Assembly (NCBI GenBank): GCA_000237975.1
Contig: CP003179.1
Span: forward strand, 1,426,001 to 1,490,000
Origin: Sulfobacillus acidophilus DSM 10332
Lineage (GTDB): Bacteria; Bacillota; Sulfobacillia; Sulfobacillales; Sulfobacillaceae
Reading direction: 5' to 3'
DNA: 64,000 nt
Shown: positions 1 through 64,000 of the stretch, one piece after another
Layout of the letters: the number at the start of each line of letters is the position of its first letter
Position numbering within the stretch: the stretch's first letter is position 1
Notes under the pieces: generated by a model
Told to the model about the DNA's origin: nothing
The model's input: the letters and a program-made list of their open reading frames with translations, nothing else
Databases searched by the model: none
Translations under genes and position numbers: made by a program

Positions 1-251
1 ATTTGTCGTTGTTCGAGGTCAATGAGGCGGCGGAAATCGTGATTCAAGCGGCCGATCCCGAAGCCAACATTATTTTCGGCGCCGTGATTGACGACACGTT
101 ACGCGACGAAGTGCGAGTGACCGTGATTGCGACCGGATTTAGCGGCGAACGCCGTCGGTCGGAACCGGAGCGCCAACGAGAAGAAATTGAGATTAAACCG
201 TTTGCTAATGATGATTTGGATATTCCGGCGTTTTTACGTCGCCGGTCGTAA
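1..251 (+). CDS. ftsZ: FtsZ, C-terminal fragment (5' end outside window)
   Basis: This is the last 80 or so residues of the tubulin-like GTPase that forms the cytokinetic Z-ring. The visible part holds the end of the C-terminal tubulin fold ([10 protein letters not shown], then the [10 protein letters not shown] and RVTVIATGF strands typical of FtsZ). A variable charged linker follows, and then the conserved tail [10 protein letters not shown], which binds FtsA, SepF and other partners. The gene is cut by the window edge, so its start and GTP-binding region are not seen. A strong terminator follows directly, and the sporulation cluster comes next, as in other endospore formers. SepF, a likely partner of this tail, is encoded at 8248. 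Confidence 0.93.
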
Positions 252-264
252 CCCGACATCCGCT

Positions 265-292
265 AAAACCCGCCTTGGAGGCGGGTTTTTTT
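265..292 (+). terminator. Rho-independent terminator after ftsZ
   Basis: The arms AAACCCGCC and GGCGGGTTT pair across a 5-base loop and run into seven T residues, starting 14 bases after the ftsZ stop codon. Confidence 0.9.
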
Positions 293-427
293 GTCGGGAA
301 TTTCTCCAGCATGCCATCAGCCACTGACAAGATTTCCGTCGCCAGTTTTTTAGAATAGCTCCCGTAAGACATACCGTAGAGCCTATGTTGCATATCCATT
401 AGCCAAGGTGCGCGATGGGGGGCGACG

Positions 428-1279
428 ATGATGATAGGGGGTATCTCCACCCTGCTCTATAGCCTGGTCATGGACGGAACCCTCCTTTGGGCTACCGGAC
501 AACTGGCCGGATATCCCGTCCGCTGGAGCCGTCTGATGCCGGCCGCGATGGTTGGGGTGTTACCTACTTTATGGGTATTGTGGCACCGTAACCTTTATGC
601 TACGCCCTGGGAAGTCGGGCTGGCGTGGCCGGTCGCGATGGTCCGGCTCGCGTTTGGCCCCATGCGGCGACCGGTTTGGGCCAAAACCTATCTGATTTTT
701 CTGGGTTGGACGTTTTTAGCCGGGGGGTTCATGACCGCCCTGGTGAACTGGGTGCGCTGGTGGCATCCCGGATGGGAGCTGGGAAACGGCCGGTATCTGG
801 TCGCCCTGTTCGTGGCGTTGGGGGGCCGGTGGATGCCGAAAGCCCGATGGCGTCAATGGCTCGGGCGGGAAGAATGGGGATTCATTAAGTGCCAAGTGGG
901 GACGCGGCGGGTGACGATTCCGGTGTTATGGGATTCCGGCAACCAGCTGGAAGAGCCCGGGACGGGTCGTAAAGTGGTGGTCGTCGACGGTCGCGGCCTG
1001 GGCGACGCGTTGCCGGATCATATTCGGCAATGGCTGCAAAATCCTACCGATGACCATGTACCGCCCGGGGCTATTCGCTATCGCACGATTGCCGGGGAGG
1101 GATGGTTGCCGGTCATCCCGGTGGAGCAGGGCACCGGATTTTTTGCCGGCCGCTGGCACCGGCTGGCCCCTTTCGTGATGGGCGTCAGCGCCTACCCGGT
1201 GTCTCCTAGCGGCCATTATCGGGCGTTGGCCTCCCCGAAACTCTTACAACGAAATCCCAATGAAGGGGTGGGAGCATGA
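428..1279 (+). CDS. spoIIGA: SpoIIGA, sporulation sigma-E processing protease
   Basis: SpoIIGA is the membrane-embedded aspartic protease that removes the pro-sequence of sigma-E in the mother cell after a signal from forespore SpoIIR. The 283-residue protein has a hydrophobic N-terminal half with about five membrane segments (residues 5-135). The C-terminal half is soluble and carries the catalytic loop LWDSGNQL, with Asp169 in the D-S/T-G motif. The stop overlaps the sigE start by 4 bases, which implies translational coupling of protease and substrate. The start is one of two adjacent ATGs behind a GGGGGG-rich binding site. Its placement between ftsZ and sigE is the conserved one. The partner SpoIIR is encoded only 4.4 kb downstream. 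Confidence 0.9.
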
Positions 1280-2031
1280 GTCTTTCCGAATCGTTGACGC
1301 GATTAGAAGCGAACCGTCCACCGGGCGGTTGGCGCCGTTGGTTGACCTGGTTGCGCCAATGGTGGGTGTCCGAAGACCAGGAGTCGGTGCACTATGTCGG
1401 GTCCAGTGAAGCGTTGCCGCCTCCTTTAACCGGGGATGAGGAGGCGACCTTATTAACCCACTTGGCGCAGGGCGAGCACCATGCCCGAGGCATTTTAATT
1501 GAGCGTAATCTACGGCTTGTGGTCTACATTGCGCGCAAATTTGAAAACACCGGGGTGGGCATTGAAGACTTGGTGTCGATTGGCACCATTGGCCTCATTA
1601 AAGCCGTCAATACCTTTAACGTGGAGAAAAAAATTAAACTGGCCACGTATGCCTCCAAGTGTATTGAAAACGAGATTTTGATGTATTTGCGCCGAAACTC
1701 GCGGACTCGGTCGGAAGTGTCGTTTGACGAACCGTTGAACGTGGATTGGGACGGCAATGAGCTCTTGTTGTCGGATGTTTTGGGGACGGAAACCGATATT
1801 ATTTATAAACCCTTGGAAGAAGAAGTCGACCGAACGATGTTGCGCCGGGCGTTAAATAAGCTGACGGCACGGGAAAAACGGATTATGGAACTGCGCTTCG
1901 GGTTAAAAGACGGGTTGGAGCGGACCCAAAAAGAAGTGGCGGACACCCTCGGGATCAGCCAGTCGTATATATCTCGGCTCGAAAAACGAATTTTAAAACG
2001 CCTTCAAAAAGAATTTCGCCGCATGGAATAG
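1276..2031 (+). CDS. sigE: RNA polymerase sporulation sigma factor E (pro-sigma-E)
   Basis: This is the early mother-cell sigma factor of sporulation, made as an inactive precursor. The first 40 or so residues form a basic, tryptophan-rich amphipathic stretch ([12 protein letters not shown]), the pro-sequence that tethers the protein to the membrane. It is followed by [14 protein letters not shown], which matches the processing region of the Bacillus protein. Next come region 2 ([31 protein letters not shown]) and region 4 with its helix-turn-helix ([22 protein letters not shown]). The length of 251 residues is usual. The start overlaps the spoIIGA stop. A terminator follows, so spoIIGA and sigE form their own unit. 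Confidence 0.96.
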
Positions 2032-2048
2032 CCGTTAGTCAAAACAGG

Positions 2049-2085
2049 CCCGGTCTTTTGCGCGAGCGCAGCTGACCGGGTTTTG
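2049..2085 (+). terminator. Terminator after sigE
   Basis: CCCGGTC and GACCGGG form a stem with an inner GC-rich helix in the loop, followed by TTTT. It separates the spoIIGA-sigE unit from the flavoprotein gene at 2294. Confidence 0.8.
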
Positions 2086-2168
2086 TCGTGTCCGGTCATT
2101 TAGAACTGGTTCGACCGGCCGCCGGTCAATACCACCCCCGGTATAACAGGTTTGACACTAACGGTGGA

Positions 2169-2196
2169 TTGGCGGGAATTTGGGTGAGCGTACAAT
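2169..2196 (+). promoter_or_regulatory. Candidate sigma-A promoter for the sqr-like gene
   Basis: TTGGCG and TACAAT are separated by 16 bases, about 100 bases before the start codon. A perfect TTGACA also occurs at 2153 but has no good -10 box at the right distance. The call is a motif match only. Confidence 0.45.
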
Positions 2197-2293
2197 AATT
2201 CGTAAATAGGATGGGCTAGTGATTTGGAACCCGCAGTCGATCCTATCCAGTATGAACCAGACGGACTAATCCGTCGCTAGAGGAGGCCAGACG

Positions 2294-3556
2294 ATGGCTA
2301 AGCCGCATGTGGTCGTGCTTGGCGCCAATTTTGCCGGGCTGGGTGCCGCGCAAAAAATTCGCGAATATGCCCGCGACAGTGTCGAAATCACGGTGATAGA
2401 CCGAAAGCCCTACTTATTGTTTGTGCCTAATATTCCCAACGAGGTATTTGAAAACCGCAATCCCATGCTCACGTTGCATATGCCGGTTGCCGAGGCGCTT
2501 CATGAGGATGGGATTCATTTTATTCAAGGCGAAGTCCGCGCGTTGGATCCGGACCGCCAAGTGGTGGAATATCTGCCCAGCGAGCGGGTGGGTTCCGCGG
2601 TCGAAGTCCTCCATTACGACTATGTGGTTGTCGCTTTGGGCGCACGACTGGCGTACGACCAAATCGAGGGATTTGCCGAATACGGTCATACCGTCAGTGA
2701 CACCTATTATGGGGAAAAACTCCGCCGCTATTTAGCCACGGAATATAAAGGCGGGCCGGTGGCGGTGGGGTCGGCGCGGTTCCACCAAGGAACCATGTCC
2801 CAAGAGTACGTGCCGACGGCCGAAGCCGCTTGTGAGGGGCCGCCGGTTGAAGTCATGCTGGCGTTTGGTCATTGGTTGAAAACCCATGGGCTGGGCGGAC
2901 CCGACAAAATCACGGTCTTCACGCCGGCGGAAGTCATTGCCGAGGATGCCGGATTAGATATCGTGAAGCAATTGCTGAGTTTAGCCGGGCAAATGGGGTA
3001 CCATTACCTGAATAACGTGCACGACATCAAGCGGATCACGCGTGACGGGATTGAGTTTGCCAATGGGCAATCGATAGAGGCCGAATTGAAGATTGTGTTT
3101 CCGGATTGGCAAGCGCACGACTTTTTGAAGGGGTTGCCGATTTCGGACGATCAGGGATTCATTTTAACCGACATGACGGCGCGTAACCCGCGATACCCCA
3201 ATGTACTGGCTTGCGGTGACGCGGCGGCGGTTACCGTACCGAAGCTCGGGATTTTAGCGCACATGGGCGGAGAGAAAGTCGGCCAGCAAATTGCGCTCGA
3301 TATGGGGCGGATGAGCCCGGAAGACGCGAATCGTCCCATGCACTTCATCGTGAACTGCATCGGGGATATGGGCGGCAACCAGGCCTTTGCCATTCGTTCG
3401 GATACCTGGTACGGCGGCAAAGAGTCGAGCCTGAAGATGGGGCATATCCCGTTTCTGATGAAGATGCAGTACAAGGAAATGTTCTTCCGAACCAAAGGCA
3501 AAGTGCCGGATTGGGGCATTCCGGCATCCGACTTCTTGATTCACCAGTTGGGTTAG
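2294..3556 (+). CDS. Sulfide:quinone oxidoreductase-like FAD flavoprotein
   Basis: This 420-residue protein belongs to the two-dinucleotide-binding flavoprotein family that includes sulfide:quinone reductase and NDH-2. An N-terminal FAD-binding fold (VVVLGANFAGLGAA, residues 6-19) is followed by a second one. The FAD-contacting VLACGDAAAV is at 304-313, and an amphipathic membrane-binding tail closes the protein. The SQR-like block AACEGPPVE places a Cys at 180, and a second candidate redox Cys is at 355 (NCIGDMGG). The first Cys of the classical SQR triad (around residue 120-130) is absent. The likely role is electron transfer from sulfide or a related donor to quinone at the inner face of the membrane. 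It has a good ribosome site (GAGGAGG) and forms a pair with the next gene. NDH-2-like activity remains possible. Confidence 0.75.
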   Translation: MAKPHVVVLGANFAGLGAAQKIREYARDSVEITVIDRKPYLLFVPNIPNEVFENRNPMLTLHMPVAEALHEDGIHFIQGEVRALDPDRQVVEYLPSERVGSAVEVLHYDYVVVALGARLAYDQIEGFAEYGHTVSDTYYGEKLRRYLATEYKGGPVAVGSARFHQGTMSQEYVPTAEAACEGPPVEVMLAFGHWLKTHGLGGPDKITVFTPAEVIAEDAGLDIVKQLLSLAGQMGYHYLNNVHDIKRITRDGIEFANGQSIEAELKIVFPDWQAHDFLKGLPISDDQGFILTDMTARNPRYPNVLACGDAAAVTVPKLGILAHMGGEKVGQQIALDMGRMSPEDANRPMHFIVNCIGDMGGNQAFAIRSDTWYGGKESSLKMGHIPFLMKMQYKEMFFRTKGKVPDWGIPASDFLIHQLG

Positions 3557-3580
3557 GGGTGGAGAAGGGGAGAGAGAACG

Positions 3581-4777
3581 ATGGCGATTGAGAATCCGCA
3601 TGAATCGGTAGCCTCGGATCCCGTCCTCACCGAGGCCGAATGGTCAGGCTTGGCCCGGCTGGGACAATTGGTACATCTTTTGGACAAGTCTTGGACCGAA
3701 ACCGGTCTAGGTGAAACCCTGACCGGGGAGATCGCGGAGGGGTTGCGAGCGGTGCCGGCGGATACCTGGCCGGCGCTCTTGGAAGCCACGCGGGTCCTTC
3801 GCGATCTCCACCAAAACGGGGTTTTAGGTCAGCTGGCGGATGTGCTCGGATTCATGACGCGAACGCCTGAAATATGGCAAGAGGTCTTACCCCAGTTGGC
3901 TCGGAAACTGGCGGAGGCCGCGGATACGGTGGATTGGGCAGGAGCCGGCCATTTGGCGCAGGAAGCCAGTCACAGCGAGGCACTGGTCGCCCTTTTCGCA
4001 CTTCTGCGATATCTGACGAAAGAAGCTCCACCGGAATTTTTGGCGGATATGACCACGCTCGGGCATGAGGTGATGGCCGGATGGAACCAACCCGGGCTTC
4101 GTCAGGCCGGTCCGTCGTTAATCACGCTTCTCGTGACATTGCACGAGACCGGGGTATTAGCGCAACTGACGGACCTCTTGCACTATTACCAGTCGTTTCA
4201 ATCCGTCTTAAACGTCGACCGGTTAATGACGGATGTGCTCCAATATCTGGCCACCAGCACGCTCATGGACGATTTCAAGCGCATTCGCCCGGAGGGACTG
4301 ATGCGGTTACTGGCGGAAGTCAGTCAACCGGATACGACGCGCACTTTGGTCAGTGTGGTCCAGCTGCTGCGATTTATGTCGCAGGGCGACATTTTTAACG
4401 AATTTATGAGCCAGCTCATCTCGATTAGTAGCACCGTGTTTGACAAGGAATTTTTAAATACGTTGCCTGACTTATTGGATACCGCGGTGCTATTGCGTCA
4501 ATCCGGTCTCCTGAACGCTTTACAAAAAGTGGTGGAAGCGTATCCCAATTTGGCCCAAATGCCGTGGAATCAATACATTATGTTGGGCGCGGAACAGTTG
4601 GGCCGGCTGAACATCGGGGAAACCCTGGGGAAGGTGCGACGAGCGCTCGAGGAGACCCAAGAGAAGGCACCTCGGCTGGGCGGCATGGGGGGGTTGATGC
4701 GGATAATGCGAGACCCCGCCACCCAGCGCGTGATGCAGTTTGGCATTGCCCTTTTAAGTCAGTTTATTCCCGCCTGA
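3581..4777 (+). CDS. Helical repeat protein, DUF1641-like, partner of the sqr-like gene
   Basis: This is a 398-residue, almost entirely helical protein without a signal peptide or clear membrane span. Three copies of a short motif (L-H/R-Q/E-x-G-V/L-L-x-x-L) are seen at residues 76-88 (LHQNGVLGQLADVL), 187-200 (LHETGVLAQLTDLL) and 304-317 (LRQSGLLNALQKVV). They are spaced about 110-117 residues apart, which suggests an internal triplication. Similar DUF1641 proteins are encoded beside sqr genes in sulfur-oxidising archaea and bacteria, and their biochemical role is not settled. The gene follows sqr by 24 bases with its own GGGAGAGAG site, so the two are very likely cotranscribed. An attachment or scaffold role for the flavoprotein is inference. 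Confidence 0.6.
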   Translation: MAIENPHESVASDPVLTEAEWSGLARLGQLVHLLDKSWTETGLGETLTGEIAEGLRAVPADTWPALLEATRVLRDLHQNGVLGQLADVLGFMTRTPEIWQEVLPQLARKLAEAADTVDWAGAGHLAQEASHSEALVALFALLRYLTKEAPPEFLADMTTLGHEVMAGWNQPGLRQAGPSLITLLVTLHETGVLAQLTDLLHYYQSFQSVLNVDRLMTDVLQYLATSTLMDDFKRIRPEGLMRLLAEVSQPDTTRTLVSVVQLLRFMSQGDIFNEFMSQLISISSTVFDKEFLNTLPDLLDTAVLLRQSGLLNALQKVVEAYPNLAQMPWNQYIMLGAEQLGRLNIGETLGKVRRALEETQEKAPRLGGMGGLMRIMRDPATQRVMQFGIALLSQFIPA

Positions 4778-4796
4778 TCTCGACGTCTGACCGCAG

Positions 4797-4825
4797 CGGT
4801 CCCGGAAACTCCGGGGCCGTTTTTT
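4797..4825 (+). terminator. Terminator after the sqr/DUF1641 pair
   Basis: CGGTCCCGG and CCGGGGCCG pair (one G-T wobble) around the loop AAACT and are followed by six T residues. It lies just before the sigG promoter. Confidence 0.85.
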
Positions 4826-4833
4826 GATGCTCC

Positions 4834-4863
4834 GTATAGCCTATCCGATTTCTGGCGATACTG
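4834..4863 (+). promoter_or_regulatory. Forespore (sigma-F/sigma-G type) promoter of sigG
   Basis: GTATA at 4834-4838, a 15-base spacer and GGCGATACTG at 4854-4863 match the sigma-F consensus (GywTA, 15 bases, GGnrAnAnT) at every fixed position. It sits 48 bases before the sigG start and after a terminator, as expected for a gene switched on in the forespore. The spoIIR gene lies 26 bases after sigG and probably shares this promoter. Confidence 0.75.
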
Positions 4864-4910
4864 GCTATGTGAGTCGTTGGCAGATTCGGCTCCGGGGGGG
4901 AACCTTCAGC

Positions 4911-5684
4911 ATGCCAATCAATAAAGTCGAAATCCCTGGCGTCAACACGTCTAAGTTGCCTGTGCTCACCAATACCAAGATGCGGGAATTGTTCCGGGCG
5001 ATGCAGGCGGGCGACCCGAGTGCACGTGACCAACTGATTAACGGCAACTTGCGTCTGGTTCTGAGTGTTATCCAACGGTTTCAAAATCGCGGGGAACATT
5101 CGGATGATCTATTTCAAGTCGGTTGCATCGGTTTAATGAAGGCCATCGACAACTTCGATTTGGAACAGAATGTGAAATTTTCCACCTATGCGGTGCCAAT
5201 GATTATCGGGGAGATTCGGCGCTATTTACGCGACAATAATCCCATTCGGGTCAGCCGCTCGTTACGCGATATCGCCTATAAAGCCTTACAGGTACGGGAC
5301 AGTCTGGTCCATCGCTTTAATAAAGAGCCGACGATCACGGAAATTGCCCAAGAGCTCCAACTGCCGCGCGAAGAGGTGTTATATGCGCTGGACGCCATTC
5401 AAGAGCCGATGTCGTTATTCGAACCCATTTATCACGATGGCGGCGATCCGATTTATGTCATGGACCAGATCTCCGACGAGAAAAATCAAGACAAGATTTG
5501 GTTAGAGGGGATTGCGATCCGAGAAGCCATGCGACGGTTGAGTGACCGGGAGAAAATGATTTTGAGCATGCGATTTTTTGACGGCAAGACGCAAATGGAG
5601 GTTGCCGACGAAATCGGGATTAGCCAAGCCCAGGTATCCCGACTAGAAAAGGCGGCGCTGAATCATATGCGTAAGCATATGTAG
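4911..5684 (+). CDS. sigG: RNA polymerase sporulation sigma factor G
   Basis: This is the late forespore sigma factor, controlling genes for spore DNA protection and germination. The protein starts at MPINKVEIPGVNTSKLPVL, almost the same as the Bacillus N-terminus, and the site GGGGGGAACC lies about 9 bases upstream. The in-frame ATG at 4824 is therefore rejected: it lies in the terminator tail, ahead of the promoter. Region 2 (NGNLRLVLSVIQRF, DDLFQVGCIGLMKAIDNFD), region 3 and the region 4 helix-turn-helix (TQMEVADEIGISQAQVSRLEK) are intact in 258 residues. It has no pro-sequence, as expected for sigma-G. In Bacillus, sigG directly follows sigE; here an sqr/DUF1641 pair separates them. Confidence 0.95.
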   Translation: MPINKVEIPGVNTSKLPVLTNTKMRELFRAMQAGDPSARDQLINGNLRLVLSVIQRFQNRGEHSDDLFQVGCIGLMKAIDNFDLEQNVKFSTYAVPMIIGEIRRYLRDNNPIRVSRSLRDIAYKALQVRDSLVHRFNKEPTITEIAQELQLPREEVLYALDAIQEPMSLFEPIYHDGGDPIYVMDQISDEKNQDKIWLEGIAIREAMRRLSDREKMILSMRFFDGKTQMEVADEIGISQAQVSRLEKAALNHMRKHM

Positions 5685-5710
5685 TCGAGGGGAAACGAGA
5701 AAGGTGTTCG

Positions 5711-6370
5711 ATGAACCGATTAAATCACTGGGGTAGGCGGGAACTGGCCGGGCTTTTGATGGCGTGCGGTCTGGCGATGGGGAGCACGTTGGGGGGAGCG
5801 CCGGCGGCGCGGGCGGCGCCGATTCCGACCCCGTCGGTCATCCGGTTTCGTGTTATCGCGAACTCGGACAATCCGCGCGATCAAGCGTTGAAGCTCTTGG
5901 TGCGGGACGCCGTGCTACGGGTGTTGGAACCTCGTCTGGCTTCCGTTCATTCCGAAAAAGTGGCCGCCGAGCGCATCCGGTCACTGACGGGCGTGCTCGA
6001 CCAAGTGGCCAACGGGGTGCTCAAAAGCTATCATGCCCCCTATCGAGCGCGAGTCCAATGGACCCGCACGCTTTTCCCAACCAAGGCCTACGGGACCTGG
6101 GTGTTGCCGGCCGGTCAATATCAAGCGCTTTTGATAGAATTGGGGCGGGCCGAGGGACATAACTGGTGGTGCGTCCTGTTTCCCTCCCTCTGCTTTATTG
6201 ATATGGGGAATGCCTTGGCGGTTTCGGAGCCGGTCGCTCCCGTCTCCACCTCCCTTTCGCCTGAAGCCACCGGCGGACAGGGCCCGAAGGCCGTGTCCCC
6301 CCGCCATTTACGGGTCAGCTGGCGAGCTCCTCGTTTTCTCACGACCTTTTGGGCCATTTTGTGCCAATAA
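5711..6370 (+). CDS. spoIIR: SpoIIR, forespore-to-mother-cell signalling protein
   Basis: SpoIIR is secreted from the forespore into the intermembrane space and triggers SpoIIGA to process pro-sigma-E. The 219-residue protein has an N-terminal signal region (hydrophobic 12-35, with an AARA-A cleavage-like site). The family core follows: IRFRVIANSDNPRDQALKLL, then LFPTKAYGTWVLPAGQYQAL and GHNWWCVLFPSLCFID, including the conserved WWC and LCF cysteines. It lies 26 bases after sigG with a GAGGGGAAA-type site, and no separate promoter was seen. The forespore promoter at 4834 would put it under sigma-F, which is the known control in Bacillus. Having spoIIR in the same cluster as spoIIGA is unlike Bacillus subtilis. 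Confidence 0.93.
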   Translation: MNRLNHWGRRELAGLLMACGLAMGSTLGGAPAARAAPIPTPSVIRFRVIANSDNPRDQALKLLVRDAVLRVLEPRLASVHSEKVAAERIRSLTGVLDQVANGVLKSYHAPYRARVQWTRTLFPTKAYGTWVLPAGQYQALLIELGRAEGHNWWCVLFPSLCFIDMGNALAVSEPVAPVSTSLSPEATGGQGPKAVSPRHLRVSWRAPRFLTTFWAILCQ

Positions 6371-6420
6371 GTCTAAGACATCACCGGTCAGACATAGCTA
6401 TCAATCGGGGGGTGCCTTTG

Positions 6421-6681
6421 ATGGTGAAGACCTCCGAGCTGAGGACGAAAGACGTGGTGAATGTCGTCGACGGGCGGCGCTTAGGGCTCATCGGCGACAT
6501 CGAACTGGACTTGGAGCAGGGTCGGGTAAAGTCGGTGGTGGTTCCGGGCGCGAGTCGTTTTTTGGGTTTCTTTGGCCGTGACCGGGACACCGTGATTGAG
6601 TGGGAGCAAATTCAAAAAATCGGGCAGGACGTGATATTAGTCAACGTTGCGCCATTTACGGATCAAACCCATTCCTCTTAA
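6421..6681 (+). CDS. ylmC: YlmC/YmxH family PRC-barrel sporulation protein
   Basis: This 86-residue protein is a single PRC-barrel domain of the YlmC/YmxH family, found in nearly all endospore formers. Its molecular role is unknown, though it is linked to sporulation by phylogenetic distribution. The diagnostic segments LRTKDVVNVVDGRRLGLIGDIELD and VPGASRFLGFFGRDRD are present. The start is the ATG behind GGGGGGTG; an upstream in-frame ATG at 6349 lies inside spoIIR and is rejected. It is the first gene of the ylm series but is followed by its own terminator. Confidence 0.88.
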   Translation: MVKTSELRTKDVVNVVDGRRLGLIGDIELDLEQGRVKSVVVPGASRFLGFFGRDRDTVIEWEQIQKIGQDVILVNVAPFTDQTHSS

Positions 6682-6707
6682 GCGCCCGTTCGCGGGCGCT
6701 TTTTTTG
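6681..6707 (+). terminator. Terminator after ylmC
   Basis: AGCGCCCG and CGGGCGCT form an 8-base stem closed by a TTCG tetraloop, followed by seven T residues. The stem begins on the last base of the ylmC stop codon. Confidence 0.93.
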
Positions 6708-6748
6708 GTATCATACCATTAATCCTAACCAAAGGTGGAGGACCGAGG

Positions 6749-7534
6749 GTGGCATTTCAACGAGAAGGCTCCATTATAACCTGGCGTCCCACAGATCACA
6801 TTACCGCCTGGTTTTCCACGCGCCTCGGCGGGACGAGTTTACCGCCCTTCGATACCATGAATCTTTCATTTGGGGTCGGTGACGTATCGGTTTCGGTCAA
6901 GGAAAACCGTCGGCGGATGTTGGCGTTGATGGGGCGGCCGCTGGACGATCTGGTCATGCCGCATCAAGTGCACGGCGGGACGGTAACCTGGATTTCCGCG
7001 GCGGACCGTGGGCGCGGGCGGGTACCCGATGTTCCGCCCATCCCGGCAACCGACGGATTTTTAACGGACGCGGCGGAGATCGTATTAGGGATGGGATTTG
7101 CCGATTGCGTCCCGATTTTTTTGGCGGATGTCAAAGGCCGGTTTTTCGGATTGCTCCATGCCGGATGGCGGGGGACCGCCGCGAAAATTCAAGAGACCGC
7201 CGTTCAACAGCTTATGCAGCGAGGGGTATTACCGGAGGATATCCGCGTAGGACTTGGACCTCGCATCGGCCCGTGTTGTTATGAAGTCGATCAACCGGTT
7301 TATGACCGGATTCGGGCCGTCGCAGGAACGGCCCCCTTGACACCCGTGGACGCCCGTCATTGGCGGCTCGATTTACACCTCGCCAATCGCCTGATGTTGG
7401 AAGCGGTGGGAATTTTGCCGGAACATATCGACGAAGCGCCTTACTGCACGGCCTGTCACCCGGAGTTGTTTTTTTCCTACCGGCGGGACCATCACGTGAC
7501 GGGCCGGATGGGGGGCTATATATGCCGGACCTAG
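6749..7534 (+). CDS. pgeF: Peptidoglycan editing factor PgeF (YfiH/YlmD/LACC1 family)
   Basis: This is a 261-residue multicopper-oxidase-like (COG1496) enzyme. The family acts as a purine nucleoside phosphorylase/adenosine deaminase, and in bacteria it keeps L-Ser out of the peptidoglycan stem. The metal-site motifs are present: MPHQVHG, FADCVPIFL, LLHAGWRGT, PRIGPCCYEV and YCTACHPELFFSYRRD. The start is GTG at 6749 behind AGGTGGAGG; the longer in-frame version begins inside ylmC and crosses the terminator. The 3' end overlaps yggS by 13 bases. This is the usual ylmD position in the division cluster. Confidence 0.88.
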   Translation: MAFQREGSIITWRPTDHITAWFSTRLGGTSLPPFDTMNLSFGVGDVSVSVKENRRRMLALMGRPLDDLVMPHQVHGGTVTWISAADRGRGRVPDVPPIPATDGFLTDAAEIVLGMGFADCVPIFLADVKGRFFGLLHAGWRGTAAKIQETAVQQLMQRGVLPEDIRVGLGPRIGPCCYEVDQPVYDRIRAVAGTAPLTPVDARHWRLDLHLANRLMLEAVGILPEHIDEAPYCTACHPELFFSYRRDHHVTGRMGGYICRT

Positions 7535-8229
7535 AGGCGATTCGCGAGCGGGTACTGGCCGTTCGGGAACGGCTGTCCGAGATACGGCCGGACTATCGGG
7601 TGAGACTGATGGCGGTCACCAAATTTCGGAGTCGGGAGGAGGCCTTGGCCGCTGTTCAGGCCGGAGCGGACGTGATTGGGGAAAACCGGGTCCAGGAAGC
7701 TCGGCAAAAATGGGAAAGCGAAAAGCCGCCCTGTCCGCTCCATTTAATTGGACAGCTCCAAACAAACAAGGTAAAATATGGCATACAGCTGTTCGACGTG
7801 ATCGAAAGTCTGGATCGTCCGCGCTTGGCGGAGGCGTTGACCCGGGGGCTGAACGAACCGTTTCCGGTCATGGTTGAAGTCAATATCGGACGAGAGGCGA
7901 CCAAAGCGGGGGTACTGCCGGAAGCGGTAGGGGAGTGGCTTCGCCAACCGGATCGGTGGACGCGGCTCAAGATTATCGGATTCATGACGGTTCTTCCGGC
8001 AAAAAGAGACAAAAGCTTGGCGGAAGAGCGGAGAATTCGCCATTATATAAGGGAAATGGTGGATCTCTGGCAGGCAATGCGCCGTGAACAGTGGCCATGG
8101 GCGCCGTTAGACCACCTATCGATGGGAATGAGCGAGGACTGGGAGTGGGCGGTTGAAGCCGGTAGTACCCAAATCCGGCTCGGCACCACCTTATTTGGTC
8201 CCCGACCGGGGGATGGTCAGGGCCCTTAA
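7522..8229 (+). CDS. YggS/YlmE family PLP homeostasis protein
   Basis: This 235-residue, single-domain alanine-racemase-fold protein binds pyridoxal phosphate and helps keep free PLP balanced (PLPBP family). Family signs are LMAVTKFRS with the PLP lysine, GENRVQEARQKW, LHLIGQLQTNKVKY, VMVEVNIGREATKAGV and the C-terminal LSMGMSEDWEWAVEAGSTQIRLGTTLFG, which binds the phosphate. The start is the ATG at 7522 inside the end of pgeF; this agrees with family length. Translation is probably coupled to pgeF. Confidence 0.93.
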   Translation: MPDLEAIRERVLAVRERLSEIRPDYRVRLMAVTKFRSREEALAAVQAGADVIGENRVQEARQKWESEKPPCPLHLIGQLQTNKVKYGIQLFDVIESLDRPRLAEALTRGLNEPFPVMVEVNIGREATKAGVLPEAVGEWLRQPDRWTRLKIIGFMTVLPAKRDKSLAEERRIRHYIREMVDLWQAMRREQWPWAPLDHLSMGMSEDWEWAVEAGSTQIRLGTTLFGPRPGDGQGP

Positions 8230-8247
8230 TGACCGAAGGAGGTTATC

Positions 8248-8694
8248 ATGAAATCAGGATTGGTGGGCAAGTTTTTAAACTTTGTGGGACTGGAAGAGGT
8301 CGAAGACGAGGAGTTTGAGACCGAGGCGGAGCCGGTGGTACGGGCGACGGCAGATTGGGAGGACGAAGTGCCGAAGCGGCGACGGCCGGGGGTGGTCAGT
8401 CTACCGACGTCCCGGAATCTTCGGGTGGTGGTCATGCATCCTCGGACTTTGGAAGAAGGGCAAGCGATTGCCGACCAGGTCAAAGGGCGGCGTCCGGTGA
8501 TTGTCAATCTCGATTTAGCGGAGGAGCGGGCCGGTCAGCGGTTATTGAACTTTCTGTCCGGTGTCGCGTATGCGCTGGATGGGGGACTTCGGAAGGTCGG
8601 GGACAATATTTTCTTGATTACCCCGAGTAACGTGGAAGTCGCGAGCGAGGATCACGAGGAAGGGTCATCGTGGATTCGAGGCAATAATAAGTGA
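8248..8694 (+). CDS. sepF: SepF, cell division protein
   Basis: SepF anchors FtsZ to the membrane and bundles its filaments during septation. The 148-residue protein has an N-terminal amphipathic segment (GLVGKFLNFVGL), an acidic linker, and the C-terminal core (VVVMHPRTLEEGQAIADQVKGR, VIVNLDLAEERAGQRLLNFLSGVAYALDG, IFLITPSNVEV), which dimerises and binds the FtsZ tail. The ribosome site is GAAGGAGG. Its TGA overlaps the yggT GTG by 4 bases. The order yggS-sepF-yggT is typical. Confidence 0.95.
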   Translation: MKSGLVGKFLNFVGLEEVEDEEFETEAEPVVRATADWEDEVPKRRRPGVVSLPTSRNLRVVVMHPRTLEEGQAIADQVKGRRPVIVNLDLAEERAGQRLLNFLSGVAYALDGGLRKVGDNIFLITPSNVEVASEDHEEGSSWIRGNNK

Positions 8695-8981
8695 GTTTTG
8701 TTTTGGTCAAACTAGCCGATAGCGTGACGCTATTGGAGCGGATTTTTTATGTGGTACTGGTTATCCGGATTGTGGCCTCGTTTTTTCCGCCGCAAACCGA
8801 TGGCTGGTGGAGTCGGTTGGCGGGATGGGCGGTACGGTTAACCGAACCGGTGTTGGCGCCTATCCGTCGCCGAATTCCTCTCATGGGGATGCTTGACCTC
8901 TCCCCGTTGATCGCGTTTTTTCTGGTCAATATCGCAGCCTATGTCTTAAACACCATTTTATTGAGTTTAGCGAGGGTTTAG
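8691..8981 (+). CDS. YggT family membrane protein (YlmG)
   Basis: This small 96-residue integral membrane protein has two helices (about 16-35 and 71-93). Between them lies the YggT signature (LTEPVLAPIRRRIPLMGMLDLSPLIAFFLV). Family members have been tied to envelope or division functions, but the exact role is unknown. It starts with GTG overlapping the sepF stop (GTGA), so it is translationally coupled. The RNA-binding gene ylmH, which often follows here, is missing and divIVA comes next. Confidence 0.9.
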   Translation: MSFVLVKLADSVTLLERIFYVVLVIRIVASFFPPQTDGWWSRLAGWAVRLTEPVLAPIRRRIPLMGMLDLSPLIAFFLVNIAAYVLNTILLSLARV

Positions 8982-8994
8982 GGGGGGTGACAGA

Positions 8995-9474
8995 ATGCCG
9001 TTAACGCCATTGGACATCATCAATAAAGAGTTTAAGCGAAGTCTTCGGGGGTATAACGAAGACGAGGTTAACGAATTTCTCGATGAAGTGGTGCGGGACT
9101 ATGAGGCCCTGATTCGGGAAAATGACGAATTGCGACAAAACGCCGACGGCATGACGGAACGGCTAGAGCAATATCGGGCGATGGAGCAGACGTTGCAAAA
9201 CACCTTGGTAGTGGCCCAGCAAACGGCCGAAGAAGTCAAACTGGCGGCCCGTAAAGAGGCGGAACTGGTCGTGCGGGAAGCGGAGCAACGGGCACGGGAG
9301 ATTCTCCAGCAGGCCGAAGCCGAGGTCCAAAAAGCCTACGCCGAACGCGATCGCATCCGGCGGGAAACCGAGCAGTTTCGCGCCAGAATTCGAAGTCTCT
9401 TGGAATCGCAATTGGCGCTGTTACAAGAAGATATTGGCGCCTTGGCACCTGTGGCGGCGGGGGATCCCGCCTAG
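8995..9474 (+). CDS. divIVA: DivIVA family cell division/polarity protein
   Basis: This is a 159-residue coiled-coil protein that binds negatively curved membrane at poles and septa. The conserved N-terminal membrane-binding domain (TPLDIINKEFKRSLRGYNEDEVNEFLDE) is followed by long coiled coils rich in E, Q, A and R (residues 35-145). The site GGGGGGTGAC precedes the ATG. It ends the division run; the next transcript begins at the promoter and T-box of ileS. Confidence 0.93.
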   Translation: MPLTPLDIINKEFKRSLRGYNEDEVNEFLDEVVRDYEALIRENDELRQNADGMTERLEQYRAMEQTLQNTLVVAQQTAEEVKLAARKEAELVVREAEQRAREILQQAEAEVQKAYAERDRIRRETEQFRARIRSLLESQLALLQEDIGALAPVAAGDPA

Positions 9475-9475
9475 C

Positions 9476-9504
9476 TGGCATGCCGAAAGATTTCAGGGTA
9501 TAAT
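9476..9504 (+). promoter_or_regulatory. Candidate promoter of the ileS leader
   Basis: A perfect TATAAT (9499-9504) lies 17 bases after a weak -35 (TGGCAT), immediately after divIVA and directly before the T-box leader. Confidence 0.6.
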
Positions 9505-9751
9505 GGGATAAGTAACCGATAGCGGATGAACGCGATGATTGGGACCGGGGCTGGTGTCGGAAAAAGAGAGTTGGCGGCTGGTGCGAGCCAACCGAAGACG
9601 CCTGTCTCCTATCGCCCAGGAGTGCGCGGTGAACACGAGTAGCCAAGCCGGGTACGCCCGTTATCGCGTCAGAGCGCTTCCGTTAATTGCAGGAAGAAAA
9701 AGGGTGGTACCGCGCCCCGGCGTCCCTTGCTTAGGCAAGGGCTTTTTTATT
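9505..9751 (+). promoter_or_regulatory. T-box leader (isoleucine-type) upstream of ileS
   Basis: The leader RNA senses uncharged tRNA. It contains the T-box core AGGGTGGTACCGCG at 9701-9714, whose TGG pairs with the tRNA NCCA end. A long Stem I region spans 9505-9625. A candidate specifier ATC (Ile) lies at 9611-9613 in a loop between CTCCT and AGGAG. The terminator CCCTTGC-TTAG-GCAAGGG plus T-run occupies 9723-9751. It stands 30 bases before ileS, so low charging of isoleucine tRNA should cause read-through. The T-box class is clear; the exact specifier assignment is tentative. Confidence 0.88.
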
Positions 9752-9781
9752 GAAAAATGATGATGAAGGAGAACCGCGTCA

Positions 9782-12508
9782 ATGGATTACCGCAACACGC
9801 TGAACTTACCGAAAACGGCCTTTCCCATGAAAGCCAATTTGCCCGTGGCGGAACCCCAACGTTTGGCCCAATGGGAGGCCTTGGACATCTACGGGGCTTT
9901 ACGGCGCGCCCGCCAAGGTCAACCCAAGTTTGTTTTGCATGACGGCCCGCCGTATGCCAATGGCGATATTCACGCGGGGACGGCATTGAATAAAATCGTG
10001 AAAGATATGATCAATCGCTATTGGGCTCTGGCGGGTCGTGACGTGGCGTATGTCCCCGGATTTGACACCCATGGACTCCCCATCGAAATGCGGGCCTTAA
10101 AGGCGCTCGGTGTGTCCCAACACCAAATTGCGCCGTTGGATTTGCGCCGGGAGTGTGCGGGAGTGGCGCGCCATTATATCGGGGTGATGACCACCCAGTT
10201 TCAACGGCTGGGGGTCATGGGGGACTGGAATCATCCTTATGCGACCTTGAATCCGGCGTACGAGGCCGAAGAACTTCGGGTGTTTGCCGACATGGTCGAT
10301 CAAGGGCTCATCTATCGCGACTTAAAATCGGTGTACTGGTGCCCGCATTGCGAAACGGCCTTGGCGGAAGGGGAAATCGAATATAAGACGCATGCGTCGC
10401 CGTCGATTTACGTAGCTTTTCCCGTCGAAGAGACTGACCGCTTACCGTCGGGGACGCGGGCAGTCATTTGGACTACCACGCCCTGGACGATTCCCGCCAA
10501 CGTGGCCATCGCCGTCCACCCGTCACTCCATTATGTGGTCGTGAAGACCGAAGTCGGGCCTTTATTGCTCGCGGAGGCTCTGGTGGAGAAGGTGCTGGCC
10601 TTGCTCGGGCTTCACAATCAGGGGAGCGGGGCGGCCTTCCCCGGAGCCGCATTAGAAGGGCTGGTCGCTCGCCACCCCTATTTAGATCGTACGGCACCCT
10701 TTGTATTAGGGGACCATGTGACCGCGGAAAGCGGGACCGGTTTGGTGCACACCGCGCCCGGACACGGGATCGAGGACTTTGAGGTCGGCCGCCGCTATCA
10801 ATTGCCGGTCATTCAACCGTTGGACGATCAGGGATATTACCGGCCGGATACGCCGTTGGTCGCCGGGCTCTTTTATGAAGCGGCCAATCCGGTGGTGATT
10901 CAAAAACTGACGGAGGTTGGGGCTTTACTGCATCAGGAGCGGTACGACCATCAATATCCCTTTTGTTGGCGATGCAAAAATCCGATTATTTTCCGGGCGA
11001 CCTCCCAATGGTTCTTATCCATTGACCGCATTCGCGACCAGCTGACCGAGGCGACATATACTGTTCACTGGGATCCCCAATGGGGGGGCGATCGGATGCG
11101 CGGGATGGTGGAAGACCGGGAAGACTGGTGTTTATCGCGTCAACGGGTATGGGGGTTACCGATTCCCGCATTCTACTGTCTCCAGTGCGGATCGTCGATT
11201 CTGACCGGGGATTTGGTGCGACACGTGGCCGACATTATCGCCCGGGAAGGCAGTGACAGTTGGTGGGCTCAACCGGCGGCCCACTTTTTGCCGGAAGGAT
11301 TCCGCTGTCCGACCTGTGGGGGGCAGGAGTTCCGGCAAGAACGGGATATTTTTGACGTGTGGATGGATTCGGGCTCGAGTCATGCCGCTGTGCTCAAAGG
11401 CAACCCGGATCTCAGTTGGCCGGCCGATCTGGTGTTGGAAGGTAACGATCAATATCGCGGGTGGTTCAATAGCCTCTTAACCACAGGGATCGCCACCCAG
11501 GGGGAAGCACCCTACCGCATGGTGCTGACTCATGGAATGGTGCTCGACCAATTCGGTCAGGAGATGCATAAATCACTGGGAAACACGGTGGACCCGCTGG
11601 AATTGGTGGAGCGGTACGGCAGCGATGTGTTGCGGCTTTGGGTGGCGTCCTCGGATTTTCGGACCGATGTCCGTATTTCCGACGACTTGATGAAACAACT
11701 GGCCGAAAGCTACCGGAAAATCCGCAATACATTTCGGTTTATGTTGGGCAATTTGGCCGATTTTAGTCCGACCACGGCGCCGGGGCAAGGCGCTCTCCGC
11801 GATCCGTTAAACCGGTGGGTGGTTTTTCGCGTGGGTCAATGGTTGGAGGAAGCTCAAGCCGCCTATCAAACGTATCAGTTTCATGCGGTCGTTCATGGGC
11901 TCGTGCGGCTGATGACGGTTGATTTGTCGAGTCTTTATCTCGACATTATTAAAGATCGCCTCTACACGCTCGGCCGTCGGGATCCCCTGCGGCAGGAAAC
12001 GCAGACCGTCTTGTATTATTTGTTGCATGCGTTGTTGCGGGCGATTGCGCCGGTCTTAGTGTTTACTGCCGACGAAATTTACGAATTCGCGCCTAAACCG
12101 GCGGACTTTCCCCACTCGGTGCATTTGAGTACGTGGGTCGGCGGCTGGGACATTGGCTATAACGAGGACGAACGTGCGCGCATGGACCGCCTCTTTGGAT
12201 ACCGCGAGGTCATTTTAAAGGCCATTGAGGAGAAACGGGCGGCCAAAATCATCGGAAACAGTCTAGCGGCCCGTGTCGTCCTGCATTTGCCCGCGGGGGA
12301 GAATTTGTCTCGGGACGATCAGGGGCTTTTGACCGAGCTGGTGATGGCCGCAGAGATTGTGCCGGTTACGGGAGATATTCTGCAAGCGGTCGCCGAACCC
12401 ACGGATTGGGCCCGCTGCGAACGGTGTTGGCGTCATACGCCCGATGTCTCGGATGACGATCACTTATGCGAGCGGTGTCGGGGTGTGCTCGCCCAATCCG
12501 CGGAATAA
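9782..12508 (+). CDS. ileS: Isoleucyl-tRNA synthetase
   Basis: This class Ia synthetase charges tRNA-Ile. The 908 residues carry the Rossmann start (LHDGPPYANGDIHAGTALNK), the editing domain with WTTTPWTIPAN and GTGLVHTAPGHG, and the ILDMWMDSG-like segment DVWMDSGSSHAAV. An anticodon-binding domain and a C-terminal zinc finger (CERCW...CERC, about 879-899) follow. Two signature motifs deviate from consensus: HIGH reads HAGT (64-67) and KMSKS reads EMHKS (594-598), with the second Lys kept. The HxGT form occurs in some IleS lineages, so the enzyme is probably active. It is controlled by the T-box in front. lspA starts on the last base of its stop codon. Confidence 0.95.
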   Translation: MDYRNTLNLPKTAFPMKANLPVAEPQRLAQWEALDIYGALRRARQGQPKFVLHDGPPYANGDIHAGTALNKIVKDMINRYWALAGRDVAYVPGFDTHGLPIEMRALKALGVSQHQIAPLDLRRECAGVARHYIGVMTTQFQRLGVMGDWNHPYATLNPAYEAEELRVFADMVDQGLIYRDLKSVYWCPHCETALAEGEIEYKTHASPSIYVAFPVEETDRLPSGTRAVIWTTTPWTIPANVAIAVHPSLHYVVVKTEVGPLLLAEALVEKVLALLGLHNQGSGAAFPGAALEGLVARHPYLDRTAPFVLGDHVTAESGTGLVHTAPGHGIEDFEVGRRYQLPVIQPLDDQGYYRPDTPLVAGLFYEAANPVVIQKLTEVGALLHQERYDHQYPFCWRCKNPIIFRATSQWFLSIDRIRDQLTEATYTVHWDPQWGGDRMRGMVEDREDWCLSRQRVWGLPIPAFYCLQCGSSILTGDLVRHVADIIAREGSDSWWAQPAAHFLPEGFRCPTCGGQEFRQERDIFDVWMDSGSSHAAVLKGNPDLSWPADLVLEGNDQYRGWFNSLLTTGIATQGEAPYRMVLTHGMVLDQFGQEMHKSLGNTVDPLELVERYGSDVLRLWVASSDFRTDVRISDDLMKQLAESYRKIRNTFRFMLGNLADFSPTTAPGQGALRDPLNRWVVFRVGQWLEEAQAAYQTYQFHAVVHGLVRLMTVDLSSLYLDIIKDRLYTLGRRDPLRQETQTVLYYLLHALLRAIAPVLVFTADEIYEFAPKPADFPHSVHLSTWVGGWDIGYNEDERARMDRLFGYREVILKAIEEKRAAKIIGNSLAARVVLHLPAGENLSRDDQGLLTELVMAAEIVPVTGDILQAVAEPTDWARCERCWRHTPDVSDDDHLCERCRGVLAQSAE

Positions 12509-12969
12509 TGGCGCGGCGGTGGGTCGTGGCCCTTATGGCGGGGATTTTTCTGATTGATCGCGTGATCAAGGATTGGATCCAAAGCCATATGCAGATTGGT
12601 CAAAGCATTCCGGTTCTGCCGCCGGTGCTCTGGATAACCTATATTACGAATAATGGGGCCGCATTTAGTCTTTTTCGGCATGCCGTGCCGATGTTTATTG
12701 CGATTGCGGTTATCATTTTAGGGGCCGTGGGGTGGTATTTGGCTTCCCGGCCCCGGGTTCCGCGGATCCAAGGGTGGGGAATCGGCCTCTTAAGCGGGGG
12801 AACCGCCGGCAATCTGTGGGATCGGGTGTGGCATGGGCGGGTGATTGACTATATCCATTTTCGATTCTGGGCTATTTTTAATATCGCGGATGCCGCTATT
12901 GTCATCGGTATCGGGCTCTTGATGTGGGACTATTGGCGACGAGATGAAGAGGAGCACCATGGAGCATGA
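12508..12969 (+). CDS. lspA: Lipoprotein signal peptidase (signal peptidase II)
   Basis: This membrane aspartic protease cleaves the signal peptide of prolipoproteins after lipid attachment. Its 153 residues have four membrane helices and the family motifs FLIDRVIKDW, ITNNGAAFSLF, GTAGNLWDRVWHGRVIDYI and FNIADAAIVIG. The catalytic aspartates are those in VIDYI and NIADA. The start is the ATG that shares its A with the ileS stop (TAATG), giving stop-start coupling. A longer in-frame start lies within ileS and is rejected. Confidence 0.94.
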   Translation: MARRWVVALMAGIFLIDRVIKDWIQSHMQIGQSIPVLPPVLWITYITNNGAAFSLFRHAVPMFIAIAVIILGAVGWYLASRPRVPRIQGWGIGLLSGGTAGNLWDRVWHGRVIDYIHFRFWAIFNIADAAIVIGIGLLMWDYWRRDEEEHHGA

Positions 12970-13963
12970 ACCAAGCCGCCGAGCGACGGTCGACCCTACC
13001 GAAGCCGGGCGGCGAATTGACCAATGGTTGGCTTCCAAATGGCCGGAACGGTCTCGATCCGCGTGGCAAAAAGCCATTAAAGCGGGTCAGGTGACCGTAA
13101 ACGGCCGCGTCGTGCCTGCTCGCAGCCTGGTGGTGGCAGGGGATGTGGTGCAGGCGTCGATGCCGGTTCAGGACGAGGCGGCTGTCGATGCCGACAGTCC
13201 ACCCGACCCGGTCGTGAGCAGCTGGATCGTCTACCAAGATGCCTGGATTTTAATGGTTAACAAGCCCCGGGGAGTGGTGGTCCACCCGGCGGCCGGGCAC
13301 TGGTCGGATACGCTGGCCCAGGGATTGCGGCCTTGGATTCACGAGGCGGCCGGTGAGCGCCCCGGCATCGTGCATCGATTGGATAAAGATACGACGGGGC
13401 TGATGGTGGTTGCACGCACGGAGGCGGTCCGCCACATCCTATCGCAAGCGATTCAGGCGCGCCAAGTGACCCGTCAATATCTGGCGATAGTTCGGGGTCA
13501 CCTAGACCCCTCTGCCGGAACCATTGACGCCCCGATCGGTCGCGATCCGCGTCATCGCCTGAGAATGGCGGTGATCGAACCGGGGCGATCGGCTCGCACA
13601 CATTACCGGACGGTGATCCGGACACCGCACGCCAGTGTCGTACAATGCACGCTCGAGACCGGTCGGACCCATCAAATTCGGGTGCACCTGGCGTCCGTCG
13701 GGCATCCGGTGTTGGGTGACCGACTCTACGGCGGCGGCTGGCCTGGCCTTTTCGACGGGCAATTGCTACACGCGGCGCGGTTAATGCTCATCCATCCGGT
13801 CGACGGTCGACCGTTGGATTTGACGACCTGGCCGCCGGATGACTGGCGGCGGTTTCCCGAATGGCGGGAGGCGGAGGTGGTCGATAACCGACTATATCCC
13901 GATGGGGCGCACATGAGCACGACGGAGTGGCTGACGCATTGGCAGCGATCGGGGGCGGATTAA
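12959..13963 (+). CDS. RluD-type pseudouridine synthase (RluA family)
   Basis: This enzyme converts uridine to pseudouridine in rRNA. The 334 residues contain an N-terminal S4 RNA-binding domain (RIDQWLASKWPERSRSAWQK, then GQVTVNGR). The catalytic domain has the motif HRLDKDTTGLMVVA, which contains the active-site Asp, and ends with TGRTHQIRVHLASVGHPVLGD. The site AAGAGGAG sets the start at 12959, overlapping lspA by 11 bases. The ileS-lspA-rluD-type order before pyrR matches Bacillus (ylyB), except that an unrelated insertion follows here. The exact target uridine cannot be read from sequence. Confidence 0.92.
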   Translation: MEHEPSRRATVDPTEAGRRIDQWLASKWPERSRSAWQKAIKAGQVTVNGRVVPARSLVVAGDVVQASMPVQDEAAVDADSPPDPVVSSWIVYQDAWILMVNKPRGVVVHPAAGHWSDTLAQGLRPWIHEAAGERPGIVHRLDKDTTGLMVVARTEAVRHILSQAIQARQVTRQYLAIVRGHLDPSAGTIDAPIGRDPRHRLRMAVIEPGRSARTHYRTVIRTPHASVVQCTLETGRTHQIRVHLASVGHPVLGDRLYGGGWPGLFDGQLLHAARLMLIHPVDGRPLDLTTWPPDDWRRFPEWREAEVVDNRLYPDGAHMSTTEWLTHWQRSGAD

Positions 13964-14844
13964 CGGCCGGAGGCGGTTTCCGCGGTGAGGGCCTGAATCA
14001 GGGGAGCTAATTGGCTCATCACCAGATGGCGAGCGACCTCTTCGGTCATGTCGGTCAATTCGCCGCGTGCCACAACCGAAAAACTGTTGGGGGTTAGGTC
14101 GACAAACTGTAGACTGACCGCAAACGGCAGGTGGCGAAGACGTTCCGCGCCTTGCGCCAAAAAGGTTTCGGGATCAATGGTCCAAGCGACATCAAAACGA
14201 AAATGAAAGCGCTGGACCGGGCGACGGCTAAGATTATGAATGGCCGATTGAATAATAATCCCGTTGGGAATCATCATCGGGGTGCCGTCGTCGGTGATTA
14301 AAGACGTATACATGAGGTTGATGTCGGTGACCAATCCGGAATAGCCCGGTTTCATCGCTTCATGAGGAAAGCTGGGCATCAGGAGAGGATATTGCCAGGC
14401 GACGAATACGATGTGGTCTCCGACTTCAAACGGATGAAACAGAACCAGTCCGATACCGGCGATGAGATTACCGAAAAAGCTTTGCCCGGCCAAACCGATG
14501 ATGACGGTTATAAAGGCGCTGCCGAAGACGACGGAGGACAACCCGACCCCTAAGGCGGCGACAAATGCGAGGACAATGGCCAGGTAAAGGACCAGCCGGA
14601 CCAAGAAACGCAAGGTGGTCAATTGGCGTGATCCCAAGCGGTCGGACGGGATTCGAAACAAGGCCCGCTCCAGCAAATACGAGATGGCGCCGCCAATTAA
14701 CAGCACCACCAGGGCTTTTAAGGGATCTCCATAGGTCTTTTCCAAATGAGGCGGCAAGCGCCGAATCAACAGAGTCAAGACGACGCCGACAATTAAGGTC
14801 GAGCCGATGAGAAGTCCGGTACGCCGCCAGGGGCTTTGTCGCAT
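13960..14844 (-). CDS. MscS family mechanosensitive ion channel
   Basis: This small-conductance mechanosensitive channel protects cells from osmotic downshock. The 294-residue protein shows three membrane helices, with the pore-lining one containing AFITVIIGLAGQSFFGNLIAGI (about residues 115-136). The MscS beta domain follows (PFEVGDHIVF, then MMIPNGIIIQSAIHN) and then a cytoplasmic alpha/beta domain. The start is set by AAGGAG 8-10 bases upstream of ATG at 14844, rather than the ATG 15 codons earlier. It converges on the pseudouridine synthase gene, and the two stop codons overlap by 4 bases. It is divergent from the 2Fe-2S protein gene. Confidence 0.88.
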   Translation of the reverse strand: MRQSPWRRTGLLIGSTLIVGVVLTLLIRRLPPHLEKTYGDPLKALVVLLIGGAISYLLERALFRIPSDRLGSRQLTTLRFLVRLVLYLAIVLAFVAALGVGLSSVVFGSAFITVIIGLAGQSFFGNLIAGIGLVLFHPFEVGDHIVFVAWQYPLLMPSFPHEAMKPGYSGLVTDINLMYTSLITDDGTPMMIPNGIIIQSAIHNLSRRPVQRFHFRFDVAWTIDPETFLAQGAERLRHLPFAVSLQFVDLTPNSFSVVARGELTDMTEEVARHLVMSQLAPLIQALTAETASGR

Positions 14845-14901
14845 GGTTGGCTTGCTCCTTCGATTTGATATCGTCGTCCAGACTACCAAAGGAGAGCCGA
14901 G

Positions 14902-15186
14902 ATGGCTAGGGGAAATCGCGTGACAGAGGCGAGACTGCGCTGGTTTTTATGTGATGGTCCCGATTGTCGGCGCCGGGGGGCCCGCCGCTTATGGCAGATC
15001 GCGCATGAAACGAGCGGTAGCCCCGGTGCGGTGGTCGTGCGGACGGAATGCTTGGGACTCTGTCCCGGAGGCCCTTTTGTCTGGGGTTATCCGGCCGTGG
15101 GGCCGATCGGGCCATTGGCGGAGAACCGCTGGCGCGATTATTGGGCGCGAGGCGACGGGCCGGCCAAGGAGGGCGACAGCCATTGA
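14902..15186 (+). CDS. Thioredoxin-like [2Fe-2S] ferredoxin-domain protein
   Basis: This 94-residue protein is related to the thioredoxin-fold 2Fe-2S proteins (the NuoE C-terminal domain type). Four cysteines are arranged C-x4-C-x27-C-x3-C (Cys17, Cys22, Cys50, Cys54; LCDGPDC and TECLGLCPGG), the spacing expected for one [2Fe-2S] cluster. The site AAAGGAGAG precedes the ATG. The partner is unknown. Its 3' end overlaps the convergent gene at 15138 by 49 bases, which is unusual if both are correctly bounded. Confidence 0.75.
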   Translation: MARGNRVTEARLRWFLCDGPDCRRRGARRLWQIAHETSGSPGAVVVRTECLGLCPGGPFVWGYPAVGPIGPLAENRWRDYWARGDGPAKEGDSH

Positions 15187-15893
15187 GTCACCGCGTGACC
15201 GGGATACGCTTTAGCCGGCGGCAAGCTTACTTGACCGTCGGGATTTATTTCGGCCGACAAGAGGACCGGTACCGGGGCACTCCCCGGGGTCGGCCGATAA
15301 GTCCATAAGAGATTGACGGTCAGCACGGTCGGTCCGCCGCTACTGAGGGCGGAGGACTGGGCCGACCAACCTAAGGGACCGGTTAAGCCCGGCAAACGGG
15401 GAAGATCGGCCGGCGGAATGGTCGTGCCGGCCGGGCCGGCCGGACCATCGGTGACGCGCGACGCTTCCTGCACCAATTGGTAAAGCGGGGCGGGTAACTG
15501 ATCCCAGCTCGCTGTCGCACGGGGTAGGGGAACCGGGACGCTATTCCAGGTGACGGCCGGGGACGACGAGGAAGCCCAGCCCCACCAGAGGCGATGATTT
15601 TGGACCGTTGGATCCAACACGAGCCAGGTCGGCATGGTGGCGTTCGGAAATTGCCCGATCCAGAGACCGGGGGAAGACTGATGGGTGGCTTTTTGCAAAC
15701 GACTTTCGGCATCGACCACCCAGCCCGGGGTTCCCGGGACAACGCCTTTATTCAGGGTGAAAGAATTATTTTCGCTGGATTGGGACGTCGTCGCGGTGGG
15801 CGCATGGCTTCCGGTAAGGGATGCGATGAGGGCGATCAGCCCCACGATGAGGACGCCAAATCCGATGCCTCCGAGTAGTGACTTGTTTCGCAT
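15138..15893 (-). CDS. Secreted or membrane-anchored protein of unknown function
   Basis: I do not recognise this 251-residue protein. It begins with a basic segment and one strong hydrophobic helix (residues 7-27, GIGFGVLIVGLIALIASL). A Ser/Thr-rich linker (30-45) and an extracellular region rich in W, P, S and T follow. It has no lipobox cysteine, so an uncleaved N-terminal anchor or a simple signal peptide is likely. It contains no cysteines at all. It stands alone on the minus strand between the 2Fe-2S protein and the pyr operon. Confidence 0.6.
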   Translation of the reverse strand: MRNKSLLGGIGFGVLIVGLIALIASLTGSHAPTATTSQSSENNSFTLNKGVVPGTPGWVVDAESRLQKATHQSSPGLWIGQFPNATMPTWLVLDPTVQNHRLWWGWASSSSPAVTWNSVPVPLPRATASWDQLPAPLYQLVQEASRVTDGPAGPAGTTIPPADLPRLPGLTGPLGWSAQSSALSSGGPTVLTVNLLWTYRPTPGSAPVPVLLSAEINPDGQVSLPPAKAYPGHAVTQWLSPSLAGPSPRAQ

Positions 15894-15970
15894 AAGGCCT
15901 GCCTTTCTCGCTGAGCCGGGGATTTACTAGACATGATAGCGTATATGGCCGGGCGCGGGAGAGAAAAATT

Positions 15971-15999
15971 TTGGACAAGGCGGATCAGCTCTTTATTTT
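15971..15999 (+). promoter_or_regulatory. Promoter of the pyr operon
   Basis: TTGGAC (15971-15976), a 17-base spacer and TATTTT (15994-15999) lie directly upstream of the pyr leader, in the gap between the divergent secreted-protein gene and pyrR. Confidence 0.65.
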
Positions 16000-16044
16000 T
16001 TTGCACGAGTGGGCTAGACTTACCAAGGGTAGATTACCTTTAAT

Positions 16045-16119
16045 CCCAGTCCCGCGAGACTGGAAAGGGCCATAAGGACGGGTGTGCTCTGACCATTTAT
16101 GCGGGTTAGAGCTTTTTTT
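16045..16119 (+). promoter_or_regulatory. pyr attenuator: PyrR-binding loop and terminator
   Basis: CCAGTCCCGCGAGACTGG (16046-16063) is the anti-antiterminator hairpin. Its loop fits the PyrR-binding consensus (AGTCCnGnGAGAyT). It is followed by the intrinsic terminator GCTCTGACC (16086-16094) / GGTTAGAGC (16104-16112) and a seven-T run. UMP-bound PyrR should stabilise the first hairpin and allow termination ahead of pyrR. Confidence 0.9.
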
Positions 16120-16140
16120 ATGCGCAAAAGAGGTGTGACG

Positions 16141-16668
16141 TTGGCGGTCATTATGGACGAAGAAATGATGCGGCGGGCCCTTATGCGTATTGCCCACCAG
16201 ATTTCCGAACGCCATCGCGGGATCGAAGGGTTGGTGCTGGTCGGGGTCTTGACGCGCGGTACGCCGATGGCATCCCGGATTGCCGATAATTTGGCACGGA
16301 TTGAGGGGGCCCGGCCGCCGGTGGAGTCGATTGATGTGGGCACGTATCGCGACGACCGGGAACGGACCCGCGTGTTGCCGGCCCCTTGGCGGGCGCGCCA
16401 ACCGGTCGAAAATCAGGTCGTGATTTTGGTTGACGATGTCTTATTTACTGGGCGCACCGTGCGGGCTGCTCTCGACGCCATTATCGACGGAGGCCGTCCG
16501 CGGGCGGTGGAATTGGCCGTGCTGGTGGACCGCGGTCATCGGGAATTGCCGATTCGAGCCGATTATGTCGGGAAAAATATCCCGACCGCCAAAAACCAAT
16601 TGGTGCAAGTCATGCTGAAGGAAATTGACGGACGGGATCAGGTTGAGCTCATCGACGAGGGAGAATAA
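16141..16668 (+). CDS. pyrR: PyrR, pyr operon attenuator protein / uracil phosphoribosyltransferase
   Basis: PyrR binds pyr leader RNA when UMP or UTP is high and causes transcription termination; it also has uracil phosphoribosyltransferase activity. The protein has the PRPP-binding motif [22 protein letters not shown], the start [17 protein letters not shown] and [17 protein letters not shown]. The start is taken as TTG at 16141, giving 175 residues, because AAAGAGGTG lies 6 bases upstream. The in-frame ATGs at 16099 and 16120 lie inside, or at the T-run of, the attenuator and have no ribosome site. It is the first gene of a nine-gene operon controlled by the attenuator before it. Confidence 0.93.
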
Positions 16669-16669
16669 A

Positions 16670-17587
16670 ATGGGGCATCTTATCGGGATCCAGGCCTATT
16701 CGACGGGGGAATTACAAGAGATTTTGGATCAGGCCCAATCCTTCTATCGCCAACTTACGCAAAAGCCTCGACAAATCCCCCCGGCGCTGCACGGTCGGAC
16801 GGTCGTGACCTGGTTTATGGAGCCGAGCACGCGCACACGTGCGTCTTTTGAGCTGGCGGCGCGCTACTTGGGGGCGGAGGTCCTATCCCTGGCGACCGAA
16901 GGGTCGAGTATGGTTAAAGGCGAAACGCTATGGGACACGCTGGCCAATTTGGAGGCCATGGGTATCGATGCGTTGGTGGTGCGCCATGCAGAAGCGGGCG
17001 TCCCCTGGCAACTGGCCCGAAGGGCGCGGGTTCCCGTGATTAATGCCGGAGACGGCTGGCATGAACACCCGACGCAGGCGCTCTTGGATTTGTTAACGGT
17101 TCGGCAGGCATTGGGGGATGTCTCGGGTCTTCACGTCGCGATTGTGGGTGACATTTTGCACAGCCGGGTCGCCCGTTCGGATATTTGGGGATTTACTCGG
17201 ATGGGGGCCACGGTGACATTGGTGGGGCCGCCGCAATTTGTTCCGTCCGAATGGCCAGCCAAGGGAGTCCGGGTTTCGGACGAGCTCTCGGAAGTCTTGC
17301 CTTCGGCGGACGTGGTAATTTTATTAAGGATTCAAAAAGAGCGACAGGCCCTCAACGGCCTCTTTTCGGTGGAAGAGTATCGCTTGCGGTGGGGGCTGAC
17401 TGCTGAGCGGTTTCGGATATTGAAACCCGGGGCGGTGGTGCTCCATCCGGGTCCGCAAAATCGCGGGGTGGAGATCGATAGTGACGTCATGGCGCAAGAC
17501 TCGGTTCTGATTGGACGCCAAGTGACCAATGGGGTAGCGGTCCGCATGGCCGTATTGTCCCGGCTGATGGGGGAAAAAACATGGTAA
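16670..17587 (+). CDS. pyrB: Aspartate carbamoyltransferase catalytic subunit
   Basis: This enzyme makes N-carbamoyl-aspartate, the first committed step of pyrimidine synthesis. The 305 residues contain the carbamoyl-phosphate motif FMEPSTRTRASFELAAR, the segment HPTQALLDLLTVRQ and the C-terminal aspartate-binding HPGPQNRGVEID. It starts one base after the pyrR stop behind GAGGGAG. The last 7 bases overlap pyrC. No regulatory pyrI is present, as in other Firmicutes. Confidence 0.97.
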   Translation: MGHLIGIQAYSTGELQEILDQAQSFYRQLTQKPRQIPPALHGRTVVTWFMEPSTRTRASFELAARYLGAEVLSLATEGSSMVKGETLWDTLANLEAMGIDALVVRHAEAGVPWQLARRARVPVINAGDGWHEHPTQALLDLLTVRQALGDVSGLHVAIVGDILHSRVARSDIWGFTRMGATVTLVGPPQFVPSEWPAKGVRVSDELSEVLPSADVVILLRIQKERQALNGLFSVEEYRLRWGLTAERFRILKPGAVVLHPGPQNRGVEIDSDVMAQDSVLIGRQVTNGVAVRMAVLSRLMGEKTW

Positions 17588-18876
17588 AAACCGCGCTACG
17601 GATTCGGGATGCCCGCATTATCGACCCGTTTCGGGGCGTTGACGACGTGGGCGATGTGTGGATCGATCACGGTGTGGTGGTAGAGCCGGGGACGATTCAC
17701 CCGGAGACGACGTTTGATGCCCACGGCCTTTGGCTGGTGCCCCGGATCACCGACATGCATGTTCATTTTCGCGATCCGGGGCAAACCTGGATAGAAGACG
17801 TCGGCAGCGGGAGCCGGGCGGCGGCGGCCGGCGGATTTACCCAAGTGATGACGATGGCGAATACCGATCCGGTGGTGGATTCTCCTAGCTTGGTCGCCTG
17901 GTTGGCGGAACGGGGTCGACAAGAGGGATTGGTGCGTATTTTGCCCGGGGCTGCCATCACCCGGGGAAGCGAAGGTCGGCAGCTGACCGACTTTTATCGG
18001 TTAAAAGCGGCCGGTGCGGTGGGGTTTTCCGATGACGGGCGACCGGTCGAGTCGGCCGCTGTCATGCAGGCCGCTTTAGCCTATAGCCGAACGGTCGGAG
18101 CACCCGTGATTAACCATGCCCAAGAGATGTCGCTGAGCCGACAGGCGGTCGTCCATCAAGGAGCCCCGGCGTTGGAAATGGGATTGGCGGGGGCGGGCGA
18201 GCTCGCCGAAAGCCTGATGGTCTGGCGCGATGTCCAGCTGGCCGGAGCTACCGGAGGCATTCTCCATGTGGCGCACGTGTCGGTTCCCCATAGTCTGGAG
18301 GCGATTCGGTATGCCCGCGATCACGGCTGGCAGGTTACCGCCGAGGCCACTCCCCATCACCTCTTCTTTACCGACGAGATTCTGCGGGAGTGGGGATATG
18401 ATCCGGTGACCAAGGTCAATCCGCCGCTGCGCCCCGGTGCATTTCGGGAGGCTTTGCAACGCGCGGTGGCCTCAGGGCTCGTCGGGGTGGCGGCGACTGA
18501 TCACGCACCGCATGCGGCCGACGAAAAATCTTTGCCGTATGTGGAGGCCCCTTTTGGCATCGCGGGATTGGAAACCGCTATCGGGGCTCTTTTGACCGTG
18601 TTGCTGCACTCCGGCCTCATGACGCCTTTGGCCCTGTTTGCCTTATTGACGGTGGGACCGCATCAGGTGTTGCGTTTGGCCTATCCGGGTCTCGTACCGG
18701 GGGCGCCGGCCGATTTGACGCTTATTGATCCCGATCGTGAATGGCTTGTCGATCCCAAGGCCTTTTATTCACGCGGGCACAATACGCCCTTTTCGGGTCA
18801 GCGGCTTCGTGGTCGGGCGGTGGCCACTATGCTGGACGGGGTCTGGACCATGTTAGACGGGGAGGTGTCGTCATGA
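17581..18876 (+). CDS. pyrC: Dihydroorotase
   Basis: This zinc amidohydrolase cyclises carbamoyl-aspartate to dihydroorotate. The 431-residue protein shows the N-terminal metal motif DMHVHFRDPGQTWIEDV, the later metal His residues in NHAQE and LHVAHVS, and the catalytic Asp in GVAATDHAPHAADEK. This is the class I (Firmicute, long) type. The ATG overlaps the pyrB stop (ATGGTAA) and the stop overlaps the carA start (ATGA). Confidence 0.96.
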   Translation: MVKTALRIRDARIIDPFRGVDDVGDVWIDHGVVVEPGTIHPETTFDAHGLWLVPRITDMHVHFRDPGQTWIEDVGSGSRAAAAGGFTQVMTMANTDPVVDSPSLVAWLAERGRQEGLVRILPGAAITRGSEGRQLTDFYRLKAAGAVGFSDDGRPVESAAVMQAALAYSRTVGAPVINHAQEMSLSRQAVVHQGAPALEMGLAGAGELAESLMVWRDVQLAGATGGILHVAHVSVPHSLEAIRYARDHGWQVTAEATPHHLFFTDEILREWGYDPVTKVNPPLRPGAFREALQRAVASGLVGVAATDHAPHAADEKSLPYVEAPFGIAGLETAIGALLTVLLHSGLMTPLALFALLTVGPHQVLRLAYPGLVPGAPADLTLIDPDREWLVDPKAFYSRGHNTPFSGQRLRGRAVATMLDGVWTMLDGEVSS

Positions 18877-19970
18877 ATCAAACGCTCGGATGGTTGTGGT
18901 TTGAAGACGGGACTAAATTTGAAGGGGTTTGGCTGGGTGACCCCGATTGGCGTGCGCGGGGAGAAGTGGTATTTAATACGGCGATGACCGGGTATCAGGA
19001 AATTTTGACGGATCCCTCCTATTATGGGCAGATCGTGGTCCTGACGTATCCGTTAATCGGCAACTACGGCACCTTGGAACAAGCCTCGGAGTCCCTCTTT
19101 ATGTGGGCGGAAGCGGTGATTGTGCATCGGTTGGAACTGGAACCTACGCGCGGGGCGTCGTTAGAAAGCTTTGACCGCTTCTTGCGGCACTATCACAAGG
19201 CCGCTTTAGTCGGCACCGATACGCGTGCCTTAACCCGGTATTTACGGGAGGAAGGAACGAAACGAGCTGTCTTGGTACCCGACGGGACCTCGTTTGACGA
19301 GGTCCAGCAGCATTTGGCCCAAATTGACTTAACACGGGCGGTGTTTCAGGTCACGACACCGGAAGCCTATGAAATTCCGGGGAGCGGTCCGCGCATTACG
19401 GTCATCGATTATGGCGTCAAAAATTCCATTTTGCATGAATTAAGTCGTCGGGGGGCGCATGTGACGGTATTGCCCGCCACCGCGTCGGCCGAGGCGGTAA
19501 TGGCGTCGAAACCGGACGGGGTGGTGCTCTCGAACGGTCCGGGCGACCCCGGAACCATTCCGGAAGTTTTGCCTACGGTTCGCCATGTTTTGGACCACTA
19601 TCCGACTTTCGGTATTTGCCTCGGACACCAGTTAATTGGACTGGCGGAAGGAGCCACGACCTATGCCCTTAAATTTGGCCATCATGGCGCAAACCATCCG
19701 TTATGGGACGAGGTGCAGAAAAAAGTCCTAATCACCTCGCAAAATCACGGGTATGCGGTGCGGGCCACCCCGCTACTCGATCGGTACCGGGTGCGGTTTA
19801 CCCACCTCCATGACGACACCGTGGAGGGATTGGAACACGTTTCGCGGCCCATTTTGTCGGTCCAGCACCACCCGGAAGCCGGACCGGGGCCCAGCGATTC
19901 ACTCTATTTATTTGACGAGTTTTTAGGCCGATTGACAGCGGCCCGTCAAGGCGAAAGACACGAAGAGTAG
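18873..19970 (+). CDS. carA: Carbamoyl-phosphate synthase small (glutaminase) subunit
   Basis: This subunit hydrolyses glutamine and passes ammonia to CarB. The 365-residue protein has the N-terminal CPSase domain (GEVVFNTAMTGYQEILTDPSY) and a class I glutaminase triad: Cys in FGICLGHQL, plus His and Glu in VQHHPEAGPGP. The start is the ATG at 18873, overlapping the pyrC stop by 4 bases and preceded by GGGGAGGTG; a longer in-frame version lies within pyrC. Its presence inside the pyr operon suggests the pathway-specific carbamoyl phosphate supply (PyrAA). Confidence 0.96.
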   Translation: MNQTLGWLWFEDGTKFEGVWLGDPDWRARGEVVFNTAMTGYQEILTDPSYYGQIVVLTYPLIGNYGTLEQASESLFMWAEAVIVHRLELEPTRGASLESFDRFLRHYHKAALVGTDTRALTRYLREEGTKRAVLVPDGTSFDEVQQHLAQIDLTRAVFQVTTPEAYEIPGSGPRITVIDYGVKNSILHELSRRGAHVTVLPATASAEAVMASKPDGVVLSNGPGDPGTIPEVLPTVRHVLDHYPTFGICLGHQLIGLAEGATTYALKFGHHGANHPLWDEVQKKVLITSQNHGYAVRATPLLDRYRVRFTHLHDDTVEGLEHVSRPILSVQHHPEAGPGPSDSLYLFDEFLGRLTAARQGERHEE

Positions 19971-19988
19971 CAAAGAAGGAGGCGCTCA

Positions 19989-22900
19989 ATGCCGAAACGT
20001 CCGGAAATTCGCCGGGTCCTCGTGATTGGTTCCGGGCCGATTATCATCGGCCAAGCCGCGGAGTTTGACTATGCAGGCAGTCAGGCCTGTCGGGCACTAA
20101 AAGAAGAAGGGGTCGAGGTTATTCTGGTGAATTCCAACCCGGCCACCATTATGACGGATTTATCGGTTGCCGATGTGGTTTATATTGAACCGCTTACGGT
20201 CTCGTTTTTGGCCTACGTTCTCGGAAAAGAGCGGCCGGACGGCATATTAGCCACCCTCGGGGGACAAGTCGGTCTGAACCTGGCCACCCAGTTGGCGCAT
20301 GCCGGAGTGCTCGCCGATTTGGGAATCGAGTTGTTGGGCACGTCATTACGCACGATTGAGCTTGCGGAAGACCGGGAAGAATTTCGCCGGCTGATGCTCG
20401 AGTTGGGACACCCGATTGCCCGCTCCCAAACCGTGACCACGGTCGATGAAGGGTTAAAATTTGCCGAAGCCATCGGCTATCCGGTGGTTTTACGACCGGC
20501 CTACACGCTGGGGGGGAGCGGCGGCGGGTTTGCCCACAACCAGGCGGAACTGTTGGAACGATTGCCGCAAGCTTTGGCGTTAAGTCCGATTGGCCAGGTG
20601 TTAGTGGAAGAATCCATTGCCGGATGGAAAGAAGTCGAGTACGAGGTGGTCCGGGACCATCAGGGAAATACGGTGACGGTCTGTAATATGGAAAATTTTG
20701 ATCCGGTGGGGGTCCATACCGGCGACTCGATTGTCGTCGCTCCCTCTCAAACCCTATCGGACAAGGAATATCACCTCTTGCGGACGGCCGCGATAGATAT
20801 CGTGAATCATCTCGGGGTGGAAGGCGGTTGTAACGTCCAATTCGCGCTGAATCGAGAAGGAGAGTACCGGGTCATCGAGGTTAACCCCCGGGTCTCGCGG
20901 TCTTCGGCATTGGCATCCAAAGCCACCGGATATCCCATTGCGCGGATTGTGGCCAAAATTGGCCTCGGTTTAACGTTGCCCGAAATCCCGAATCCGGTGA
21001 CCGGCAAAACGTCGGCGGCCTTTGAGCCGGCCCTGGACTACGTGGTGGTGAAAATTCCGCGTTGGCCGTTCGATAAATTTCCCCAGGCCGATCGGCATCT
21101 GGGCACCCAGATGAAGGCCACCGGCGAGGTGATGGCGATCGACCGGACTTTTACGGCGGCCCTGCAAAAAGCGGTACGATCCCTGGAAGTCGGGCGCATT
21201 GGTCTGATTGGCGGGCCGGAGCAGGCGGCGTCGGACGCCGAAGTCTTTCAAAAGGCGCGCGAGCCGAACGACATGCGTCTTTTCTATCTGGCCGAAGCCC
21301 TCTGGCGCGGTGCCGGCGTCGAGGAGCTTGCACGCGATACGGGTATTGACTTCTGGTTCTTGAATCAAATGGCCCGCATTATTGAAGCCGAACGTCAATT
21401 GGCCGAGCATCCCGCGCGTTGGGTCGAGCACCTGGCCGATTTAAAGCAGATGGGTTTTGCCGACCGTCAAATTGCCAAACGGGTGGGCCTTTCCGAAGCC
21501 GAGGTGCGACAAGTCCGTATTCGGCAGGGGATCGTGCCCGGATACCGGATGGTGGATACCAGCGCGGGTGAATTCCCCGCGGTCACCCCGTATTTTTACT
21601 CCGCCTATGATCATGACAACGAGGCGACCCCGATTGCCGGTCCCAAGGTTTTGGTTTTGGGCTCCGGGCCGATTCGGATCGGGCAGGGCATCGAATTCGA
21701 CGCGGCCAGCGTTTATGCGCTTGAGGCCTTGCGTAAGCGCGGGTATAAGGCCATTATGATGAATTCCAATCCCGAAACCGTGTCGACCGATTTCAACGCT
21801 TCCGACCGTCTATATTTTGAGCCGTTGACGTTGGAAGACGTCTTGAATGTCATTGATCAGGAACAACCGTTGGGGGTTATGGTGCAATTTGGCGGCCAGA
21901 CCGCCATTAATTTAGCCGCCGGACTGGTTGCCAACGGCGTCACCCTTTTGGGCACGAGTTTGGACGGGCTCACGGATGCGGAGGATCGGCAGCGATTCGA
22001 TGAGCTATTGGAACGACTCGGGATTGAACGCCCGCCCGGGCGCACGGCGACGACGCCCGAAGAAGCCCTGGCAAAAGCGCAGGAACTCGGATTTCCGGTG
22101 TTGGTGCGGCCGTCGTTTGTCCTGGGGGGGCGGGCTATGCAAATTATTGACGATGTCGAGGGGCTTCGGGGCTATCTGGAGACCACGAGCGAAATCGCCG
22201 CAGACCGCCCGTTATTAATCGACCGTTATATGAGCGGGCTTGAACTGGAAGTCGATGCGGTAAGCGACGGTCAGCGGGTGATTATACCGGCGGTGATGGA
22301 GCATGTGGAACGGGCTGGCGTCCACTCGGGGGATTCGGTGGCGGTTTTGCCGCCGGTGCGAGCGTCGGAACATGTGATTCGGGAGGTTGAGCGGATAACC
22401 ATCGCCCTTTGTCGCGGACTTGGGGTGAAAGGCCTGTTAAACGTTCAATTCGTCGCGGTGGGGGAGCGGGTCTATGTCATTGAAGCCAATCCCCGGTCGA
22501 GCCGCACCGTGCCCTTTTTAATTAAGGCAACCGGCATGCCGCTTGTCGAGTGGGCGATTGACGCGGCCTTGGGACGGCCGTTACCGGATTCGGTGACCGA
22601 CGGACTTCAGCCGCCGGTCCGGCATTATGCGGTCAAAATGCCCGTCTTCTCGTTCTCCAAACTCAATCAAGTGGATGCGGCGCTGGGCCCGGAGATGAAA
22701 TCGACCGGCGAGGTCATGGGGATTGACCGCGATTATTCCCAAGCCATGTATAAGGCGTTGATTGCGGGAGGGTTTCGAGTCCCGGTCGGTGGTCGGATAT
22801 TGGCCACCATCGCCGATCAGGATAAAGAAGAGGCCTTGCCGTTACTCCGCGAGTTGGCCGGTCTGGGCTATCGCTTATATGCCACCACCGGCACATTGGC

Positions 22901-23210
22901 CCTGCTGTCGTTCAACGGCGTTCCGGCGACACCCGTCCGCCGAATCGGGGAACGAAGGCCCCACTTGGTGGATCTCATTCGGGACGGCCAATTTGACTTG
23001 GTCATTAACACGATAACCCGAGGGGGACAACAAGAGCGGGAAGGCTTTTTAATTCGACGGGCGGCCGTGGAACGGGGAATTTTGTGCTTTACCTCGTTGG
23101 ACACGGTCAAAGCGGCATTGGAAGCCTTGCGGGAACGGGCCCGCCAGCCCTTTGAAGTACATGCCTTGAATGAATGGTTAAAGGAGACGCCTTATGGCTC
23201 ACGCATTTGA
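19989..23210 (+). CDS. carB: Carbamoyl-phosphate synthase large subunit
   Basis: CarB makes carbamoyl phosphate from bicarbonate, ammonia and two ATP. The 1073-residue protein has two homologous ATP-grasp halves, each starting with a GSGPIIIGQ / GSGPIRIGQG motif (near residues 13 and 558). They are separated by an oligomerisation domain, and an MGS-like allosteric domain closes the protein (from about residue 930, LYATTGTLALLSFNGV). The site AAGAAGGAGG precedes the ATG. The 3' end overlaps pyrK by 17 bases. Confidence 0.97.
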   Translation: MPKRPEIRRVLVIGSGPIIIGQAAEFDYAGSQACRALKEEGVEVILVNSNPATIMTDLSVADVVYIEPLTVSFLAYVLGKERPDGILATLGGQVGLNLATQLAHAGVLADLGIELLGTSLRTIELAEDREEFRRLMLELGHPIARSQTVTTVDEGLKFAEAIGYPVVLRPAYTLGGSGGGFAHNQAELLERLPQALALSPIGQVLVEESIAGWKEVEYEVVRDHQGNTVTVCNMENFDPVGVHTGDSIVVAPSQTLSDKEYHLLRTAAIDIVNHLGVEGGCNVQFALNREGEYRVIEVNPRVSRSSALASKATGYPIARIVAKIGLGLTLPEIPNPVTGKTSAAFEPALDYVVVKIPRWPFDKFPQADRHLGTQMKATGEVMAIDRTFTAALQKAVRSLEVGRIGLIGGPEQAASDAEVFQKAREPNDMRLFYLAEALWRGAGVEELARDTGIDFWFLNQMARIIEAERQLAEHPARWVEHLADLKQMGFADRQIAKRVGLSEAEVRQVRIRQGIVPGYRMVDTSAGEFPAVTPYFYSAYDHDNEATPIAGPKVLVLGSGPIRIGQGIEFDAASVYALEALRKRGYKAIMMNSNPETVSTDFNASDRLYFEPLTLEDVLNVIDQEQPLGVMVQFGGQTAINLAAGLVANGVTLLGTSLDGLTDAEDRQRFDELLERLGIERPPGRTATTPEEALAKAQELGFPVLVRPSFVLGGRAMQIIDDVEGLRGYLETTSEIAADRPLLIDRYMSGLELEVDAVSDGQRVIIPAVMEHVERAGVHSGDSVAVLPPVRASEHVIREVERITIALCRGLGVKGLLNVQFVAVGERVYVIEANPRSSRTVPFLIKATGMPLVEWAIDAALGRPLPDSVTDGLQPPVRHYAVKMPVFSFSKLNQVDAALGPEMKSTGEVMGIDRDYSQAMYKALIAGGFRVPVGGRILATIADQDKEEALPLLRELAGLGYRLYATTGTLALLSFNGVPATPVRRIGERRPHLVDLIRDGQFDLVINTITRGGQQEREGFLIRRAAVERGILCFTSLDTVKAALEALRERARQPFEVHALNEWLKETPYGSRI

Positions 23211-23970
23211 TGCCCATGTCGAGGAGGTGCGAGTACCCGCCCCCGACCATGTCGAAATCTTGTTGCGGCATGAGGCCCTGGCGCAGGCGATACCCGGCCA
23301 GTTTGCCCATGTGCTGACGCCCGGCACGTTGAGGCGTCCGATTTCCTTTTCCCGGCTCATGCCTGAGCGGCATTTGGCAGGGATCCTGTTTCGGGTAGTG
23401 GGCCAGGGTACGGCCTGGTTGAGTCGGGTGGAACCCGGGCAAACCCTCAATCTCTTGGCGCCGTTAGGCCGCGGATTCACGCCACCCGATCCTGACGAGC
23501 CTTGGTGCGTGGTAGGCGGCGGCGTCGGGATCCCCCCGCTTTATGCGGCTACTCGGCAGTGGGGGAATCAGCATGCCCCGGCCGTCATTCTAGGGGCTCG
23601 TACCCGTCAGGATGTATTGATGGCGGACGAATTTCAGCCGATGGCAGAATCCTTGACCATTACGACCGACGATGGATCGTGGGGCACGGCCGGTACGGTG
23701 CTCGGTCCGTTAGACCGGTGGTTGACGTCTCACCCGAAGGGTACGTTATTGGCTTGCGGTCCCACGGGAATGTTGGCGGAAATTTGGCGGCGGACCGCCG
23801 GGTGGTCCGGTCGTGTGCAACTGGCACTTGAGCAACGAATGGGCTGTGGCATCGGGGCGTGTTTGGCGTGTGTCGTCACGGCTGAACCGGTGGGGCCGGA
23901 GGGTCCCCGGTATCGCCGGGTCTGTACCGAGGGCCCGGTGTTTGCGCGAGAGGAGTTGGTCTTTCAGTGA
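23194..23970 (+). CDS. pyrK: Dihydroorotate dehydrogenase electron-transfer subunit
   Basis: This FAD and [2Fe-2S] subunit lets class 1B dihydroorotate dehydrogenase pass electrons to NAD+. Its 258 residues show the FAD-binding RPISFSRL, the NAD-domain GGGVGIPPLY and the cluster-binding cysteines in EQRMGCGIGACLACVV, with a fourth Cys at RVCTEGPVF. The start overlaps the end of carB and the stop overlaps the pyrD GTG start (GTGA). Confidence 0.94.
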   Translation: MAHAFDAHVEEVRVPAPDHVEILLRHEALAQAIPGQFAHVLTPGTLRRPISFSRLMPERHLAGILFRVVGQGTAWLSRVEPGQTLNLLAPLGRGFTPPDPDEPWCVVGGGVGIPPLYAATRQWGNQHAPAVILGARTRQDVLMADEFQPMAESLTITTDDGSWGTAGTVLGPLDRWLTSHPKGTLLACGPTGMLAEIWRRTAGWSGRVQLALEQRMGCGIGACLACVVTAEPVGPEGPRYRRVCTEGPVFAREELVFQ

Positions 23971-24926
23971 ACCTCACCGTCGCCTTACCGCGCGGACTTC
24001 AGCTCAAAAATCCGGTGATTGCGGCGTCCGGTACGTTTGGCTTTGGCCCGGAATATGCGGCGTATGTCGACCTGAACCAACTGGGCGGTGTGAGCGTCAA
24101 AGGCATTTCCCCGGAGCCATGGCGCGGCAATCCGCCCCCACGGGTCTGGGAAACGCCGGCGGGCCTACTCAATTCGATTGGATTACAAAATCCGGGAGTC
24201 CAGGTTTTCATCGAAGAAGACCTGCCCTTTTTAGCCAACGTGGATACCCGGGTGATCGCCAATATTATTGGTCATACGGTCGACGAGTATCGTCAAGTGG
24301 CGGAGCGTCTGACTGCCCATCCGCGCGTGGATGCGTTCGAGATTAATATTTCGTGCCCCAATATCAAAGAGGGCGGGATGACCTTTGGCCATGACCCGGA
24401 CCAAGCCTATCAGGTGACTCGGGCAGTCCGTGAGGTGACCGATCGGCCCCTCATGGTGAAGTTATCGCCAAACGTCACGGATCCCGGATTGATTGCCGAA
24501 GCGGTGGTTGATGCCGGTGCCGACATGATTTCGGCGATTAATACGGTCGTCGGCCTGGCTATCGATCTCCGGCGGCGACGCCCCGCGTTGGGCGGGGGGA
24601 CCGGCGGTTTGTCCGGGCCGGCCATTAAACCCATTGCGGTGCGGGTAGTCTATGACATTGCCCAGCGCGTATCCGTACCGATTATTGGGATGGGCGGGAT
24701 TACGACCGCCGAGGACGTGTTGGAGTTTTTAATGGCGGGCGCTAGTGCGGTGATGGTCGGGACGATTACGTTTCAACACCCGCAGCGCATGATGGAAATT
24801 ATTCAAGACCTGCCTCGCGTATTGCAGGAATATGGTTTTGCCCGTCTGGAGGAGGCCGTCGGCGCTGCCCTCCCGGGGCATTCGGAGGGGAGGGATTTTC
24901 ATGGTGCGCCTTTGGGTCGCGCTTGA
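23967..24926 (+). CDS. pyrD: Dihydroorotate dehydrogenase (class 1B catalytic subunit)
   Basis: This TIM-barrel FMN enzyme oxidises dihydroorotate to orotate. The 319-residue protein has PVIAASGTFGFGPEY, the NSIGLQNPG loop, the catalytic Cys region NISCPNIKEGG, and the FMN-binding INTVVGLAID and GMGGITTAEDVLEF. Pairing with pyrK marks the NAD-linked heterotetramer. It begins with GTG coupled to the pyrK stop and overlaps pyrF by 26 bases. Confidence 0.96.
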   Translation: MNLTVALPRGLQLKNPVIAASGTFGFGPEYAAYVDLNQLGGVSVKGISPEPWRGNPPPRVWETPAGLLNSIGLQNPGVQVFIEEDLPFLANVDTRVIANIIGHTVDEYRQVAERLTAHPRVDAFEINISCPNIKEGGMTFGHDPDQAYQVTRAVREVTDRPLMVKLSPNVTDPGLIAEAVVDAGADMISAINTVVGLAIDLRRRRPALGGGTGGLSGPAIKPIAVRVVYDIAQRVSVPIIGMGGITTAEDVLEFLMAGASAVMVGTITFQHPQRMMEIIQDLPRVLQEYGFARLEEAVGAALPGHSEGRDFHGAPLGRA

Positions 24927-25581
24927 TGTGCCGGACGTCTCGTCGGCGCGCCGGTGGATGGAAAAATTAGCGCCCCACCGGACGTTTAAAATCGGCATGC
25001 AGCTTTTTTATCAGGCCGGTCCCGAATTTGTGCGGCAAGCCGTGCGTGAGGGATATGAGATCTTTTTGGATCTCAAGCTATTAGACATCCCTCAAACGGT
25101 GGAACGGGCCGTCCTTTCGCTGCAAGACCTCGGCGTCTCGTTATTAACGGTTCATAGCTGGGGGGGCGCGGACATGTTGGCCCGGGCCAAACGGGCGGCA
25201 AAGACCCTGGATTTGATCGCGGTGACCGTGTTGACTTCGCTGACCCATAACGAATTGGCCGCCCTCGGAATCGATACGTCCGTCGACGTTTTGGTCGATC
25301 ACGCCATTTTAGCGGCGCGTACGGCCGGATTGGCCGGTATCGTGCTATCCGGCGGGGAACTGGCGGCGGCCCGCTCGCTGTGGCCGGAAGCCCGGCGGGT
25401 GGTGCCCGGGATTCGGTGGGCCGAGCGGGAGTCGGACGACCAACGGCGGGTTATTGATCCACCCTCGGCGGTTCGGTTGGGAGCGACGGATTTAGTGGTG
25501 GGACGGGCTATTCTGGCCGACCCGGATCCCTGGGCCAGTTATCAACGGATCGTAAGGAGTGTAGAAAATGTCTCCCAATAA
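24901..25581 (+). CDS. pyrF: Orotidine 5'-phosphate decarboxylase
   Basis: PyrF decarboxylates OMP to UMP. The catalytic D-x-K-x-x-D array is FLDLKLLDIPQTV; the phosphate-binding end has VPGIRW and VVGRAILADPDPW. The ATG at 24901 follows GGGGAGGG closely and gives 226 residues, so the in-frame ATG 69 bases earlier is rejected. It overlaps both pyrD and pyrE. Confidence 0.95.
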   Translation: MVRLWVALDVPDVSSARRWMEKLAPHRTFKIGMQLFYQAGPEFVRQAVREGYEIFLDLKLLDIPQTVERAVLSLQDLGVSLLTVHSWGGADMLARAKRAAKTLDLIAVTVLTSLTHNELAALGIDTSVDVLVDHAILAARTAGLAGIVLSGGELAAARSLWPEARRVVPGIRWAERESDDQRRVIDPPSAVRLGATDLVVGRAILADPDPWASYQRIVRSVENVSQ

Positions 25582-26143
25582 CGCGTGGCTTCAAGAATTA
25601 GCGGAGGTGGGCGCCTATCTGGAGGGCCATTTCTTATTAACCACCGGCCGGCATAGCAACCAATTTTTTCTGTTGGCCCGTCTTACGGAACATCCCCGGC
25701 GGCTCGACCGGTGGGCCGAGCATTTGGCACGGCTCATAGAACCCTACCGCCCCGTCACGATTGCCGGGCCGGCCGTGGGCGGCATTATTCCCGCTTATGC
25801 GGTGGGTCGCCACATTGACGGCGCACGCGTGATCTTTGCCGAGAAATCCGGGGACGGCGCAATGATCTGGAAGCGCGGGTTTCGGGTCTCCCCGGGAGAA
25901 CGGGTGGCGGTTATTGAAGACGCCGTGACGACTGGGCATTCGGCCCACCAAGTGGTGCAATTGGTGCGGCAGCATGGGGGCGACGTGGTGGCGGTGGGCG
26001 CTCTGGTCGATCGCCATGCCGGGCCGCTCCCCGATTGGCCGGCGTTTCAATCCGTGTTACGGGTCGAAAATGTGCCGTCTTGGTTGCCCGAAGAGTGTCC
26101 CTTATGTCGGGTGGGGATCCCGTTGACCCGGCCCAAAAACTGA
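25568..26143 (+). CDS. pyrE: Orotate phosphoribosyltransferase
   Basis: PyrE joins orotate and PRPP to form OMP. The 191-residue protein shows HFLLTTGRHSNQFF, AGPAVGGIIPAYAVG, and the PRPP motif VAVIEDAVTTGHSA. The C-terminus has two CxxC-type cysteines (PEECPLCRVG), a feature of a subset of Firmicute PyrE proteins. It is the last gene of the operon; rqcH converges on it with 21 bases between stops. Confidence 0.95.
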   Translation: MSPNNAWLQELAEVGAYLEGHFLLTTGRHSNQFFLLARLTEHPRRLDRWAEHLARLIEPYRPVTIAGPAVGGIIPAYAVGRHIDGARVIFAEKSGDGAMIWKRGFRVSPGERVAVIEDAVTTGHSAHQVVQLVRQHGGDVVAVGALVDRHAGPLPDWPAFQSVLRVENVPSWLPEECPLCRVGIPLTRPKN

Positions 26144-26164
26144 TCGGGGGGACAAGACAGGGGA

Positions 26165-27769
26165 CTAGGATTCCTGCTCTTCCCACAACTTTTCCCGCAT
26201 GGCGCCTAGCCGCTTTAACCGGTCCGGGTCGGGCGTAATATAAAGCGTTTTTTCCCGTTGGTAGAGAACTTGACCGGGTTCTCCATGAGGCCTCTTGCGC
26301 ACCCATTTTCGGCGCGTGTAATCCACCGGAACCGATGAAGAGTTTTTGGCCGCGCTAAAGTACACCGCGAGTTGGGCCGCATCCAGCAAGTCTTCCAAAT
26401 TGGGGTTTTTCTTGCCGGTGGCCAAAATGACATGGGACCCGGGAGTTTGTTTCGTATGAAACCAGATATCGTCCGGTCGGGCTTTTTTAAACGTGAGGGC
26501 GGCATTGTCTTCGCGGGTTTTGCCGACCCAAATCGGAAAGCCGCTAAGGCTTTTAAACTCGCGAAACGGCCCGCCGGGGGCCCCGCCGCCCGTGGCGCCG
26601 ACCGGGGTTTTTTTAAGATGTTCCCGATACCACTCGAGCGCGTGCGGGACGCTCAATTGTTCCAGCTGCCGACGGATCTGATCACGTTCTTGCCGCACTT
26701 GGGGTTCCAGATGGCGCACAATCTCTTGACGATGCTTTAATTTTTTATAGAGGCGATAGGCTGCCTGACTGGCTTCGGCCGGTGACTGATCGGCCGAACG
26801 GGTCAGACGGACGAGATGGCCGGGTCGGGTCCAGGACGGTTGGTCGAGAGCCAACGGCGCTTCTTCGTCGGGGTGTTCGGCGAGCCACAAAAGCCAAAAA
26901 TCGCCGGCTTCCCGATAGTCTTCGCAGGACTCGTCCAGTATCCGCTGAAACTCGGCCAAACGGGATTCCAGGTGTGTCAGGCGCCGTTGCCATTGGGATT
27001 TTAATTGGTTTCCCAGTTGGACGCGAGCTTGTTCGTCTTCTTTCGCCCGAAATACGCGGTCTAAAAGATCTTCCCACCGGGTCTCCGGGGTTGCGTGAAA
27101 GCCCGGCATCGGATACACCCACGCTTCGGGCACGCCTTTGTCGGGGGGCGTCAGTAAATAAGGCGTCCATTGTCCGGTTGCCCAATCCTTTGCCAGATCG
27201 TCCCAATTCCCGCCTGCGTCCGTAATCCATCGACGGGCCCACGGCGGCAGATCCGGAAGGCGGCGGGTTTCAAGCGGATTGGGGACGGCGGGCGGCGGGG
27301 TATAGGGTACCCCCGGCCAAACGGCACGTCCCTTTTGTCCCGGCGGAACCCGGCGCCAGGCGTCCAGCACGCGGTCGTCGTCCGCTACCCATATGACATT
27401 GGTTAAATGGCCGGCCAATTCGAAGATTAGCCGACTCGCTTGAGGCCGGTCCCAGTCATCCGGGCGCTCGATATCCCATCGAATCACGCGTTCCCAGGGC
27501 GGGACGGTCACCTGGGTGATCGTAAATGGGATAAGGTTTTTTATCCAGCCCGGCATACCCTGGGACGACCCGATACGACGAACCGGAATCCGATGGGCTC
27601 GCTGAATACCGGGACTGAGCACGACCAGCACCTGTTCCGTTCCGCGCGGGGTATGAAGTTCCCAGATGACGCGATCTTTGTTGGCGGCCGCGTGGACTAC
27701 CCGACTGCCGACCAGCTCTTGTTGCCAAAGGACTTCTAGCGCGCGAACAACCAAGGCATCAAACGGCAT
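26165..27769 (-). CDS. rqcH: RqcH (NFACT/FbpA family) ribosome quality control factor
   Basis: RqcH binds stalled 50S subunits and adds C-terminal alanine tails to nascent chains for degradation. The 534-residue protein has the NFACT-N domain (MPFDALVVRALEVLW onward), a long coiled-coil middle (about residues 250-390), and the NFACT-R domain with FPIWVGKTREDNAALTFKKA, DIWFHTKQTPGSHVIL and VPVDYTRRKWVRKRP. Proteins of this type were earlier named fibronectin-binding. Its position next to the pyr operon matches yloA of Bacillus. The start ATG at 27769 is preceded by GGAGAGGG. Confidence 0.93.
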   Translation of the reverse strand: MPFDALVVRALEVLWQQELVGSRVVHAAANKDRVIWELHTPRGTEQVLVVLSPGIQRAHRIPVRRIGSSQGMPGWIKNLIPFTITQVTVPPWERVIRWDIERPDDWDRPQASRLIFELAGHLTNVIWVADDDRVLDAWRRVPPGQKGRAVWPGVPYTPPPAVPNPLETRRLPDLPPWARRWITDAGGNWDDLAKDWATGQWTPYLLTPPDKGVPEAWVYPMPGFHATPETRWEDLLDRVFRAKEDEQARVQLGNQLKSQWQRRLTHLESRLAEFQRILDESCEDYREAGDFWLLWLAEHPDEEAPLALDQPSWTRPGHLVRLTRSADQSPAEASQAAYRLYKKLKHRQEIVRHLEPQVRQERDQIRRQLEQLSVPHALEWYREHLKKTPVGATGGGAPGGPFREFKSLSGFPIWVGKTREDNAALTFKKARPDDIWFHTKQTPGSHVILATGKKNPNLEDLLDAAQLAVYFSAAKNSSSVPVDYTRRKWVRKRPHGEPGQVLYQREKTLYITPDPDRLKRLGAMREKLWEEQES

Positions 27770-27900
27770 ACGACCCTCTCCTCATGTCAATAGCCCATTT
27801 TAGACGGTTTATCCAGGTTTGGCCAGCGCCGTTTGCAGGGTGCATGGATACCATAAAGAGAGGGCATTCTGCAAGGAGATATACACAAGCCGGCATCACG

Positions 27901-27918
27901 ATTTACGAAAGCGTAAAT
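27901..27918. promoter_or_regulatory. Perfect hairpin/palindrome upstream of MFS transporter
   Basis: ATTTACG and CGTAAAT flank AAAG exactly. It lies 44 bases before an extended -10 box (TGGGATAAT, 27962-27970) of the exporter gene at 28041. The position fits an operator for a local regulator, but no regulator gene adjoins it. Confidence 0.4.
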
Positions 27919-28040
27919 TACGAGCTGTGAGGAGAAGATGGTAGATTTTCTGACAAAGTGGTGGGATAATCACCCTGGAACGGGATAGGCGCGTGAGCCA
28001 ACTCTCGATTAATTTGTTGTGTCTTAACGGAGGGGTGGGT

Positions 28041-29543
28041 ATGTCGAGCGAGGCCGCGCGAGCGCAAGGGCTTCGGGCGCTATGGGAGGCGTTGCCCTCT
28101 GAACGGTTTACCACGCGCCCGAATTATATCTGGTATGTGGTGGGGACAGTCTGTATCGGGGCGTTTATGGCCGCCGTCGACGCTAGCATCGTCAACGTTG
28201 CGATACCGGATCTGTCACGGTATTTTTCGGCCCCAGCCAGTATTGTCGGCTGGGTTTTAATTTCTTATTTGCTAACGCTAGCCACTCTTTTAACCCTATT
28301 TGGGCGGTTGGCCGACATGTGGGGCCGTCGACCCCTTTATACGTTCGGATTTCTGGTCTTTATTATTGGGTCGGCCGCTTGTGGGGCCGCACCCAATTTA
28401 CTGTTTCTGATTGTGGCCCGGGTGTTCCAAGCCGCCGGCGCCGCCATGCTGCAGGCCAATTCGGTCGCCATCATTACCGCCACCGTGCCCGCCAATGTCC
28501 GCGGCCGGGCCATCGGATTTCAGGGGTCGGCCCAGGCGATCGGGTTATCGGTGGGACCCGCCGTCGGGGGCGCCTTAATCGGCTTATTCGGATGGAGGGC
28601 GATTTTTTACGTCAACGTGCCGGTGGGGATTATCGGGACCCTTATGGCGGCCATGATTTTGCCTAAAGATAAATTGACCAATACCGGCACCCAGTTTGAC
28701 TGGTGGGGGGCCCTGTTGTTTAGCCCGTTTTTGGTGAGCCTCATGTTGGCGCTGACCTGGGGTCCGCATCTGGGATGGACGTCGCCCACGGTTCTCGGCT
28801 TGTTTTTGGTCTCCGTCATTTTATTGGTCGCCTTTATCTTACGGGAAAAAGGCTTTCGTGCGCCTTTGGTGGACATTAACCTCTTCAAATTACGGGTCTT
28901 CACGATGGGCAATCTGACCGGTCTCATGTCGTATATGGTCATGTTTGGGGTACTTTTTCTCATGCCGTTTTATTTTGAAAAAGTGTCCGGTTATGTCTCC
29001 GCGGTCGTTGGGCTACTGCTTACGGCGGTACCCATCGGGATGACCGTGGTCGCGCCGCAAGCCGGAGGGTTGGCCGACCGTTACGGGTCACGTCTCTTGA
29101 CTACGGCCGGCATGGGGGTAACGGCCCTCGGGACCCTTTTATTGTCCGTTATGATGTCGTTACATGCGGATTTGCCGGTGTTAATCGTTGGACTGTTCCT
29201 CGTCGGAGCGGGTCTGGGCATGTTTACCCCGCCGAATAATAGCTCGGTGATGGGCGCGCTTCCGCCGACACGGCTTGGCGTCGGGGGCGGCATATTAAAT
29301 ATGGCTCGATCTCTCGGGATGGCCATGGGCACGGCCGTGTCCAGTTCGCTGATGGCGATCTTCTTAGGCATTTTCGGGAGCCACCTGGTACGGGGGAGTA
29401 AGCTCGTCTGGATCCCGACCATGCGTTATGCCTTGTTGGCGTTGGCCATTGTGGCCGCCGTAGCCGCCGTGTTGTCCATCCTGAAAACCACTCGTGAAAA
29501 CGCCTCGCCGCAAGAAAAAATTGAGGTCCCCATGGAATTTTGA
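28041..29543 (+). CDS. DHA2-family MFS drug/metabolite exporter
   Basis: This is a 14-helix major facilitator of the EmrB/QacA (DHA2) type, driven by the proton gradient. The 500-residue protein shows motif D1 near helix 1 (FMAAVDASIVNVAIPDL), motif A (LFGRLADMWGRRPLY), and motif C (FQGSAQAIGLSVGPAVGGALIG). The start is taken at ATG 28041 behind GGAGGGG; a GTG at 27993 is less likely. It is monocistronic, with a palindrome upstream. The substrate cannot be inferred. Confidence 0.85.
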   Translation: MSSEAARAQGLRALWEALPSERFTTRPNYIWYVVGTVCIGAFMAAVDASIVNVAIPDLSRYFSAPASIVGWVLISYLLTLATLLTLFGRLADMWGRRPLYTFGFLVFIIGSAACGAAPNLLFLIVARVFQAAGAAMLQANSVAIITATVPANVRGRAIGFQGSAQAIGLSVGPAVGGALIGLFGWRAIFYVNVPVGIIGTLMAAMILPKDKLTNTGTQFDWWGALLFSPFLVSLMLALTWGPHLGWTSPTVLGLFLVSVILLVAFILREKGFRAPLVDINLFKLRVFTMGNLTGLMSYMVMFGVLFLMPFYFEKVSGYVSAVVGLLLTAVPIGMTVVAPQAGGLADRYGSRLLTTAGMGVTALGTLLLSVMMSLHADLPVLIVGLFLVGAGLGMFTPPNNSSVMGALPPTRLGVGGGILNMARSLGMAMGTAVSSSLMAIFLGIFGSHLVRGSKLVWIPTMRYALLALAIVAAVAAVLSILKTTRENASPQEKIEVPMEF

Positions 29544-29624
29544 GATTTTTTCTTGTCAAAGCAGGAAAATCTCATCCATATCCGAAACATAGCGGATAAG
29601 GACTGATGAAGGGGGCGCAGGATC

Positions 29625-29828
29625 GTGTGGACCGTCGTGTATATTGCACCCACTATGGCCGTGGCCGAGAAAATTAAGGAGCTATTGACGACTGAAGGAC
29701 TTCTGGTCACGTTAAAGCCGGTGGAGGTCGACGACAGCGGGCGGGGCAGCATCGAAGTGCGGGTGCCGGAAGGAGAAGCCGAGGAAGCTCAAGAAATTTT
29801 ATCGGAAAATATGGGGAGATTCCGGTAA
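29625..29828 (+). CDS. Small conserved protein of unknown function (DUF2007-like)
   Basis: This is a 67-residue single-domain alpha/beta protein starting MWTVVYIAPTMAVAEKIKEL and ending in an acidic helix (EGEAEEAQEILSEN). It resembles small ferredoxin-fold proteins of Firmicutes given names such as DUF2007 or signal-transducing protein; no function is established. It starts with GTG behind GGGGGCG. The D-amino acid transaminase gene follows after 92 bases. Confidence 0.6.
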   Translation: MWTVVYIAPTMAVAEKIKELLTTEGLLVTLKPVEVDDSGRGSIEVRVPEGEAEEAQEILSENMGRFR

Positions 29829-29920
29829 GATAGGAAGGAACGGTATCAGCTTCTCGGGTGCCCGCATGGGGACTCGGGTGTGGCTGCCGTAGCCAATGGC
29901 CAAGGGAGGACAACGACAGC

Positions 29921-30760
29921 GTGCGGGTATATCTCAATGGAGCCTATGTAGACGAGGCCGAAGCCACCGTCTCAATTGACGATCGGGCCTTTTTGTTTGC
30001 CGATGGAGTGTACGAGGTTGTCCACATCTACGGCGGTAAGCCCTTTGAATGGGAACGGCATATGGCCCGGCTGGCCCGAAGCTTGCAAGGGATTGAAATT
30101 GAAGGGGTTAGCCCCACGGATTTGCTCGAGCCGCGGGACCGGTTATTGGCGGAGTTTTCCGGCGACGAAGGGGCTCTTTACATCCAAATTTCCCGCGGGG
30201 TTCAAAAACGGTCTCATGCGCCGCCGGCGGCCGGTCATATTACCCCGACCGTGTTAATGTGGATTCGTCCGGTTGAACCTATTGCAACCGATGTGGTGCA
30301 GCGTGGAGTCACCATGATTACAACCCCCGACGACCGATGGGCGAAAGTCTGGATTAAAACGGTGGGCCTCCTTCCTAACGTGTTGGCGAAAGGCAAAGCG
30401 ATTCGGCGGGGGGCATTTGATGCGATTTTCGTGCGCGACGGCGTGGTGACGGAAGCGACCGCCGCTAACGTGTTTCGCGTGGCCGGAGGTATCATCCAAA
30501 CCGCTCCCGTGACGAACTATATTTTGCCCGGCATTACCCGCGCGGTCGTCATTGAATTGGCGCGGGAGCTCGGCTATTCTGTGGTTGAAGAGCCGTTTAC
30601 GGTCGACGAGTTGATGGCGTCGGATGAAGTGTTCATTACCGGCACGTTAACGGAAGTGCTCCCGGTGACGGAAATCGACGGGGTGCGCTTCGGTGACGGA
30701 GCCGGCCCGGTTTCTTTGCGTCTATGGAACGCGTTGAAGCAGCGCACCCGGCAAGGCTAA
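29921..30760 (+). CDS. dat: D-amino acid aminotransferase (PLP fold type IV)
   Basis: This PLP enzyme interconverts D-amino acids and 2-oxo acids, for example to make D-glutamate or D-alanine for the cell wall. The 279-residue protein has the family start RVYLNGAYVDEAEATVSIDDRAFLFADGVYEV. The catalytic Lys is in WIKTVGLLPNVLAKGKA, and EATAANVF, the ILPGITR loop and TGTLTEVLPV also match. The start is GTG at 29921, ten bases after AAGGGAGGA. Branched-chain aminotransferase is the nearest alternative, but the IKTVGLLPN block favours the D-type. Confidence 0.85.
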   Translation: MRVYLNGAYVDEAEATVSIDDRAFLFADGVYEVVHIYGGKPFEWERHMARLARSLQGIEIEGVSPTDLLEPRDRLLAEFSGDEGALYIQISRGVQKRSHAPPAAGHITPTVLMWIRPVEPIATDVVQRGVTMITTPDDRWAKVWIKTVGLLPNVLAKGKAIRRGAFDAIFVRDGVVTEATAANVFRVAGGIIQTAPVTNYILPGITRAVVIELARELGYSVVEEPFTVDELMASDEVFITGTLTEVLPVTEIDGVRFGDGAGPVSLRLWNALKQRTRQG

Positions 30761-30784
30761 GTATGCCGTATTAGCGTTTGGGGA

Positions 30785-30807
30785 AGACTCGCCCTAAAGG
30801 GGGCGAG
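30785..30807. other. GC-rich hairpin between dat and a small gene
   Basis: ACTCGCCC and GGGCGAGT pair around a TAAAGG loop, with no T-run. It may be a weak terminator or processing site, or simply mask the ribosome site of the small gene at 30811. Confidence 0.35.
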
Positions 30808-30810
30808 TGC

Positions 30811-30981
30811 GTGTTACTGCGTGACGATGACGGGATTGACGAAGCCCAAGGGCACTTTTTGGCATTGGCGGATCTGCTCCGGGAGCTCGGGCGAACGGAT
30901 CTTTTAGGGCGGTTGGCCGAACTCTATCTGGAATTTCGGGAGACGAGCCGTCCGGAGCAGTCCTCCTCCGCCGGATATTAG
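30811..30981 (+). CDS. Short hypothetical protein
   Basis: This is a possible 56-residue acidic helical protein (DEAQGHFLALADLLRELGRTD and a second leucine-rich helix). I do not recognise it. GTG at 30811 is chosen because GGGGGCGAG lies upstream; a TTG 33 bases earlier would place the hairpin inside the gene. It sits between dat and trmL in the same direction. Codon use looks normal, but length and lack of known relatives keep confidence low. Confidence 0.4.
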   Translation: MLLRDDDGIDEAQGHFLALADLLRELGRTDLLGRLAELYLEFRETSRPEQSSSAGY

Positions 30982-31015
30982 CAACCAGTTGGTACGTGAG
31001 GGGTCGGTGGCGTTC

Positions 31016-31507
31016 ATGCACGTGATATTAGTGGAGCCGGAAATTCCGCCGAACACGGGCAATATCGCGCGTACATGTGCCGCCACCGGCACCGTTTTGC
31101 ATTTAGTGGAGCCGTTAGGCTTTCAAATATCCGATCGTTATCTGCGGCGAGCCGGCGTGGATTATTGGCACTTGGTGGATGTCCAGGTGCATGCGTCGTG
31201 GGATCAGTTGCCGCTTGACCTCCGCGATCCGGAACGCCTTCATCTCTTTACCTCACATGGCGGCCGCGTCTATTCCGACGTGCCCTATGGGCCGGACGAC
31301 GTGTTGGTGTTTGGCCGGGAATCAACCGGGCTGCCGGACGCTCTTTTGCATCAATATCCCCAGGCTTGGCGGCAAATTCCGATGCGCGAAGGGGTTCGCT
31401 CACTCAATTTATCCAATGCCGTGGCGATTGCCGTATATGAAGCCTTTCGCCAATGGAATTTTCCTGGACTTACCCGCCAACGCGGCGAAAAGAGACCCGA
31501 GTCGTAA
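31016..31507 (+). CDS. trmL: tRNA (cytidine(34)-2'-O)-methyltransferase TrmL
   Basis: This SPOUT-fold methyltransferase modifies the wobble base of tRNA-Leu isoacceptors. The 163-residue protein shows MHVILVEPEIPPNTGNIARTC at the start and the knot-forming, SAM-binding VLVFGRESTGLPD and IPMREGVRSLNLSNAVAIAVYE. Its short length, without extra domains, is typical of TrmL. The start is the ATG at 31016 behind GAGGGG. Confidence 0.92.
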   Translation: MHVILVEPEIPPNTGNIARTCAATGTVLHLVEPLGFQISDRYLRRAGVDYWHLVDVQVHASWDQLPLDLRDPERLHLFTSHGGRVYSDVPYGPDDVLVFGRESTGLPDALLHQYPQAWRQIPMREGVRSLNLSNAVAIAVYEAFRQWNFPGLTRQRGEKRPES

Positions 31508-31549
31508 ACTTTCCAATCTCTCCATAGGATAAAGCGGAGGGCGGGGTAC

Positions 31550-32542
31550 ATGCCGTTAGCCGTAATCTTGCCGGCCGGAATGATTTTAATTATTTTATCG
31601 GCGGACTACTTCACCAATGGCGTCGAATGGCTGGGATTTTCCTGGGGACTGGGCGAAGGCGTCGTCGGGTCCTTGCTGGCGGCGCTCGGTACGGCCTTGC
31701 CGGAAACGTTGGTTCCTGCGGTGGCCATTATTGCCGGATCCCATGTACCGGGTCAAGGGGCGATTGGCCTCGGGGCGATTTTAGGGGCCCCCTTAATGTT
31801 GTCCACCTTAGGGTTTAGTATTATTGGGCTTGGCCTGTGGACCAGTGGTCGCCGACGGGACGGTTTACGGTTGGGGGATGCCAGCACGCGCCGCGATTTG
31901 GGGTTTTTCGTGGGCGCCTTTTTCCTGGCGGTTGTCGCCAGTTGGTTGCCGACGGGGTTTCATCGTGGGGTGGCGATTGTCCTGGTGGGCGGATATGTGC
32001 TGCATGCCGTGCGTTTGGTGCGGGCGGCCGGTCAGGAGGATCGGGAAGGGCCTCGGAGCCCCGAGCAGCCGTTACATCTTTTTCACGGTAACCATCCCCC
32101 GCTTCTCTTACAGGTGTTCCAGGTCGGGCTGGCGCTTTTTGGCCTCATTGTCGGGGCGCATTTTTTTGTCGCCGCTTTGGATCATTTAAGTCGCCGGGTA
32201 CGGATCCCGGGCTTTTTGTTGTCGGTGGTCATTACGCCGGTGGCCACGGAGTTGCCGGAGGTTCTGAACAGCATTATTTGGATTCGGCGTGGACGGGACG
32301 GCTTGGCGCTCGGTAACGTGACGGGAGCGATGGCGTTTCAGGCCTCGTTAGTTCCGGCTTTGGGCCTGGTTTGGACGCCCTGGCGGCTATCCGGTTGGGA
32401 GTTGGTCACCGCCGCGACCGCTCTTACCGCCGCCATCTGGCTTTGGGTACGGTCCGGGGACCGGGTGTTGCAATTTAGCGAACTCATGTTTGCCGGGGGG
32501 TTATATCTGGCGTTCATTCTCCTGATTGCCGCCCAAATTTGA
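31550..32542 (+). CDS. Sodium/calcium exchanger-family antiporter (YrbG type)
   Basis: This 330-residue protein has about ten membrane helices in two inverted halves. Each half carries an alpha-repeat with the cation-binding acidic motif: LAALGTALPETLVP and ITPVATELPEVLNS. This is the CaCA (Ca2+:cation antiporter) signature. A hydrophilic loop near residues 150-185 separates the halves. The likely role is Ca2+ or Na+ export using an ion gradient. It follows trmL by 42 bases with GCGGAGGGCGGGG as ribosome site. Confidence 0.83.
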   Translation: MPLAVILPAGMILIILSADYFTNGVEWLGFSWGLGEGVVGSLLAALGTALPETLVPAVAIIAGSHVPGQGAIGLGAILGAPLMLSTLGFSIIGLGLWTSGRRRDGLRLGDASTRRDLGFFVGAFFLAVVASWLPTGFHRGVAIVLVGGYVLHAVRLVRAAGQEDREGPRSPEQPLHLFHGNHPPLLLQVFQVGLALFGLIVGAHFFVAALDHLSRRVRIPGFLLSVVITPVATELPEVLNSIIWIRRGRDGLALGNVTGAMAFQASLVPALGLVWTPWRLSGWELVTAATALTAAIWLWVRSGDRVLQFSELMFAGGLYLAFILLIAAQI

Positions 32543-32632
32543 GAACGCGTCCTGGATCGGAACCGATGCATAAATCCGACTGCGGTCGGGAGAGACTACC
32601 GGAAAAAAGTTGGGAAATCGGGTGACCTGAGT

Positions 32633-32896
32633 ATGCCAAACAAACGTCAGACTGGTAAACTAAAAACCGAACGCCCAGCACCTCAGGGAGAGGCTTCCGG
32701 TCAAGTCGGAGGGGCGCATTTTGCGGATGACGCGGAGCGCCAGCGGCGTAAGTTGGAAGCGGCTGAAGCCCTAGGGCTACGGGAGAAAATCGAGGCAATG
32801 GGATGGGGTTCCCTTACCGCGGCGGAATCCGGCCGCATTGGCGGGTGGATGATCCGGTTACAATGGGAACGTCAACGATCGGGAGCGGAACGTTAG
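32633..32896 (+). CDS. Alpha/beta-type small acid-soluble spore protein (divergent)
   Basis: Alpha/beta SASPs coat and protect spore DNA and are degraded at germination. The C-terminal half of this 87-residue protein follows the family pattern KLE-x-A-x-E-LG, then GWGSLTAAESGRIGGWMIR (compare the TTSRANGSVGGE segment of Bacillus). Unlike Bacillus proteins it has a charged, lysine-rich N-terminal 35 residues and a longer insert between the two conserved blocks, features also found in clostridial relatives. It should be controlled by sigma-G; no convincing sigma-G promoter was identified by eye. Confidence 0.65.
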   Translation: MPNKRQTGKLKTERPAPQGEASGQVGGAHFADDAERQRRKLEAAEALGLREKIEAMGWGSLTAAESGRIGGWMIRLQWERQRSGAER

Positions 32897-32933
32897 GGGT
32901 CGGTCCGGGCTCCCATGAAAGGGAGGGGCCACC

Positions 32934-33662
32934 ATGTATTGGGAAAACCTTACCACCAAATCTTTTCAAGAACAGGTACTCGGGCAGATCAATACGGCGC
33001 TTTTACCGGTCGGTAGCGTCGAAGCCCATGGCCAGCATTGCCCTCTGGGCACGGATAACCTGGCGCCGACGTATTTTTGCCGGCAACTGGAGGAACGGTA
33101 TCCGGATCGCGTGTTGGTCCTGCCGGCCATCCCCTACGGGCACACCTGGGACCTGGCGGGATTTGCCGGGACCTTATCGATTGGCGCGGAGACATTGACG
33201 CATTATGTCCGCGATGTCGGGCGGGCGGTAGGCCGTTGGGGGATTACCCGTTTAGTGGTGGTCAATGGGCACGGCGGCAATATCGGACCGATTACCGCGG
33301 CGATGGAAGACATTGCCGATGATGGCGTGCTGGTGGTCTTGGTGAACTGGTGGTTGGACTTTTCGGCCGATATTTTGACCGTCGTGCAATCCCAAGGCCA
33401 TGCCGGAGAAGATGAGACGTCGGTCATGTTGGCGATTGCCGGCCCGTTGGTGAACCAGGCCGATGCCTCGTTTAACCCTTATCGACCCCGCTATCGCATG
33501 AAAGGCCGTGGGCTGGAACAGCAGTTACTGCGCCATGCGACCACCGGCGACGGGCGATCGGCGACTCGTGAGAAAGGCGAAGAAATTGTTGAGCGAGTGA
33601 TGCAGCGGTTGAGCCAACTGTTAGAAGATCTGTGGGCGGACCGGCTGTTTGACCGGATTTAG
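32934..33662 (+). CDS. Creatininase-family amidohydrolase
   Basis: This 242-residue metal-dependent hydrolase has the creatininase fold. The metal and active-site motifs are present: LLPVGSVEAHGQHCPLGTDN, VVNGHGGNIGP and GHAGEDETSVM. Family members act on creatinine, guanylated compounds, formamidopyrimidines or modified peptides (MftE), so the substrate is open. The site AAAGGGAGGGG precedes ATG. It is followed by an aminotransferase 13 bases later, suggesting a shared transcript, but no pathway is obvious. Confidence 0.82.
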   Translation: MYWENLTTKSFQEQVLGQINTALLPVGSVEAHGQHCPLGTDNLAPTYFCRQLEERYPDRVLVLPAIPYGHTWDLAGFAGTLSIGAETLTHYVRDVGRAVGRWGITRLVVVNGHGGNIGPITAAMEDIADDGVLVVLVNWWLDFSADILTVVQSQGHAGEDETSVMLAIAGPLVNQADASFNPYRPRYRMKGRGLEQQLLRHATTGDGRSATREKGEEIVERVMQRLSQLLEDLWADRLFDRI

Positions 33663-33675
33663 GAGGAATGTAGAC

Positions 33676-34863
33676 GTGCTAAAAGTGGCGAGTCGATTGG
33701 CGGACCTGGCGCCCTCACCAACCATGGCGTTAGACGCGAAAACCAAAGCATTGATTGCGCAAGGGGTCGATGTCGTAAATTTAACGGCCGGCGAGCCCGA
33801 TTTTGACACCCCCGATCATATCCGGCAGGCGGCGGTTGAGGCCATCGAGAAAGGTCAGACACGGTATACGCCGGTCGGGGGTACCCCTGCGCTCAAGGCG
33901 GCCGTCGCTCGGCAACTGGCGGAAGATACCGGCAATACCTACGCGGCGGACGAAATTTTGGTCTCGGCCGGGGCTAAACATTCGTTATATAACGCGGTGA
34001 TGGCGCTCGTCGAACCGGGTGACGGGGTGTTGTTACCGGTACCCTATTGGGTGACCTATCCCGAGCAAATTCGGTTGGCGCGGGGCGAAGTGCAACTGGT
34101 CACCATCGATCCGGCGCATCAGGGGGCTTTGGAAGTCGAGGACGTGCAAAAAGCCATCCGGCCGAACACCCGGGGGGTGATTTTAAATTCGCCGTCCAAT
34201 CCGTCCGGCGCGGTTATTCGACCGGAAGCCTTGCGCGCCATTGCGGAGCTGGCGGTTGAGCGTGATTTGTGGGTCATATCCGATGAAATTTATGGGCAAT
34301 TGGTGTACGACAATGCCGTCCAGACGTCGATTGCGTCGATGCCCGGCATGCGCGACCGAACCATTGTCATTAATGGCGTTTCGAAGGCATATGCCATGAC
34401 AGGATGGCGCATTGGCTATGCGGCCGGTCCTAAAGCCATTATTCAAGCGATGGCCAATCTGCAAAGCCAATCCACGTCGAATCCGACGTCGATCGCGCAG
34501 GCGGCGGCGGTTGCGGCGCTTACCGGACCTCAAGAACCGGTAGAGAGGATGCGCCAAGAGTTTGATCGGCGGCGCCGGTTTGTTTTGTCTCGGATGCAAA
34601 ACATTCCAGGGCTGACGGCGGTGGAGCCGAAAGGGGCATTTTACCTCTGGGTCGACATGTCCGGATTAAAAGGGCGAACCATCGGCGGCCGGGAGATTCG
34701 GAATGCCGACGACTTGGCGTTGAGCTGGCTGGAAGAAGCGCGAGTATCGGTGGTGCCCGGTTCCGGATTCGGAATGCCCGACTTTTTCCGGATGTCCTAT
34801 GCCACCTCGATCGAACGGTTGGACACCGGATTGCAACGGATGGCGGCCTTATTGGAGGGGTAA
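33676..34863 (+). CDS. Aspartate-type aminotransferase (class I, fold type I)
   Basis: This PLP aminotransferase of the AspB/Ib subgroup is 395 residues long. Signs are VNLTAGEPDFDTPDHIRQAA, GQTRYTPVGGTPALKAAV, NSPSNPSGAV, ISDEIYGQLVYD, the PLP lysine in INGVSKAYAMTGWRIGY, and the substrate-binding Arg in FFRMSYATS. It starts with GTG behind AGGAGG, 13 bases after the creatininase-family gene. The likely reaction is aspartate/2-oxoglutarate transamination; related prephenate or alanine transaminases cannot be excluded. Confidence 0.88.
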   Translation: MLKVASRLADLAPSPTMALDAKTKALIAQGVDVVNLTAGEPDFDTPDHIRQAAVEAIEKGQTRYTPVGGTPALKAAVARQLAEDTGNTYAADEILVSAGAKHSLYNAVMALVEPGDGVLLPVPYWVTYPEQIRLARGEVQLVTIDPAHQGALEVEDVQKAIRPNTRGVILNSPSNPSGAVIRPEALRAIAELAVERDLWVISDEIYGQLVYDNAVQTSIASMPGMRDRTIVINGVSKAYAMTGWRIGYAAGPKAIIQAMANLQSQSTSNPTSIAQAAAVAALTGPQEPVERMRQEFDRRRRFVLSRMQNIPGLTAVEPKGAFYLWVDMSGLKGRTIGGREIRNADDLALSWLEEARVSVVPGSGFGMPDFFRMSYATSIERLDTGLQRMAALLEG

Positions 34864-34867
34864 GAGA

Positions 34868-36244
34868 GTGACCCAACATATTGCGGTCGTGGGGCTCGGG
34901 ATTAATAACCGGCCCCTTGTTCCATTTTGGCTGGAACGCCACGCGACGGTGGCGGTGTTTGATCGCCGACCGGAGTCGGAAATTTGGGAGGATCTGGCCG
35001 AGTTTCGGCACCATCCGGGTCTGACCGTGGTGGGTGGACCCGACTACTTGCGGCGACTGGCCGAATGGCCGCACCTCGGGCACGTCTATCTCACCCCCGG
35101 TATGCCGAAGACGGGGCCGGAAATTCAACAGGTGACAGCGCGGGGCGGTCACTTGACCTGTGAGACCGAGCTGTTCTTTGAAACCTGTCCCGCCCCCATC
35201 ATCGGGATTACCGGGTCGCAAGGCAAAACGACGACCACCACTTTGGTAGGGGAAGCCCTCAAACGAGACGGAAGCCGCCCGGTTTGGGTCGGCGGTAATA
35301 TCGGGCGCTCGCTGTTACCGGAATTACCGCGGATAAAGGCGTCGGATTGGGTGGTCATGGAGTTGTCCAGTTTTCAATTGGAGTTGGTGAATCGGAGTCC
35401 TCAAGGGGCCGCCTGGCTTAACCTCAGTCCGAATCACCTCGATATCCACGGCAGTTTCGAGGCTTATCGGCAGGCGAAACAACACATTATCGAATATCAA
35501 ACGCCCGACCATTGGGCGGTATTGCCGGCGGATGACCCGGCGATCCTGCCGTCGTTGAGACACTATCGGGGCCAACCGGTCTATTTTTCGTTGGATCGGG
35601 CGTTGCCCCACGGGAGTTATCTACAAGACGGGCAATTATGGTGGGCCGCCCCCGACCGACCGCCGTATCCGGTGATGGCCGCGTCGGCGGTTCGTTTGCT
35701 CGGGCGTCATAACCTGGCCAATGCGTTGGCGGCGATCGCGATTGTCGCGCAAGCCGGGGGGTCGTTAGAGGCCTTACGGGAGGTGTTGAGCACCTTTCAA
35801 GGGGTTCCCCATCGATTGGAGCAAGTGCGGGAAGTGGACGGGGTACTCTATATCAACGACTCCATTGCAACCACCCCGGATCGTACGGTGGCGGCCCTTA
35901 ACGCTCTCGAACGGCCGATTGTGCTGATTGCCGGAGGATATGACAAGCATTTGGAGTATGATACATTAGGGCAGGCTGTCGTGCAGCGACATGTGCGGTT
36001 TGTGGTCGCATTGGGCCAAGTCCGCTACAAAATTCAAGATGCCGTGCGACAATTCGGAGAGGTTCCGGTGGTTTTGGCCGATACGTTTGAGCAAGCGTTT
36101 CATACGGCCGTTCAGGCAAGCCGGCCGGGAGATATTGTCTTGTTGTCGCCAGCTGCCGCTAGTTATGATATGTTTAGAAATTTCGAGGCGCGCGGGCAGC
36201 GTTTTCGGGAGCTGGTCCAAGCGCTTCCCGAGGCCGTTTCCTGA
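34868..36244 (+). CDS. murD: UDP-N-acetylmuramoylalanine--D-glutamate ligase
   Basis: MurD adds D-glutamate to UDP-MurNAc-L-Ala in the cytoplasm. The 458-residue protein shows the N-terminal Rossmann-like UDP domain (IAVVGLGINNRPL), the ATP-binding GITGSQGKTTTTTLVGEAL, MELSSFQLE, NLSPNHLDIHGS, and the C-terminal NDSIATTPDRTVAAL and IAGGYDKHLEY. It starts with GTG four bases after the aminotransferase stop. Here murD stands away from the usual mra/dcw cluster. A D-amino acid transaminase that could supply D-glutamate is at 29921. Confidence 0.93.
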   Translation: MTQHIAVVGLGINNRPLVPFWLERHATVAVFDRRPESEIWEDLAEFRHHPGLTVVGGPDYLRRLAEWPHLGHVYLTPGMPKTGPEIQQVTARGGHLTCETELFFETCPAPIIGITGSQGKTTTTTLVGEALKRDGSRPVWVGGNIGRSLLPELPRIKASDWVVMELSSFQLELVNRSPQGAAWLNLSPNHLDIHGSFEAYRQAKQHIIEYQTPDHWAVLPADDPAILPSLRHYRGQPVYFSLDRALPHGSYLQDGQLWWAAPDRPPYPVMAASAVRLLGRHNLANALAAIAIVAQAGGSLEALREVLSTFQGVPHRLEQVREVDGVLYINDSIATTPDRTVAALNALERPIVLIAGGYDKHLEYDTLGQAVVQRHVRFVVALGQVRYKIQDAVRQFGEVPVVLADTFEQAFHTAVQASRPGDIVLLSPAAASYDMFRNFEARGQRFRELVQALPEAVS

Positions 36245-36274
36245 GAGCGGTCAACATTGGAGGTAACCAGAGTT

Positions 36275-38101
36275 ATGGAACGACAGGACGTCCGCAACAT
36301 CGCGATTATTGCGCACGTGGACCACGGCAAAACCACGTTGGTGGACGCCATGCTGAAGCAAAGCGGTATGTTTCGCGATCCGAGCCAGTTGCAGGAGCGG
36401 GCCCTCGATGCCAACCCGTTAGAGCGTGAGCGCGGCATAACGATTTTGGCCAAAAATACGGCCATTACCTATCGTGGGGTCTTAATCAACATTGTGGATA
36501 CACCTGGCCACGCCGATTTTGGGGGCGAGGTGGAACGCATATTAAGCATGGTCGACGGGGCGCTTTTAGTGGTGGACGCCAACGAAGGGCCGATGCCGCA
36601 AACGCGCTATGTGTTGCAAAAAGCCCTCAAAGCGGGTTTGCGACCTGTGGTCGTGTTGAACAAGATGGATCGGGAAGGGGCGCGACCGGAAGAAGTCTTA
36701 GAAGCGGTCTTAGAGCTTTTTATTGATTTGGAAGCCTCCGATGACCAGTTGGATTTTCCGGTGATCTACGCGTCGGCCAAGGCCGGCATTGCCTCCAATA
36801 CGGCGCCTTTACCGCCTGAGGGCAACCTCGAACCTCTTTTTGAGGCGATTTTGGCCCATATTCCCTACCCGGTGGGGGACGAAACCGCTCCGTTGCAAGT
36901 TTTGATTACCACCTTAGATCATGATGATTATGTGGGCCGTTTGGCGATTGGACGGGTGCGGCAAGGGCGCTTAACCCTCGGCCAAACCGTGGCGTTGGCC
37001 CATGCGGACGGAACCGTGGAGCGGGTGCGACCGTCCAAATTGTATGGGCGTATCGGGTTGAAACGCGTGGAATTGGAATCGGTGACGGTGGGCGATATCG
37101 TAACGCTCGCCGGGCTCGAAGATGCCAACATCGGGGATACCGTGACGGATCCGGATAATCCCCAACCCTTGCCGCCGATTTCGGTTGACGAGCCGACCTT
37201 AACCATTTTGGTGGGCGTCAACACCAGCCCCTTCGCGGGGCTAGAAGGCCAGTTCATTACCTCGCGTCAACTGCGCGACCGGTTGTTTCGTGAGCAGCAG
37301 CGCAATGTGGCCTTACGCGTGGAAGAGACCGAGGACGCGGATGTCTTTCGCGTGTCCGGACGGGGCGAATTGCACATCGGCATCTTATTAGAGGAAATGC
37401 GGCGGGAAGGATATGAGATGGAGGTATCCAAGCCCGAAGTGATTCTCAAAGAAACGCCGGACGGTCTCATGGAGCCCATGGAGCGGCTTTATCTGGATGT
37501 GCCGGACGAATATGTGGGTGCCGTCATGGAACTCTTGGGGCCGCGGCGGGCGACGATGGTGGCGATGGGACAAGCCGGTCCTGGACAAACCCGTTTGGAG
37601 TTCGTGATTAGTGCGCGGGGCCTTTTAGGCTTTCGGTCGGCTTTTATCAACCAAACCCGGGGTTATGGCATCATGAACCACTTATTCGACGGCTATCAAC
37701 CGTATTCCGGGCCTATTGAGGAGATGCCGCGGGGTGCCTTGATTGCCATCGAGACCGGGACGGCCACCGCCTATGCGTTGGATAACGCGCAAGAACGTGG
37801 GGTGCTGTTTATCGGCCCCGGTACACCGGTTTATGCTGGAATGGTCGTCGGCGAGCACAGCCGGCCCTCGGATTTGGAAATCAACGTGTGCAAGAAGAAA
37901 CACGTCACCAATATGCGGAGTTCAACGGCCGAAGAAGGCATTCGACTCACCCCGCCCCGCGTCCTCACGCTGGACCAGGCGCTGGAATACGTGAAGTCGG
38001 ACGAGCTGGTCGAAATTACGCCCAAATCGATTCGGTTGCGGAAGGCGACGTTGGATCCCCATCAACGAAAGCGCGAACGGATCCAACGCCAAAGTTCGTG
38101 A
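36275..38101 (+). CDS. typA: Translational GTPase TypA/BipA
   Basis: This ribosome-binding GTPase of the EF-G family is involved in 50S assembly and stress adaptation. The 608-residue protein has the P-loop [15 protein letters not shown], switch [20 protein letters not shown] and SAK G-motifs, and the TypA-specific C-terminus ([15 protein letters not shown], then [13 protein letters not shown]). The start is the ATG at 36275, ten bases after GGAGGT. The upstream TTG forms part of the ribosome site and is rejected. The stop overlaps the dnaE GTG start. Confidence 0.96.
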
Positions 38102-40854
38102 ATCCCTGGCCCCGGGTACCGTTAATTATTCTGAGCGGGTATTCTCTCCTGAAATCCATGATTGACCTGGATCGGTTGGCGGGGGAGTTGGCGGACCGGG
38201 GGTTTCGGCAAGCCGTGCTGGCGGATGACCATAGCTGGGCCGGTGCGGAGAAATTTGATGACCGGCTGCGGCGTCAGGGAGTTTCGCCGTGGCTCGGGAT
38301 TACCCGTCGTATTTGGGTCGCCGACGGCCAACGGGAGGTGCGGCTGGTCGCCAAAACCCGCGAAGCCTGGCACTGGCTCATTCAGGCCGACGATGTCATG
38401 CAGGCGTTGCCCGAAGGTGTGTGGGTGATTGTAGCGGCCAGCCAGGACAATTGGTGGCTCACGGGGGCAGAAGAACTGGGCCGTTGGGCGGGCGAGCGGG
38501 TCGTGGTGGAATTATGGCCTGGCCAACCGTTTCCGGCGGTGTTGAGTCGGCGCGGCTGGCATTGGATACCGGGTCAGGCCATTCGTTTTCACGACCCGGC
38601 GGATCGCGAGGCCTATCACGTGTTGTGCCAGCTCGGCGGTGAGACGCCTCATCCGCTGGCGGTGGCGGTACCCGCTTCGCCCGAAACCTGGGCGGCCGCC
38701 TATCGGGAAAGTGATTGGCCGGATTTGTGGCAACCGGATCCGCCGTCCTCGGTATTAGCCCGCGACGGATGGAAACTACCCCATTCGGGTGAACCCGACG
38801 AGTTTCAGGCCCTGACCCGGCGGGCCCGTCAAGGCCTTCAGAGTCGGCTGGGCCACACCCAAGCGCCGGTCCCCTGGCAGCGGCTCGAATATGAACTGTC
38901 GGTGATCCGGCAATTGGGATTTGCCGGCTACTTCCTAATGGTGGCGGATGTCGTCGAGTTTGCCCGCCAGGCGAAAATTCGCGTGGGTCCTGGACGCGGT
39001 TCGGTCGCCGGATCGTTGGTGGCGTATGCGCTCGGCATTACCGATATCAACCCCCTGCGGTATCATCTCTATTTCGAGCGGTTTTTAAATCCTGCACGGC
39101 GTACCTTACCCGATATCGATCTGGATTTCGATTTTGAGAAGCGGCCCCACGTCATTCAATATCTTCGCGAACGGTGGGGCAGCCAACGCGTGGCGCAAAT
39201 CGGCACGTTTGGGAGCTTGGGGGCGCGTGCCGTGTTGCGGGACGTGGCCCGGGTGACGGGCGTGCCGTCGGAGGCCGTCGATCGTCTCTTGGACCGGGTT
39301 CACCTGACGCCTCAAAGTGTGTTGGCGGAACACCGCCAGGAGTTGGCCGAAGCGGCCCGCGACTTGGGATTAGCCACCGACTGGCTTCTGATTGCGGACC
39401 GGCTGGAAGGGTTGCCCCGCCATCGATCCACGCACGCGGCGGGTGTTGTCATTACCCCGGGTCCGGTCCGGGATTGGGTGCCCTGTCTTAAGGATGCCGA
39501 GGGACAATGGATTACCGAATGGGAAGGCGATTCGGTGGAGCGTCTCGGCCTGGTCAAGTTGGATGTTTTGGGGCTTAGGACGTTAACCGTGGTGGACCGG
39601 ATCCACCAGGCCCATCCCGAGGTGCCGGATTGGACTACGGTACCTGGCGATGATGGGCCGACATATACGCTGTTGGGGCGCGGGGACACCGACGGGGTGT
39701 TTCAGCTGGATGGCCGTGGCGTAAAAGAGCTATTACGGCAAATGAAACCGGTCTCGTTAGAGGAAATTATGATGGTGGTGGCGCTATATCGGCCGGGTCC
39801 GATGGAGGCCATTAGCGAGTTTTTACGGCGCCGGGCCAATCCTGAGCTGACGCGCGAGGGTGACCCGGTCAGTGAGCTTTGCCGGGATACCTATGGGATT
39901 ATGATTTACCAGGAACAACTGATGGCGGTGGTGCAGGCATTAGCCGGCTATAGCCTGGCGGAGGCGGATTTGTTCCGACGCGCCATTTCGAAAAAAGACC
40001 ACGCATTGTTGGCCCTAGAACGAACGGGTTTTTTGGCCCGGTTAGGGGAGCAAGGGTTCGAGAGGAGCCAAGCCGAAAACATTTGGCGCCGGATCGAGGC
40101 CTTTAAGGATTACGGCTTCAACAAATCCCATGCCGCCAGTTATGGGCTCTTAAGCTATTATGTGGCCTATTTAAAGGCGCACTATCCGCTGGCCTTTTGG
40201 GCGGCGGAGTTAAGTACCGTTAGCGGGGAACGATTGGATCGGGAATTACGGCAAGTGATCAGTCAGGGCATTCGGGTCAGGCCGCCTCATGTCAACGCCA
40301 GCGAGGTGGGCTTTAAGGTCGTCGGGGAGGAACTGCAAGCCGGGTTGGGTATGCTCCGGGGGGTGGGAACCGAGGTCAGCCGCCGTATCGTCGAAGAGCG
40401 GAACGCCCGCGGGCCTTTTCAAAGCCCGACTGATTGGACGAAACGCATGGGGCGCCTGTTATCGCCCAAGACCTTGGAGGAACTGACCCGACAAGGCGCT
40501 TTGAGGGGACTAACGGCCAGGGAAGAGTCGCCTTCGGTCACTCAGTTGTCGTGGTTCGACGCGCCGTCACCGGCGGCCGCGAAAAAACCCGACACCGCCG
40601 TGCGTTGGCTCGAAGCCTCCGGGCCGCTTTATGTCAAATGCGAAGAAGGCGTGGACTGGACTTCGATAGCGGAAGAGATTTATCGCGTGGCGCGCGAATT
40701 CCCGGGCGCGGTACCGGTGGTGGTGGCCGGTGATCGCCGGGGTCAACGATTGCCGGTCACACTCAATGCCCACTTCCGGGCGATCCAAGCGATTAAGTCG
40801 GTGGCCGGGGTGTTATCGGCCGGCCGGCAAGTCGAGTGGATGACATATGAATAA
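38098..40854 (+). CDS. dnaE: DNA polymerase III alpha subunit (DnaE), short form
   Basis: This family C replicative polymerase has 918 residues, shorter than the usual 1,050-1,160. The PHP domain is degenerate: the normal metal-binding start (HxHxxYSLLDG) reads LIILSGYSLLKSM, with no histidines. The palm carries VGPGRGSVAGSLVAYALG and the catalytic aspartates in PDIDLDFDFEKR (339-345). The fingers have FNKSHAASYGLLSYY, and a helix-hairpin-helix segment is followed by a short C-terminus without a clear OB fold. GTG at 38098 overlaps the typA stop. Without PHP metal ligands, intrinsic proofreading is unlikely. Whether it is the main replicase or a PolC helper is not decided here. Confidence 0.9.
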   Translation: MNPWPRVPLIILSGYSLLKSMIDLDRLAGELADRGFRQAVLADDHSWAGAEKFDDRLRRQGVSPWLGITRRIWVADGQREVRLVAKTREAWHWLIQADDVMQALPEGVWVIVAASQDNWWLTGAEELGRWAGERVVVELWPGQPFPAVLSRRGWHWIPGQAIRFHDPADREAYHVLCQLGGETPHPLAVAVPASPETWAAAYRESDWPDLWQPDPPSSVLARDGWKLPHSGEPDEFQALTRRARQGLQSRLGHTQAPVPWQRLEYELSVIRQLGFAGYFLMVADVVEFARQAKIRVGPGRGSVAGSLVAYALGITDINPLRYHLYFERFLNPARRTLPDIDLDFDFEKRPHVIQYLRERWGSQRVAQIGTFGSLGARAVLRDVARVTGVPSEAVDRLLDRVHLTPQSVLAEHRQELAEAARDLGLATDWLLIADRLEGLPRHRSTHAAGVVITPGPVRDWVPCLKDAEGQWITEWEGDSVERLGLVKLDVLGLRTLTVVDRIHQAHPEVPDWTTVPGDDGPTYTLLGRGDTDGVFQLDGRGVKELLRQMKPVSLEEIMMVVALYRPGPMEAISEFLRRRANPELTREGDPVSELCRDTYGIMIYQEQLMAVVQALAGYSLAEADLFRRAISKKDHALLALERTGFLARLGEQGFERSQAENIWRRIEAFKDYGFNKSHAASYGLLSYYVAYLKAHYPLAFWAAELSTVSGERLDRELRQVISQGIRVRPPHVNASEVGFKVVGEELQAGLGMLRGVGTEVSRRIVEERNARGPFQSPTDWTKRMGRLLSPKTLEELTRQGALRGLTAREESPSVTQLSWFDAPSPAAAKKPDTAVRWLEASGPLYVKCEEGVDWTSIAEEIYRVAREFPGAVPVVVAGDRRGQRLPVTLNAHFRAIQAIKSVAGVLSAGRQVEWMTYE

Positions 40855-40881
40855 AATGTGATGGCCGGACGGTTGTCGCAA

Positions 40882-40955
40882 CATTGTCATTCACAATTAA
40901 AAATGTGCGATTCACCTTTTACTAATTGACAATGACGTGCCGAAACATGCATAAT
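40882..40955 (+). promoter_or_regulatory. Promoter and inverted repeats upstream of the pnt operon
   Basis: TTGACA (40926-40931), an 18-base spacer and CATAAT (40950-40955) form a good sigma-A promoter. CATTGTCA (40882-40889) is repeated in inverted form as TGACAATG (40927-40934), overlapping the -35 box. ATTGT-N5-ACAAT (40883-40897) is itself a perfect inverted repeat. This arrangement suggests a repressor or activator site. Confidence 0.6.
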
Positions 40956-41059
40956 GAAGCAATCGTTTGGCACCAGATTTTTGGTCTTCCCAATGCGTTA
41001 TGACAACATGGCTCCGAAAACTGGAGCATGATTTCCTCCTAGAAGTTGAGGTGGGGTAT

Positions 41060-42259
41060 ATGGTTATTGCTGTATTGCGGGAACGCGAAGTCGGCGAACG
41101 GCGAGTATCTCTCGTCCCTGAAAGCGTGGGCCGTCTCGTCAAAGCGGGTCACCGGGTACTCGTCGAAACGGGTGCGGGGGCCGGCTGTGACATTACGGAC
41201 CAAGCCTATCAAGAGGCCGGCGCGGAATTACTGCCCGATCGTCGGGCCATCGCGGCAGCAGCCGACATCGTGCTAACAATTCGCCACCTCACGGACGGGC
41301 AAGACCCGATTTGGGAGGGGATTCGGCCAGGTACCGTGTTGGTCGGGATGTATCAGCCGCTCTCGCATTCGGTGCAGACGTTTGAAAATTGGGCGCATAA
41401 GGGATTAACCACGTTTAGCCTGGACGCGTTACCGCGGATTAGCCGGGCGCAAAGCATGGATGTGTTGTCCTCCATGTCGACCATTGCCGGCTACCGGGCG
41501 GTGACGGTGGCGGCCGAGCGCTTGCGGAAGTTCTTCCCCATGTTAATGACCGCCGCCGGGACCATCCCTCCCGCCAAAGTGTTGGTGCTGGGGGCCGGCG
41601 TCGCCGGGTTGCAAGCCATTGCCACGGCGCATCGGTTAGGCGCCATGGTGCAGGCCTTCGATACCCGGGCGGCCGCTCGCGAGCAGGTCGAAAGTTTAGG
41701 CGCCACCTTTTTGAGTCTGGACGTCCAAACCGCCCAGACCCAAGACGGGTATGCGACGGCGATTGCCGAGGATCAACACCAGCGGGAATTGGCGTTGCTT
41801 GCGGAACCGGTAAAAAATGCCGACGTCGTGATTACCACGGCTCAGATTCCCGGCAAACCGGCCCCGATTTTAATTACGCGCGAGATGGTCCTGTCGATGC
41901 GACCCGGCTCCGTCATCGTCGATTTAGCCGGGGAGTCGGGAGGCAATACGGAGGTGAGCCAGGCCGGCGAAGAAGTGGATGTCAATGGGGTGCGGGTCAT
42001 TGCCCCCGTCAACATTCCTTCGGATTTGCCGCTGAATGCCAGTCAGCTCTACTCGCGAAACGTCACCGCCTTTTTACAACATCTCGAGCGCGAGGGCTTG
42101 GCGTTTACGGAGACCACCCATGCATGCCAAATTTCCAGTACGGACGAAATCATTCAACGGACCCTGGTGACCCATGAAGGCACCATTCGATCACAAGCGG
42201 TCTTGGACCGACTACCATCAAGGGGGGCGGAAAACGTTGCCACAGCACCTGTTCGTTGA
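41060..42259 (+). CDS. pntAA: NAD(P) transhydrogenase alpha subunit, domain I (PntAA)
   Basis: This is the NAD(H)-binding, cytoplasmic subunit of the proton-translocating transhydrogenase, which drives hydride transfer from NADH to NADP+. The 399-residue protein has the alanine-dehydrogenase-like start (VIAVLREREVGERRVSLVPESV) and the NAD-binding VLVLGAGVAGLQAIATAHRLGA. The mobile-loop region YATAIAEDQHQRELALLAEPV and VIVDLAGESGGN follow. ATG at 41060 with GAGGTGGGG is chosen over an in-frame ATG 93 bases upstream. In this split form the membrane part is encoded next. Confidence 0.92.
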   Translation: MVIAVLREREVGERRVSLVPESVGRLVKAGHRVLVETGAGAGCDITDQAYQEAGAELLPDRRAIAAAADIVLTIRHLTDGQDPIWEGIRPGTVLVGMYQPLSHSVQTFENWAHKGLTTFSLDALPRISRAQSMDVLSSMSTIAGYRAVTVAAERLRKFFPMLMTAAGTIPPAKVLVLGAGVAGLQAIATAHRLGAMVQAFDTRAAAREQVESLGATFLSLDVQTAQTQDGYATAIAEDQHQRELALLAEPVKNADVVITTAQIPGKPAPILITREMVLSMRPGSVIVDLAGESGGNTEVSQAGEEVDVNGVRVIAPVNIPSDLPLNASQLYSRNVTAFLQHLEREGLAFTETTHACQISSTDEIIQRTLVTHEGTIRSQAVLDRLPSRGAENVATAPVR

Positions 42260-42530
42260 GCTGTATATTTTTGTCTTGGCGGTTTTCGTGGGATTTCAGC
42301 TAATTTCCAAGGTGCCGTCGGTGTTGCACACACCCCTGATGTCGGCGACCAATGCGATTCACGGCATTGTGTTGGTGGCGGCTTTCACGGTGGCCGTTAG
42401 TGTTCATGGAACGTTGGGGATTGTGTTAAGCACGGGGGCCGTTTTTTTGGCCACGTTAAATGTCGTGGGTGGATTCGTGGTCACCGACCGAATCCTCGGG
42501 ATGTTTCGTACTCGTAAAGCGGCGGAGTGA
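42237..42530 (+). CDS. pntAB: NAD(P) transhydrogenase alpha subunit, membrane part (PntAB)
   Basis: This 97-residue membrane subunit (domain II, alpha side) has three helices: VELYIFVLAVFVGFQLI, the long SATNAIHGIVLVAAFTVAV segment, and GIVLSTGAVFLATLNVVGGFVVTDRIL. SATNAIHGI and NVVGGFVVTDRIL are family hallmarks. The start is read as TTG at 42237 behind AAGGGGGGCGG, overlapping pntAA by 23 bases; no suitable ATG exists. The stop is followed closely by pntB. Confidence 0.88.
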   Translation: MPQHLFVELYIFVLAVFVGFQLISKVPSVLHTPLMSATNAIHGIVLVAAFTVAVSVHGTLGIVLSTGAVFLATLNVVGGFVVTDRILGMFRTRKAAE

Positions 42531-42535
42531 TCACC

Positions 42536-43915
42536 ATGCAATTAATGACAACCATAGCCTATTTAGTGACCGCCATTTTATTCATGTTGGGCGTGATGCG
42601 GCTGAGGTCCCCGGCCACGGCACGGTCAGGTAATCTGTTGGCGGCGGTCGGGATGGCGATTGCCCTGATTGCCACCCTTATCGCCAATCATCAATTTGCC
42701 GCGCTGGGCGCGGTGATTGCGGCGGTTATATTGGGCGCCGTGGTCGGAACGGTCTCGGCCCGCCAAGTGCGGATGACGGCCATGCCGCAAATGGTCGCGC
42801 TCTTTAACGGGATGGGCGGCGGTGCGGCGGCTTTAGTGTCCGTGGGCGAATGGTTTGTGCCCGGTCATGCGGCCGGCGCCGGTGCCGTATCGGCGTTATT
42901 TACCATCCTTATCGGGTCGATCAGTTTTTCGGGTAGCATCCTTGCGTTTCTCAAATTGCAGGAATGGATGACCGGCCGTCCGATTTTATTCGCCGGGCAA
43001 CGGATCTTAAATGGGTTGATCTTGCTGTTTGATGTGGCCTGGGCCGTCGTGTTGCTGGTTCACGGCAGCTCCGCGCCCACGAGTTGGCTTGGTCTTCTCT
43101 TAATCGGCGCTTTGGTCTTCGGGGTGCTGGTGGTGCTGCCGATCGGCGGAGCGGACATGCCCGTCGTCATCTCGCTGTTGAATGCCCTGACCGGGTTGGC
43201 GGCTGCCGCTACCGGATTCTTGCTTGGCAACAATTTGTTAATCATCGCGGGTGCTTTGGTGGGCGCATCCGGTACCATCTTGACCCAGCAAATGAGCCGC
43301 GCGATGAATCGCCCGTTGATGCAAATTATTCTGGGGGGATTTGGCCAAATCAAATCGTCCGCGGCCGGCGTGGCGGCCGATGGGGTGGTCCAACCGGCGA
43401 CCGTCGAAGACGTGGCGACCTTGGTGGCTTATGCCCGGAGAGTGGTCATCGTACCCGGTTACGGGCTCGCGGTCGCGCGGGCGCAGCAAGAGGTGCGGCA
43501 GTTGATGGACCGGTTACAGGAACGGGGCGTCGACGTGCGGTTCGCCATCCATCCGGTGGCCGGGCGAATGCCGGGTCATATGAACGTGTTGCTGGCGGAA
43601 GCGAATGTGCCGTACGATAGGCTGTACGAGATGGAGGCCATCAATCCCGAATTTCAGCAAACCGATGTGGCGCTGGTCATCGGCGCCAATGATGTGACCA
43701 ATCCGGCGGCGCGTAACGAGCCGTCGAGCCCTCTGTACGGCATGCCGATTTTGAACGTCGATCAAGCTCAGCGGGTCGTGGTCATTAAACGGGGGATGAG
43801 CCCGGGTTTTGCCGGCATCGACAACCCGTTATACGTCAATCCGAAAACCAACATGTTGTTCGGGGACGCCAAAGAGTCGGTGAGTGCCTTGTTGCGCGCG
43901 TTAGACGCCGTATAA
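42536..43915 (+). CDS. pntB: NAD(P) transhydrogenase beta subunit
   Basis: The beta subunit carries the rest of the proton channel (about nine helices, residues 1-260) and the NADP(H)-binding domain III. The 459-residue protein shows MPQMVALFNGMGGGAAALVS, IGGADMPVVISLLNALTGLAAAATGFLL, and in domain III VIVPGYGLAVARAQQEV, HPVAGRMPGHMNVLLAEA, GANDVTNPAA and KRGMSPGFAGIDNPLY. ATG at 42536 is used; GTG at 42527, overlapping the pntAB stop, is also possible. A bidirectional terminator follows. Confidence 0.94.
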   Translation: MQLMTTIAYLVTAILFMLGVMRLRSPATARSGNLLAAVGMAIALIATLIANHQFAALGAVIAAVILGAVVGTVSARQVRMTAMPQMVALFNGMGGGAAALVSVGEWFVPGHAAGAGAVSALFTILIGSISFSGSILAFLKLQEWMTGRPILFAGQRILNGLILLFDVAWAVVLLVHGSSAPTSWLGLLLIGALVFGVLVVLPIGGADMPVVISLLNALTGLAAAATGFLLGNNLLIIAGALVGASGTILTQQMSRAMNRPLMQIILGGFGQIKSSAAGVAADGVVQPATVEDVATLVAYARRVVIVPGYGLAVARAQQEVRQLMDRLQERGVDVRFAIHPVAGRMPGHMNVLLAEANVPYDRLYEMEAINPEFQQTDVALVIGANDVTNPAARNEPSSPLYGMPILNVDQAQRVVVIKRGMSPGFAGIDNPLYVNPKTNMLFGDAKESVSALLRALDAV

Positions 43916-43944
43916 CGCGGGCTCTATGGCGGGCTAAGCAAAGA

Positions 43945-43979
43945 AAAGCGCCGGGGGAAACTGCCCCGGCGCTTTTAAC
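43945..43979. terminator. Bidirectional terminator between pntB and pyk
   Basis: A 12-base stem (AAAGCGCCGGGG / CCCCGGCGCTTT) with a 7-base loop is flanked by A and T runs on both sides. It serves the two convergent units. Confidence 0.93.
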
Positions 43980-43986
43980 GGGTGGT

Positions 43987-45702
43987 CTAGACTTGGACGG
44001 TTCCGCGGTATACAACGCCGTGGGCTCCGTCGACCGTCACGATTTGTCCGGCCGGGACCTTGGTCAGGGCATCGACCGCGCCTACGATCGTGGGCTTTCT
44101 GAGGGAGAGACCGACGATGGCGGCGTGGGAGGTTAAGCCGCCGGATTCAACAATTATGGCACTGGCGTTCTCGATAAGGGGCATCCATTCCTCATTGGTC
44201 AGGGGCGCCACCAGTACTTTACCGACGACGTCTTGCGGCGTTACCTGGTCCGGCCGTTGGACCGTAATGACCGGCCCGCTGGCGGCGGCCCGTACTCCAA
44301 CTCCTTGCCCTTTAACCACGATGTCACCAATGGTAATGACCCGCATTAAATTAGTGGTCCCGGTTTGTCCAATGGGGACGCCGGCGGTGAGGACGACCCG
44401 GTCGCCCGAGGCGACCCAGCCGTGGGCAAGCGCGGTCGTCACCGCGTTATCCATCATTTGGTCCGTACTGTGTGCCCGGGCGGTTACCACCGGCACTACG
44501 CCCCACACAATCGCAAGCCGGCGAGCAATCGGCAGGTAGGGCGTCAAGGCGATAATGGGTACGCGCGGTCGCAAAGCCGCCACCGCCAGGGCGGTCGAAC
44601 CCGATTCGGTGGCACTTAAAATAGCTCGCGCCTGGAGATCTTCGGCGGCGGTTACGGACGCATGGGAAACCGCCTCGGTAATCGAGCCGCGAGTCAGATA
44701 ACGGCGAAAATGCTCCGCCTGTTGATCGGCGGCTTCTGCCACTTGCGCCATCACCCGCACGGCTTCCACCGGATAATCGCCGCTGGCGGTTTCGGCCGAT
44801 AGCATGACGGCATCGGTGCCGTCCATAATCGCGTGAGCCACATCGGTGACCTCCGCTCGGGTGGGACGCGGGTGGGCAATCATCGATTCCAGCATTTGGG
44901 TGGCGGTGACCACCGGTTTACCGGCCCTATTCGCGGCGGCAATAATTTTCTTCTGCAGCCAGGGGACTTCTTCAACCGGCAATTCAATGCCTAAGTCACC
45001 CCGGGCGACCATGACCCCGTCGGCCACCGTGACGATGGCCTCAATGGCTTCTACGGCTTGGACGTTTTCGATTTTGGCCATAATGGGAATGAGGCGGCCG
45101 TGGTCCTCCAATTCCCGGCGGATGGCGATAATGTCGTCGGGGCTTCGCACAAAAGACGCGGCAATCCAGTCAACCCCTTCTTCTACGCCCATAGCCAGGG
45201 CCACCCGATCTTCTTTGGTGAGAATGTCTAGATCCCATGGGCGATCCGGGCTAATCATTTTTTTCCGGTTCATGAGACGTCCCCCGATGAGCACTTCGGC
45301 TTCCAAGGGATCGCCGGTGGCCAGGATGCGAAGGACAATATTCCCGTCATCTAATATGAGGCGGGTCCCGGCCGTCAGTTGAGTTAAAATCCGTGGCTCG
45401 TCCACTTGGATGTCGGCTGCCTGGGTGCCGACGCGCACACGTTGGCCGGGGACTAGGGTCAGGCCGGCGGCATCGGTGGTAATCCGGATTTCGGGGCCGG
45501 CCGTATCCAGCATAATAGCCAGCGGTCGGCCCGTTTGGGTTTCGACGGCGCGGATTTGGCGAATGGTTTCACGGTGGGTTTCAACGTCTCCATGGGATAA
45601 ATTAATCCGGGCGACATCCATGCCGGCTTCGGCCAGTGCCGCCAGACGGTCGAATGAGCGCGTGGCCGGACCGATGGTGGCCACAATTTTGGTGCGTCTC
45701 AA
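43987..45702 (-). CDS. pyk: Pyruvate kinase with C-terminal PEP-utilising domain
   Basis: This enzyme makes pyruvate and ATP from PEP and ADP in glycolysis. The 571-residue protein is longer than the 470-residue form because of a C-terminal swivelling domain of the PEP-utiliser type (VVKGQGVGVRAA to VDGAHGVVYRG), including ESGGLTSHAAIVG. This is the Geobacillus-like architecture. The core has TKIVATIGPATRS, the K+/Mg2+ site MVARGDLGIELPVEEVP and TATQMLESMI. It lies 28 bases after the dehydrogenase gene on the same strand and is probably cotranscribed with it. Confidence 0.96.
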   Translation of the reverse strand: MRRTKIVATIGPATRSFDRLAALAEAGMDVARINLSHGDVETHRETIRQIRAVETQTGRPLAIMLDTAGPEIRITTDAAGLTLVPGQRVRVGTQAADIQVDEPRILTQLTAGTRLILDDGNIVLRILATGDPLEAEVLIGGRLMNRKKMISPDRPWDLDILTKEDRVALAMGVEEGVDWIAASFVRSPDDIIAIRRELEDHGRLIPIMAKIENVQAVEAIEAIVTVADGVMVARGDLGIELPVEEVPWLQKKIIAAANRAGKPVVTATQMLESMIAHPRPTRAEVTDVAHAIMDGTDAVMLSAETASGDYPVEAVRVMAQVAEAADQQAEHFRRYLTRGSITEAVSHASVTAAEDLQARAILSATESGSTALAVAALRPRVPIIALTPYLPIARRLAIVWGVVPVVTARAHSTDQMMDNAVTTALAHGWVASGDRVVLTAGVPIGQTGTTNLMRVITIGDIVVKGQGVGVRAAASGPVITVQRPDQVTPQDVVGKVLVAPLTNEEWMPLIENASAIIVESGGLTSHAAIVGLSLRKPTIVGAVDALTKVPAGQIVTVDGAHGVVYRGTVQV

Positions 45703-45730
45703 GCGATAAAGCCTCCTCTTAAGGCCCAGG

Positions 45731-46681
45731 TTAGCGTGTTTCGGCTTGGGAGGGATCCACGATGACCCCGATTTTGCCTTGGGTTTGGCCCGACTCGCTC
45801 AGCCGATGGGCGGCGGGTAGGTCTTCCAACGGGAAAACTTGCTGAACAATCGGGCGGATTCGGCCGTCGGTGAAGAAGGCACCTAGTTTGGCTAGTTTTT
45901 CGCCGTCCGGTTCGAGGAAAAACCATTCCCCCCGAACTTGGTACCGGGCCGCCATTGCGGCATCCGGTTGACGGACGATAGACACTAAGACGCCTCCGGG
46001 TTTCAGAACCTGAAAGCTCCGGTCTTGAACGGTCCCCCCGATGGTGTCCAGCACGACATCGACCGAGTCCATAGCCGTTTCAAACGGTTGGTGTTGATAG
46101 TCAATCACCTGATCGGCCCCGAGTGACCGGACATACGGGTGCCGCTCCGCGCGAGCGGTTGTGATGACCTCGGCCCCCAAGGCTTTGGCCAACTGAATGG
46201 CGTATCCGCCCACCCCTCCGGCCCCTCCGTGAATCAACACCCGTTGTTGAGGCCTGACTTGGGCAATATCGACTAAAGCATGCCAAGCCGTCAGTCCGGC
46301 TAAAGGAGCCGAGGCGGCTTCTAAATAGGTGAGCGTCGGCGGTTTCGGCGCCACCAGGGACTCGTGTACGATGACCGTTTGGGCGTAGGTGCCGGGTCGG
46401 TCAATGGCCGGGCGGGTAAACACCGGGTCTCCCGGTTTAAAGCGGGTGACCTGTGACCCGACGGCGGCAATGCGACCGGCCGCATCCCAACCTAATATGG
46501 CGGGAAAGCTCAGCGGACGTTGCGCTTTCAAGAGTCCTTGGCGCATTTTCCAGTCGATGGGGTTGACCGATGTGGCATAAATTTCGATAGCCACATCTTG
46601 AGGCCCCAAGGGCAGGGTCGGGACGTCTGCAAGACGAAACACTTCCGGACCGCCATAATCGTCGATAACCATTGCCAGCAT
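45731..46681 (-). CDS. Zinc-independent MDR-type NADPH:quinone reductase-like dehydrogenase
   Basis: This 316-residue medium-chain dehydrogenase/reductase has the quinone-oxidoreductase pattern: MVIDDYGGPEVFRLADVP, ATSVNPIDWKMRQG, GWDAAGRIAAVG, and the NADP-binding VLIHGGAGGVGGYAIQLAKALGAEVITTA. The zinc ligands of alcohol dehydrogenases are absent. ATG at 46681 (AAAGGAG about 12 bases upstream) is chosen. A longer reading frame runs back into the decayed ligase upstream and is not real. The substrate is unknown. It precedes pyk on one likely transcript. Confidence 0.82.
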   Translation of the reverse strand: MLAMVIDDYGGPEVFRLADVPTLPLGPQDVAIEIYATSVNPIDWKMRQGLLKAQRPLSFPAILGWDAAGRIAAVGSQVTRFKPGDPVFTRPAIDRPGTYAQTVIVHESLVAPKPPTLTYLEAASAPLAGLTAWHALVDIAQVRPQQRVLIHGGAGGVGGYAIQLAKALGAEVITTARAERHPYVRSLGADQVIDYQHQPFETAMDSVDVVLDTIGGTVQDRSFQVLKPGGVLVSIVRQPDAAMAARYQVRGEWFFLEPDGEKLAKLGAFFTDGRIRPIVQQVFPLEDLPAAHRLSESGQTQGKIGVIVDPSQAETR

Positions 46682-46839
46682 GCCAATGAACGCTCCTTTA
46701 TGTACTGCGGCTCGTTTCATTCTTATTGTGCCACAAAACGTGCCGCGGATTGGCGTAACCAGGCGATTATGCTTGATATTGTTGCCGTCATCGATATTTG
46801 AAGATATTTCCCGCACCACTACGGGGGATGGGCCCGATA

Positions 46840-47370
46840 TGCCGTCGGCGAGCGTCCAATGATAGGTGTCGACCGGCGGCAAGGAGACGATGGCGGTGAC
46901 GGTTTCTCCCGTATTCGGGATGCGGCAACTCGATCACGGCACCGTCGGTGACGGCGAGCTGACACAGAATCGCGTTTTCCCCTTCCAGGGCGATACACAG
47001 GCTTACCGCTTGTAATGATGAGATCTTGTGTGCGGTGGACGAGGATCATTCGGGCTTCGTCGTCACTCGTGGCGGCCAAGCGTTTTGGTTGACAGCCGGG
47101 TAGCTTTCGGGTTATTCCAATAGCTTTTCATCCAGGGCTTGTCCCGGATCCACCGCTCGCCGACCTCTCCCGGCGCCACGTTTTGGCCGGCTTCGGTGAC
47201 GACCCGGGTTTCCGTGCGTGACATCGAGCGGGACGGAGCCCGGCAAGCCGTAGGGTGTTATCCCGTTGGTTTGCCGGGCCGATTTCTGATATGAATAGTG
47301 CCCATGGTCGATGAGCGCGGCGTGCTGCGGTATTGCGGGTGCGAATCTCACCAACGCTGGGCATGGCATT
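46840..47370 (-). pseudogene. Decayed AMP-dependent acyl-CoA ligase
   Basis: No intact reading frame exists here, but translated pieces in different minus-strand frames line up in order with the C-terminal half of acyl-CoA ligases. They are TRVVTEAGQNVAPGEVGE followed by WMKSYWNNPKAT (hinge-proximal core), then DLIITSG (the DLI-x-x-GG block), then ENAILCQLAVTDGAVIELPHPEYG and ETVTAIVSLPP (C-terminal domain). Several frameshifts and a stop separate them, and the N-terminal half is missing. It lies just downstream of the intact acyl-CoA ligase at 47378, on the same strand, so it may be an old neighbour or a diverged duplicate. Confidence 0.72.
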
Positions 47371-47377
47371 GGCGCTC

Positions 47378-48994
47378 CTAGCCGTCTTGGGGCGTGAGGT
47401 AATCGCGGTATTGATCCCGTAGGGTACGTTTCATAAATTTACCGACCGAGGTCTTGGGGATTTCCGGCAAAAAGAGAATGTCGTCGGGGAGCCACCATTT
47501 GGGAAATATTTTCGCTAAATGTTCGAGGAGTTCCTCTTTGGTCGCGGTCCGTCGGTCCTTGAGAACCACAAAGGCAAGAGGCCGCTCATCCCATTTTGGA
47601 TGGGGAACCCCCACCACCGCCGCTTCAAAAATTGCCGGGTGGGCCATCAAGGCGTTTTCCACATCGACCGAGGATATCCATTCACCTCCGCTTTTGACCA
47701 AATCTTTGGTCCGATCAACCAAATGGACATAGCCTTCCGGGTTAATGGTGGCGACGTCGCCGGTTTTGAGCCATCCCCCTTCAAAACTTTCGCGTGTTCG
47801 ATCATCATGGTAATATTCGTCGGCAATCCAGGGGCCCCGTAACCACAGTTCGCCCATGGATTCTCCGTCCCAAGGGATATCTTGTCCATCACGGACCAAC
47901 CGCATAAAGAGACCGGGGACCAATAGGCCTTGGGTGGCGCGGACGGCTAGCCGTTCTGCCGCCGGTCGGTCCGCCAACGTGCTTTTCAGACGCGAAAAAG
48001 TGGCCAATGGGCTGGTTTCGGTCATTCCGTACGCATGGACAAAAGGAACACCGAAGGTTTCCTCAAAGGTTTGAATTAAAGCCGGGGGTGCCGCGGATCC
48101 TCCGCACAACGCCATCCGCAAGCTGAGCGGGGTTGGGTTTTCTTCCAGCACTTTGGCGACCCCGAGCCAGACCGTGGGCACCCCGGCCGAAACGGTGACG
48201 CCTTCGGTGGCCATCAGGTGGACTAAATCCCGGGGCGTCGGGGCGAGCCCCGGCATGACGATATTGGCCCCGAACCATATCGCCGCAAAGGGCAGGCCCC
48301 AAGCGTTGACGTGAAACATGGGCACAATGGGCATTACGGTATCGCTTTCGGAGAGGGCGGCGGTGTTGGCGAGGCCCATGGCCATACTGTGTAAAAAGAT
48401 TCCGCGATGGGAGTACACGACGCCTTTGGGATTGCCTGTGGTGGCGGAGGTATAACACATGCCGAGGGGCTGATCTTCCGGCCAGTCGGGATCGTATGCC
48501 GCCATTGACGGGTCGGCCCCGTTCACGAGCGCTTCATAGCTATGCGCCGGCTTAATCGGGCTTTGGCCCGGATCGGGGTCCGGCCCCAGAATGATGAGGT
48601 GCTCGACCGTCGGGAGTTGGTCTTTTAACGTGTCCATTAAGGGTAACAACCCTTCGTCGACGATTAATACCCGGTCTTCGGCGTGGTTAATAATATAGCG
48701 GATGTGGTCGGGCGATAAGCGCAGGTTGATCGTATGTAAGACGGCTCCCATCAAGGGAACGGCAAAATAAACTTCTAAATGACGGAAGTCGTTCCAAGCC
48801 AAGGTACCGACCCGGTCGCCGGGCTGTACGCCCAATGACCGAAGGGCGGCGGATAGTTGCCGCACGCGTTGGCCAAAGTCCCGATATTGATAGCGATGCA
48901 CACCGGTGGGGGTGCGGGTGACAATCCATTTATCGCCGTACATATGTTGGGAATAATCAAACATATTAAACAAGTTTAAGGGTGTAGACATCAT
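47378..48994 (-). CDS. Fatty-acid/acyl-CoA ligase (AMP-forming)
   Basis: This ANL-family ligase activates a carboxylic acid to acyl-AMP and then acyl-CoA. The 538-residue protein has the P-loop-like MCYTSATTGNPKGVVYSHRG, the acyl pocket and A5 motif VHAYGMTETSPLATFSR, GWLKTGDVATINPEGYVHLVDRTKD, and the C-terminal catalytic Lys in IPKTSVGKFMKRTLRD. It is closest in pattern to medium/long-chain fatty acyl-CoA synthetases. The ATG at 48994 follows AAGGAGG by 8 bases; an upstream in-frame ATG is rejected. It appears to be transcribed alone. Confidence 0.87.
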   Translation of the reverse strand: MMSTPLNLFNMFDYSQHMYGDKWIVTRTPTGVHRYQYRDFGQRVRQLSAALRSLGVQPGDRVGTLAWNDFRHLEVYFAVPLMGAVLHTINLRLSPDHIRYIINHAEDRVLIVDEGLLPLMDTLKDQLPTVEHLIILGPDPDPGQSPIKPAHSYEALVNGADPSMAAYDPDWPEDQPLGMCYTSATTGNPKGVVYSHRGIFLHSMAMGLANTAALSESDTVMPIVPMFHVNAWGLPFAAIWFGANIVMPGLAPTPRDLVHLMATEGVTVSAGVPTVWLGVAKVLEENPTPLSLRMALCGGSAAPPALIQTFEETFGVPFVHAYGMTETSPLATFSRLKSTLADRPAAERLAVRATQGLLVPGLFMRLVRDGQDIPWDGESMGELWLRGPWIADEYYHDDRTRESFEGGWLKTGDVATINPEGYVHLVDRTKDLVKSGGEWISSVDVENALMAHPAIFEAAVVGVPHPKWDERPLAFVVLKDRRTATKEELLEHLAKIFPKWWLPDDILFLPEIPKTSVGKFMKRTLRDQYRDYLTPQDG

Positions 48995-49494
48995 GGCGGC
49001 CGCCTCCTTGATTAGATTCCGAACGTGTCGATATATTTTTGCAGATATCAATACTGTTAGAATTCAATTGATTTGATTTATACTATAGCCGGTTTCCGGG
49101 CGCTGTCTAGGGTCAAATGACTCGTAAAAGAAGCGGGATGTCATGCGGGAAGGCACCACGGTATTCGATCCGACCTCAATCAAATCGGGCCTCTGTGCAC
49201 TTCTGTTTTTGGCCCGATGGGGGTGCCGATGCCTGGACCGGATCGGGTCAGCAATCTCACCATTCGTGCCATCGAACGAAAGACTATCGGGCGGCGGTGG
49301 AATTCGGGTATCCCGACCTTTATCCCTAGGTGCGCTGACGGGTGTGTGCCCGACTCATAAGTATCGGCTTGGCCGTCGGCGGCTTGAGAGATCGCGCGAA
49401 AGTGTAGCGCACGGCCCCCAGGTCACGATTATGACGCCCGGAGGATCTGCCTGTGAGGCGATAAAGGCCTCCGGGGGCGCCGGAGGCCGATAGG
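48995..49494. other. Gene-free stretch between acyl-CoA ligase and zinc-ribbon gene
   Basis: The part next to the ligase (49010-49090) is AT-rich and should hold its minus-strand promoter, with TATAGTATAAAT-like boxes. The remaining 400 bases have only short frames without ribosome sites or recognisable domains. One of them (plus strand, 49143-49493) is open for 116 codons, but its product looks like no protein family I know. Confidence 0.4.
49464..49489 (-). terminator. Hairpin after the zinc-ribbon gene
   Basis: GGCCTCCGG and CCGGAGGCC form a 9-base stem. On the minus strand it follows the zinc-ribbon stop by a few bases and leads into TTTAT, a weak T-run. Confidence 0.6.
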
Positions 49495-49653
49495 TTACTT
49501 GGCGGACTCGGGTGCTTGATCCACCAGATAGCGGTCCCCGCCATATTGAATTCGATCGGAGGCACATCGGGGACAAGTCGTGGCCTTAGGACCGGCCGGC
49601 AACAAAAAAATCTGGTCGCAATCAAAGCACTTATATTCGCTCCACTTCGCCAT
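49495..49653 (-). CDS. Small zinc-ribbon protein
   Basis: This 52-residue protein starts MAKWSEYKCFDCDQIFLL and has two CxxC knuckles (CFDC at 9-12 and CPRC, about 20 residues later), the layout of a small zinc ribbon such as FmdB-like or rubredoxin-type proteins. The ATG is preceded by AAAGAGGGG. It is too short for many gene callers. It is divergent from the aromatic-acid operon. Its intergenic region contains a perfect palindrome at 49708. The function is unknown; a nucleic-acid-binding or metal-handling role is possible. Confidence 0.72.
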   Translation of the reverse strand: MAKWSEYKCFDCDQIFLLPAGPKATTCPRCASDRIQYGGDRYLVDQAPESAK

Positions 49654-49707
49654 AATACCCCTCTTTTCTTACATCGGATAACATGAATCGTGAATAATAT
49701 AACACAA

Positions 49708-49721
49708 ATACCTCGAGGTAT
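49708..49721. promoter_or_regulatory. Perfect 14-base palindrome in the divergent region
   Basis: ATACCTCGAGGTAT is a perfect palindrome between the zinc-ribbon gene (minus) and the aromatic-acid operon (plus). Near-symmetric CGTGA and TCACG flank it, at 49689-49693 and 49721-49725. It has the look of a dimeric regulator site. Confidence 0.5.
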
Positions 49722-49807
49722 CACGGAAAGATGTAAGGAATATCCGCCTCCGTCTTGTTGTGCGAGAGTTGCGAAAGCGCGGCGCATTTGGTAAAATCAG
49801 TCCATAC

Positions 49808-49828
49808 ATTATATATAATATATGATAC
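49808..49828 (+). promoter_or_regulatory. AT-rich palindrome and -10-like box before the CoA ligase
   Basis: ATTATATATAAT (49808-49819) is a perfect 12-base palindrome containing TATAAT, 31 bases before the start codon of the aromatic-acid CoA ligase gene. No -35 box at standard spacing is evident, which would fit an activated promoter. Confidence 0.45.
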
Positions 49829-49850
49829 TCGCGGAAACGGGGGAGGTTCG

Positions 49851-51458
49851 GTGGTCACCATCGAGGACTATGTGCTTCATGGGACGGACGCGCAGAAAGC
49901 GTATCTCCAGGGATTGACCTGGCCGCAAGTGGTCGGCGCGGTTGTCGACAGAGCGGGCGACGCGATTGCAGTCTTTGATGGGCCGCATACCTATCGCTGG
50001 CGCGACTGGTGGACCGCTGCCGGTCAATTGGCCGCGGGATTGCATGCGTTCGGTATTCAAAAGGGCGATGTCGTGGCGGTCTATCTTCCGAATTCCTGGG
50101 AGTTTTTAGTGGCCCACTTAGGCATAGCTTGGGTAGGGGCGGTCATGTTGCCCTTACACTTGGCGCATGGGGAACATGAATTGCGGGCGTTACTGGAGCG
50201 TGTTGACGCACGCTTAATCATCATGACGGCCGAATGGCGGGGAAAAAATTATCGCGCGTTGGGCGAAGCGCTAGAGACGCCGGATCGACGGGTTATCTGG
50301 GTAGGTCCTTCGTTGGCCGACGATCTCCGCTGGGAGGGTTTCATGGGATCCCGTCATATGTCGGTACCGTTGGCCCGGCTGGATCCGAACGATCCGTTTG
50401 TGTTATTGGCCTCTTCCGGTACGGCGTCGTCTCGGCCTAAAATTTGCCTGCATAGCCACGACGGCTTGTTGTCGAACGCATGGGCGGCCGCTCGGGACGG
50501 TAAATACCAACTCCAAGACGTCATCATCAGTGCCAGTCCTTTTTCCCATGCGTTTGGACTCCTGTCGGTGCATTTAAGCGCGGTGACGGGGCATGCGATG
50601 GCCCTCTTACCCTATTGGGACGTATCGTTGTTAAGTGAACGCGTCCAAGCGAGTCGGGCCTCGGTGTTGTTTGCGGTGCCGGCGCAACTGCGGGATCTGG
50701 TCGATCAGGGTCCTTCCCTCACACTGCGCGAGGTCCGGACCGGTGGGGCAGCCGTGCCGGCGGACTTGGTGGAGGACGTAAGGCGTCACCTACAGGCAGG
50801 AGTCATTGTGCAGTGGGGCATGACGGAAGTGGGCGCGGGATGTTATACACGGCCGGACGACGACGCGGACGTCGCAAGCCGAAGCGTGGGTCGGCCTTGC
50901 CGGGGCGCGGAAGTGCGGGTGGTTGAAAACGGACGGGATGTCGAGCCGGGCCAACTCGGTGAGCTATGGTACCGAAGCCCCTATCAATTTCGGGGCTACT
51001 ATCGCGATCCCGAGTTATCGCGACAAATTGTCGACGACGAGGGATGGATCCACACCGGCGACTTGGCCCAAATGAACCCCGACGGGACGGTTCAGTACCG
51101 CGGGCGCCGCACGGAACTCATCAATCGGGGCGGGTTAAAGTTTAGCGCACTGGAAGTCGAGTCGTTGCTGACCGATTTACCCGGGGTGTCGCAGCTGGCT
51201 GTCATCGCGCAACCGGATCGCCGTTTAGGCGAGCGGGCGCTGCTGGTGGTGGCGTTGAAGCCCGGTACGCGGCTCGAATTAACCGATGTCCGCGACCATT
51301 TGGCGCAAAAGCAGTTGGCGAAATATAAGTGGCCTGAAGAACTGGTGGTTTTGAATCGGTTGCCTACGACGCCCAGTGGTAAAATTGCGCGGGCGCGCTT
51401 GGAGGAGGCGGTTCGAACGGTTCAAAAAGGTTGGTCGGACGCCGTTTCCGGTAACTAG
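49851..51458 (+). CDS. AMP-dependent CoA ligase (aromatic or cyclic acid type)
   Basis: This 535-residue ANL-superfamily ligase is the first gene of a four-gene catabolic operon. Motifs: LLASSGTASSRPKICLHSH (a variant of the TSGTTGxPK loop, keeping the PK), VQWGMTEVGAGCYTRP, GWIHTGDLAQMNPDGTVQYRGR, and the catalytic Lys in TPSGKIARARL. The pattern resembles cyclohexanecarboxylate-CoA and 2,3-dihydroxybenzoate-AMP ligases. Given the gentisate dioxygenase and thioesterase next to it, a hydroxybenzoate or salicylate substrate is inferred. GTG at 49851 follows GGGGGAGG; the in-frame ATG 96 bases earlier is not supported. Confidence 0.78.
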   Translation: MVTIEDYVLHGTDAQKAYLQGLTWPQVVGAVVDRAGDAIAVFDGPHTYRWRDWWTAAGQLAAGLHAFGIQKGDVVAVYLPNSWEFLVAHLGIAWVGAVMLPLHLAHGEHELRALLERVDARLIIMTAEWRGKNYRALGEALETPDRRVIWVGPSLADDLRWEGFMGSRHMSVPLARLDPNDPFVLLASSGTASSRPKICLHSHDGLLSNAWAAARDGKYQLQDVIISASPFSHAFGLLSVHLSAVTGHAMALLPYWDVSLLSERVQASRASVLFAVPAQLRDLVDQGPSLTLREVRTGGAAVPADLVEDVRRHLQAGVIVQWGMTEVGAGCYTRPDDDADVASRSVGRPCRGAEVRVVENGRDVEPGQLGELWYRSPYQFRGYYRDPELSRQIVDDEGWIHTGDLAQMNPDGTVQYRGRRTELINRGGLKFSALEVESLLTDLPGVSQLAVIAQPDRRLGERALLVVALKPGTRLELTDVRDHLAQKQLAKYKWPEELVVLNRLPTTPSGKIARARLEEAVRTVQKGWSDAVSGN

Positions 51459-51477
51459 AGAGGAGGAGCGACTCAGA

Positions 51478-52509
51478 ATGACAGCGGATCCCTATGAAGC
51501 CATTGATGCGTTAGGAGCGGCCCCCTTATGGCGCTATTACGGGAATTTATTCCCCCCCGAGCCGGTGACCGCGGCGGTTCCCTTTTTATGGCGATACGAT
51601 GCGTTACGCCCATATATGCTTCACTTTGCCGAGGCTCTCTCCTTGCAAGAAGCGGAACGGCGCGTTCTCATGCTGGTGAATCCGGGATTGAAGGAACCGC
51701 CCGCGACGGTGGATAATCTCTACGCCGGTATCCAGATTATTTTGCCGGGCGAAACGGCTCAAGCCCATCGGCATTCGGCCAATGCATTTCGGTTCATCAT
51801 TGAAGGAGAAGGCGCTTACACGACGGTCAACGGGGAACGCGTGCATATGCACCCGGGGGATTTCTTGCTTACGCCCGGATGGCATTGGCATGACCATTCG
51901 CATGAAGGTCAGGGACCGATGATGTGGCTGGACGGGCTAGACTATCCGTTGGTCAACAAAATGGAAGCGGCATTTTTTGAACTGCTGGGAGAACGGTTAC
52001 AAACACCAACGGTGCCGGACGATCAATCCCAGCGCCTCTTTATCCATGGACGGTTAACCCCGCGCTGGCTTCATCGGATAGGCGCCGCCTCCCCGATTGG
52101 CAATTACCCCTGGGCCGAAACCGAAAAAGCGTTCGAGGCCATTGGGGACAGTGTACCAGGCAGCCCGGTCGACGGGATTGTATTGGAATATACCAATCCC
52201 TGGACCGGCGGGCCGGTGATGCCGACCATGTCATGCCGCATTAGTCGCCTTCGACCGGGATTTTCCGGCCAACCGTTTCGGCACACCGCGAGTACGATAT
52301 TTCATGTTGTCCGCGGTCACGGGATTACCCGGGTGAATGGGGTGGACCTTCACTGGGGGCCGCATGACGTGTTTGCCGTACCCGGGTGGTCCGTTTACCG
52401 ACATGAAAATCTGGCGACCGACGAGGACGCGGTCCTGTTTCACTATAGCGACGAACCGGCTCAACAAGCTTTAGGGCTTTATCGCGTCGACGACCGACCG
52501 TTCCGCTGA
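51478..52509 (+). CDS. Gentisate 1,2-dioxygenase
   Basis: This Fe(II) bicupin cleaves the gentisate ring to maleylpyruvate. The 343-residue protein has an N-terminal cupin with the metal-binding pattern QAHRHSANAFRFIIEGEG (His97, His99) and GDFLLTPGWHWHDHSHEG, and a second cupin (residues about 240-330: FRHTASTIFHVVRGHG, HDVFAVPGWSVYRHEN). The length agrees with the family (340-375). ATG at 51478 follows GAGGAGGAG. The downstream FAA-hydrolase-family gene would take the next step. 1-Hydroxy-2-naphthoate or salicylate dioxygenase, close relatives, are possible alternatives. Confidence 0.86.
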   Translation: MTADPYEAIDALGAAPLWRYYGNLFPPEPVTAAVPFLWRYDALRPYMLHFAEALSLQEAERRVLMLVNPGLKEPPATVDNLYAGIQIILPGETAQAHRHSANAFRFIIEGEGAYTTVNGERVHMHPGDFLLTPGWHWHDHSHEGQGPMMWLDGLDYPLVNKMEAAFFELLGERLQTPTVPDDQSQRLFIHGRLTPRWLHRIGAASPIGNYPWAETEKAFEAIGDSVPGSPVDGIVLEYTNPWTGGPVMPTMSCRISRLRPGFSGQPFRHTASTIFHVVRGHGITRVNGVDLHWGPHDVFAVPGWSVYRHENLATDEDAVLFHYSDEPAQQALGLYRVDDRPFR

Positions 52510-52520
52510 GGAGGATGATT

Positions 52521-52970
52521 GTGACCGAGAATTCCCACAAGGTCCATCACTGGAGCACACGAGTGCGATGGGGGGAAACGGATGCGGCGGGCTTCGTATT
52601 TTACCCCAACTATTATGCGTGGTTCGATCAAGCGAGTCATGAATTTTTGGATGCGCTCGGGTTTCCTAGTGCCGATTGGTTTAACCGCCAGGGGATCGGC
52701 ATGCCACTATTAGAAGCGCATGCCACGTTTCACCGACCGTTATTCTTTGGGGATTCGATTACGGTGGTGACGTGGGTGGAAAACCTGTCCCAGAAGTCTT
52801 TCCGGTTAGGGCACCACGTGTTGCAGTCGGATGGCACGATAGCCGCTTCCGGGTACGAAGTGCGGGCGTGGGTCCAATTTCGCGAGTCTCCGGCCAAAGC
52901 GGTTCCCCTGCCGGACGCGCTCCGTGAACAGTTGGCCCTCTACCACCGGGTTTCGGATCAGAAGTCATAA
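52521..52970 (+). CDS. Hot-dog fold acyl-CoA thioesterase (4-hydroxybenzoyl-CoA type)
   Basis: This 149-residue single hot-dog domain has the YbgC/4-hydroxybenzoyl-CoA thioesterase signature RVRWGETDAAGFVFYPNYYAWFDQASHEF; the Asp in ETDAAG is the catalytic residue in this class. The start is GTG at 52521, six bases after AGGAGG; the ATG at 52515 touches the ribosome site and is rejected. Placed between gentisate dioxygenase and the hydrolase, it probably releases a hydroxylated aromatic acid from CoA (for example gentisyl-CoA). Confidence 0.83.
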   Translation: MTENSHKVHHWSTRVRWGETDAAGFVFYPNYYAWFDQASHEFLDALGFPSADWFNRQGIGMPLLEAHATFHRPLFFGDSITVVTWVENLSQKSFRLGHHVLQSDGTIAASGYEVRAWVQFRESPAKAVPLPDALREQLALYHRVSDQKS

Positions 52971-52989
52971 CGAGGAGAGAGTAACGACG

Positions 52990-53913
52990 ATGAAAGTTGC
53001 ACTATTTGACGAATGGCGGGTTGGCATCGTGGACGATCGTGGGATCGTCGACATTACGGATTTGATCCCGGGATGGGAACCCGTATGGCCCTTTTCGTGG
53101 ATGTTACATTTTATTCAGAGCTTTCCTCAGCGCCGAGGGGAATGGGCCGCCGCGCTGGCCGAGCGACCGGCCATTCCCTTGGAAAATGTCCGTCTGCGGC
53201 CCCCGGTGCCCGTCCCGTCGAAAATTGTGGCGGCACCTGTGAACTATCTCTTGCATCAACAAGAGATGGGCGGTGCTCAAGGCGTCTATGCCGGCAGCAC
53301 GATTAAAACCATTGAAGATTATGGCCTCTTTTTGAAACCTCCGTCGTCGATTGCGGGACCGGGTGATGAAATTACCTTACCCTTCGCTGGCCGCCGAACC
53401 GACCATGAGGCGGAAGTGGGGATTATCATAGGCCGGACCGTGCGCAATGTGACTGAAGCTGAAGCGGACGAGGCCATATTCGGGTTTACCGGCCTCTTGG
53501 ATTTATCCGTGCGCGGGCAGGAAGACCGGCCGTATCGCAAAGGATTTGACGGCTTCTGCCCGATTGGACCTTGGATTGTCACCCGGGACGAGATTCCGGA
53601 CATGAACCGGATCGGCTTTCGCTTATGGGTTAACGGCGAATTGCGCCAACAGGGTAATACCCAAAACATGATTTATTCGATGCGGCGATTGGTGGCGTTA
53701 GCGTCATATCAAACCACCCTCTATCCGGGCGACATTATCGCCAGCGGGACGCCCGAAGGCGTCGGCGAAGTCAAGCCGGGTGACGCGCTCCATTTGGAGG
53801 TTGACGGCATCGGCGCGCTCAAGGTGGCGGTCGCGCCCCGTCCGGCAGAACCCCCGCTGACCATGGGTGATTGGTTTGACAAATTTTTGCAAGCCCGTGG
53901 GGTGGCCAAATAG
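52990..53913 (+). CDS. Fumarylacetoacetate-hydrolase family protein (fumarylpyruvate hydrolase type)
   Basis: This 307-residue enzyme has an N-terminal extension and the FAH catalytic domain. The metal-binding set is visible: FLKPPSSIAGPGDEITLP, DHEAEVGIIIGR (the two Glu ligands), FGFTGLLDLSVRGQE (Asp) and IASGTPEGVGEVKPGD. In the gentisate path this family hydrolyses maleylpyruvate or fumarylpyruvate to pyruvate and maleate or fumarate. The window shows no maleylpyruvate isomerase, so direct hydrolysis of maleylpyruvate is possible. It is the last gene of the operon, followed by a terminator. Confidence 0.83.
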   Translation: MKVALFDEWRVGIVDDRGIVDITDLIPGWEPVWPFSWMLHFIQSFPQRRGEWAAALAERPAIPLENVRLRPPVPVPSKIVAAPVNYLLHQQEMGGAQGVYAGSTIKTIEDYGLFLKPPSSIAGPGDEITLPFAGRRTDHEAEVGIIIGRTVRNVTEAEADEAIFGFTGLLDLSVRGQEDRPYRKGFDGFCPIGPWIVTRDEIPDMNRIGFRLWVNGELRQQGNTQNMIYSMRRLVALASYQTTLYPGDIIASGTPEGVGEVKPGDALHLEVDGIGALKVAVAPRPAEPPLTMGDWFDKFLQARGVAK

Positions 53914-53933
53914 GCCTGATGACGGACACCGAT

Positions 53934-53962
53934 AACCCCTCCCGACACGGGAGGGGTTTTTC
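53934..53962 (+). terminator. Terminator of the aromatic-acid operon
   Basis: An 11-base stem (AACCCCTCCCG / CGGGAGGGGTT) with an ACA loop is followed by a T-run. An extended -10 box (TGATACAAT) for the next gene starts at 53994. Confidence 0.92.
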
Positions 53963-54033
53963 TATCGGATGAGCCGTCTCGTTCGCGCGCTTTTGATACA
54001 ATAGGCCCAACACGAGCTAAACGAGGTGGCCCT

Positions 54034-54720
54034 GTGCCCCACATTAATTTACACGGGCGCGATATTTCCTATGAAATCGAATACCGACCAAGGCGCCGTC
54101 ATCCCGCCATTCAGATCACCGAGACGGGGCAAGTGCGCGTCCTTTTGCCGGCTGAGTGGCCAACCCCGGATGCCGAACGGATATTACAGGACAAAGCTAC
54201 ATGGGTTCTCCGGCATTTGGCGATTGTCGGCCCCATGCCACCCGCGGTGTGGGAGAATGGCCAGCCCGTCTATTGGTTGGGGCATTGCTACCGTTTAGCT
54301 TGGGATCCGGCACTCAAGCGGCCATCCGTGGTGTTGGACGAGGAGTATTGTCGAGTCGGCGGCCCGGCGGACGCCATGAAATTCACCATCAAAGGGTGGA
54401 TGCGTCAAGAGGCGCAAGTCTACCTGCCTCGACGGTTGGGAGAGTGGGCGGAGCACTTGGCGCTCGCCCCCTCCCGCGTCAAAGTCGGCGAGTATAAAAC
54501 GCGCTGGGGTTATTGTCGGTCGGACGGGTTGATCGCCTTGAACTGGCGTTTGATGCAGGCGCCCCAAAGCATTATGGATTACGTGATTGTCCACGAACTC
54601 ATCCACTTACGGCATTTACACCATCAACCGAGTTTTTGGCAATCGGTGGCGGAGGTTCTCCCCGATTATCAAGCCCGCCGACAAGCTCTGCGCGAATGGG
54701 AACCGGTTCTCAAATGGTAA
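54034..54720 (+). CDS. YgjP/DUF45 family metallopeptidase-like protein
   Basis: This 228-residue protein belongs to the YgjP-like (DUF45, SprT-related) metal-dependent hydrolases. The zinc motif is VHELIHLRHLHHQPSFW (HExxH plus a third His), near residue 190. The preceding family block GEYKTRWGYCRSDGLIALNWRLMQAP is also present. The biological substrate is unknown; members often sit near restriction or repair genes, but not here. It starts with GTG behind GAGGTGG. Its end converges with a small membrane protein gene. Confidence 0.85.
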   Translation: MPHINLHGRDISYEIEYRPRRRHPAIQITETGQVRVLLPAEWPTPDAERILQDKATWVLRHLAIVGPMPPAVWENGQPVYWLGHCYRLAWDPALKRPSVVLDEEYCRVGGPADAMKFTIKGWMRQEAQVYLPRRLGEWAEHLALAPSRVKVGEYKTRWGYCRSDGLIALNWRLMQAPQSIMDYVIVHELIHLRHLHHQPSFWQSVAEVLPDYQARRQALREWEPVLKW

Positions 54721-54728
54721 GTGGGTGG

Positions 54729-55055
54729 CTAGGCCTGATCGTCAAACGGCCGAATAACGCGCAATCGGGCCTTGGCAGCCAGGGTGTCGGGGGATTTTTT
54801 GCCTGATGTCCGGCCCATCCATAACACGAGCCCAAGCGCCGCGGGAGGCATAACCCCTAAGAGGGTGTAATACATCATCGCCCGGGTATCCGTCTGGTGC
54901 CATGCGCTTAACACGGCGGTGAAGAGCCATCCGTCATAGGTAATGACGGCGATCACCAACAGTCCGAACAACAGGCGGGCCACGCTAAGCGGGCGGGGCG
55001 GCATGGACGTGCGAGACGTCTTGGCCTTCGGAAACTCGACCGGGGGGTTCAACAT
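54729..55055 (-). CDS. Small membrane protein of unknown function
   Basis: This 108-residue protein has a basic, Pro-rich N-terminus and two membrane helices (about 28-50 and 63-82, ending GVMPPAALGLVLWMG), then a basic cytoplasmic tail (RTSGKKSPDTLAAKARLRVIRPF). I do not recognise a family. AGGAGG precedes the ATG, and a good promoter is visible upstream, so it is probably a real gene. The neighbours give no functional hint. Confidence 0.6.
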   Translation of the reverse strand: MLNPPVEFPKAKTSRTSMPPRPLSVARLLFGLLVIAVITYDGWLFTAVLSAWHQTDTRAMMYYTLLGVMPPAALGLVLWMGRTSGKKSPDTLAAKARLRVIRPFDDQA

Positions 55056-55151
55056 GGATAAAAACCTCCTCGTAATGGGTTCATTGACGGAGTAAACCGC
55101 CCTGCCCGTTCAGAATCTCGAATAGTGTGAATACTCAAGGTGTTGGGAACT

Positions 55152-55180
55152 AGTATAACAGAGACCTCAGAACTAATCAA
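55152..55180 (-). promoter_or_regulatory. Sigma-A promoter of the small membrane protein gene
   Basis: Read on the minus strand: TTGATT, 17 bases, TATACT. It lies about 95 bases upstream of the ATG at 55055, inside an unusually AT-rich gap (55100-55240). Confidence 0.65.
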
Positions 55181-55244
55181 TAAGTACTAACTACGGAGGA
55201 CTAGAAATTATTATACTAAGTACAAAAAAATCTAGTAAATGAGA

Positions 55245-55263
55245 GGGAGCCCCAGGGGCTCCC
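55245..55263 (-). terminator. Hairpin downstream of the NCS1 permease gene
   Basis: GGGAGCCCC and GGGGCTCCC face each other around a single base, about 70 bases after the permease stop on the minus strand. The T-run is poor (TCTCATTT). Confidence 0.5.
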
Positions 55264-55335
55264 GTATCTTGAGGGAAATCGTTGAATCGGTCCGGAGAGC
55301 GAAGATTGCCTTCGGGCTTTAAAGGGGATGCCCGG

Positions 55336-56688
55336 TCAGGATTCCGTCGGAAGAGGAGACGCGGGCTCCGGCCAGAAGAGGTAGATCACCAGCGCCACCG
55401 AGAAGCCGACCCAAAACGTCAAATCGGCGCCACCCAATGCGTGCGCGATGGGGCCTTCGAACCAGGTGGTATTCATGAAAGGTACGGAGACCGCTAACCC
55501 TATCAGAAAGCTGACCAATCCCCGAGGTCGGACGGCTTGGATGGGAAGATTCCGGTCGCGTCGGAGATAGAAACCGGCGAGTAGGACCCCCATCCAAGGA
55601 GTCATCCAATAGCCGAGCAACAAGAGAAAATTGGAATAATACGTTTCGAACGTGCCTGAACCCCAGAGACTCAATCCTAGACCAATCCCGCTGGCCATTA
55701 ACGCCATGGCCCAGCGCGGCAAGCGAATGTCCAAGGACCCGGCCGACAACGCGTTGGAATAGAGGTTCAGGGCGTCGGCAGCGGTTCCTCCGAGAATAAT
55801 CGCCACCACCGCGAGGTTGCCATAGCCGCCCATCACGTGATGGAGGGCGCCAATGGGATTAGAGGCCTCGGGACCGGCAATCACCGCGACCGCGGCCCCG
55901 ACTAATTCGAGCCAAACCGAAGCAATCCAGGCGCCGCCAAAACTGGCCCCAATAACCGGACGGGCAGGGGTCGAGGCCGGGAGATACCGGCTATAGTCGG
56001 AGGCGTAGGGTCCCCAACTGCCGATATAGGAAAAAGCCGCGGCGACCATGATGGCAAACGTGACCCACGGCGAGTGGAGTACCGGGTGATACGCCTTGAG
56101 CAGGGGGGATTTGTGCCAGACCACGGCGGAAACGAGAAGAAACATGATGCCCAGAACCACGGACATGATCCGCTCATAGGTATGAATCAAATTATGGCCT
56201 AAAACGGCGATAATCCCTTGGATGAAAACCAAGAGGATCGCGGCTTGCCAAAAGCTGAGCCCAGGCCATAAAATCCGTAAGCCGTAAGAACCCAGGATAT
56301 TATTCACGGAAAACCAACCAATGGTGCTCACGTAATTAAAAAGCCCGGGAATATAACCGCCTATGCGTCCTAAAAAATAGCGGCCAATCATGAGTTGGGG
56401 TAATCCATAGCGAGGGCCCATCGCGGCGAATAGCCCGAGGACCCAGGCGCCCAAGGTATTGCCGACCAAAAGGGCTGCGACGGTCCATGACCACGGCATT
56501 CCTAAGGCTATGGGCAAAAAGCCCAATGCGTAATCGGCAATCGTGAGGTTGCTGCCTAACCATAAGGTAAATTGGCTGATCGGTTTGCCGTGCCGTTCCG
56601 GCGCCGGAACCGGATCCACCCCGAACGGCTCGACTTTCCATACGGCTTCTCCATAACGCGGCGAAGAATCGACAACTGACGATGCCAT
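55336..56688 (-). CDS. NCS1-family permease, candidate niacin transporter
   Basis: This 450-residue secondary transporter has about 12 helices of the nucleobase:cation symporter-1 family (cytosine, allantoin, thiamine precursors). Family features: FTLWLGSNLTIADYALGFLP in helix 1, MIGRYFLGRIGGYIPGLFNYVSTIGWFSVN in helix 3, SYIGSWGPYASDYSRYLP and ADALNLYSNALSAGSLDIRLP. ATG at 56688 follows AAGGGAGGT. It lies just after niaR and its promoter carries the same operator sequence as the nadC promoter. Uptake of nicotinate, nicotinamide or a related pyridine is inferred from that context, not from the protein itself. Confidence 0.8.
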   Translation of the reverse strand: MASSVVDSSPRYGEAVWKVEPFGVDPVPAPERHGKPISQFTLWLGSNLTIADYALGFLPIALGMPWSWTVAALLVGNTLGAWVLGLFAAMGPRYGLPQLMIGRYFLGRIGGYIPGLFNYVSTIGWFSVNNILGSYGLRILWPGLSFWQAAILLVFIQGIIAVLGHNLIHTYERIMSVVLGIMFLLVSAVVWHKSPLLKAYHPVLHSPWVTFAIMVAAAFSYIGSWGPYASDYSRYLPASTPARPVIGASFGGAWIASVWLELVGAAVAVIAGPEASNPIGALHHVMGGYGNLAVVAIILGGTAADALNLYSNALSAGSLDIRLPRWAMALMASGIGLGLSLWGSGTFETYYSNFLLLLGYWMTPWMGVLLAGFYLRRDRNLPIQAVRPRGLVSFLIGLAVSVPFMNTTWFEGPIAHALGGADLTFWVGFSVALVIYLFWPEPASPLPTES

Positions 56689-56750
56689 CCGTCTACCTCC
56701 CTTGAACCCGAAGACTTCATTACCCCGGATCAGGGAGAAGTTTATCCTAT

Positions 56751-56781
56751 TGTATATACAGCTGCAACTACCGAATGACAT
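56751..56781 (-). promoter_or_regulatory. Promoter and NiaR-type operator of the NCS1 permease
   Basis: On the minus strand ATGTCA, 17 bases, TATATA form the promoter. The 10-base palindrome TGTATATACA (56751-56760) overlaps the -10 box. The 14 bases AGCTGTATATACAA are identical to the site before nadC. Confidence 0.72.
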
Positions 56782-57286
56782 CAATGCCGGCTCGTTTTAG
56801 GGCATCGAGCGCTTGCGTCAAATCGGTCAGGTGAAGATATTCGACCGTATGCATGTGAAATCCGTCGGTTAAGGAGGAGAGCAAGGTCGCCTGGGCCCGG
56901 TCGACTTCCCGCAAAAACATTTCCACATCTTTGCGAGAGCGGAGTTCCAGCGCGCCGGACAATTCCCCATATAAGGGGTGTTCCACCATGACGTTTTTTA
57001 CGACCAACCCGTGATCGATTAACGTATAGAGTTCCGTCGCGGTCTTGTCCGGGGGATGCCGAACCGAGAGGACCGCTTTTTGATGGGAATGAGGATGGGG
57101 ATTTAATAAGTAGCCGCGCGGGGTGGACAAAATAGGGGTTCCGGACGCCCGCAAAATCGCGATTTCGTGGACCACGACCTGTCGGGTGACGCCGACTTGG
57201 CGCGCCAAATCCTCCCCCCGGATAGGTTCCGGTACGTGTTGCAACAAGTCGAGAATCCGCGCTTGACGTTCTTGCCGTTCATGCAT
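56768..57286 (-). CDS. niaR: NiaR-type niacin-responsive transcriptional repressor
   Basis: This repressor represses NAD synthesis and niacin uptake genes when nicotinic acid is present. The 172-residue protein has an N-terminal winged helix-turn-helix (RQARILDLLQHVPEPIRGEDLARQVGVTRQVVVHEIAILRA). The C-terminal 3H ligand domain is marked by conserved histidines in VEHPLYGELSG and DGFHMHTVEYLH. ATG at 57286 is chosen for its distance from GGAGG. It overlaps the PNPOx-like gene by 8 bases, so the two are coupled. The flanking operators and nadCBA support the call strongly. Confidence 0.9.
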   Translation of the reverse strand: MHERQERQARILDLLQHVPEPIRGEDLARQVGVTRQVVVHEIAILRASGTPILSTPRGYLLNPHPHSHQKAVLSVRHPPDKTATELYTLIDHGLVVKNVMVEHPLYGELSGALELRSRKDVEMFLREVDRAQATLLSSLTDGFHMHTVEYLHLTDLTQALDALKRAGIDVIR

Positions 57287-57860
57287 CGGCATCATCCTCC
57301 AACGTGTCGAGATGCTGGGCGAGTGGCGTGGGCAACTGGTCGATGGTGGCAAGATTATGGTCGATCCAATATTGCCGGATCCCGTCCGGACCCTTTTGTT
57401 CGGCCCAACGGGCGAGTGTATTCCGAGGACCTTGATACGTCATGAGGGGCACACCGTAGCCACACGAGGTTTGAACTTGGGAAATCCGAACGGTAATGAT
57501 TTGGCGTATTCCCGGCCAATTCGGGAACCGGCTTATCCAGGTCACCCATTCGGGATGATCGGGTAAAATCACGGATCCTTGACCAAAAATCCGCAAAATG
57601 AGGGGAGGACCTTCAAAAGCACAAAACATCAGGGTAATGCGGCCATTTTCGGTCACATGGCCGCTGGTCTCGTTCCCGCTACCCGTCAGATCGAGATATG
57701 CCACGGTGTTGGGGGTGATCACCCGGAAACTGTCATACCCTTTCGGCGAAAGGTTGATATGGCCGTCTGCACTTAAAGGCGCCGTCGCGACAAAAAATAC
57801 CGGCTGCCGCGATATAAAGGATTCCAGTTGAGGCGTCAGTTCCGGATAAAATTGGGCCAT
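57279..57860 (-). CDS. Pyridoxamine 5'-phosphate oxidase-family (FMN split-barrel) protein
   Basis: This 193-residue flavin-binding split-barrel protein has an N-terminal LESFISRQPVFFVATAPLSADGHINLSPKG, FRVITPNTVAYLDLTGSGNETSGHVTENGRITLMF and the segment YGVPLMTYQGPRNTLARWAEQKG. This subgroup is annotated as PNPOx-related but is not the vitamin B6 oxidase itself; substrates are unknown. It is the first gene of a leftward unit with niaR and faces nadC across a 112-base promoter region. A link to pyridine nucleotide metabolism is plausible only from context. Confidence 0.78.
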   Translation of the reverse strand: MAQFYPELTPQLESFISRQPVFFVATAPLSADGHINLSPKGYDSFRVITPNTVAYLDLTGSGNETSGHVTENGRITLMFCAFEGPPLILRIFGQGSVILPDHPEWVTWISRFPNWPGIRQIITVRISQVQTSCGYGVPLMTYQGPRNTLARWAEQKGPDGIRQYWIDHNLATIDQLPTPLAQHLDTLEDDADA

Positions 57861-57913
57861 CAGGAATTCCCCTCTCTAGGGTACCGCTTTCCTATATTGT
57901 GCCATACCGGCTC

Positions 57914-57944
57914 TTGTATTTCAGCGGCGTTAGCTGTATATACA
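57914..57944 (+). promoter_or_regulatory. Promoter and NiaR-type operator of nadCBA
   Basis: TTGTAT (57914-57919), 17 bases and TATATA (57937-57942) make a good promoter. TGTATATACA (57935-57944) covers the -10 box, with AGC before and A after it, exactly as at the permease promoter. Binding here could also affect the divergent PNPOx-niaR unit. Confidence 0.78.
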
Positions 57945-57972
57945 ACAGTAAAAACACAGGAGGGGTTGCGGG

Positions 57973-58812
57973 GTGGATATGCCCTGGATGTGGGAGCGGA
58001 TCGTCCGATGGGGACTGGAAGAAGACGTCGGGCATGGCGACGTGACCAGTTGGACCATTTTTGAGGCGGAGCATTGGGGGCGAATTGCGTTTATGGCTCG
58101 TGAAGCCCTTGTCGTCGCCGGATTGCCTGCGATGCCGGCGATATGCCGGGTCCTCCCCGAATTGACGGTCGAGTTGGCCGTCAATGACGGCCAACGGGTG
58201 GCCCCTGGTACGGCGCTAGCGTGGTTAGCCGGCCCGACTCGCACGGTTTTGGCGGCCGAGAGGGTTCTGGTGAACATTTTACAAAAGCTTTCCGGGATCG
58301 CGACCATGACCCGCCGTGTGACTGAGCGACTGGAGGATCTGCCGACACGGGTGCTGGATACCCGGAAAACAACCCCTGGATGGCGTGATTTAGAGAAGTA
58401 CGCTGTGCGTCAAGGCGGCGGCGTCAATCATCGGGCCGGGTTAGACGGCGGTATTTTGATCAAGGATAATCATATTGCGGCCGCCGGCGGTATTTGGCCG
58501 GCCGTTCAAAAAGCGCGCGAGAAAGTGGGACCGCTGGTCGCCATCGAAGTGGAAATAGACCGCCTCGATCAACTGGACGAAGCGCTTAGTGCCTCTCCCC
58601 AAGCGATTTTGTTGGATAACATGCCGATACCGGACATGGCCGAAGCGGTCCGGATCGTGAACCGACGCGTGTTTTTGGAAGCCAGCGGCAATATCCGTCT
58701 GGATAACGTACGGGCGATCGCGGAAACCGGTGTCGACGGCGTGTCGCTCGGTTGGCTGACCCATTCGAGTCCAGCGGTCGATATCGGTGCCGATTGGCGG
58801 GAGGGCGTATGA
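57973..58812 (+). CDS. nadC: Nicotinate-nucleotide pyrophosphorylase (quinolinate phosphoribosyltransferase)
   Basis: NadC converts quinolinate and PRPP to nicotinate mononucleotide. The 279-residue protein has EEDVGHGDVTSW, LNILQ-like NILQKLSGIAT, the catalytic DTRKTTPGWRDLEKYAVRQGGGVNHRAGL with active-site Arg, Lys and His residues, IKDNHI and the C-terminal EASGNIRLDNV. The GTG at 57973, eight bases after AGGAGGGG, is the likely start; the ATG two codons later is possible. The stop overlaps nadB (ATGA). Gene order nadC-nadB-nadA differs from the nadB-nadC-nadA order of Bacillus. Confidence 0.96.
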   Translation: MDMPWMWERIVRWGLEEDVGHGDVTSWTIFEAEHWGRIAFMAREALVVAGLPAMPAICRVLPELTVELAVNDGQRVAPGTALAWLAGPTRTVLAAERVLVNILQKLSGIATMTRRVTERLEDLPTRVLDTRKTTPGWRDLEKYAVRQGGGVNHRAGLDGGILIKDNHIAAAGGIWPAVQKAREKVGPLVAIEVEIDRLDQLDEALSASPQAILLDNMPIPDMAEAVRIVNRRVFLEASGNIRLDNVRAIAETGVDGVSLGWLTHSSPAVDIGADWREGV

Positions 58813-60296
58813 CCCCACCGGTCTTGATAGTGGGGGCCGGAGTCGCCGGGTTAACGGCGGCCCTTTATTCGGCGCGCCAAGGTTTTCCGGTGATCCTGGT
58901 CGCCGCGGGCCCGGGCGAAACGACGAATACCTATCGGGCACAGGGGGGCGTCGCCGTCGCACTCTGGCCGGATAACCCCGCCGATCATGCGGAGGACACG
59001 TTGGTCGCGGCCCGTGGCCTCGCCCATGCCGAGGCGGTACGATTGTTGACCGAACAAGCCGCCATTGCGGTTCGGGAGATGTTTGAAAACGCCGTGTTCG
59101 AAGGAACCCCGGAACATCCCGTTCGCGGCCTGGAAGCCGGTCATTCCCGTCCGCGCATCCTTCATGCGCCGGATGGCTACACCGGACAGGCCATTTTACG
59201 CTATCTGGAAAGCCAAGTGGCGGGTGAACCGCGCATTCGCCGGGTGTCGGGTCGGGTGGCGAGCCTCATAACCCGAGGCGATCGGGTGGTCGGCCTCCAA
59301 TTGGCATCGAGTGAAGAGATACTGGGCCACGCGGTGATTTTGGCGACCGGAGGCTATGCCGGGCTCTATCCATTGAGTACCAATCCCTCGTCCGCCCGGG
59401 GCGAGGGACTGTGGTTAGCCTATCAGGTGGGCGCGACTTTGCAAGATCTGGAATTCGTCCAATTTCATCCCACCGTCTTATCCGAAGAACGACGCCCTCC
59501 CCTATTATTAACCGAAGCCTTGAGGGGCGCCGGTGCCTGGATTGTCAACCAATCCGGCACGCGCGTTTTACGGGACCATCCGTTAGGGGAGCTTGCCCCG
59601 CGTGATGAAGTGGCCCGAGCCGTCCATCAAGCGGAACCGGCCTATCTCACCCTAGAGCCGGTCGGCGATGCAGCCTATCGGCAATTTCCCAAATTAGCCC
59701 ATGCACTTCGCGAAAGGGGCTTTGATTTGGTCCGGGATTGGCTCCCGATTATTCCCGGGGCGCACTTTACGATGGGCGGTATACGGACGGACCTGACCGG
59801 ATGGACGGGGGTGCCGGGGTTATGGGCGGTAGGCGAAGTAGCGGTCACCGGCATCCATGGCGCCAATCGTCTCGCCTCCAATTCGTTATTGGAAGGACTG
59901 GTGTTTGGTCGCCGGGCAGCCTACGCGGTCGCCGATGTGACGCCACCCAGCCCCCATAGTCCGCAGACGACTCCCGAGGCTCCGGAAGGCTTTTGGCGGG
60001 TGACGAATCGTGCCCAAGAGGTTTTGGCCCGCGTTTTGGGCGTTGTGCGGCGGGAATCCGATTTACGCCTGGCGCTTGACGAACCATGGGAACCGGGCCG
60101 GTTTTTCAGCGACTGGTTGGTCACCCGAATGTTAGAAGCGGCCCTCGCCCGTCGCGAAAGTCGAGGGGCGCACTATCGCGAGGAATGTTCCGGGCCCCAT
60201 GAGGAGTTTCGGGGCCATTTTTGTCATCAACAGGGTCAGCCGATGGTTTTCAGACGGTGCGACCAAGAGTCCAAACGGAAGGAGTGCTTAACATGA
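58809..60296 (+). CDS. nadB: L-aspartate oxidase
   Basis: This FAD enzyme oxidises aspartate to iminoaspartate for quinolinate formation. The 495-residue protein shows the FAD fold VLIVGAGVAGLTAALYSA, YRAQGGVAVAL, EFVQFHPTVL, LLTEALRGAGA, the catalytic APRDEVARAV region, and HFTMGGIRTD ... GEVAVTGIHGANRLASNSLLEGLVFGRRAA. The C-terminal helical domain (about 390-470) is followed by a short basic tail. Start and stop both overlap neighbouring nad genes by 4 bases. Confidence 0.96.
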   Translation: MTPPVLIVGAGVAGLTAALYSARQGFPVILVAAGPGETTNTYRAQGGVAVALWPDNPADHAEDTLVAARGLAHAEAVRLLTEQAAIAVREMFENAVFEGTPEHPVRGLEAGHSRPRILHAPDGYTGQAILRYLESQVAGEPRIRRVSGRVASLITRGDRVVGLQLASSEEILGHAVILATGGYAGLYPLSTNPSSARGEGLWLAYQVGATLQDLEFVQFHPTVLSEERRPPLLLTEALRGAGAWIVNQSGTRVLRDHPLGELAPRDEVARAVHQAEPAYLTLEPVGDAAYRQFPKLAHALRERGFDLVRDWLPIIPGAHFTMGGIRTDLTGWTGVPGLWAVGEVAVTGIHGANRLASNSLLEGLVFGRRAAYAVADVTPPSPHSPQTTPEAPEGFWRVTNRAQEVLARVLGVVRRESDLRLALDEPWEPGRFFSDWLVTRMLEAALARRESRGAHYREECSGPHEEFRGHFCHQQGQPMVFRRCDQESKRKECLT

Positions 60297-61228
60297 CGGT
60301 GAAAGAAACGGTGGAGGCGATTGACGACCTGAAACGACGCCAAGATGCGGTTATCGTGGCGCACAATTATCAACCGGGGCCCATTCAGGATATCGCCGAT
60401 TTTGTGGGCGACAGTTTAGCCATGGCCCGTTGGGCGCAGAAAATCCCGGCGAAAACCCTGATCATCGCCGGGGTCTATTTTATGGCAGAAACTGCGGCCA
60501 TCGCCTGTCCCGACAAAGAGGTGTTGATTCCTAATCCGGAGGCGGGTTGTTCGCTGGCGGAGTCGATTTCACCCGAGGAATTAATGGCGTGGAAAGCCGA
60601 TCATCCGGATGCGGTGGTGGTGTCGTATGTTAATACCTCGGCGGCAGTCAAGGCCCTGTCGGATTATTGTTGTACCTCGTCCAATGCGGTAGCGGTGGTC
60701 AACGCGATTGACCCGGAACGGGAGATTTTATTTTTGCCGGACTTCTTTTTGGGTTCTCATGTCATTCGCCAAACCGGTCGCCACAATATTCAATTATGGC
60801 CGGGCGAATGCCACGTGCATGCCACGATTGATCCCGATCAATTACACGATAAAATGAGGCGATTTCCCGATGCCGAACTCTTGATTCACCCCGAGTGCGG
60901 GTGTACGACGAAAGCATTGGCAATTCCTCCGGACGGGATCCGAGCACACGTACTGTCGACGGACGGGATGTTGGTGCATGCCCGAAAGGCTGACGGCCGA
61001 CGATTTGTGGTAGCGACCGAGATCGGCCTTTTGCATCGCTTACAGAAAGAAAATCCCGATAAGGAGTTTATCGCGGCCGAAGCCGAAGCCCGTTGTCCAT
61101 TTATGAACATGATCACGCTGGATCATATTTATCGGGCATTATCTGATCATATCTATCGGGTGGAGATTGATCCGGATATTCGCCGGCGCGCTTGGCAGGC
61201 GATCGATCGGATGTTGGCGATTGGGTAA
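60293..61228 (+). CDS. nadA: Quinolinate synthase
   Basis: This [4Fe-4S] enzyme condenses iminoaspartate with dihydroxyacetone phosphate to quinolinate. The 311-residue protein has AHNYQPGPIQDIADFVGDSL, GVYFMAETAAI, the cluster ligands in NPEAGCSLAES (Cys86), HPECGCTTKA and EARCPFMNMITL, and the C-terminal MNMITLDHIYRAL. ATG at 60293 overlaps the nadB stop, preceded by GGAAGGAG. It completes de novo NAD synthesis up to NaMN with nadB and nadC. Confidence 0.96.
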   Translation: MTVKETVEAIDDLKRRQDAVIVAHNYQPGPIQDIADFVGDSLAMARWAQKIPAKTLIIAGVYFMAETAAIACPDKEVLIPNPEAGCSLAESISPEELMAWKADHPDAVVVSYVNTSAAVKALSDYCCTSSNAVAVVNAIDPEREILFLPDFFLGSHVIRQTGRHNIQLWPGECHVHATIDPDQLHDKMRRFPDAELLIHPECGCTTKALAIPPDGIRAHVLSTDGMLVHARKADGRRFVVATEIGLLHRLQKENPDKEFIAAEAEARCPFMNMITLDHIYRALSDHIYRVEIDPDIRRRAWQAIDRMLAIG

Positions 61229-61254
61229 CGAGAGAACGGGAGGGATGGGGGCGG

Positions 61255-62076
61255 ATGGACCAGGCCAGCCTGGCTCGTCGCATCGAGGGGAGTTTGATTG
61301 ACGGTACGCTCGCTATCATCGATATATTAAACCGTTTAGATCCGGCGGTGAAACGGGCAGCCAGGACGATAGGGGGAGGGGTAGCGATTGCGGGGGGACC
61401 CGGCTCCCCTCTAAGCTTCGTGGTTGGGTTGGGACTCCACCGGCCCTTCACCGAAGAGGATATGGACGCGATTGAGACCTTTGACGAAACATATGATGCC
61501 GGGCTGACCATTCGGACGACGCCTTTTAGTCAAGATCGCGTGGAGCGGTTGGCGAGTGAGCGGGGGTATCGATTAGAGGAACGAATCGCGGTGTGGTATT
61601 TGTCGCTGACGGATTGGCGGAGTGCCTGGGATCGGCCGGATGAGCGTGTGCGGCCGGCCGGGACAGACGAAGAGGCTATGTGGGCGATGGTGGTGGAGCA
61701 AGGATTCCGGAACCGGACCGATCGCTTGCCGGACGCGGATCTTCTTCTAAGCCGGGCGTTTTTTCGCATGGCCGGCGGGGTTCCGGTCATAGCCGAAGTA
61801 GAGGGGCAACCGGCGGGCGGCGGCATGTTGGCCGTGTCGGGCCAAGAATCCGCCTTATTTGCAGGGAGTGTTCACCCGGCATTCCGCGGGCGTCGGTTAC
61901 AGCCCGCGCTGATCGACTGGCGTTTGCGTTTGGCGCAAAAACAAGGATGTCGTTGGGCCACGGTGGAGACCGTCCCCGACTCCATTTCGGCACGGAATGT
62001 GGAGCAGTCGGGTTTTCGGTTAGTCTATCACGTAGCTCTATGGCGAAAACCCTCATCCTCCGATAGCCGGAAATAG
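61255..62076 (+). CDS. GNAT-family N-acetyltransferase
   Basis: This 273-residue protein has its C-terminal half in GNAT form: PVIAEVEGQPAGGGMLAVSGQESALFAGSVHPAFRGRRLQPALIDWRLRLAQKQGCRWATVETVPDSISARNVEQSGF. It contains a variant acetyl-CoA loop (HPAFRGRRLQPAL). The N-terminal half (1-120) may be a second, degenerate GNAT-like domain. The substrate is unknown. It begins 26 bases after nadA behind GGGAGGGATGGGGG, so it may ride on the nad transcript. A role in NAD metabolism is not implied by the sequence. Confidence 0.78.
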   Translation: MDQASLARRIEGSLIDGTLAIIDILNRLDPAVKRAARTIGGGVAIAGGPGSPLSFVVGLGLHRPFTEEDMDAIETFDETYDAGLTIRTTPFSQDRVERLASERGYRLEERIAVWYLSLTDWRSAWDRPDERVRPAGTDEEAMWAMVVEQGFRNRTDRLPDADLLLSRAFFRMAGGVPVIAEVEGQPAGGGMLAVSGQESALFAGSVHPAFRGRRLQPALIDWRLRLAQKQGCRWATVETVPDSISARNVEQSGFRLVYHVALWRKPSSSDSRK

Positions 62077-62084
62077 GACCCAAA

Positions 62085-62093
62085 TGGTATAAT
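62085..62093 (+). promoter_or_regulatory. Extended -10 promoter for the second MFS exporter
   Basis: TGGTATAAT is a full extended -10 element (TGnTATAAT) without a good -35, 130 bases before the transporter start. Confidence 0.6.
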
Positions 62094-62222
62094 AACTTTT
62101 GTTTTAAAAGCCACTAGGGATTTTAGGGACTGCATTCAGCCACAGGAATGGCACGAACCCGGGGATTAGGCCGCGGGCTCGTACTTTTTCTTTGGCCGGG
62201 CGTCCGAAGGAGGATGAGCGTG

Positions 62223-63713
62223 ATGACATCACGTGCCAAAACGTGGATTGTGGTCTCCATTATGCTGGCCATGATGTTAACGGCGCTCGATATGACGATC
62301 GTCGGAACGGCCATGCCCAGCATCGTATCTGATCTTCATGGAGTCTCGATTTACAGTTGGGTGTTTTCGGCCTATCTCTTGACGTCGACTACCCCCATCC
62401 CTATCTATGGAAAATTGGCGGATATGCTTGGCCGTAAGCGCGTATTTATGGTGGGTACGGGCCTTTTTATGATCGGTTCCGCGCTTGCCGGCGTCTCCCA
62501 GTCCATGCCGGAACTCATTCTATTTCGGGCATTACAAGGCTTGGGGGCGGCTGGCGTGTTACCGGTAGCCCTAACCATTGTGGGCGATATTTTTACGCTG
62601 GAACAACGGGGACGCGTCCAAGGGCTATTTTCCGGGGTGTGGGCCTTGTCGGCGGTCATTGGCCCACTCACCGGGGCGGCCATTGTCGAACACGTGTCTT
62701 GGCGTTGGGTCTTTTACATTAACGTGCCCTTAGGGATTTTGGTGATGCTCATTTTATGGTTGGCGTTTCACGAACAAGTGGAAAGTCACGGGCATGCGAT
62801 CGATTATCCCGGTACCGTTATTCTGACCGCAGGCGTAACGCTCGTTTTGCTGGGGTTACTCGATACGGGCACGACCCGCGAGATATTATTGGGAATTGCT
62901 CTTGTCACGCTGGTGGGTTTCGTATTTTGGGAGCAACACTTTTCGGAACCGGTTTTGCCGCTGAGTATTTTCCGGCATCGCATGATCCTCTTAGGCAATA
63001 TCATGAACTTTTTTGGCGGCATTATCATGTTTGGGCTGATTTCCTATATGCCTTTATTTGTTCAAGGGGTTCAGGGGCAATCGCCCACCGTGTCGGGCCA
63101 AGCGATTACCCCCATGATGATTGGGTGGCCGTTGGCCGCGCTTAGCATAGGATCGTTAATCAAAAAAGTGGGCTATCGGGTTCTGGGGATTTTGGGCGGA
63201 ACGCTCGTCATGTTGGGTACGGCCTGGCTGGGGCTTGTCGGTGACCGGACGACACTCGTGTTAGTCGGCTCGATGCTGGCGATTGGCGCAGGGCTCGGAT
63301 TTTCACTGACCAGCCTTTTAATCGGGGTCCAAAACGCGGTGCCCTGGAATCTTCGCGGCGTGGTAACCGGGTCGACCCAGTTCTTTCGGAATATTGGCGG
63401 GGCCATCGGGGTGGCAATTTTAGCCGCGGTATTTAACGAGGGCCTTTCACGGGCCATTAGCCGGGCTCCCCGATTACATGGATTGAATACCGCGTCGGTT
63501 ACCGAAACGCTTTTGGTGCCGCGGCTTCGCGATCGGTTGGCACCCACCTTACATCAGTTGTTGTTGAGCACTTTGAACCACGGATTGGCAGCCGTCTTTC
63601 TCACCATTTTTGGTATTGGCGTGCTGGCGTTTGTGACCATGCTGGCCCTACCGGCCAAGCCTCGTGCGTGGGATCAGGAAGCTGAAACCGCGCCGACCGA
63701 GGAAGTGGGCTAA
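62223..63713 (+). CDS. DHA2-family MFS exporter
   Basis: This is a 14-helix drug/proton antiporter of the EmrB/QacA type, 496 residues. Motif D1 (MLTALDMTIVGTAMPSI), motif A (IYGKLADMLGRKRVFMVG) and motif C (LFSGVWALSAVIGPLTGAAIV) are clear, as is the WRWVFYINVPLG signature of the family. The start is ATG at 62223, nine bases after AAGGAGG; ATG at 62214 lies directly on that site. It is the second DHA2 exporter in the window and differs markedly from the one at 28041. The substrate is unknown. Confidence 0.85.
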   Translation: MTSRAKTWIVVSIMLAMMLTALDMTIVGTAMPSIVSDLHGVSIYSWVFSAYLLTSTTPIPIYGKLADMLGRKRVFMVGTGLFMIGSALAGVSQSMPELILFRALQGLGAAGVLPVALTIVGDIFTLEQRGRVQGLFSGVWALSAVIGPLTGAAIVEHVSWRWVFYINVPLGILVMLILWLAFHEQVESHGHAIDYPGTVILTAGVTLVLLGLLDTGTTREILLGIALVTLVGFVFWEQHFSEPVLPLSIFRHRMILLGNIMNFFGGIIMFGLISYMPLFVQGVQGQSPTVSGQAITPMMIGWPLAALSIGSLIKKVGYRVLGILGGTLVMLGTAWLGLVGDRTTLVLVGSMLAIGAGLGFSLTSLLIGVQNAVPWNLRGVVTGSTQFFRNIGGAIGVAILAAVFNEGLSRAISRAPRLHGLNTASVTETLLVPRLRDRLAPTLHQLLLSTLNHGLAAVFLTIFGIGVLAFVTMLALPAKPRAWDQEAETAPTEEVG

Positions 63714-63735
63714 CCCATAACACCCATAACAGCTG

Positions 63736-63786
63736 AAACCGCGGTTATCCGTTCTTGTTAAAACAGGGCGGGACCGCGGTTTTTGC
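63736..63786 (+). terminator. Terminator-like hairpin after the MFS exporter
   Basis: AAACCGCGGT (63736-63745) and ACCGCGGTTT (63773-63782) pair across a 27-base loop and end in five T residues. Confidence 0.65.
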
Positions 63787-63797
63787 CGGATGGGGGT

Positions 63798-63921
63798 TCT
63801 GATGGCGAAAGTGTGATCCTATTTAGGTAGGACCAAAATGCCGAACGTAGCACATCAGCTTGAGTATACCGGCCAACCCGGCGGGATCCCGGAAAAGGGC
63901 CGATAGGCCAACCGGGTTTTG
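63798..63921 (+). ncRNA. Candidate structured RNA or leader near the window end
   Basis: CTGATG (63799-63804) and CATCAG (63852-63857) enclose a smaller hairpin (GATCCTA / TAGGACC). Then AACCCGG (63875-63881) and CCGGGTT (63912-63918) form a terminator-like stem with TTTT. The stretch has no reading frame or ribosome site. No riboswitch class I know was matched. The pairing arms are short, so this is a weak candidate. Confidence 0.3.
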
Positions 63922-64000
63922 CCGCTCGTCAAGTCCGGATGACCAGGCTGAGGTACGTCGATCGGCGCGAGATTTCGACTGAATGCCTAACCTAGGATAA

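Follow-up and report, generated by a model that had tools for sequence, protein, structure and literature searches.

The locus described here was analysed within the window, a stretch of DNA of 64 kb, and comprises a gene for an NCS1-family permease adjoining a niaR-type regulator gene. The following features were delineated:

55245..55263, minus strand: terminator-like hairpin 3′ of the permease gene with an 8-pair stem (consensus scan; such matches do not exceed the chance number there)
55336..56688, minus strand: NCS1-family permease, 450 aa, predicted niacin importer (PF02133, E 1.4e-34)
56750..56763, minus strand: NiaR-type operator AGCTGTATATACAA, covering the −10 box of the permease promoter and conserved before orthologous permeases
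56768..57286, minus strand: niaR, niacin-responsive repressor by homology, with HTH_11 (PF08279) and 3H (PF02829) domains
57279..57860, minus strand: gene for a PNPOx-like FMN-binding flavoprotein (PF01243, E 2.4e-12)
57932..57945, plus strand: NiaR-type operator, covering the −10 box of the nadCBA promoter; the same site precedes nadC in the genomes G005, G014 and G015
57973..58812, plus strand: nadC (TIGR00078, 289 bits, above cut-off)
58752..60296, plus strand: nadB, L-aspartate oxidase (best matches are L-aspartate oxidase models, at most 396 bits and below their cut-offs)
60221..61228, plus strand: nadA (NF006878, 374 bits, above cut-off; PF02445)

Along the minus strand, the order is flavoprotein gene, niaR, a 79-base gap holding the operator, permease and hairpin, with nadC, nadB and nadA running divergently on the plus strand. 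As no terminator was found in the 79-base gap, the permease gene, which lies on the same strand directly 3′ of niaR, may receive read-through transcription from niaR as well. The flavoprotein gene overlaps the start of niaR by 8 bases and is probably co-transcribed with it; a PNPOx-like gene adjoining niaR was not seen in the relatives examined.

Operator sites in the window genome

The window holds exactly two copies of the 14-mer AGCTGTATATACAA, at 57932–57945 (plus strand) before nadCBA and at 56750–56763 (minus strand) between niaR and the permease gene, and no further match with up to two mismatches was found in the 64 kb. Such near-matches are expected by chance 0.07 times, and two copies were obtained in 0 of 100 shuffles. 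The 11-mer core TGTATATACAG is confined to these two sites across the entire genome of 3,557,831 bp. A previous sequence-only reading of this DNA had proposed the repeated 14-mer as well as its placement before nadCBA and before a niaR-adjacent NCS1 permease, and both proposals were borne out, including the gene identities. Located in the divergent region, the plus-strand operator could also have the flavoprotein–niaR–permease side as a second target.

The same reading had placed each copy over a TATATA −10 box lying 17 bases from its −35 element. This holds for the nadC promoter, where TTGTAT lies 17 nt upstream of TATATA, and for the relatives, where TTG was found exactly 17 nt 5′ of TATATA at 19 of 33 orthologous sites as compared to 0–2 at the neighbouring spacings, indicating that the site covers a −10 box. 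It does not hold for the permease promoter of the window, where the hexamer at this distance is ATGTCA, a weak −35 element that agrees with TTGACA at four of six positions and lacks the TTG. A consensus promoter scan called neither the nadC nor the permease promoter.

The NiaR regulator and a published NiaR operator

The regulator of the window matched both HTH_11 and 3H above cut-off, which is the domain architecture of NiaR, and aligned with the PDB entry 7cv0 of NiaR with an E value of 2.7e-36. For the Bacillus halodurans protein BhNiaR, the metal/niacin-binding residues are His83, Glu91, His150 and His152, and niacin is the effector of NiaR (PMC7713382). Residues H77, E85, H144 and H146 of the window NiaR (numbered from the ATG at 57286) align with these four positions and are invariant in the relatives aligned, nine sequences being compared.

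The NiaR operator of Streptococcus pneumoniae, TACWRGTGTMTWKACASYTRWAW, has been confirmed by promoter mutation (PMC5343564). Read as TTGTATATACAG, the window site agrees with the published NiaR operator core GTGTMTWKACAS at 11 of 12 positions, and GTGTATATACAG, present in several relatives, agrees at all 12. This core-like site stands before the NAD gene nadC as well as before the permease gene.

Conservation of the niaR–permease pair and its site

Loci of relatives were searched for in 61 whole genomes. In 13 family-mates, an orthologue of the permease (61–71% identity) directly follows niaR, an order that is never reversed. In all 13, the two genes are separated by a TGTATATACA-type site, the exact 10-mer being replaced in one of them by TGTATATACT and a neighbouring TGTATAGACA. 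The other neighbours of the pair vary between genomes, so that the adjacency of niaR and permease is the conserved part. One orthologue of 71% identity, in genome G035, neither adjoins niaR nor has the site upstream.

When 84,980 species genomes were scanned, 39 orthologous permease loci were obtained, belonging to Sulfobacillus, Alicyclobacillus, Sulfoacidibacillus and other Bacillota. The exact 10-mer TGTATATACA was found at most 300 nt upstream of the permease gene in 33 of them; two of the six loci missing it carry TGTATAGACA. Throughout the 411,440 bp of these loci the 10-mer occurs 36 times, and all 36 copies are located just upstream of the permease gene. The core TGTATATACAG was likewise rare genome-wide in the genomes searched, occurring mainly before this permease gene and nadC. 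The site and the gene pairing, whose search in related genomes had been suggested as a check, were thus both recovered. Retention of the site at 33 of 39 loci, its match to the published core and the conserved niacin/metal residues together render control of the permease by NiaR, as originally proposed, well supported at the sequence level.

Family, fold and residues of the permease

Within Pfam, the permease matched only PF02133, assigning it to the NCS1 family; it is not a PnuC protein, as judged from the lack of a PF04973 match. The TIGR00800 model scored 137.5 bits against a cut-off of 353.1, indicating a divergent NCS1 member that belongs to the broader Pfam family and fold but not to the TIGR00800 subfamily. 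The curated equivalog models also stayed below their cut-offs, with 104 bits for CytX (cut-off 310), 40 for CodB (326) and 32 for PucI (620), and the best curated matches, generic NCS1 and CytX, were all below cut-off.

An AlphaFold model of the permease (pLDDT 85.7) retrieved Mhp1 and CodB as the best matches in a Foldseek search of the PDB, with an E value of about 1e-11 and a TM score of 0.74 for Mhp1; a direct phmmer search of the PDB gave no match, in contrast to the profile and fold searches. Pfam family and fold are the same as for Mhp1, CodB, CytX and PucI, whereas sequence identity amounts to 17–18%. Residue W125 corresponds to the stacking tryptophan (Mhp1 Trp117, CodB Trp108) and the aromatic Y221 lies at CodB Phe204, while N129 takes the position of Mhp1 Gln121. 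Near the predicted pocket, the phylogenetic group of the permease (clade A, see below) carries N129–N130 and D305, in contrast to most other NCS1 lineages with T, A or I at position 130 and N at 305. We considered D305 as a substitute for Mhp1 Asn318 and rejected it, since the profile alignment puts Asn318 at N312 and Asn314 at N308; D305 therefore supports no claim on specificity. The Mhp1 sodium ligands S312 and T313 fall on A306 and L307 in a weak profile alignment (E 0.02). Sodium coupling would thus seem doubtful and, with these ligand positions seemingly not conserved, proton coupling is possible.

Other NCS1 lineages and their regulatory sites

A tree of 103 NCS1 proteins placed clade A, with a core of 38 rows (support 98), inside a set of 81 rows (support 99) that excludes clade B (five rows, support 100) and clade C. 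Clade B, encoded by order-mates without nadA, lies beside niaR in convergent orientation, and its promoters contain TGT-N4-ACA sites, such as TTGACAAGACATGTGTTAACACAGATTCT. Clade C belongs to genus g8 of the same order, in which genus nadA is kept and the NCS1 gene does not adjoin niaR; all seven members examined (loci L056, L059, L062, L064, L307, L318 and L319) carry TGTMAWGACAGRTG inside the promoter spacer. A TGTMAWGACAGRTG-type site also precedes nadC in G016, G017 and G029. Genome-wide, TGTMAWGACAGRTG was matched 12 times in eight genomes, seven times at clade C NCS1 genes, four times at nadC, with the nadC matches in G029 and G031 assigned from position alone, and once inside a coding frame (G020:C1:3064), a match that we rejected as an operator and took as chance. 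The site of genus g8 differs in sequence (TGTCATGACAG type) and is again common to nadC and an NCS1 gene.

PurBox-like CCGAAC...GTTCGG sites lie upstream of the NCS1 genes of a sister lineage (L310, L311, L313, L315, L316, L320, L323 and L324, as well as the paralogue at C1:2840198-2841544 of the window genome). The full PurBox consensus extends beyond a central CGAA. The PurBox assignment rests on the CCGAAC core, the central PurBox motif being CGAA (PMC6377658), and the lineage probably consists of purine-related permeases.

Genome G025 holds a second NCS1 copy (contig C61, L215:759-12969; 51–53% identical), which is located behind two molybdenum-hydroxylase large subunits in a cluster that also contains CoA-transferase, enoyl-CoA hydratase, nitrilase-like and arylformamidase-like genes and is possibly an N-heterocycle degradation operon. 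We did not adopt nicotinate catabolism as the role of this XDH-type cluster, as its large subunits match CO-dehydrogenase/aldehyde-dehydrogenase-like models below cut-off, and it stays a lead. Separately, archaeal NCS1 genes of about 40% identity (L288, L292, L294, L295 and L296) lie divergent to a gene for a conserved protein of 330 aa, in which an HTH-like amino terminus precedes an apparent substrate-binding domain; a thiamine-precursor role is suggested for these genes.

Loss of de novo NAD synthesis in genomes with the pair

Most genomes with the niaR–permease pair jointly lack nadA and nadC. Among genomes of at least 90% completeness, nadA/nadC were lost in 9 of 13 clade A pair-holders as compared to none of 13 genomes that contain niaR but not the pair (Fisher p 4.6e-4, in a test that ignores shared ancestry and with many of the genomes being drafts). 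Adding clade B, nadA was lost in 14 of 18 pair-holders (Fisher p 1.9e-5, ancestry likewise ignored). As the group without the pair includes seven genus g8 genomes, in which the clade C NCS1 gene also has a NiaR-type site, the contrast pertains to niaR adjacency, not to NiaR-controlled NCS1 genes in general. Furthermore, nadA was missing in 14 of the 24 genomes of further permease-bearing loci, among which Sulfobacillus benefaciens AMDSBA4 and S. harzensis seem identical to G021 and G028, respectively. The genomes devoid of nadA include those of S. harzensis and Alicyclobacillus mengziensis.

The marker PF04095 for pncB found no match in 59 of the 61 genomes. This apparent absence was misleading, as the genomes have a PncB of the PRK08662 type, which was present in the window genome and in pair-holders without nadC (PF01729, confirmed by NF006415). 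PncA was detected at or near the curated cut-off in the eight genomes examined, the window genome included, and no PnuC (PF04973 above cut-off) was found in any of the 61 genomes. The permease is the one transport gene found with a niaR site. With nadA and nadC lost, and PncB and PncA kept where checked, these presumptive auxotrophs should depend on an imported NAD precursor, i.e. on niacin. The near-complete genomes G003 and G012, both of one genus, are devoid of niaR, nadA and the clade A permease and keep PncB; another uptake route must therefore exist there.

Predicted role of the permease and alternative explanations

Quite probably, the permease takes up niacin, as nicotinate and/or nicotinamide, for NAD salvage, acting as a secondary transporter with the NCS1 fold under repression by NiaR. 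The sequence-only reading had predicted the import of nicotinate or a related pyridine, and the nadA/nadC loss in 9 of 13 pair-holders, PncB and PncA where checked, and the absence of PnuC lend support to this prediction. When niacin is plentiful, metal-loaded, niacin-bound NiaR would occupy TGTATATACA and occlude the −10 box, turning off both de novo synthesis by nadCBA and import by the permease, and both would be on when niacin is scarce. Imported nicotinamide would undergo deamidation by PncA, and nicotinate would proceed via PRK08662-type PncB to NadD and NadE. The sites, their conservation, the gene identities and the co-occurrence with the loss of de novo synthesis are observations, whereas we infer the binding of NiaR and the repression, along with the substrate, direction and coupling ion of the permease. 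With both PncA and PncB present, the sequence evidence fits nicotinate and nicotinamide alike as the substrate.

As the palindrome coincides in part with the TATATA −10 box, and as palindromes resembling TATA can come about as promoter sequences, it might represent an A+T-rich promoter element, or the site of another regulator, with the permease outside NiaR control. We regard this as highly improbable, given that TGTATATACA is found nowhere else in the 411 kb of orthologous loci, that TGTATATACAG is rare genome-wide and mainly precedes the permease gene and nadC, that the site matches the published NiaR core, and that the TGTCATGACAG-type site of genus g8 differs and yet is shared between nadC and an NCS1 gene.

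A NiaR-controlled permease could also import an NAD precursor other than niacin, such as nicotinamide riboside or quinolinate, as the regulatory arguments suit any NAD precursor and the Thi7 homologue Nrt1 of yeast carries nicotinamide riboside (PMC6837554). This is unlikely, however, as quinolinate is unusable in genomes without nadC, the enzymes present in the genomes checked, PncB and PncA, are those for nicotinate and nicotinamide, and the NiaR effector is niacin (PMC7713382). To a similar degree we find it unlikely that the imported substrate is a nucleobase, hydroxymethylpyrimidine, vitamin B6 or another heterocycle, with NiaR control being incidental or serving cofactor co-ordination. 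Such a substrate would fit the cytosine, hydantoin, allantoin and related compounds carried by known NCS1 members, the generic NCS1 and CytX models as best curated matches, and the second copy of G025 within a molybdenum-hydroxylase gene cluster, but every curated substrate-specific model scored far below cut-off, and the sister lineage with PurBox-like CCGAAC sites is the better candidate for a nucleobase role. The PNPOx-like gene adjoining niaR in the window genome points the same way, yet it was not seen by niaR in relatives, and the persistence of the pair in genomes without nadA and nadC would be left unexplained.

Relation to known systems and significance

As in the NiaR regulons of Firmicutes, Fusobacteria and Thermotogales, a NiaR-type repressor and a palindromic operator with a matching core are present, and an uptake gene would share its control with the genes of de novo NAD synthesis. 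The arrangement differs in the uptake gene, which is an NCS1 permease in place of the NiaP, NiaX, NiaY or PnuC transporters of the known regulons. The literature that we found, with most subscription papers and preprints outside our reach and an earlier prediction hence being possible, contained no bacterial case linking NCS1 with niacin and named NiaP, NiaX, NiaY and PnuC only, with no NCS1 protein among the NiaR-controlled or known B3 transporters, in agreement with the initial claim. By analogy, an NCS1-type carrier of an NAD precursor, as predicted for the permease, would not be wholly unprecedented, since nicotinamide riboside is transported in yeast by Nrt1, which is homologous to the NCS1 protein Thi7 (PMC6837554, PMC3092764). 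In contrast to the permease, Nrt1 is eukaryotic, takes a riboside as substrate and is free of NiaR control.

In six niaR loci of other families of the class, a membrane protein of about 170–200 aa forming one cluster is encoded near niaR (L089:6537-7055, L097:5184-5696, L100:6305-6835, L110:3458-4054, L113:9910-10476 and L114:5659-6192), and all six genomes are without a nadA match. The protein matched no Pfam or NCBIfam model, and we take it to resemble an ECF S component such as NiaX. Unlike these class-mates, the window lineage has the NCS1 permease in that place.

As relatives unable to make NAD keep the niaR–permease pair, the permease most likely represents a so far unrecognised kind of vitamin B3 importer in bacteria, within the known NCS1 family. 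On balance, we also favour the broader view that NCS1 constitutes a further family of committed bacterial B3 importers, which would have joined NiaR regulons on two or more occasions (clade A; clade B and/or C) and would provide the main B3 entry in Sulfobacillus- and Alicyclobacillus-type acidophiles without de novo NAD synthesis. Of the B3 auxotrophs in a large set of gut genomes, only 25% gave a confident detection of NiaP, NiaX or NiaY, and no committed B3 transporter is known for E. coli (PMC6593275). If true, niacin import by an NCS1 permease would partly close this gap and call for the re-annotation of many "cytosine/purine permeases", and it would predict niacin auxotrophy in acidophiles. 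Regulatory signals may furthermore indicate the likely substrates of NCS1 paralogues that share a genome, with NiaR sites marking niacin and PurBox-like sites marking purines.
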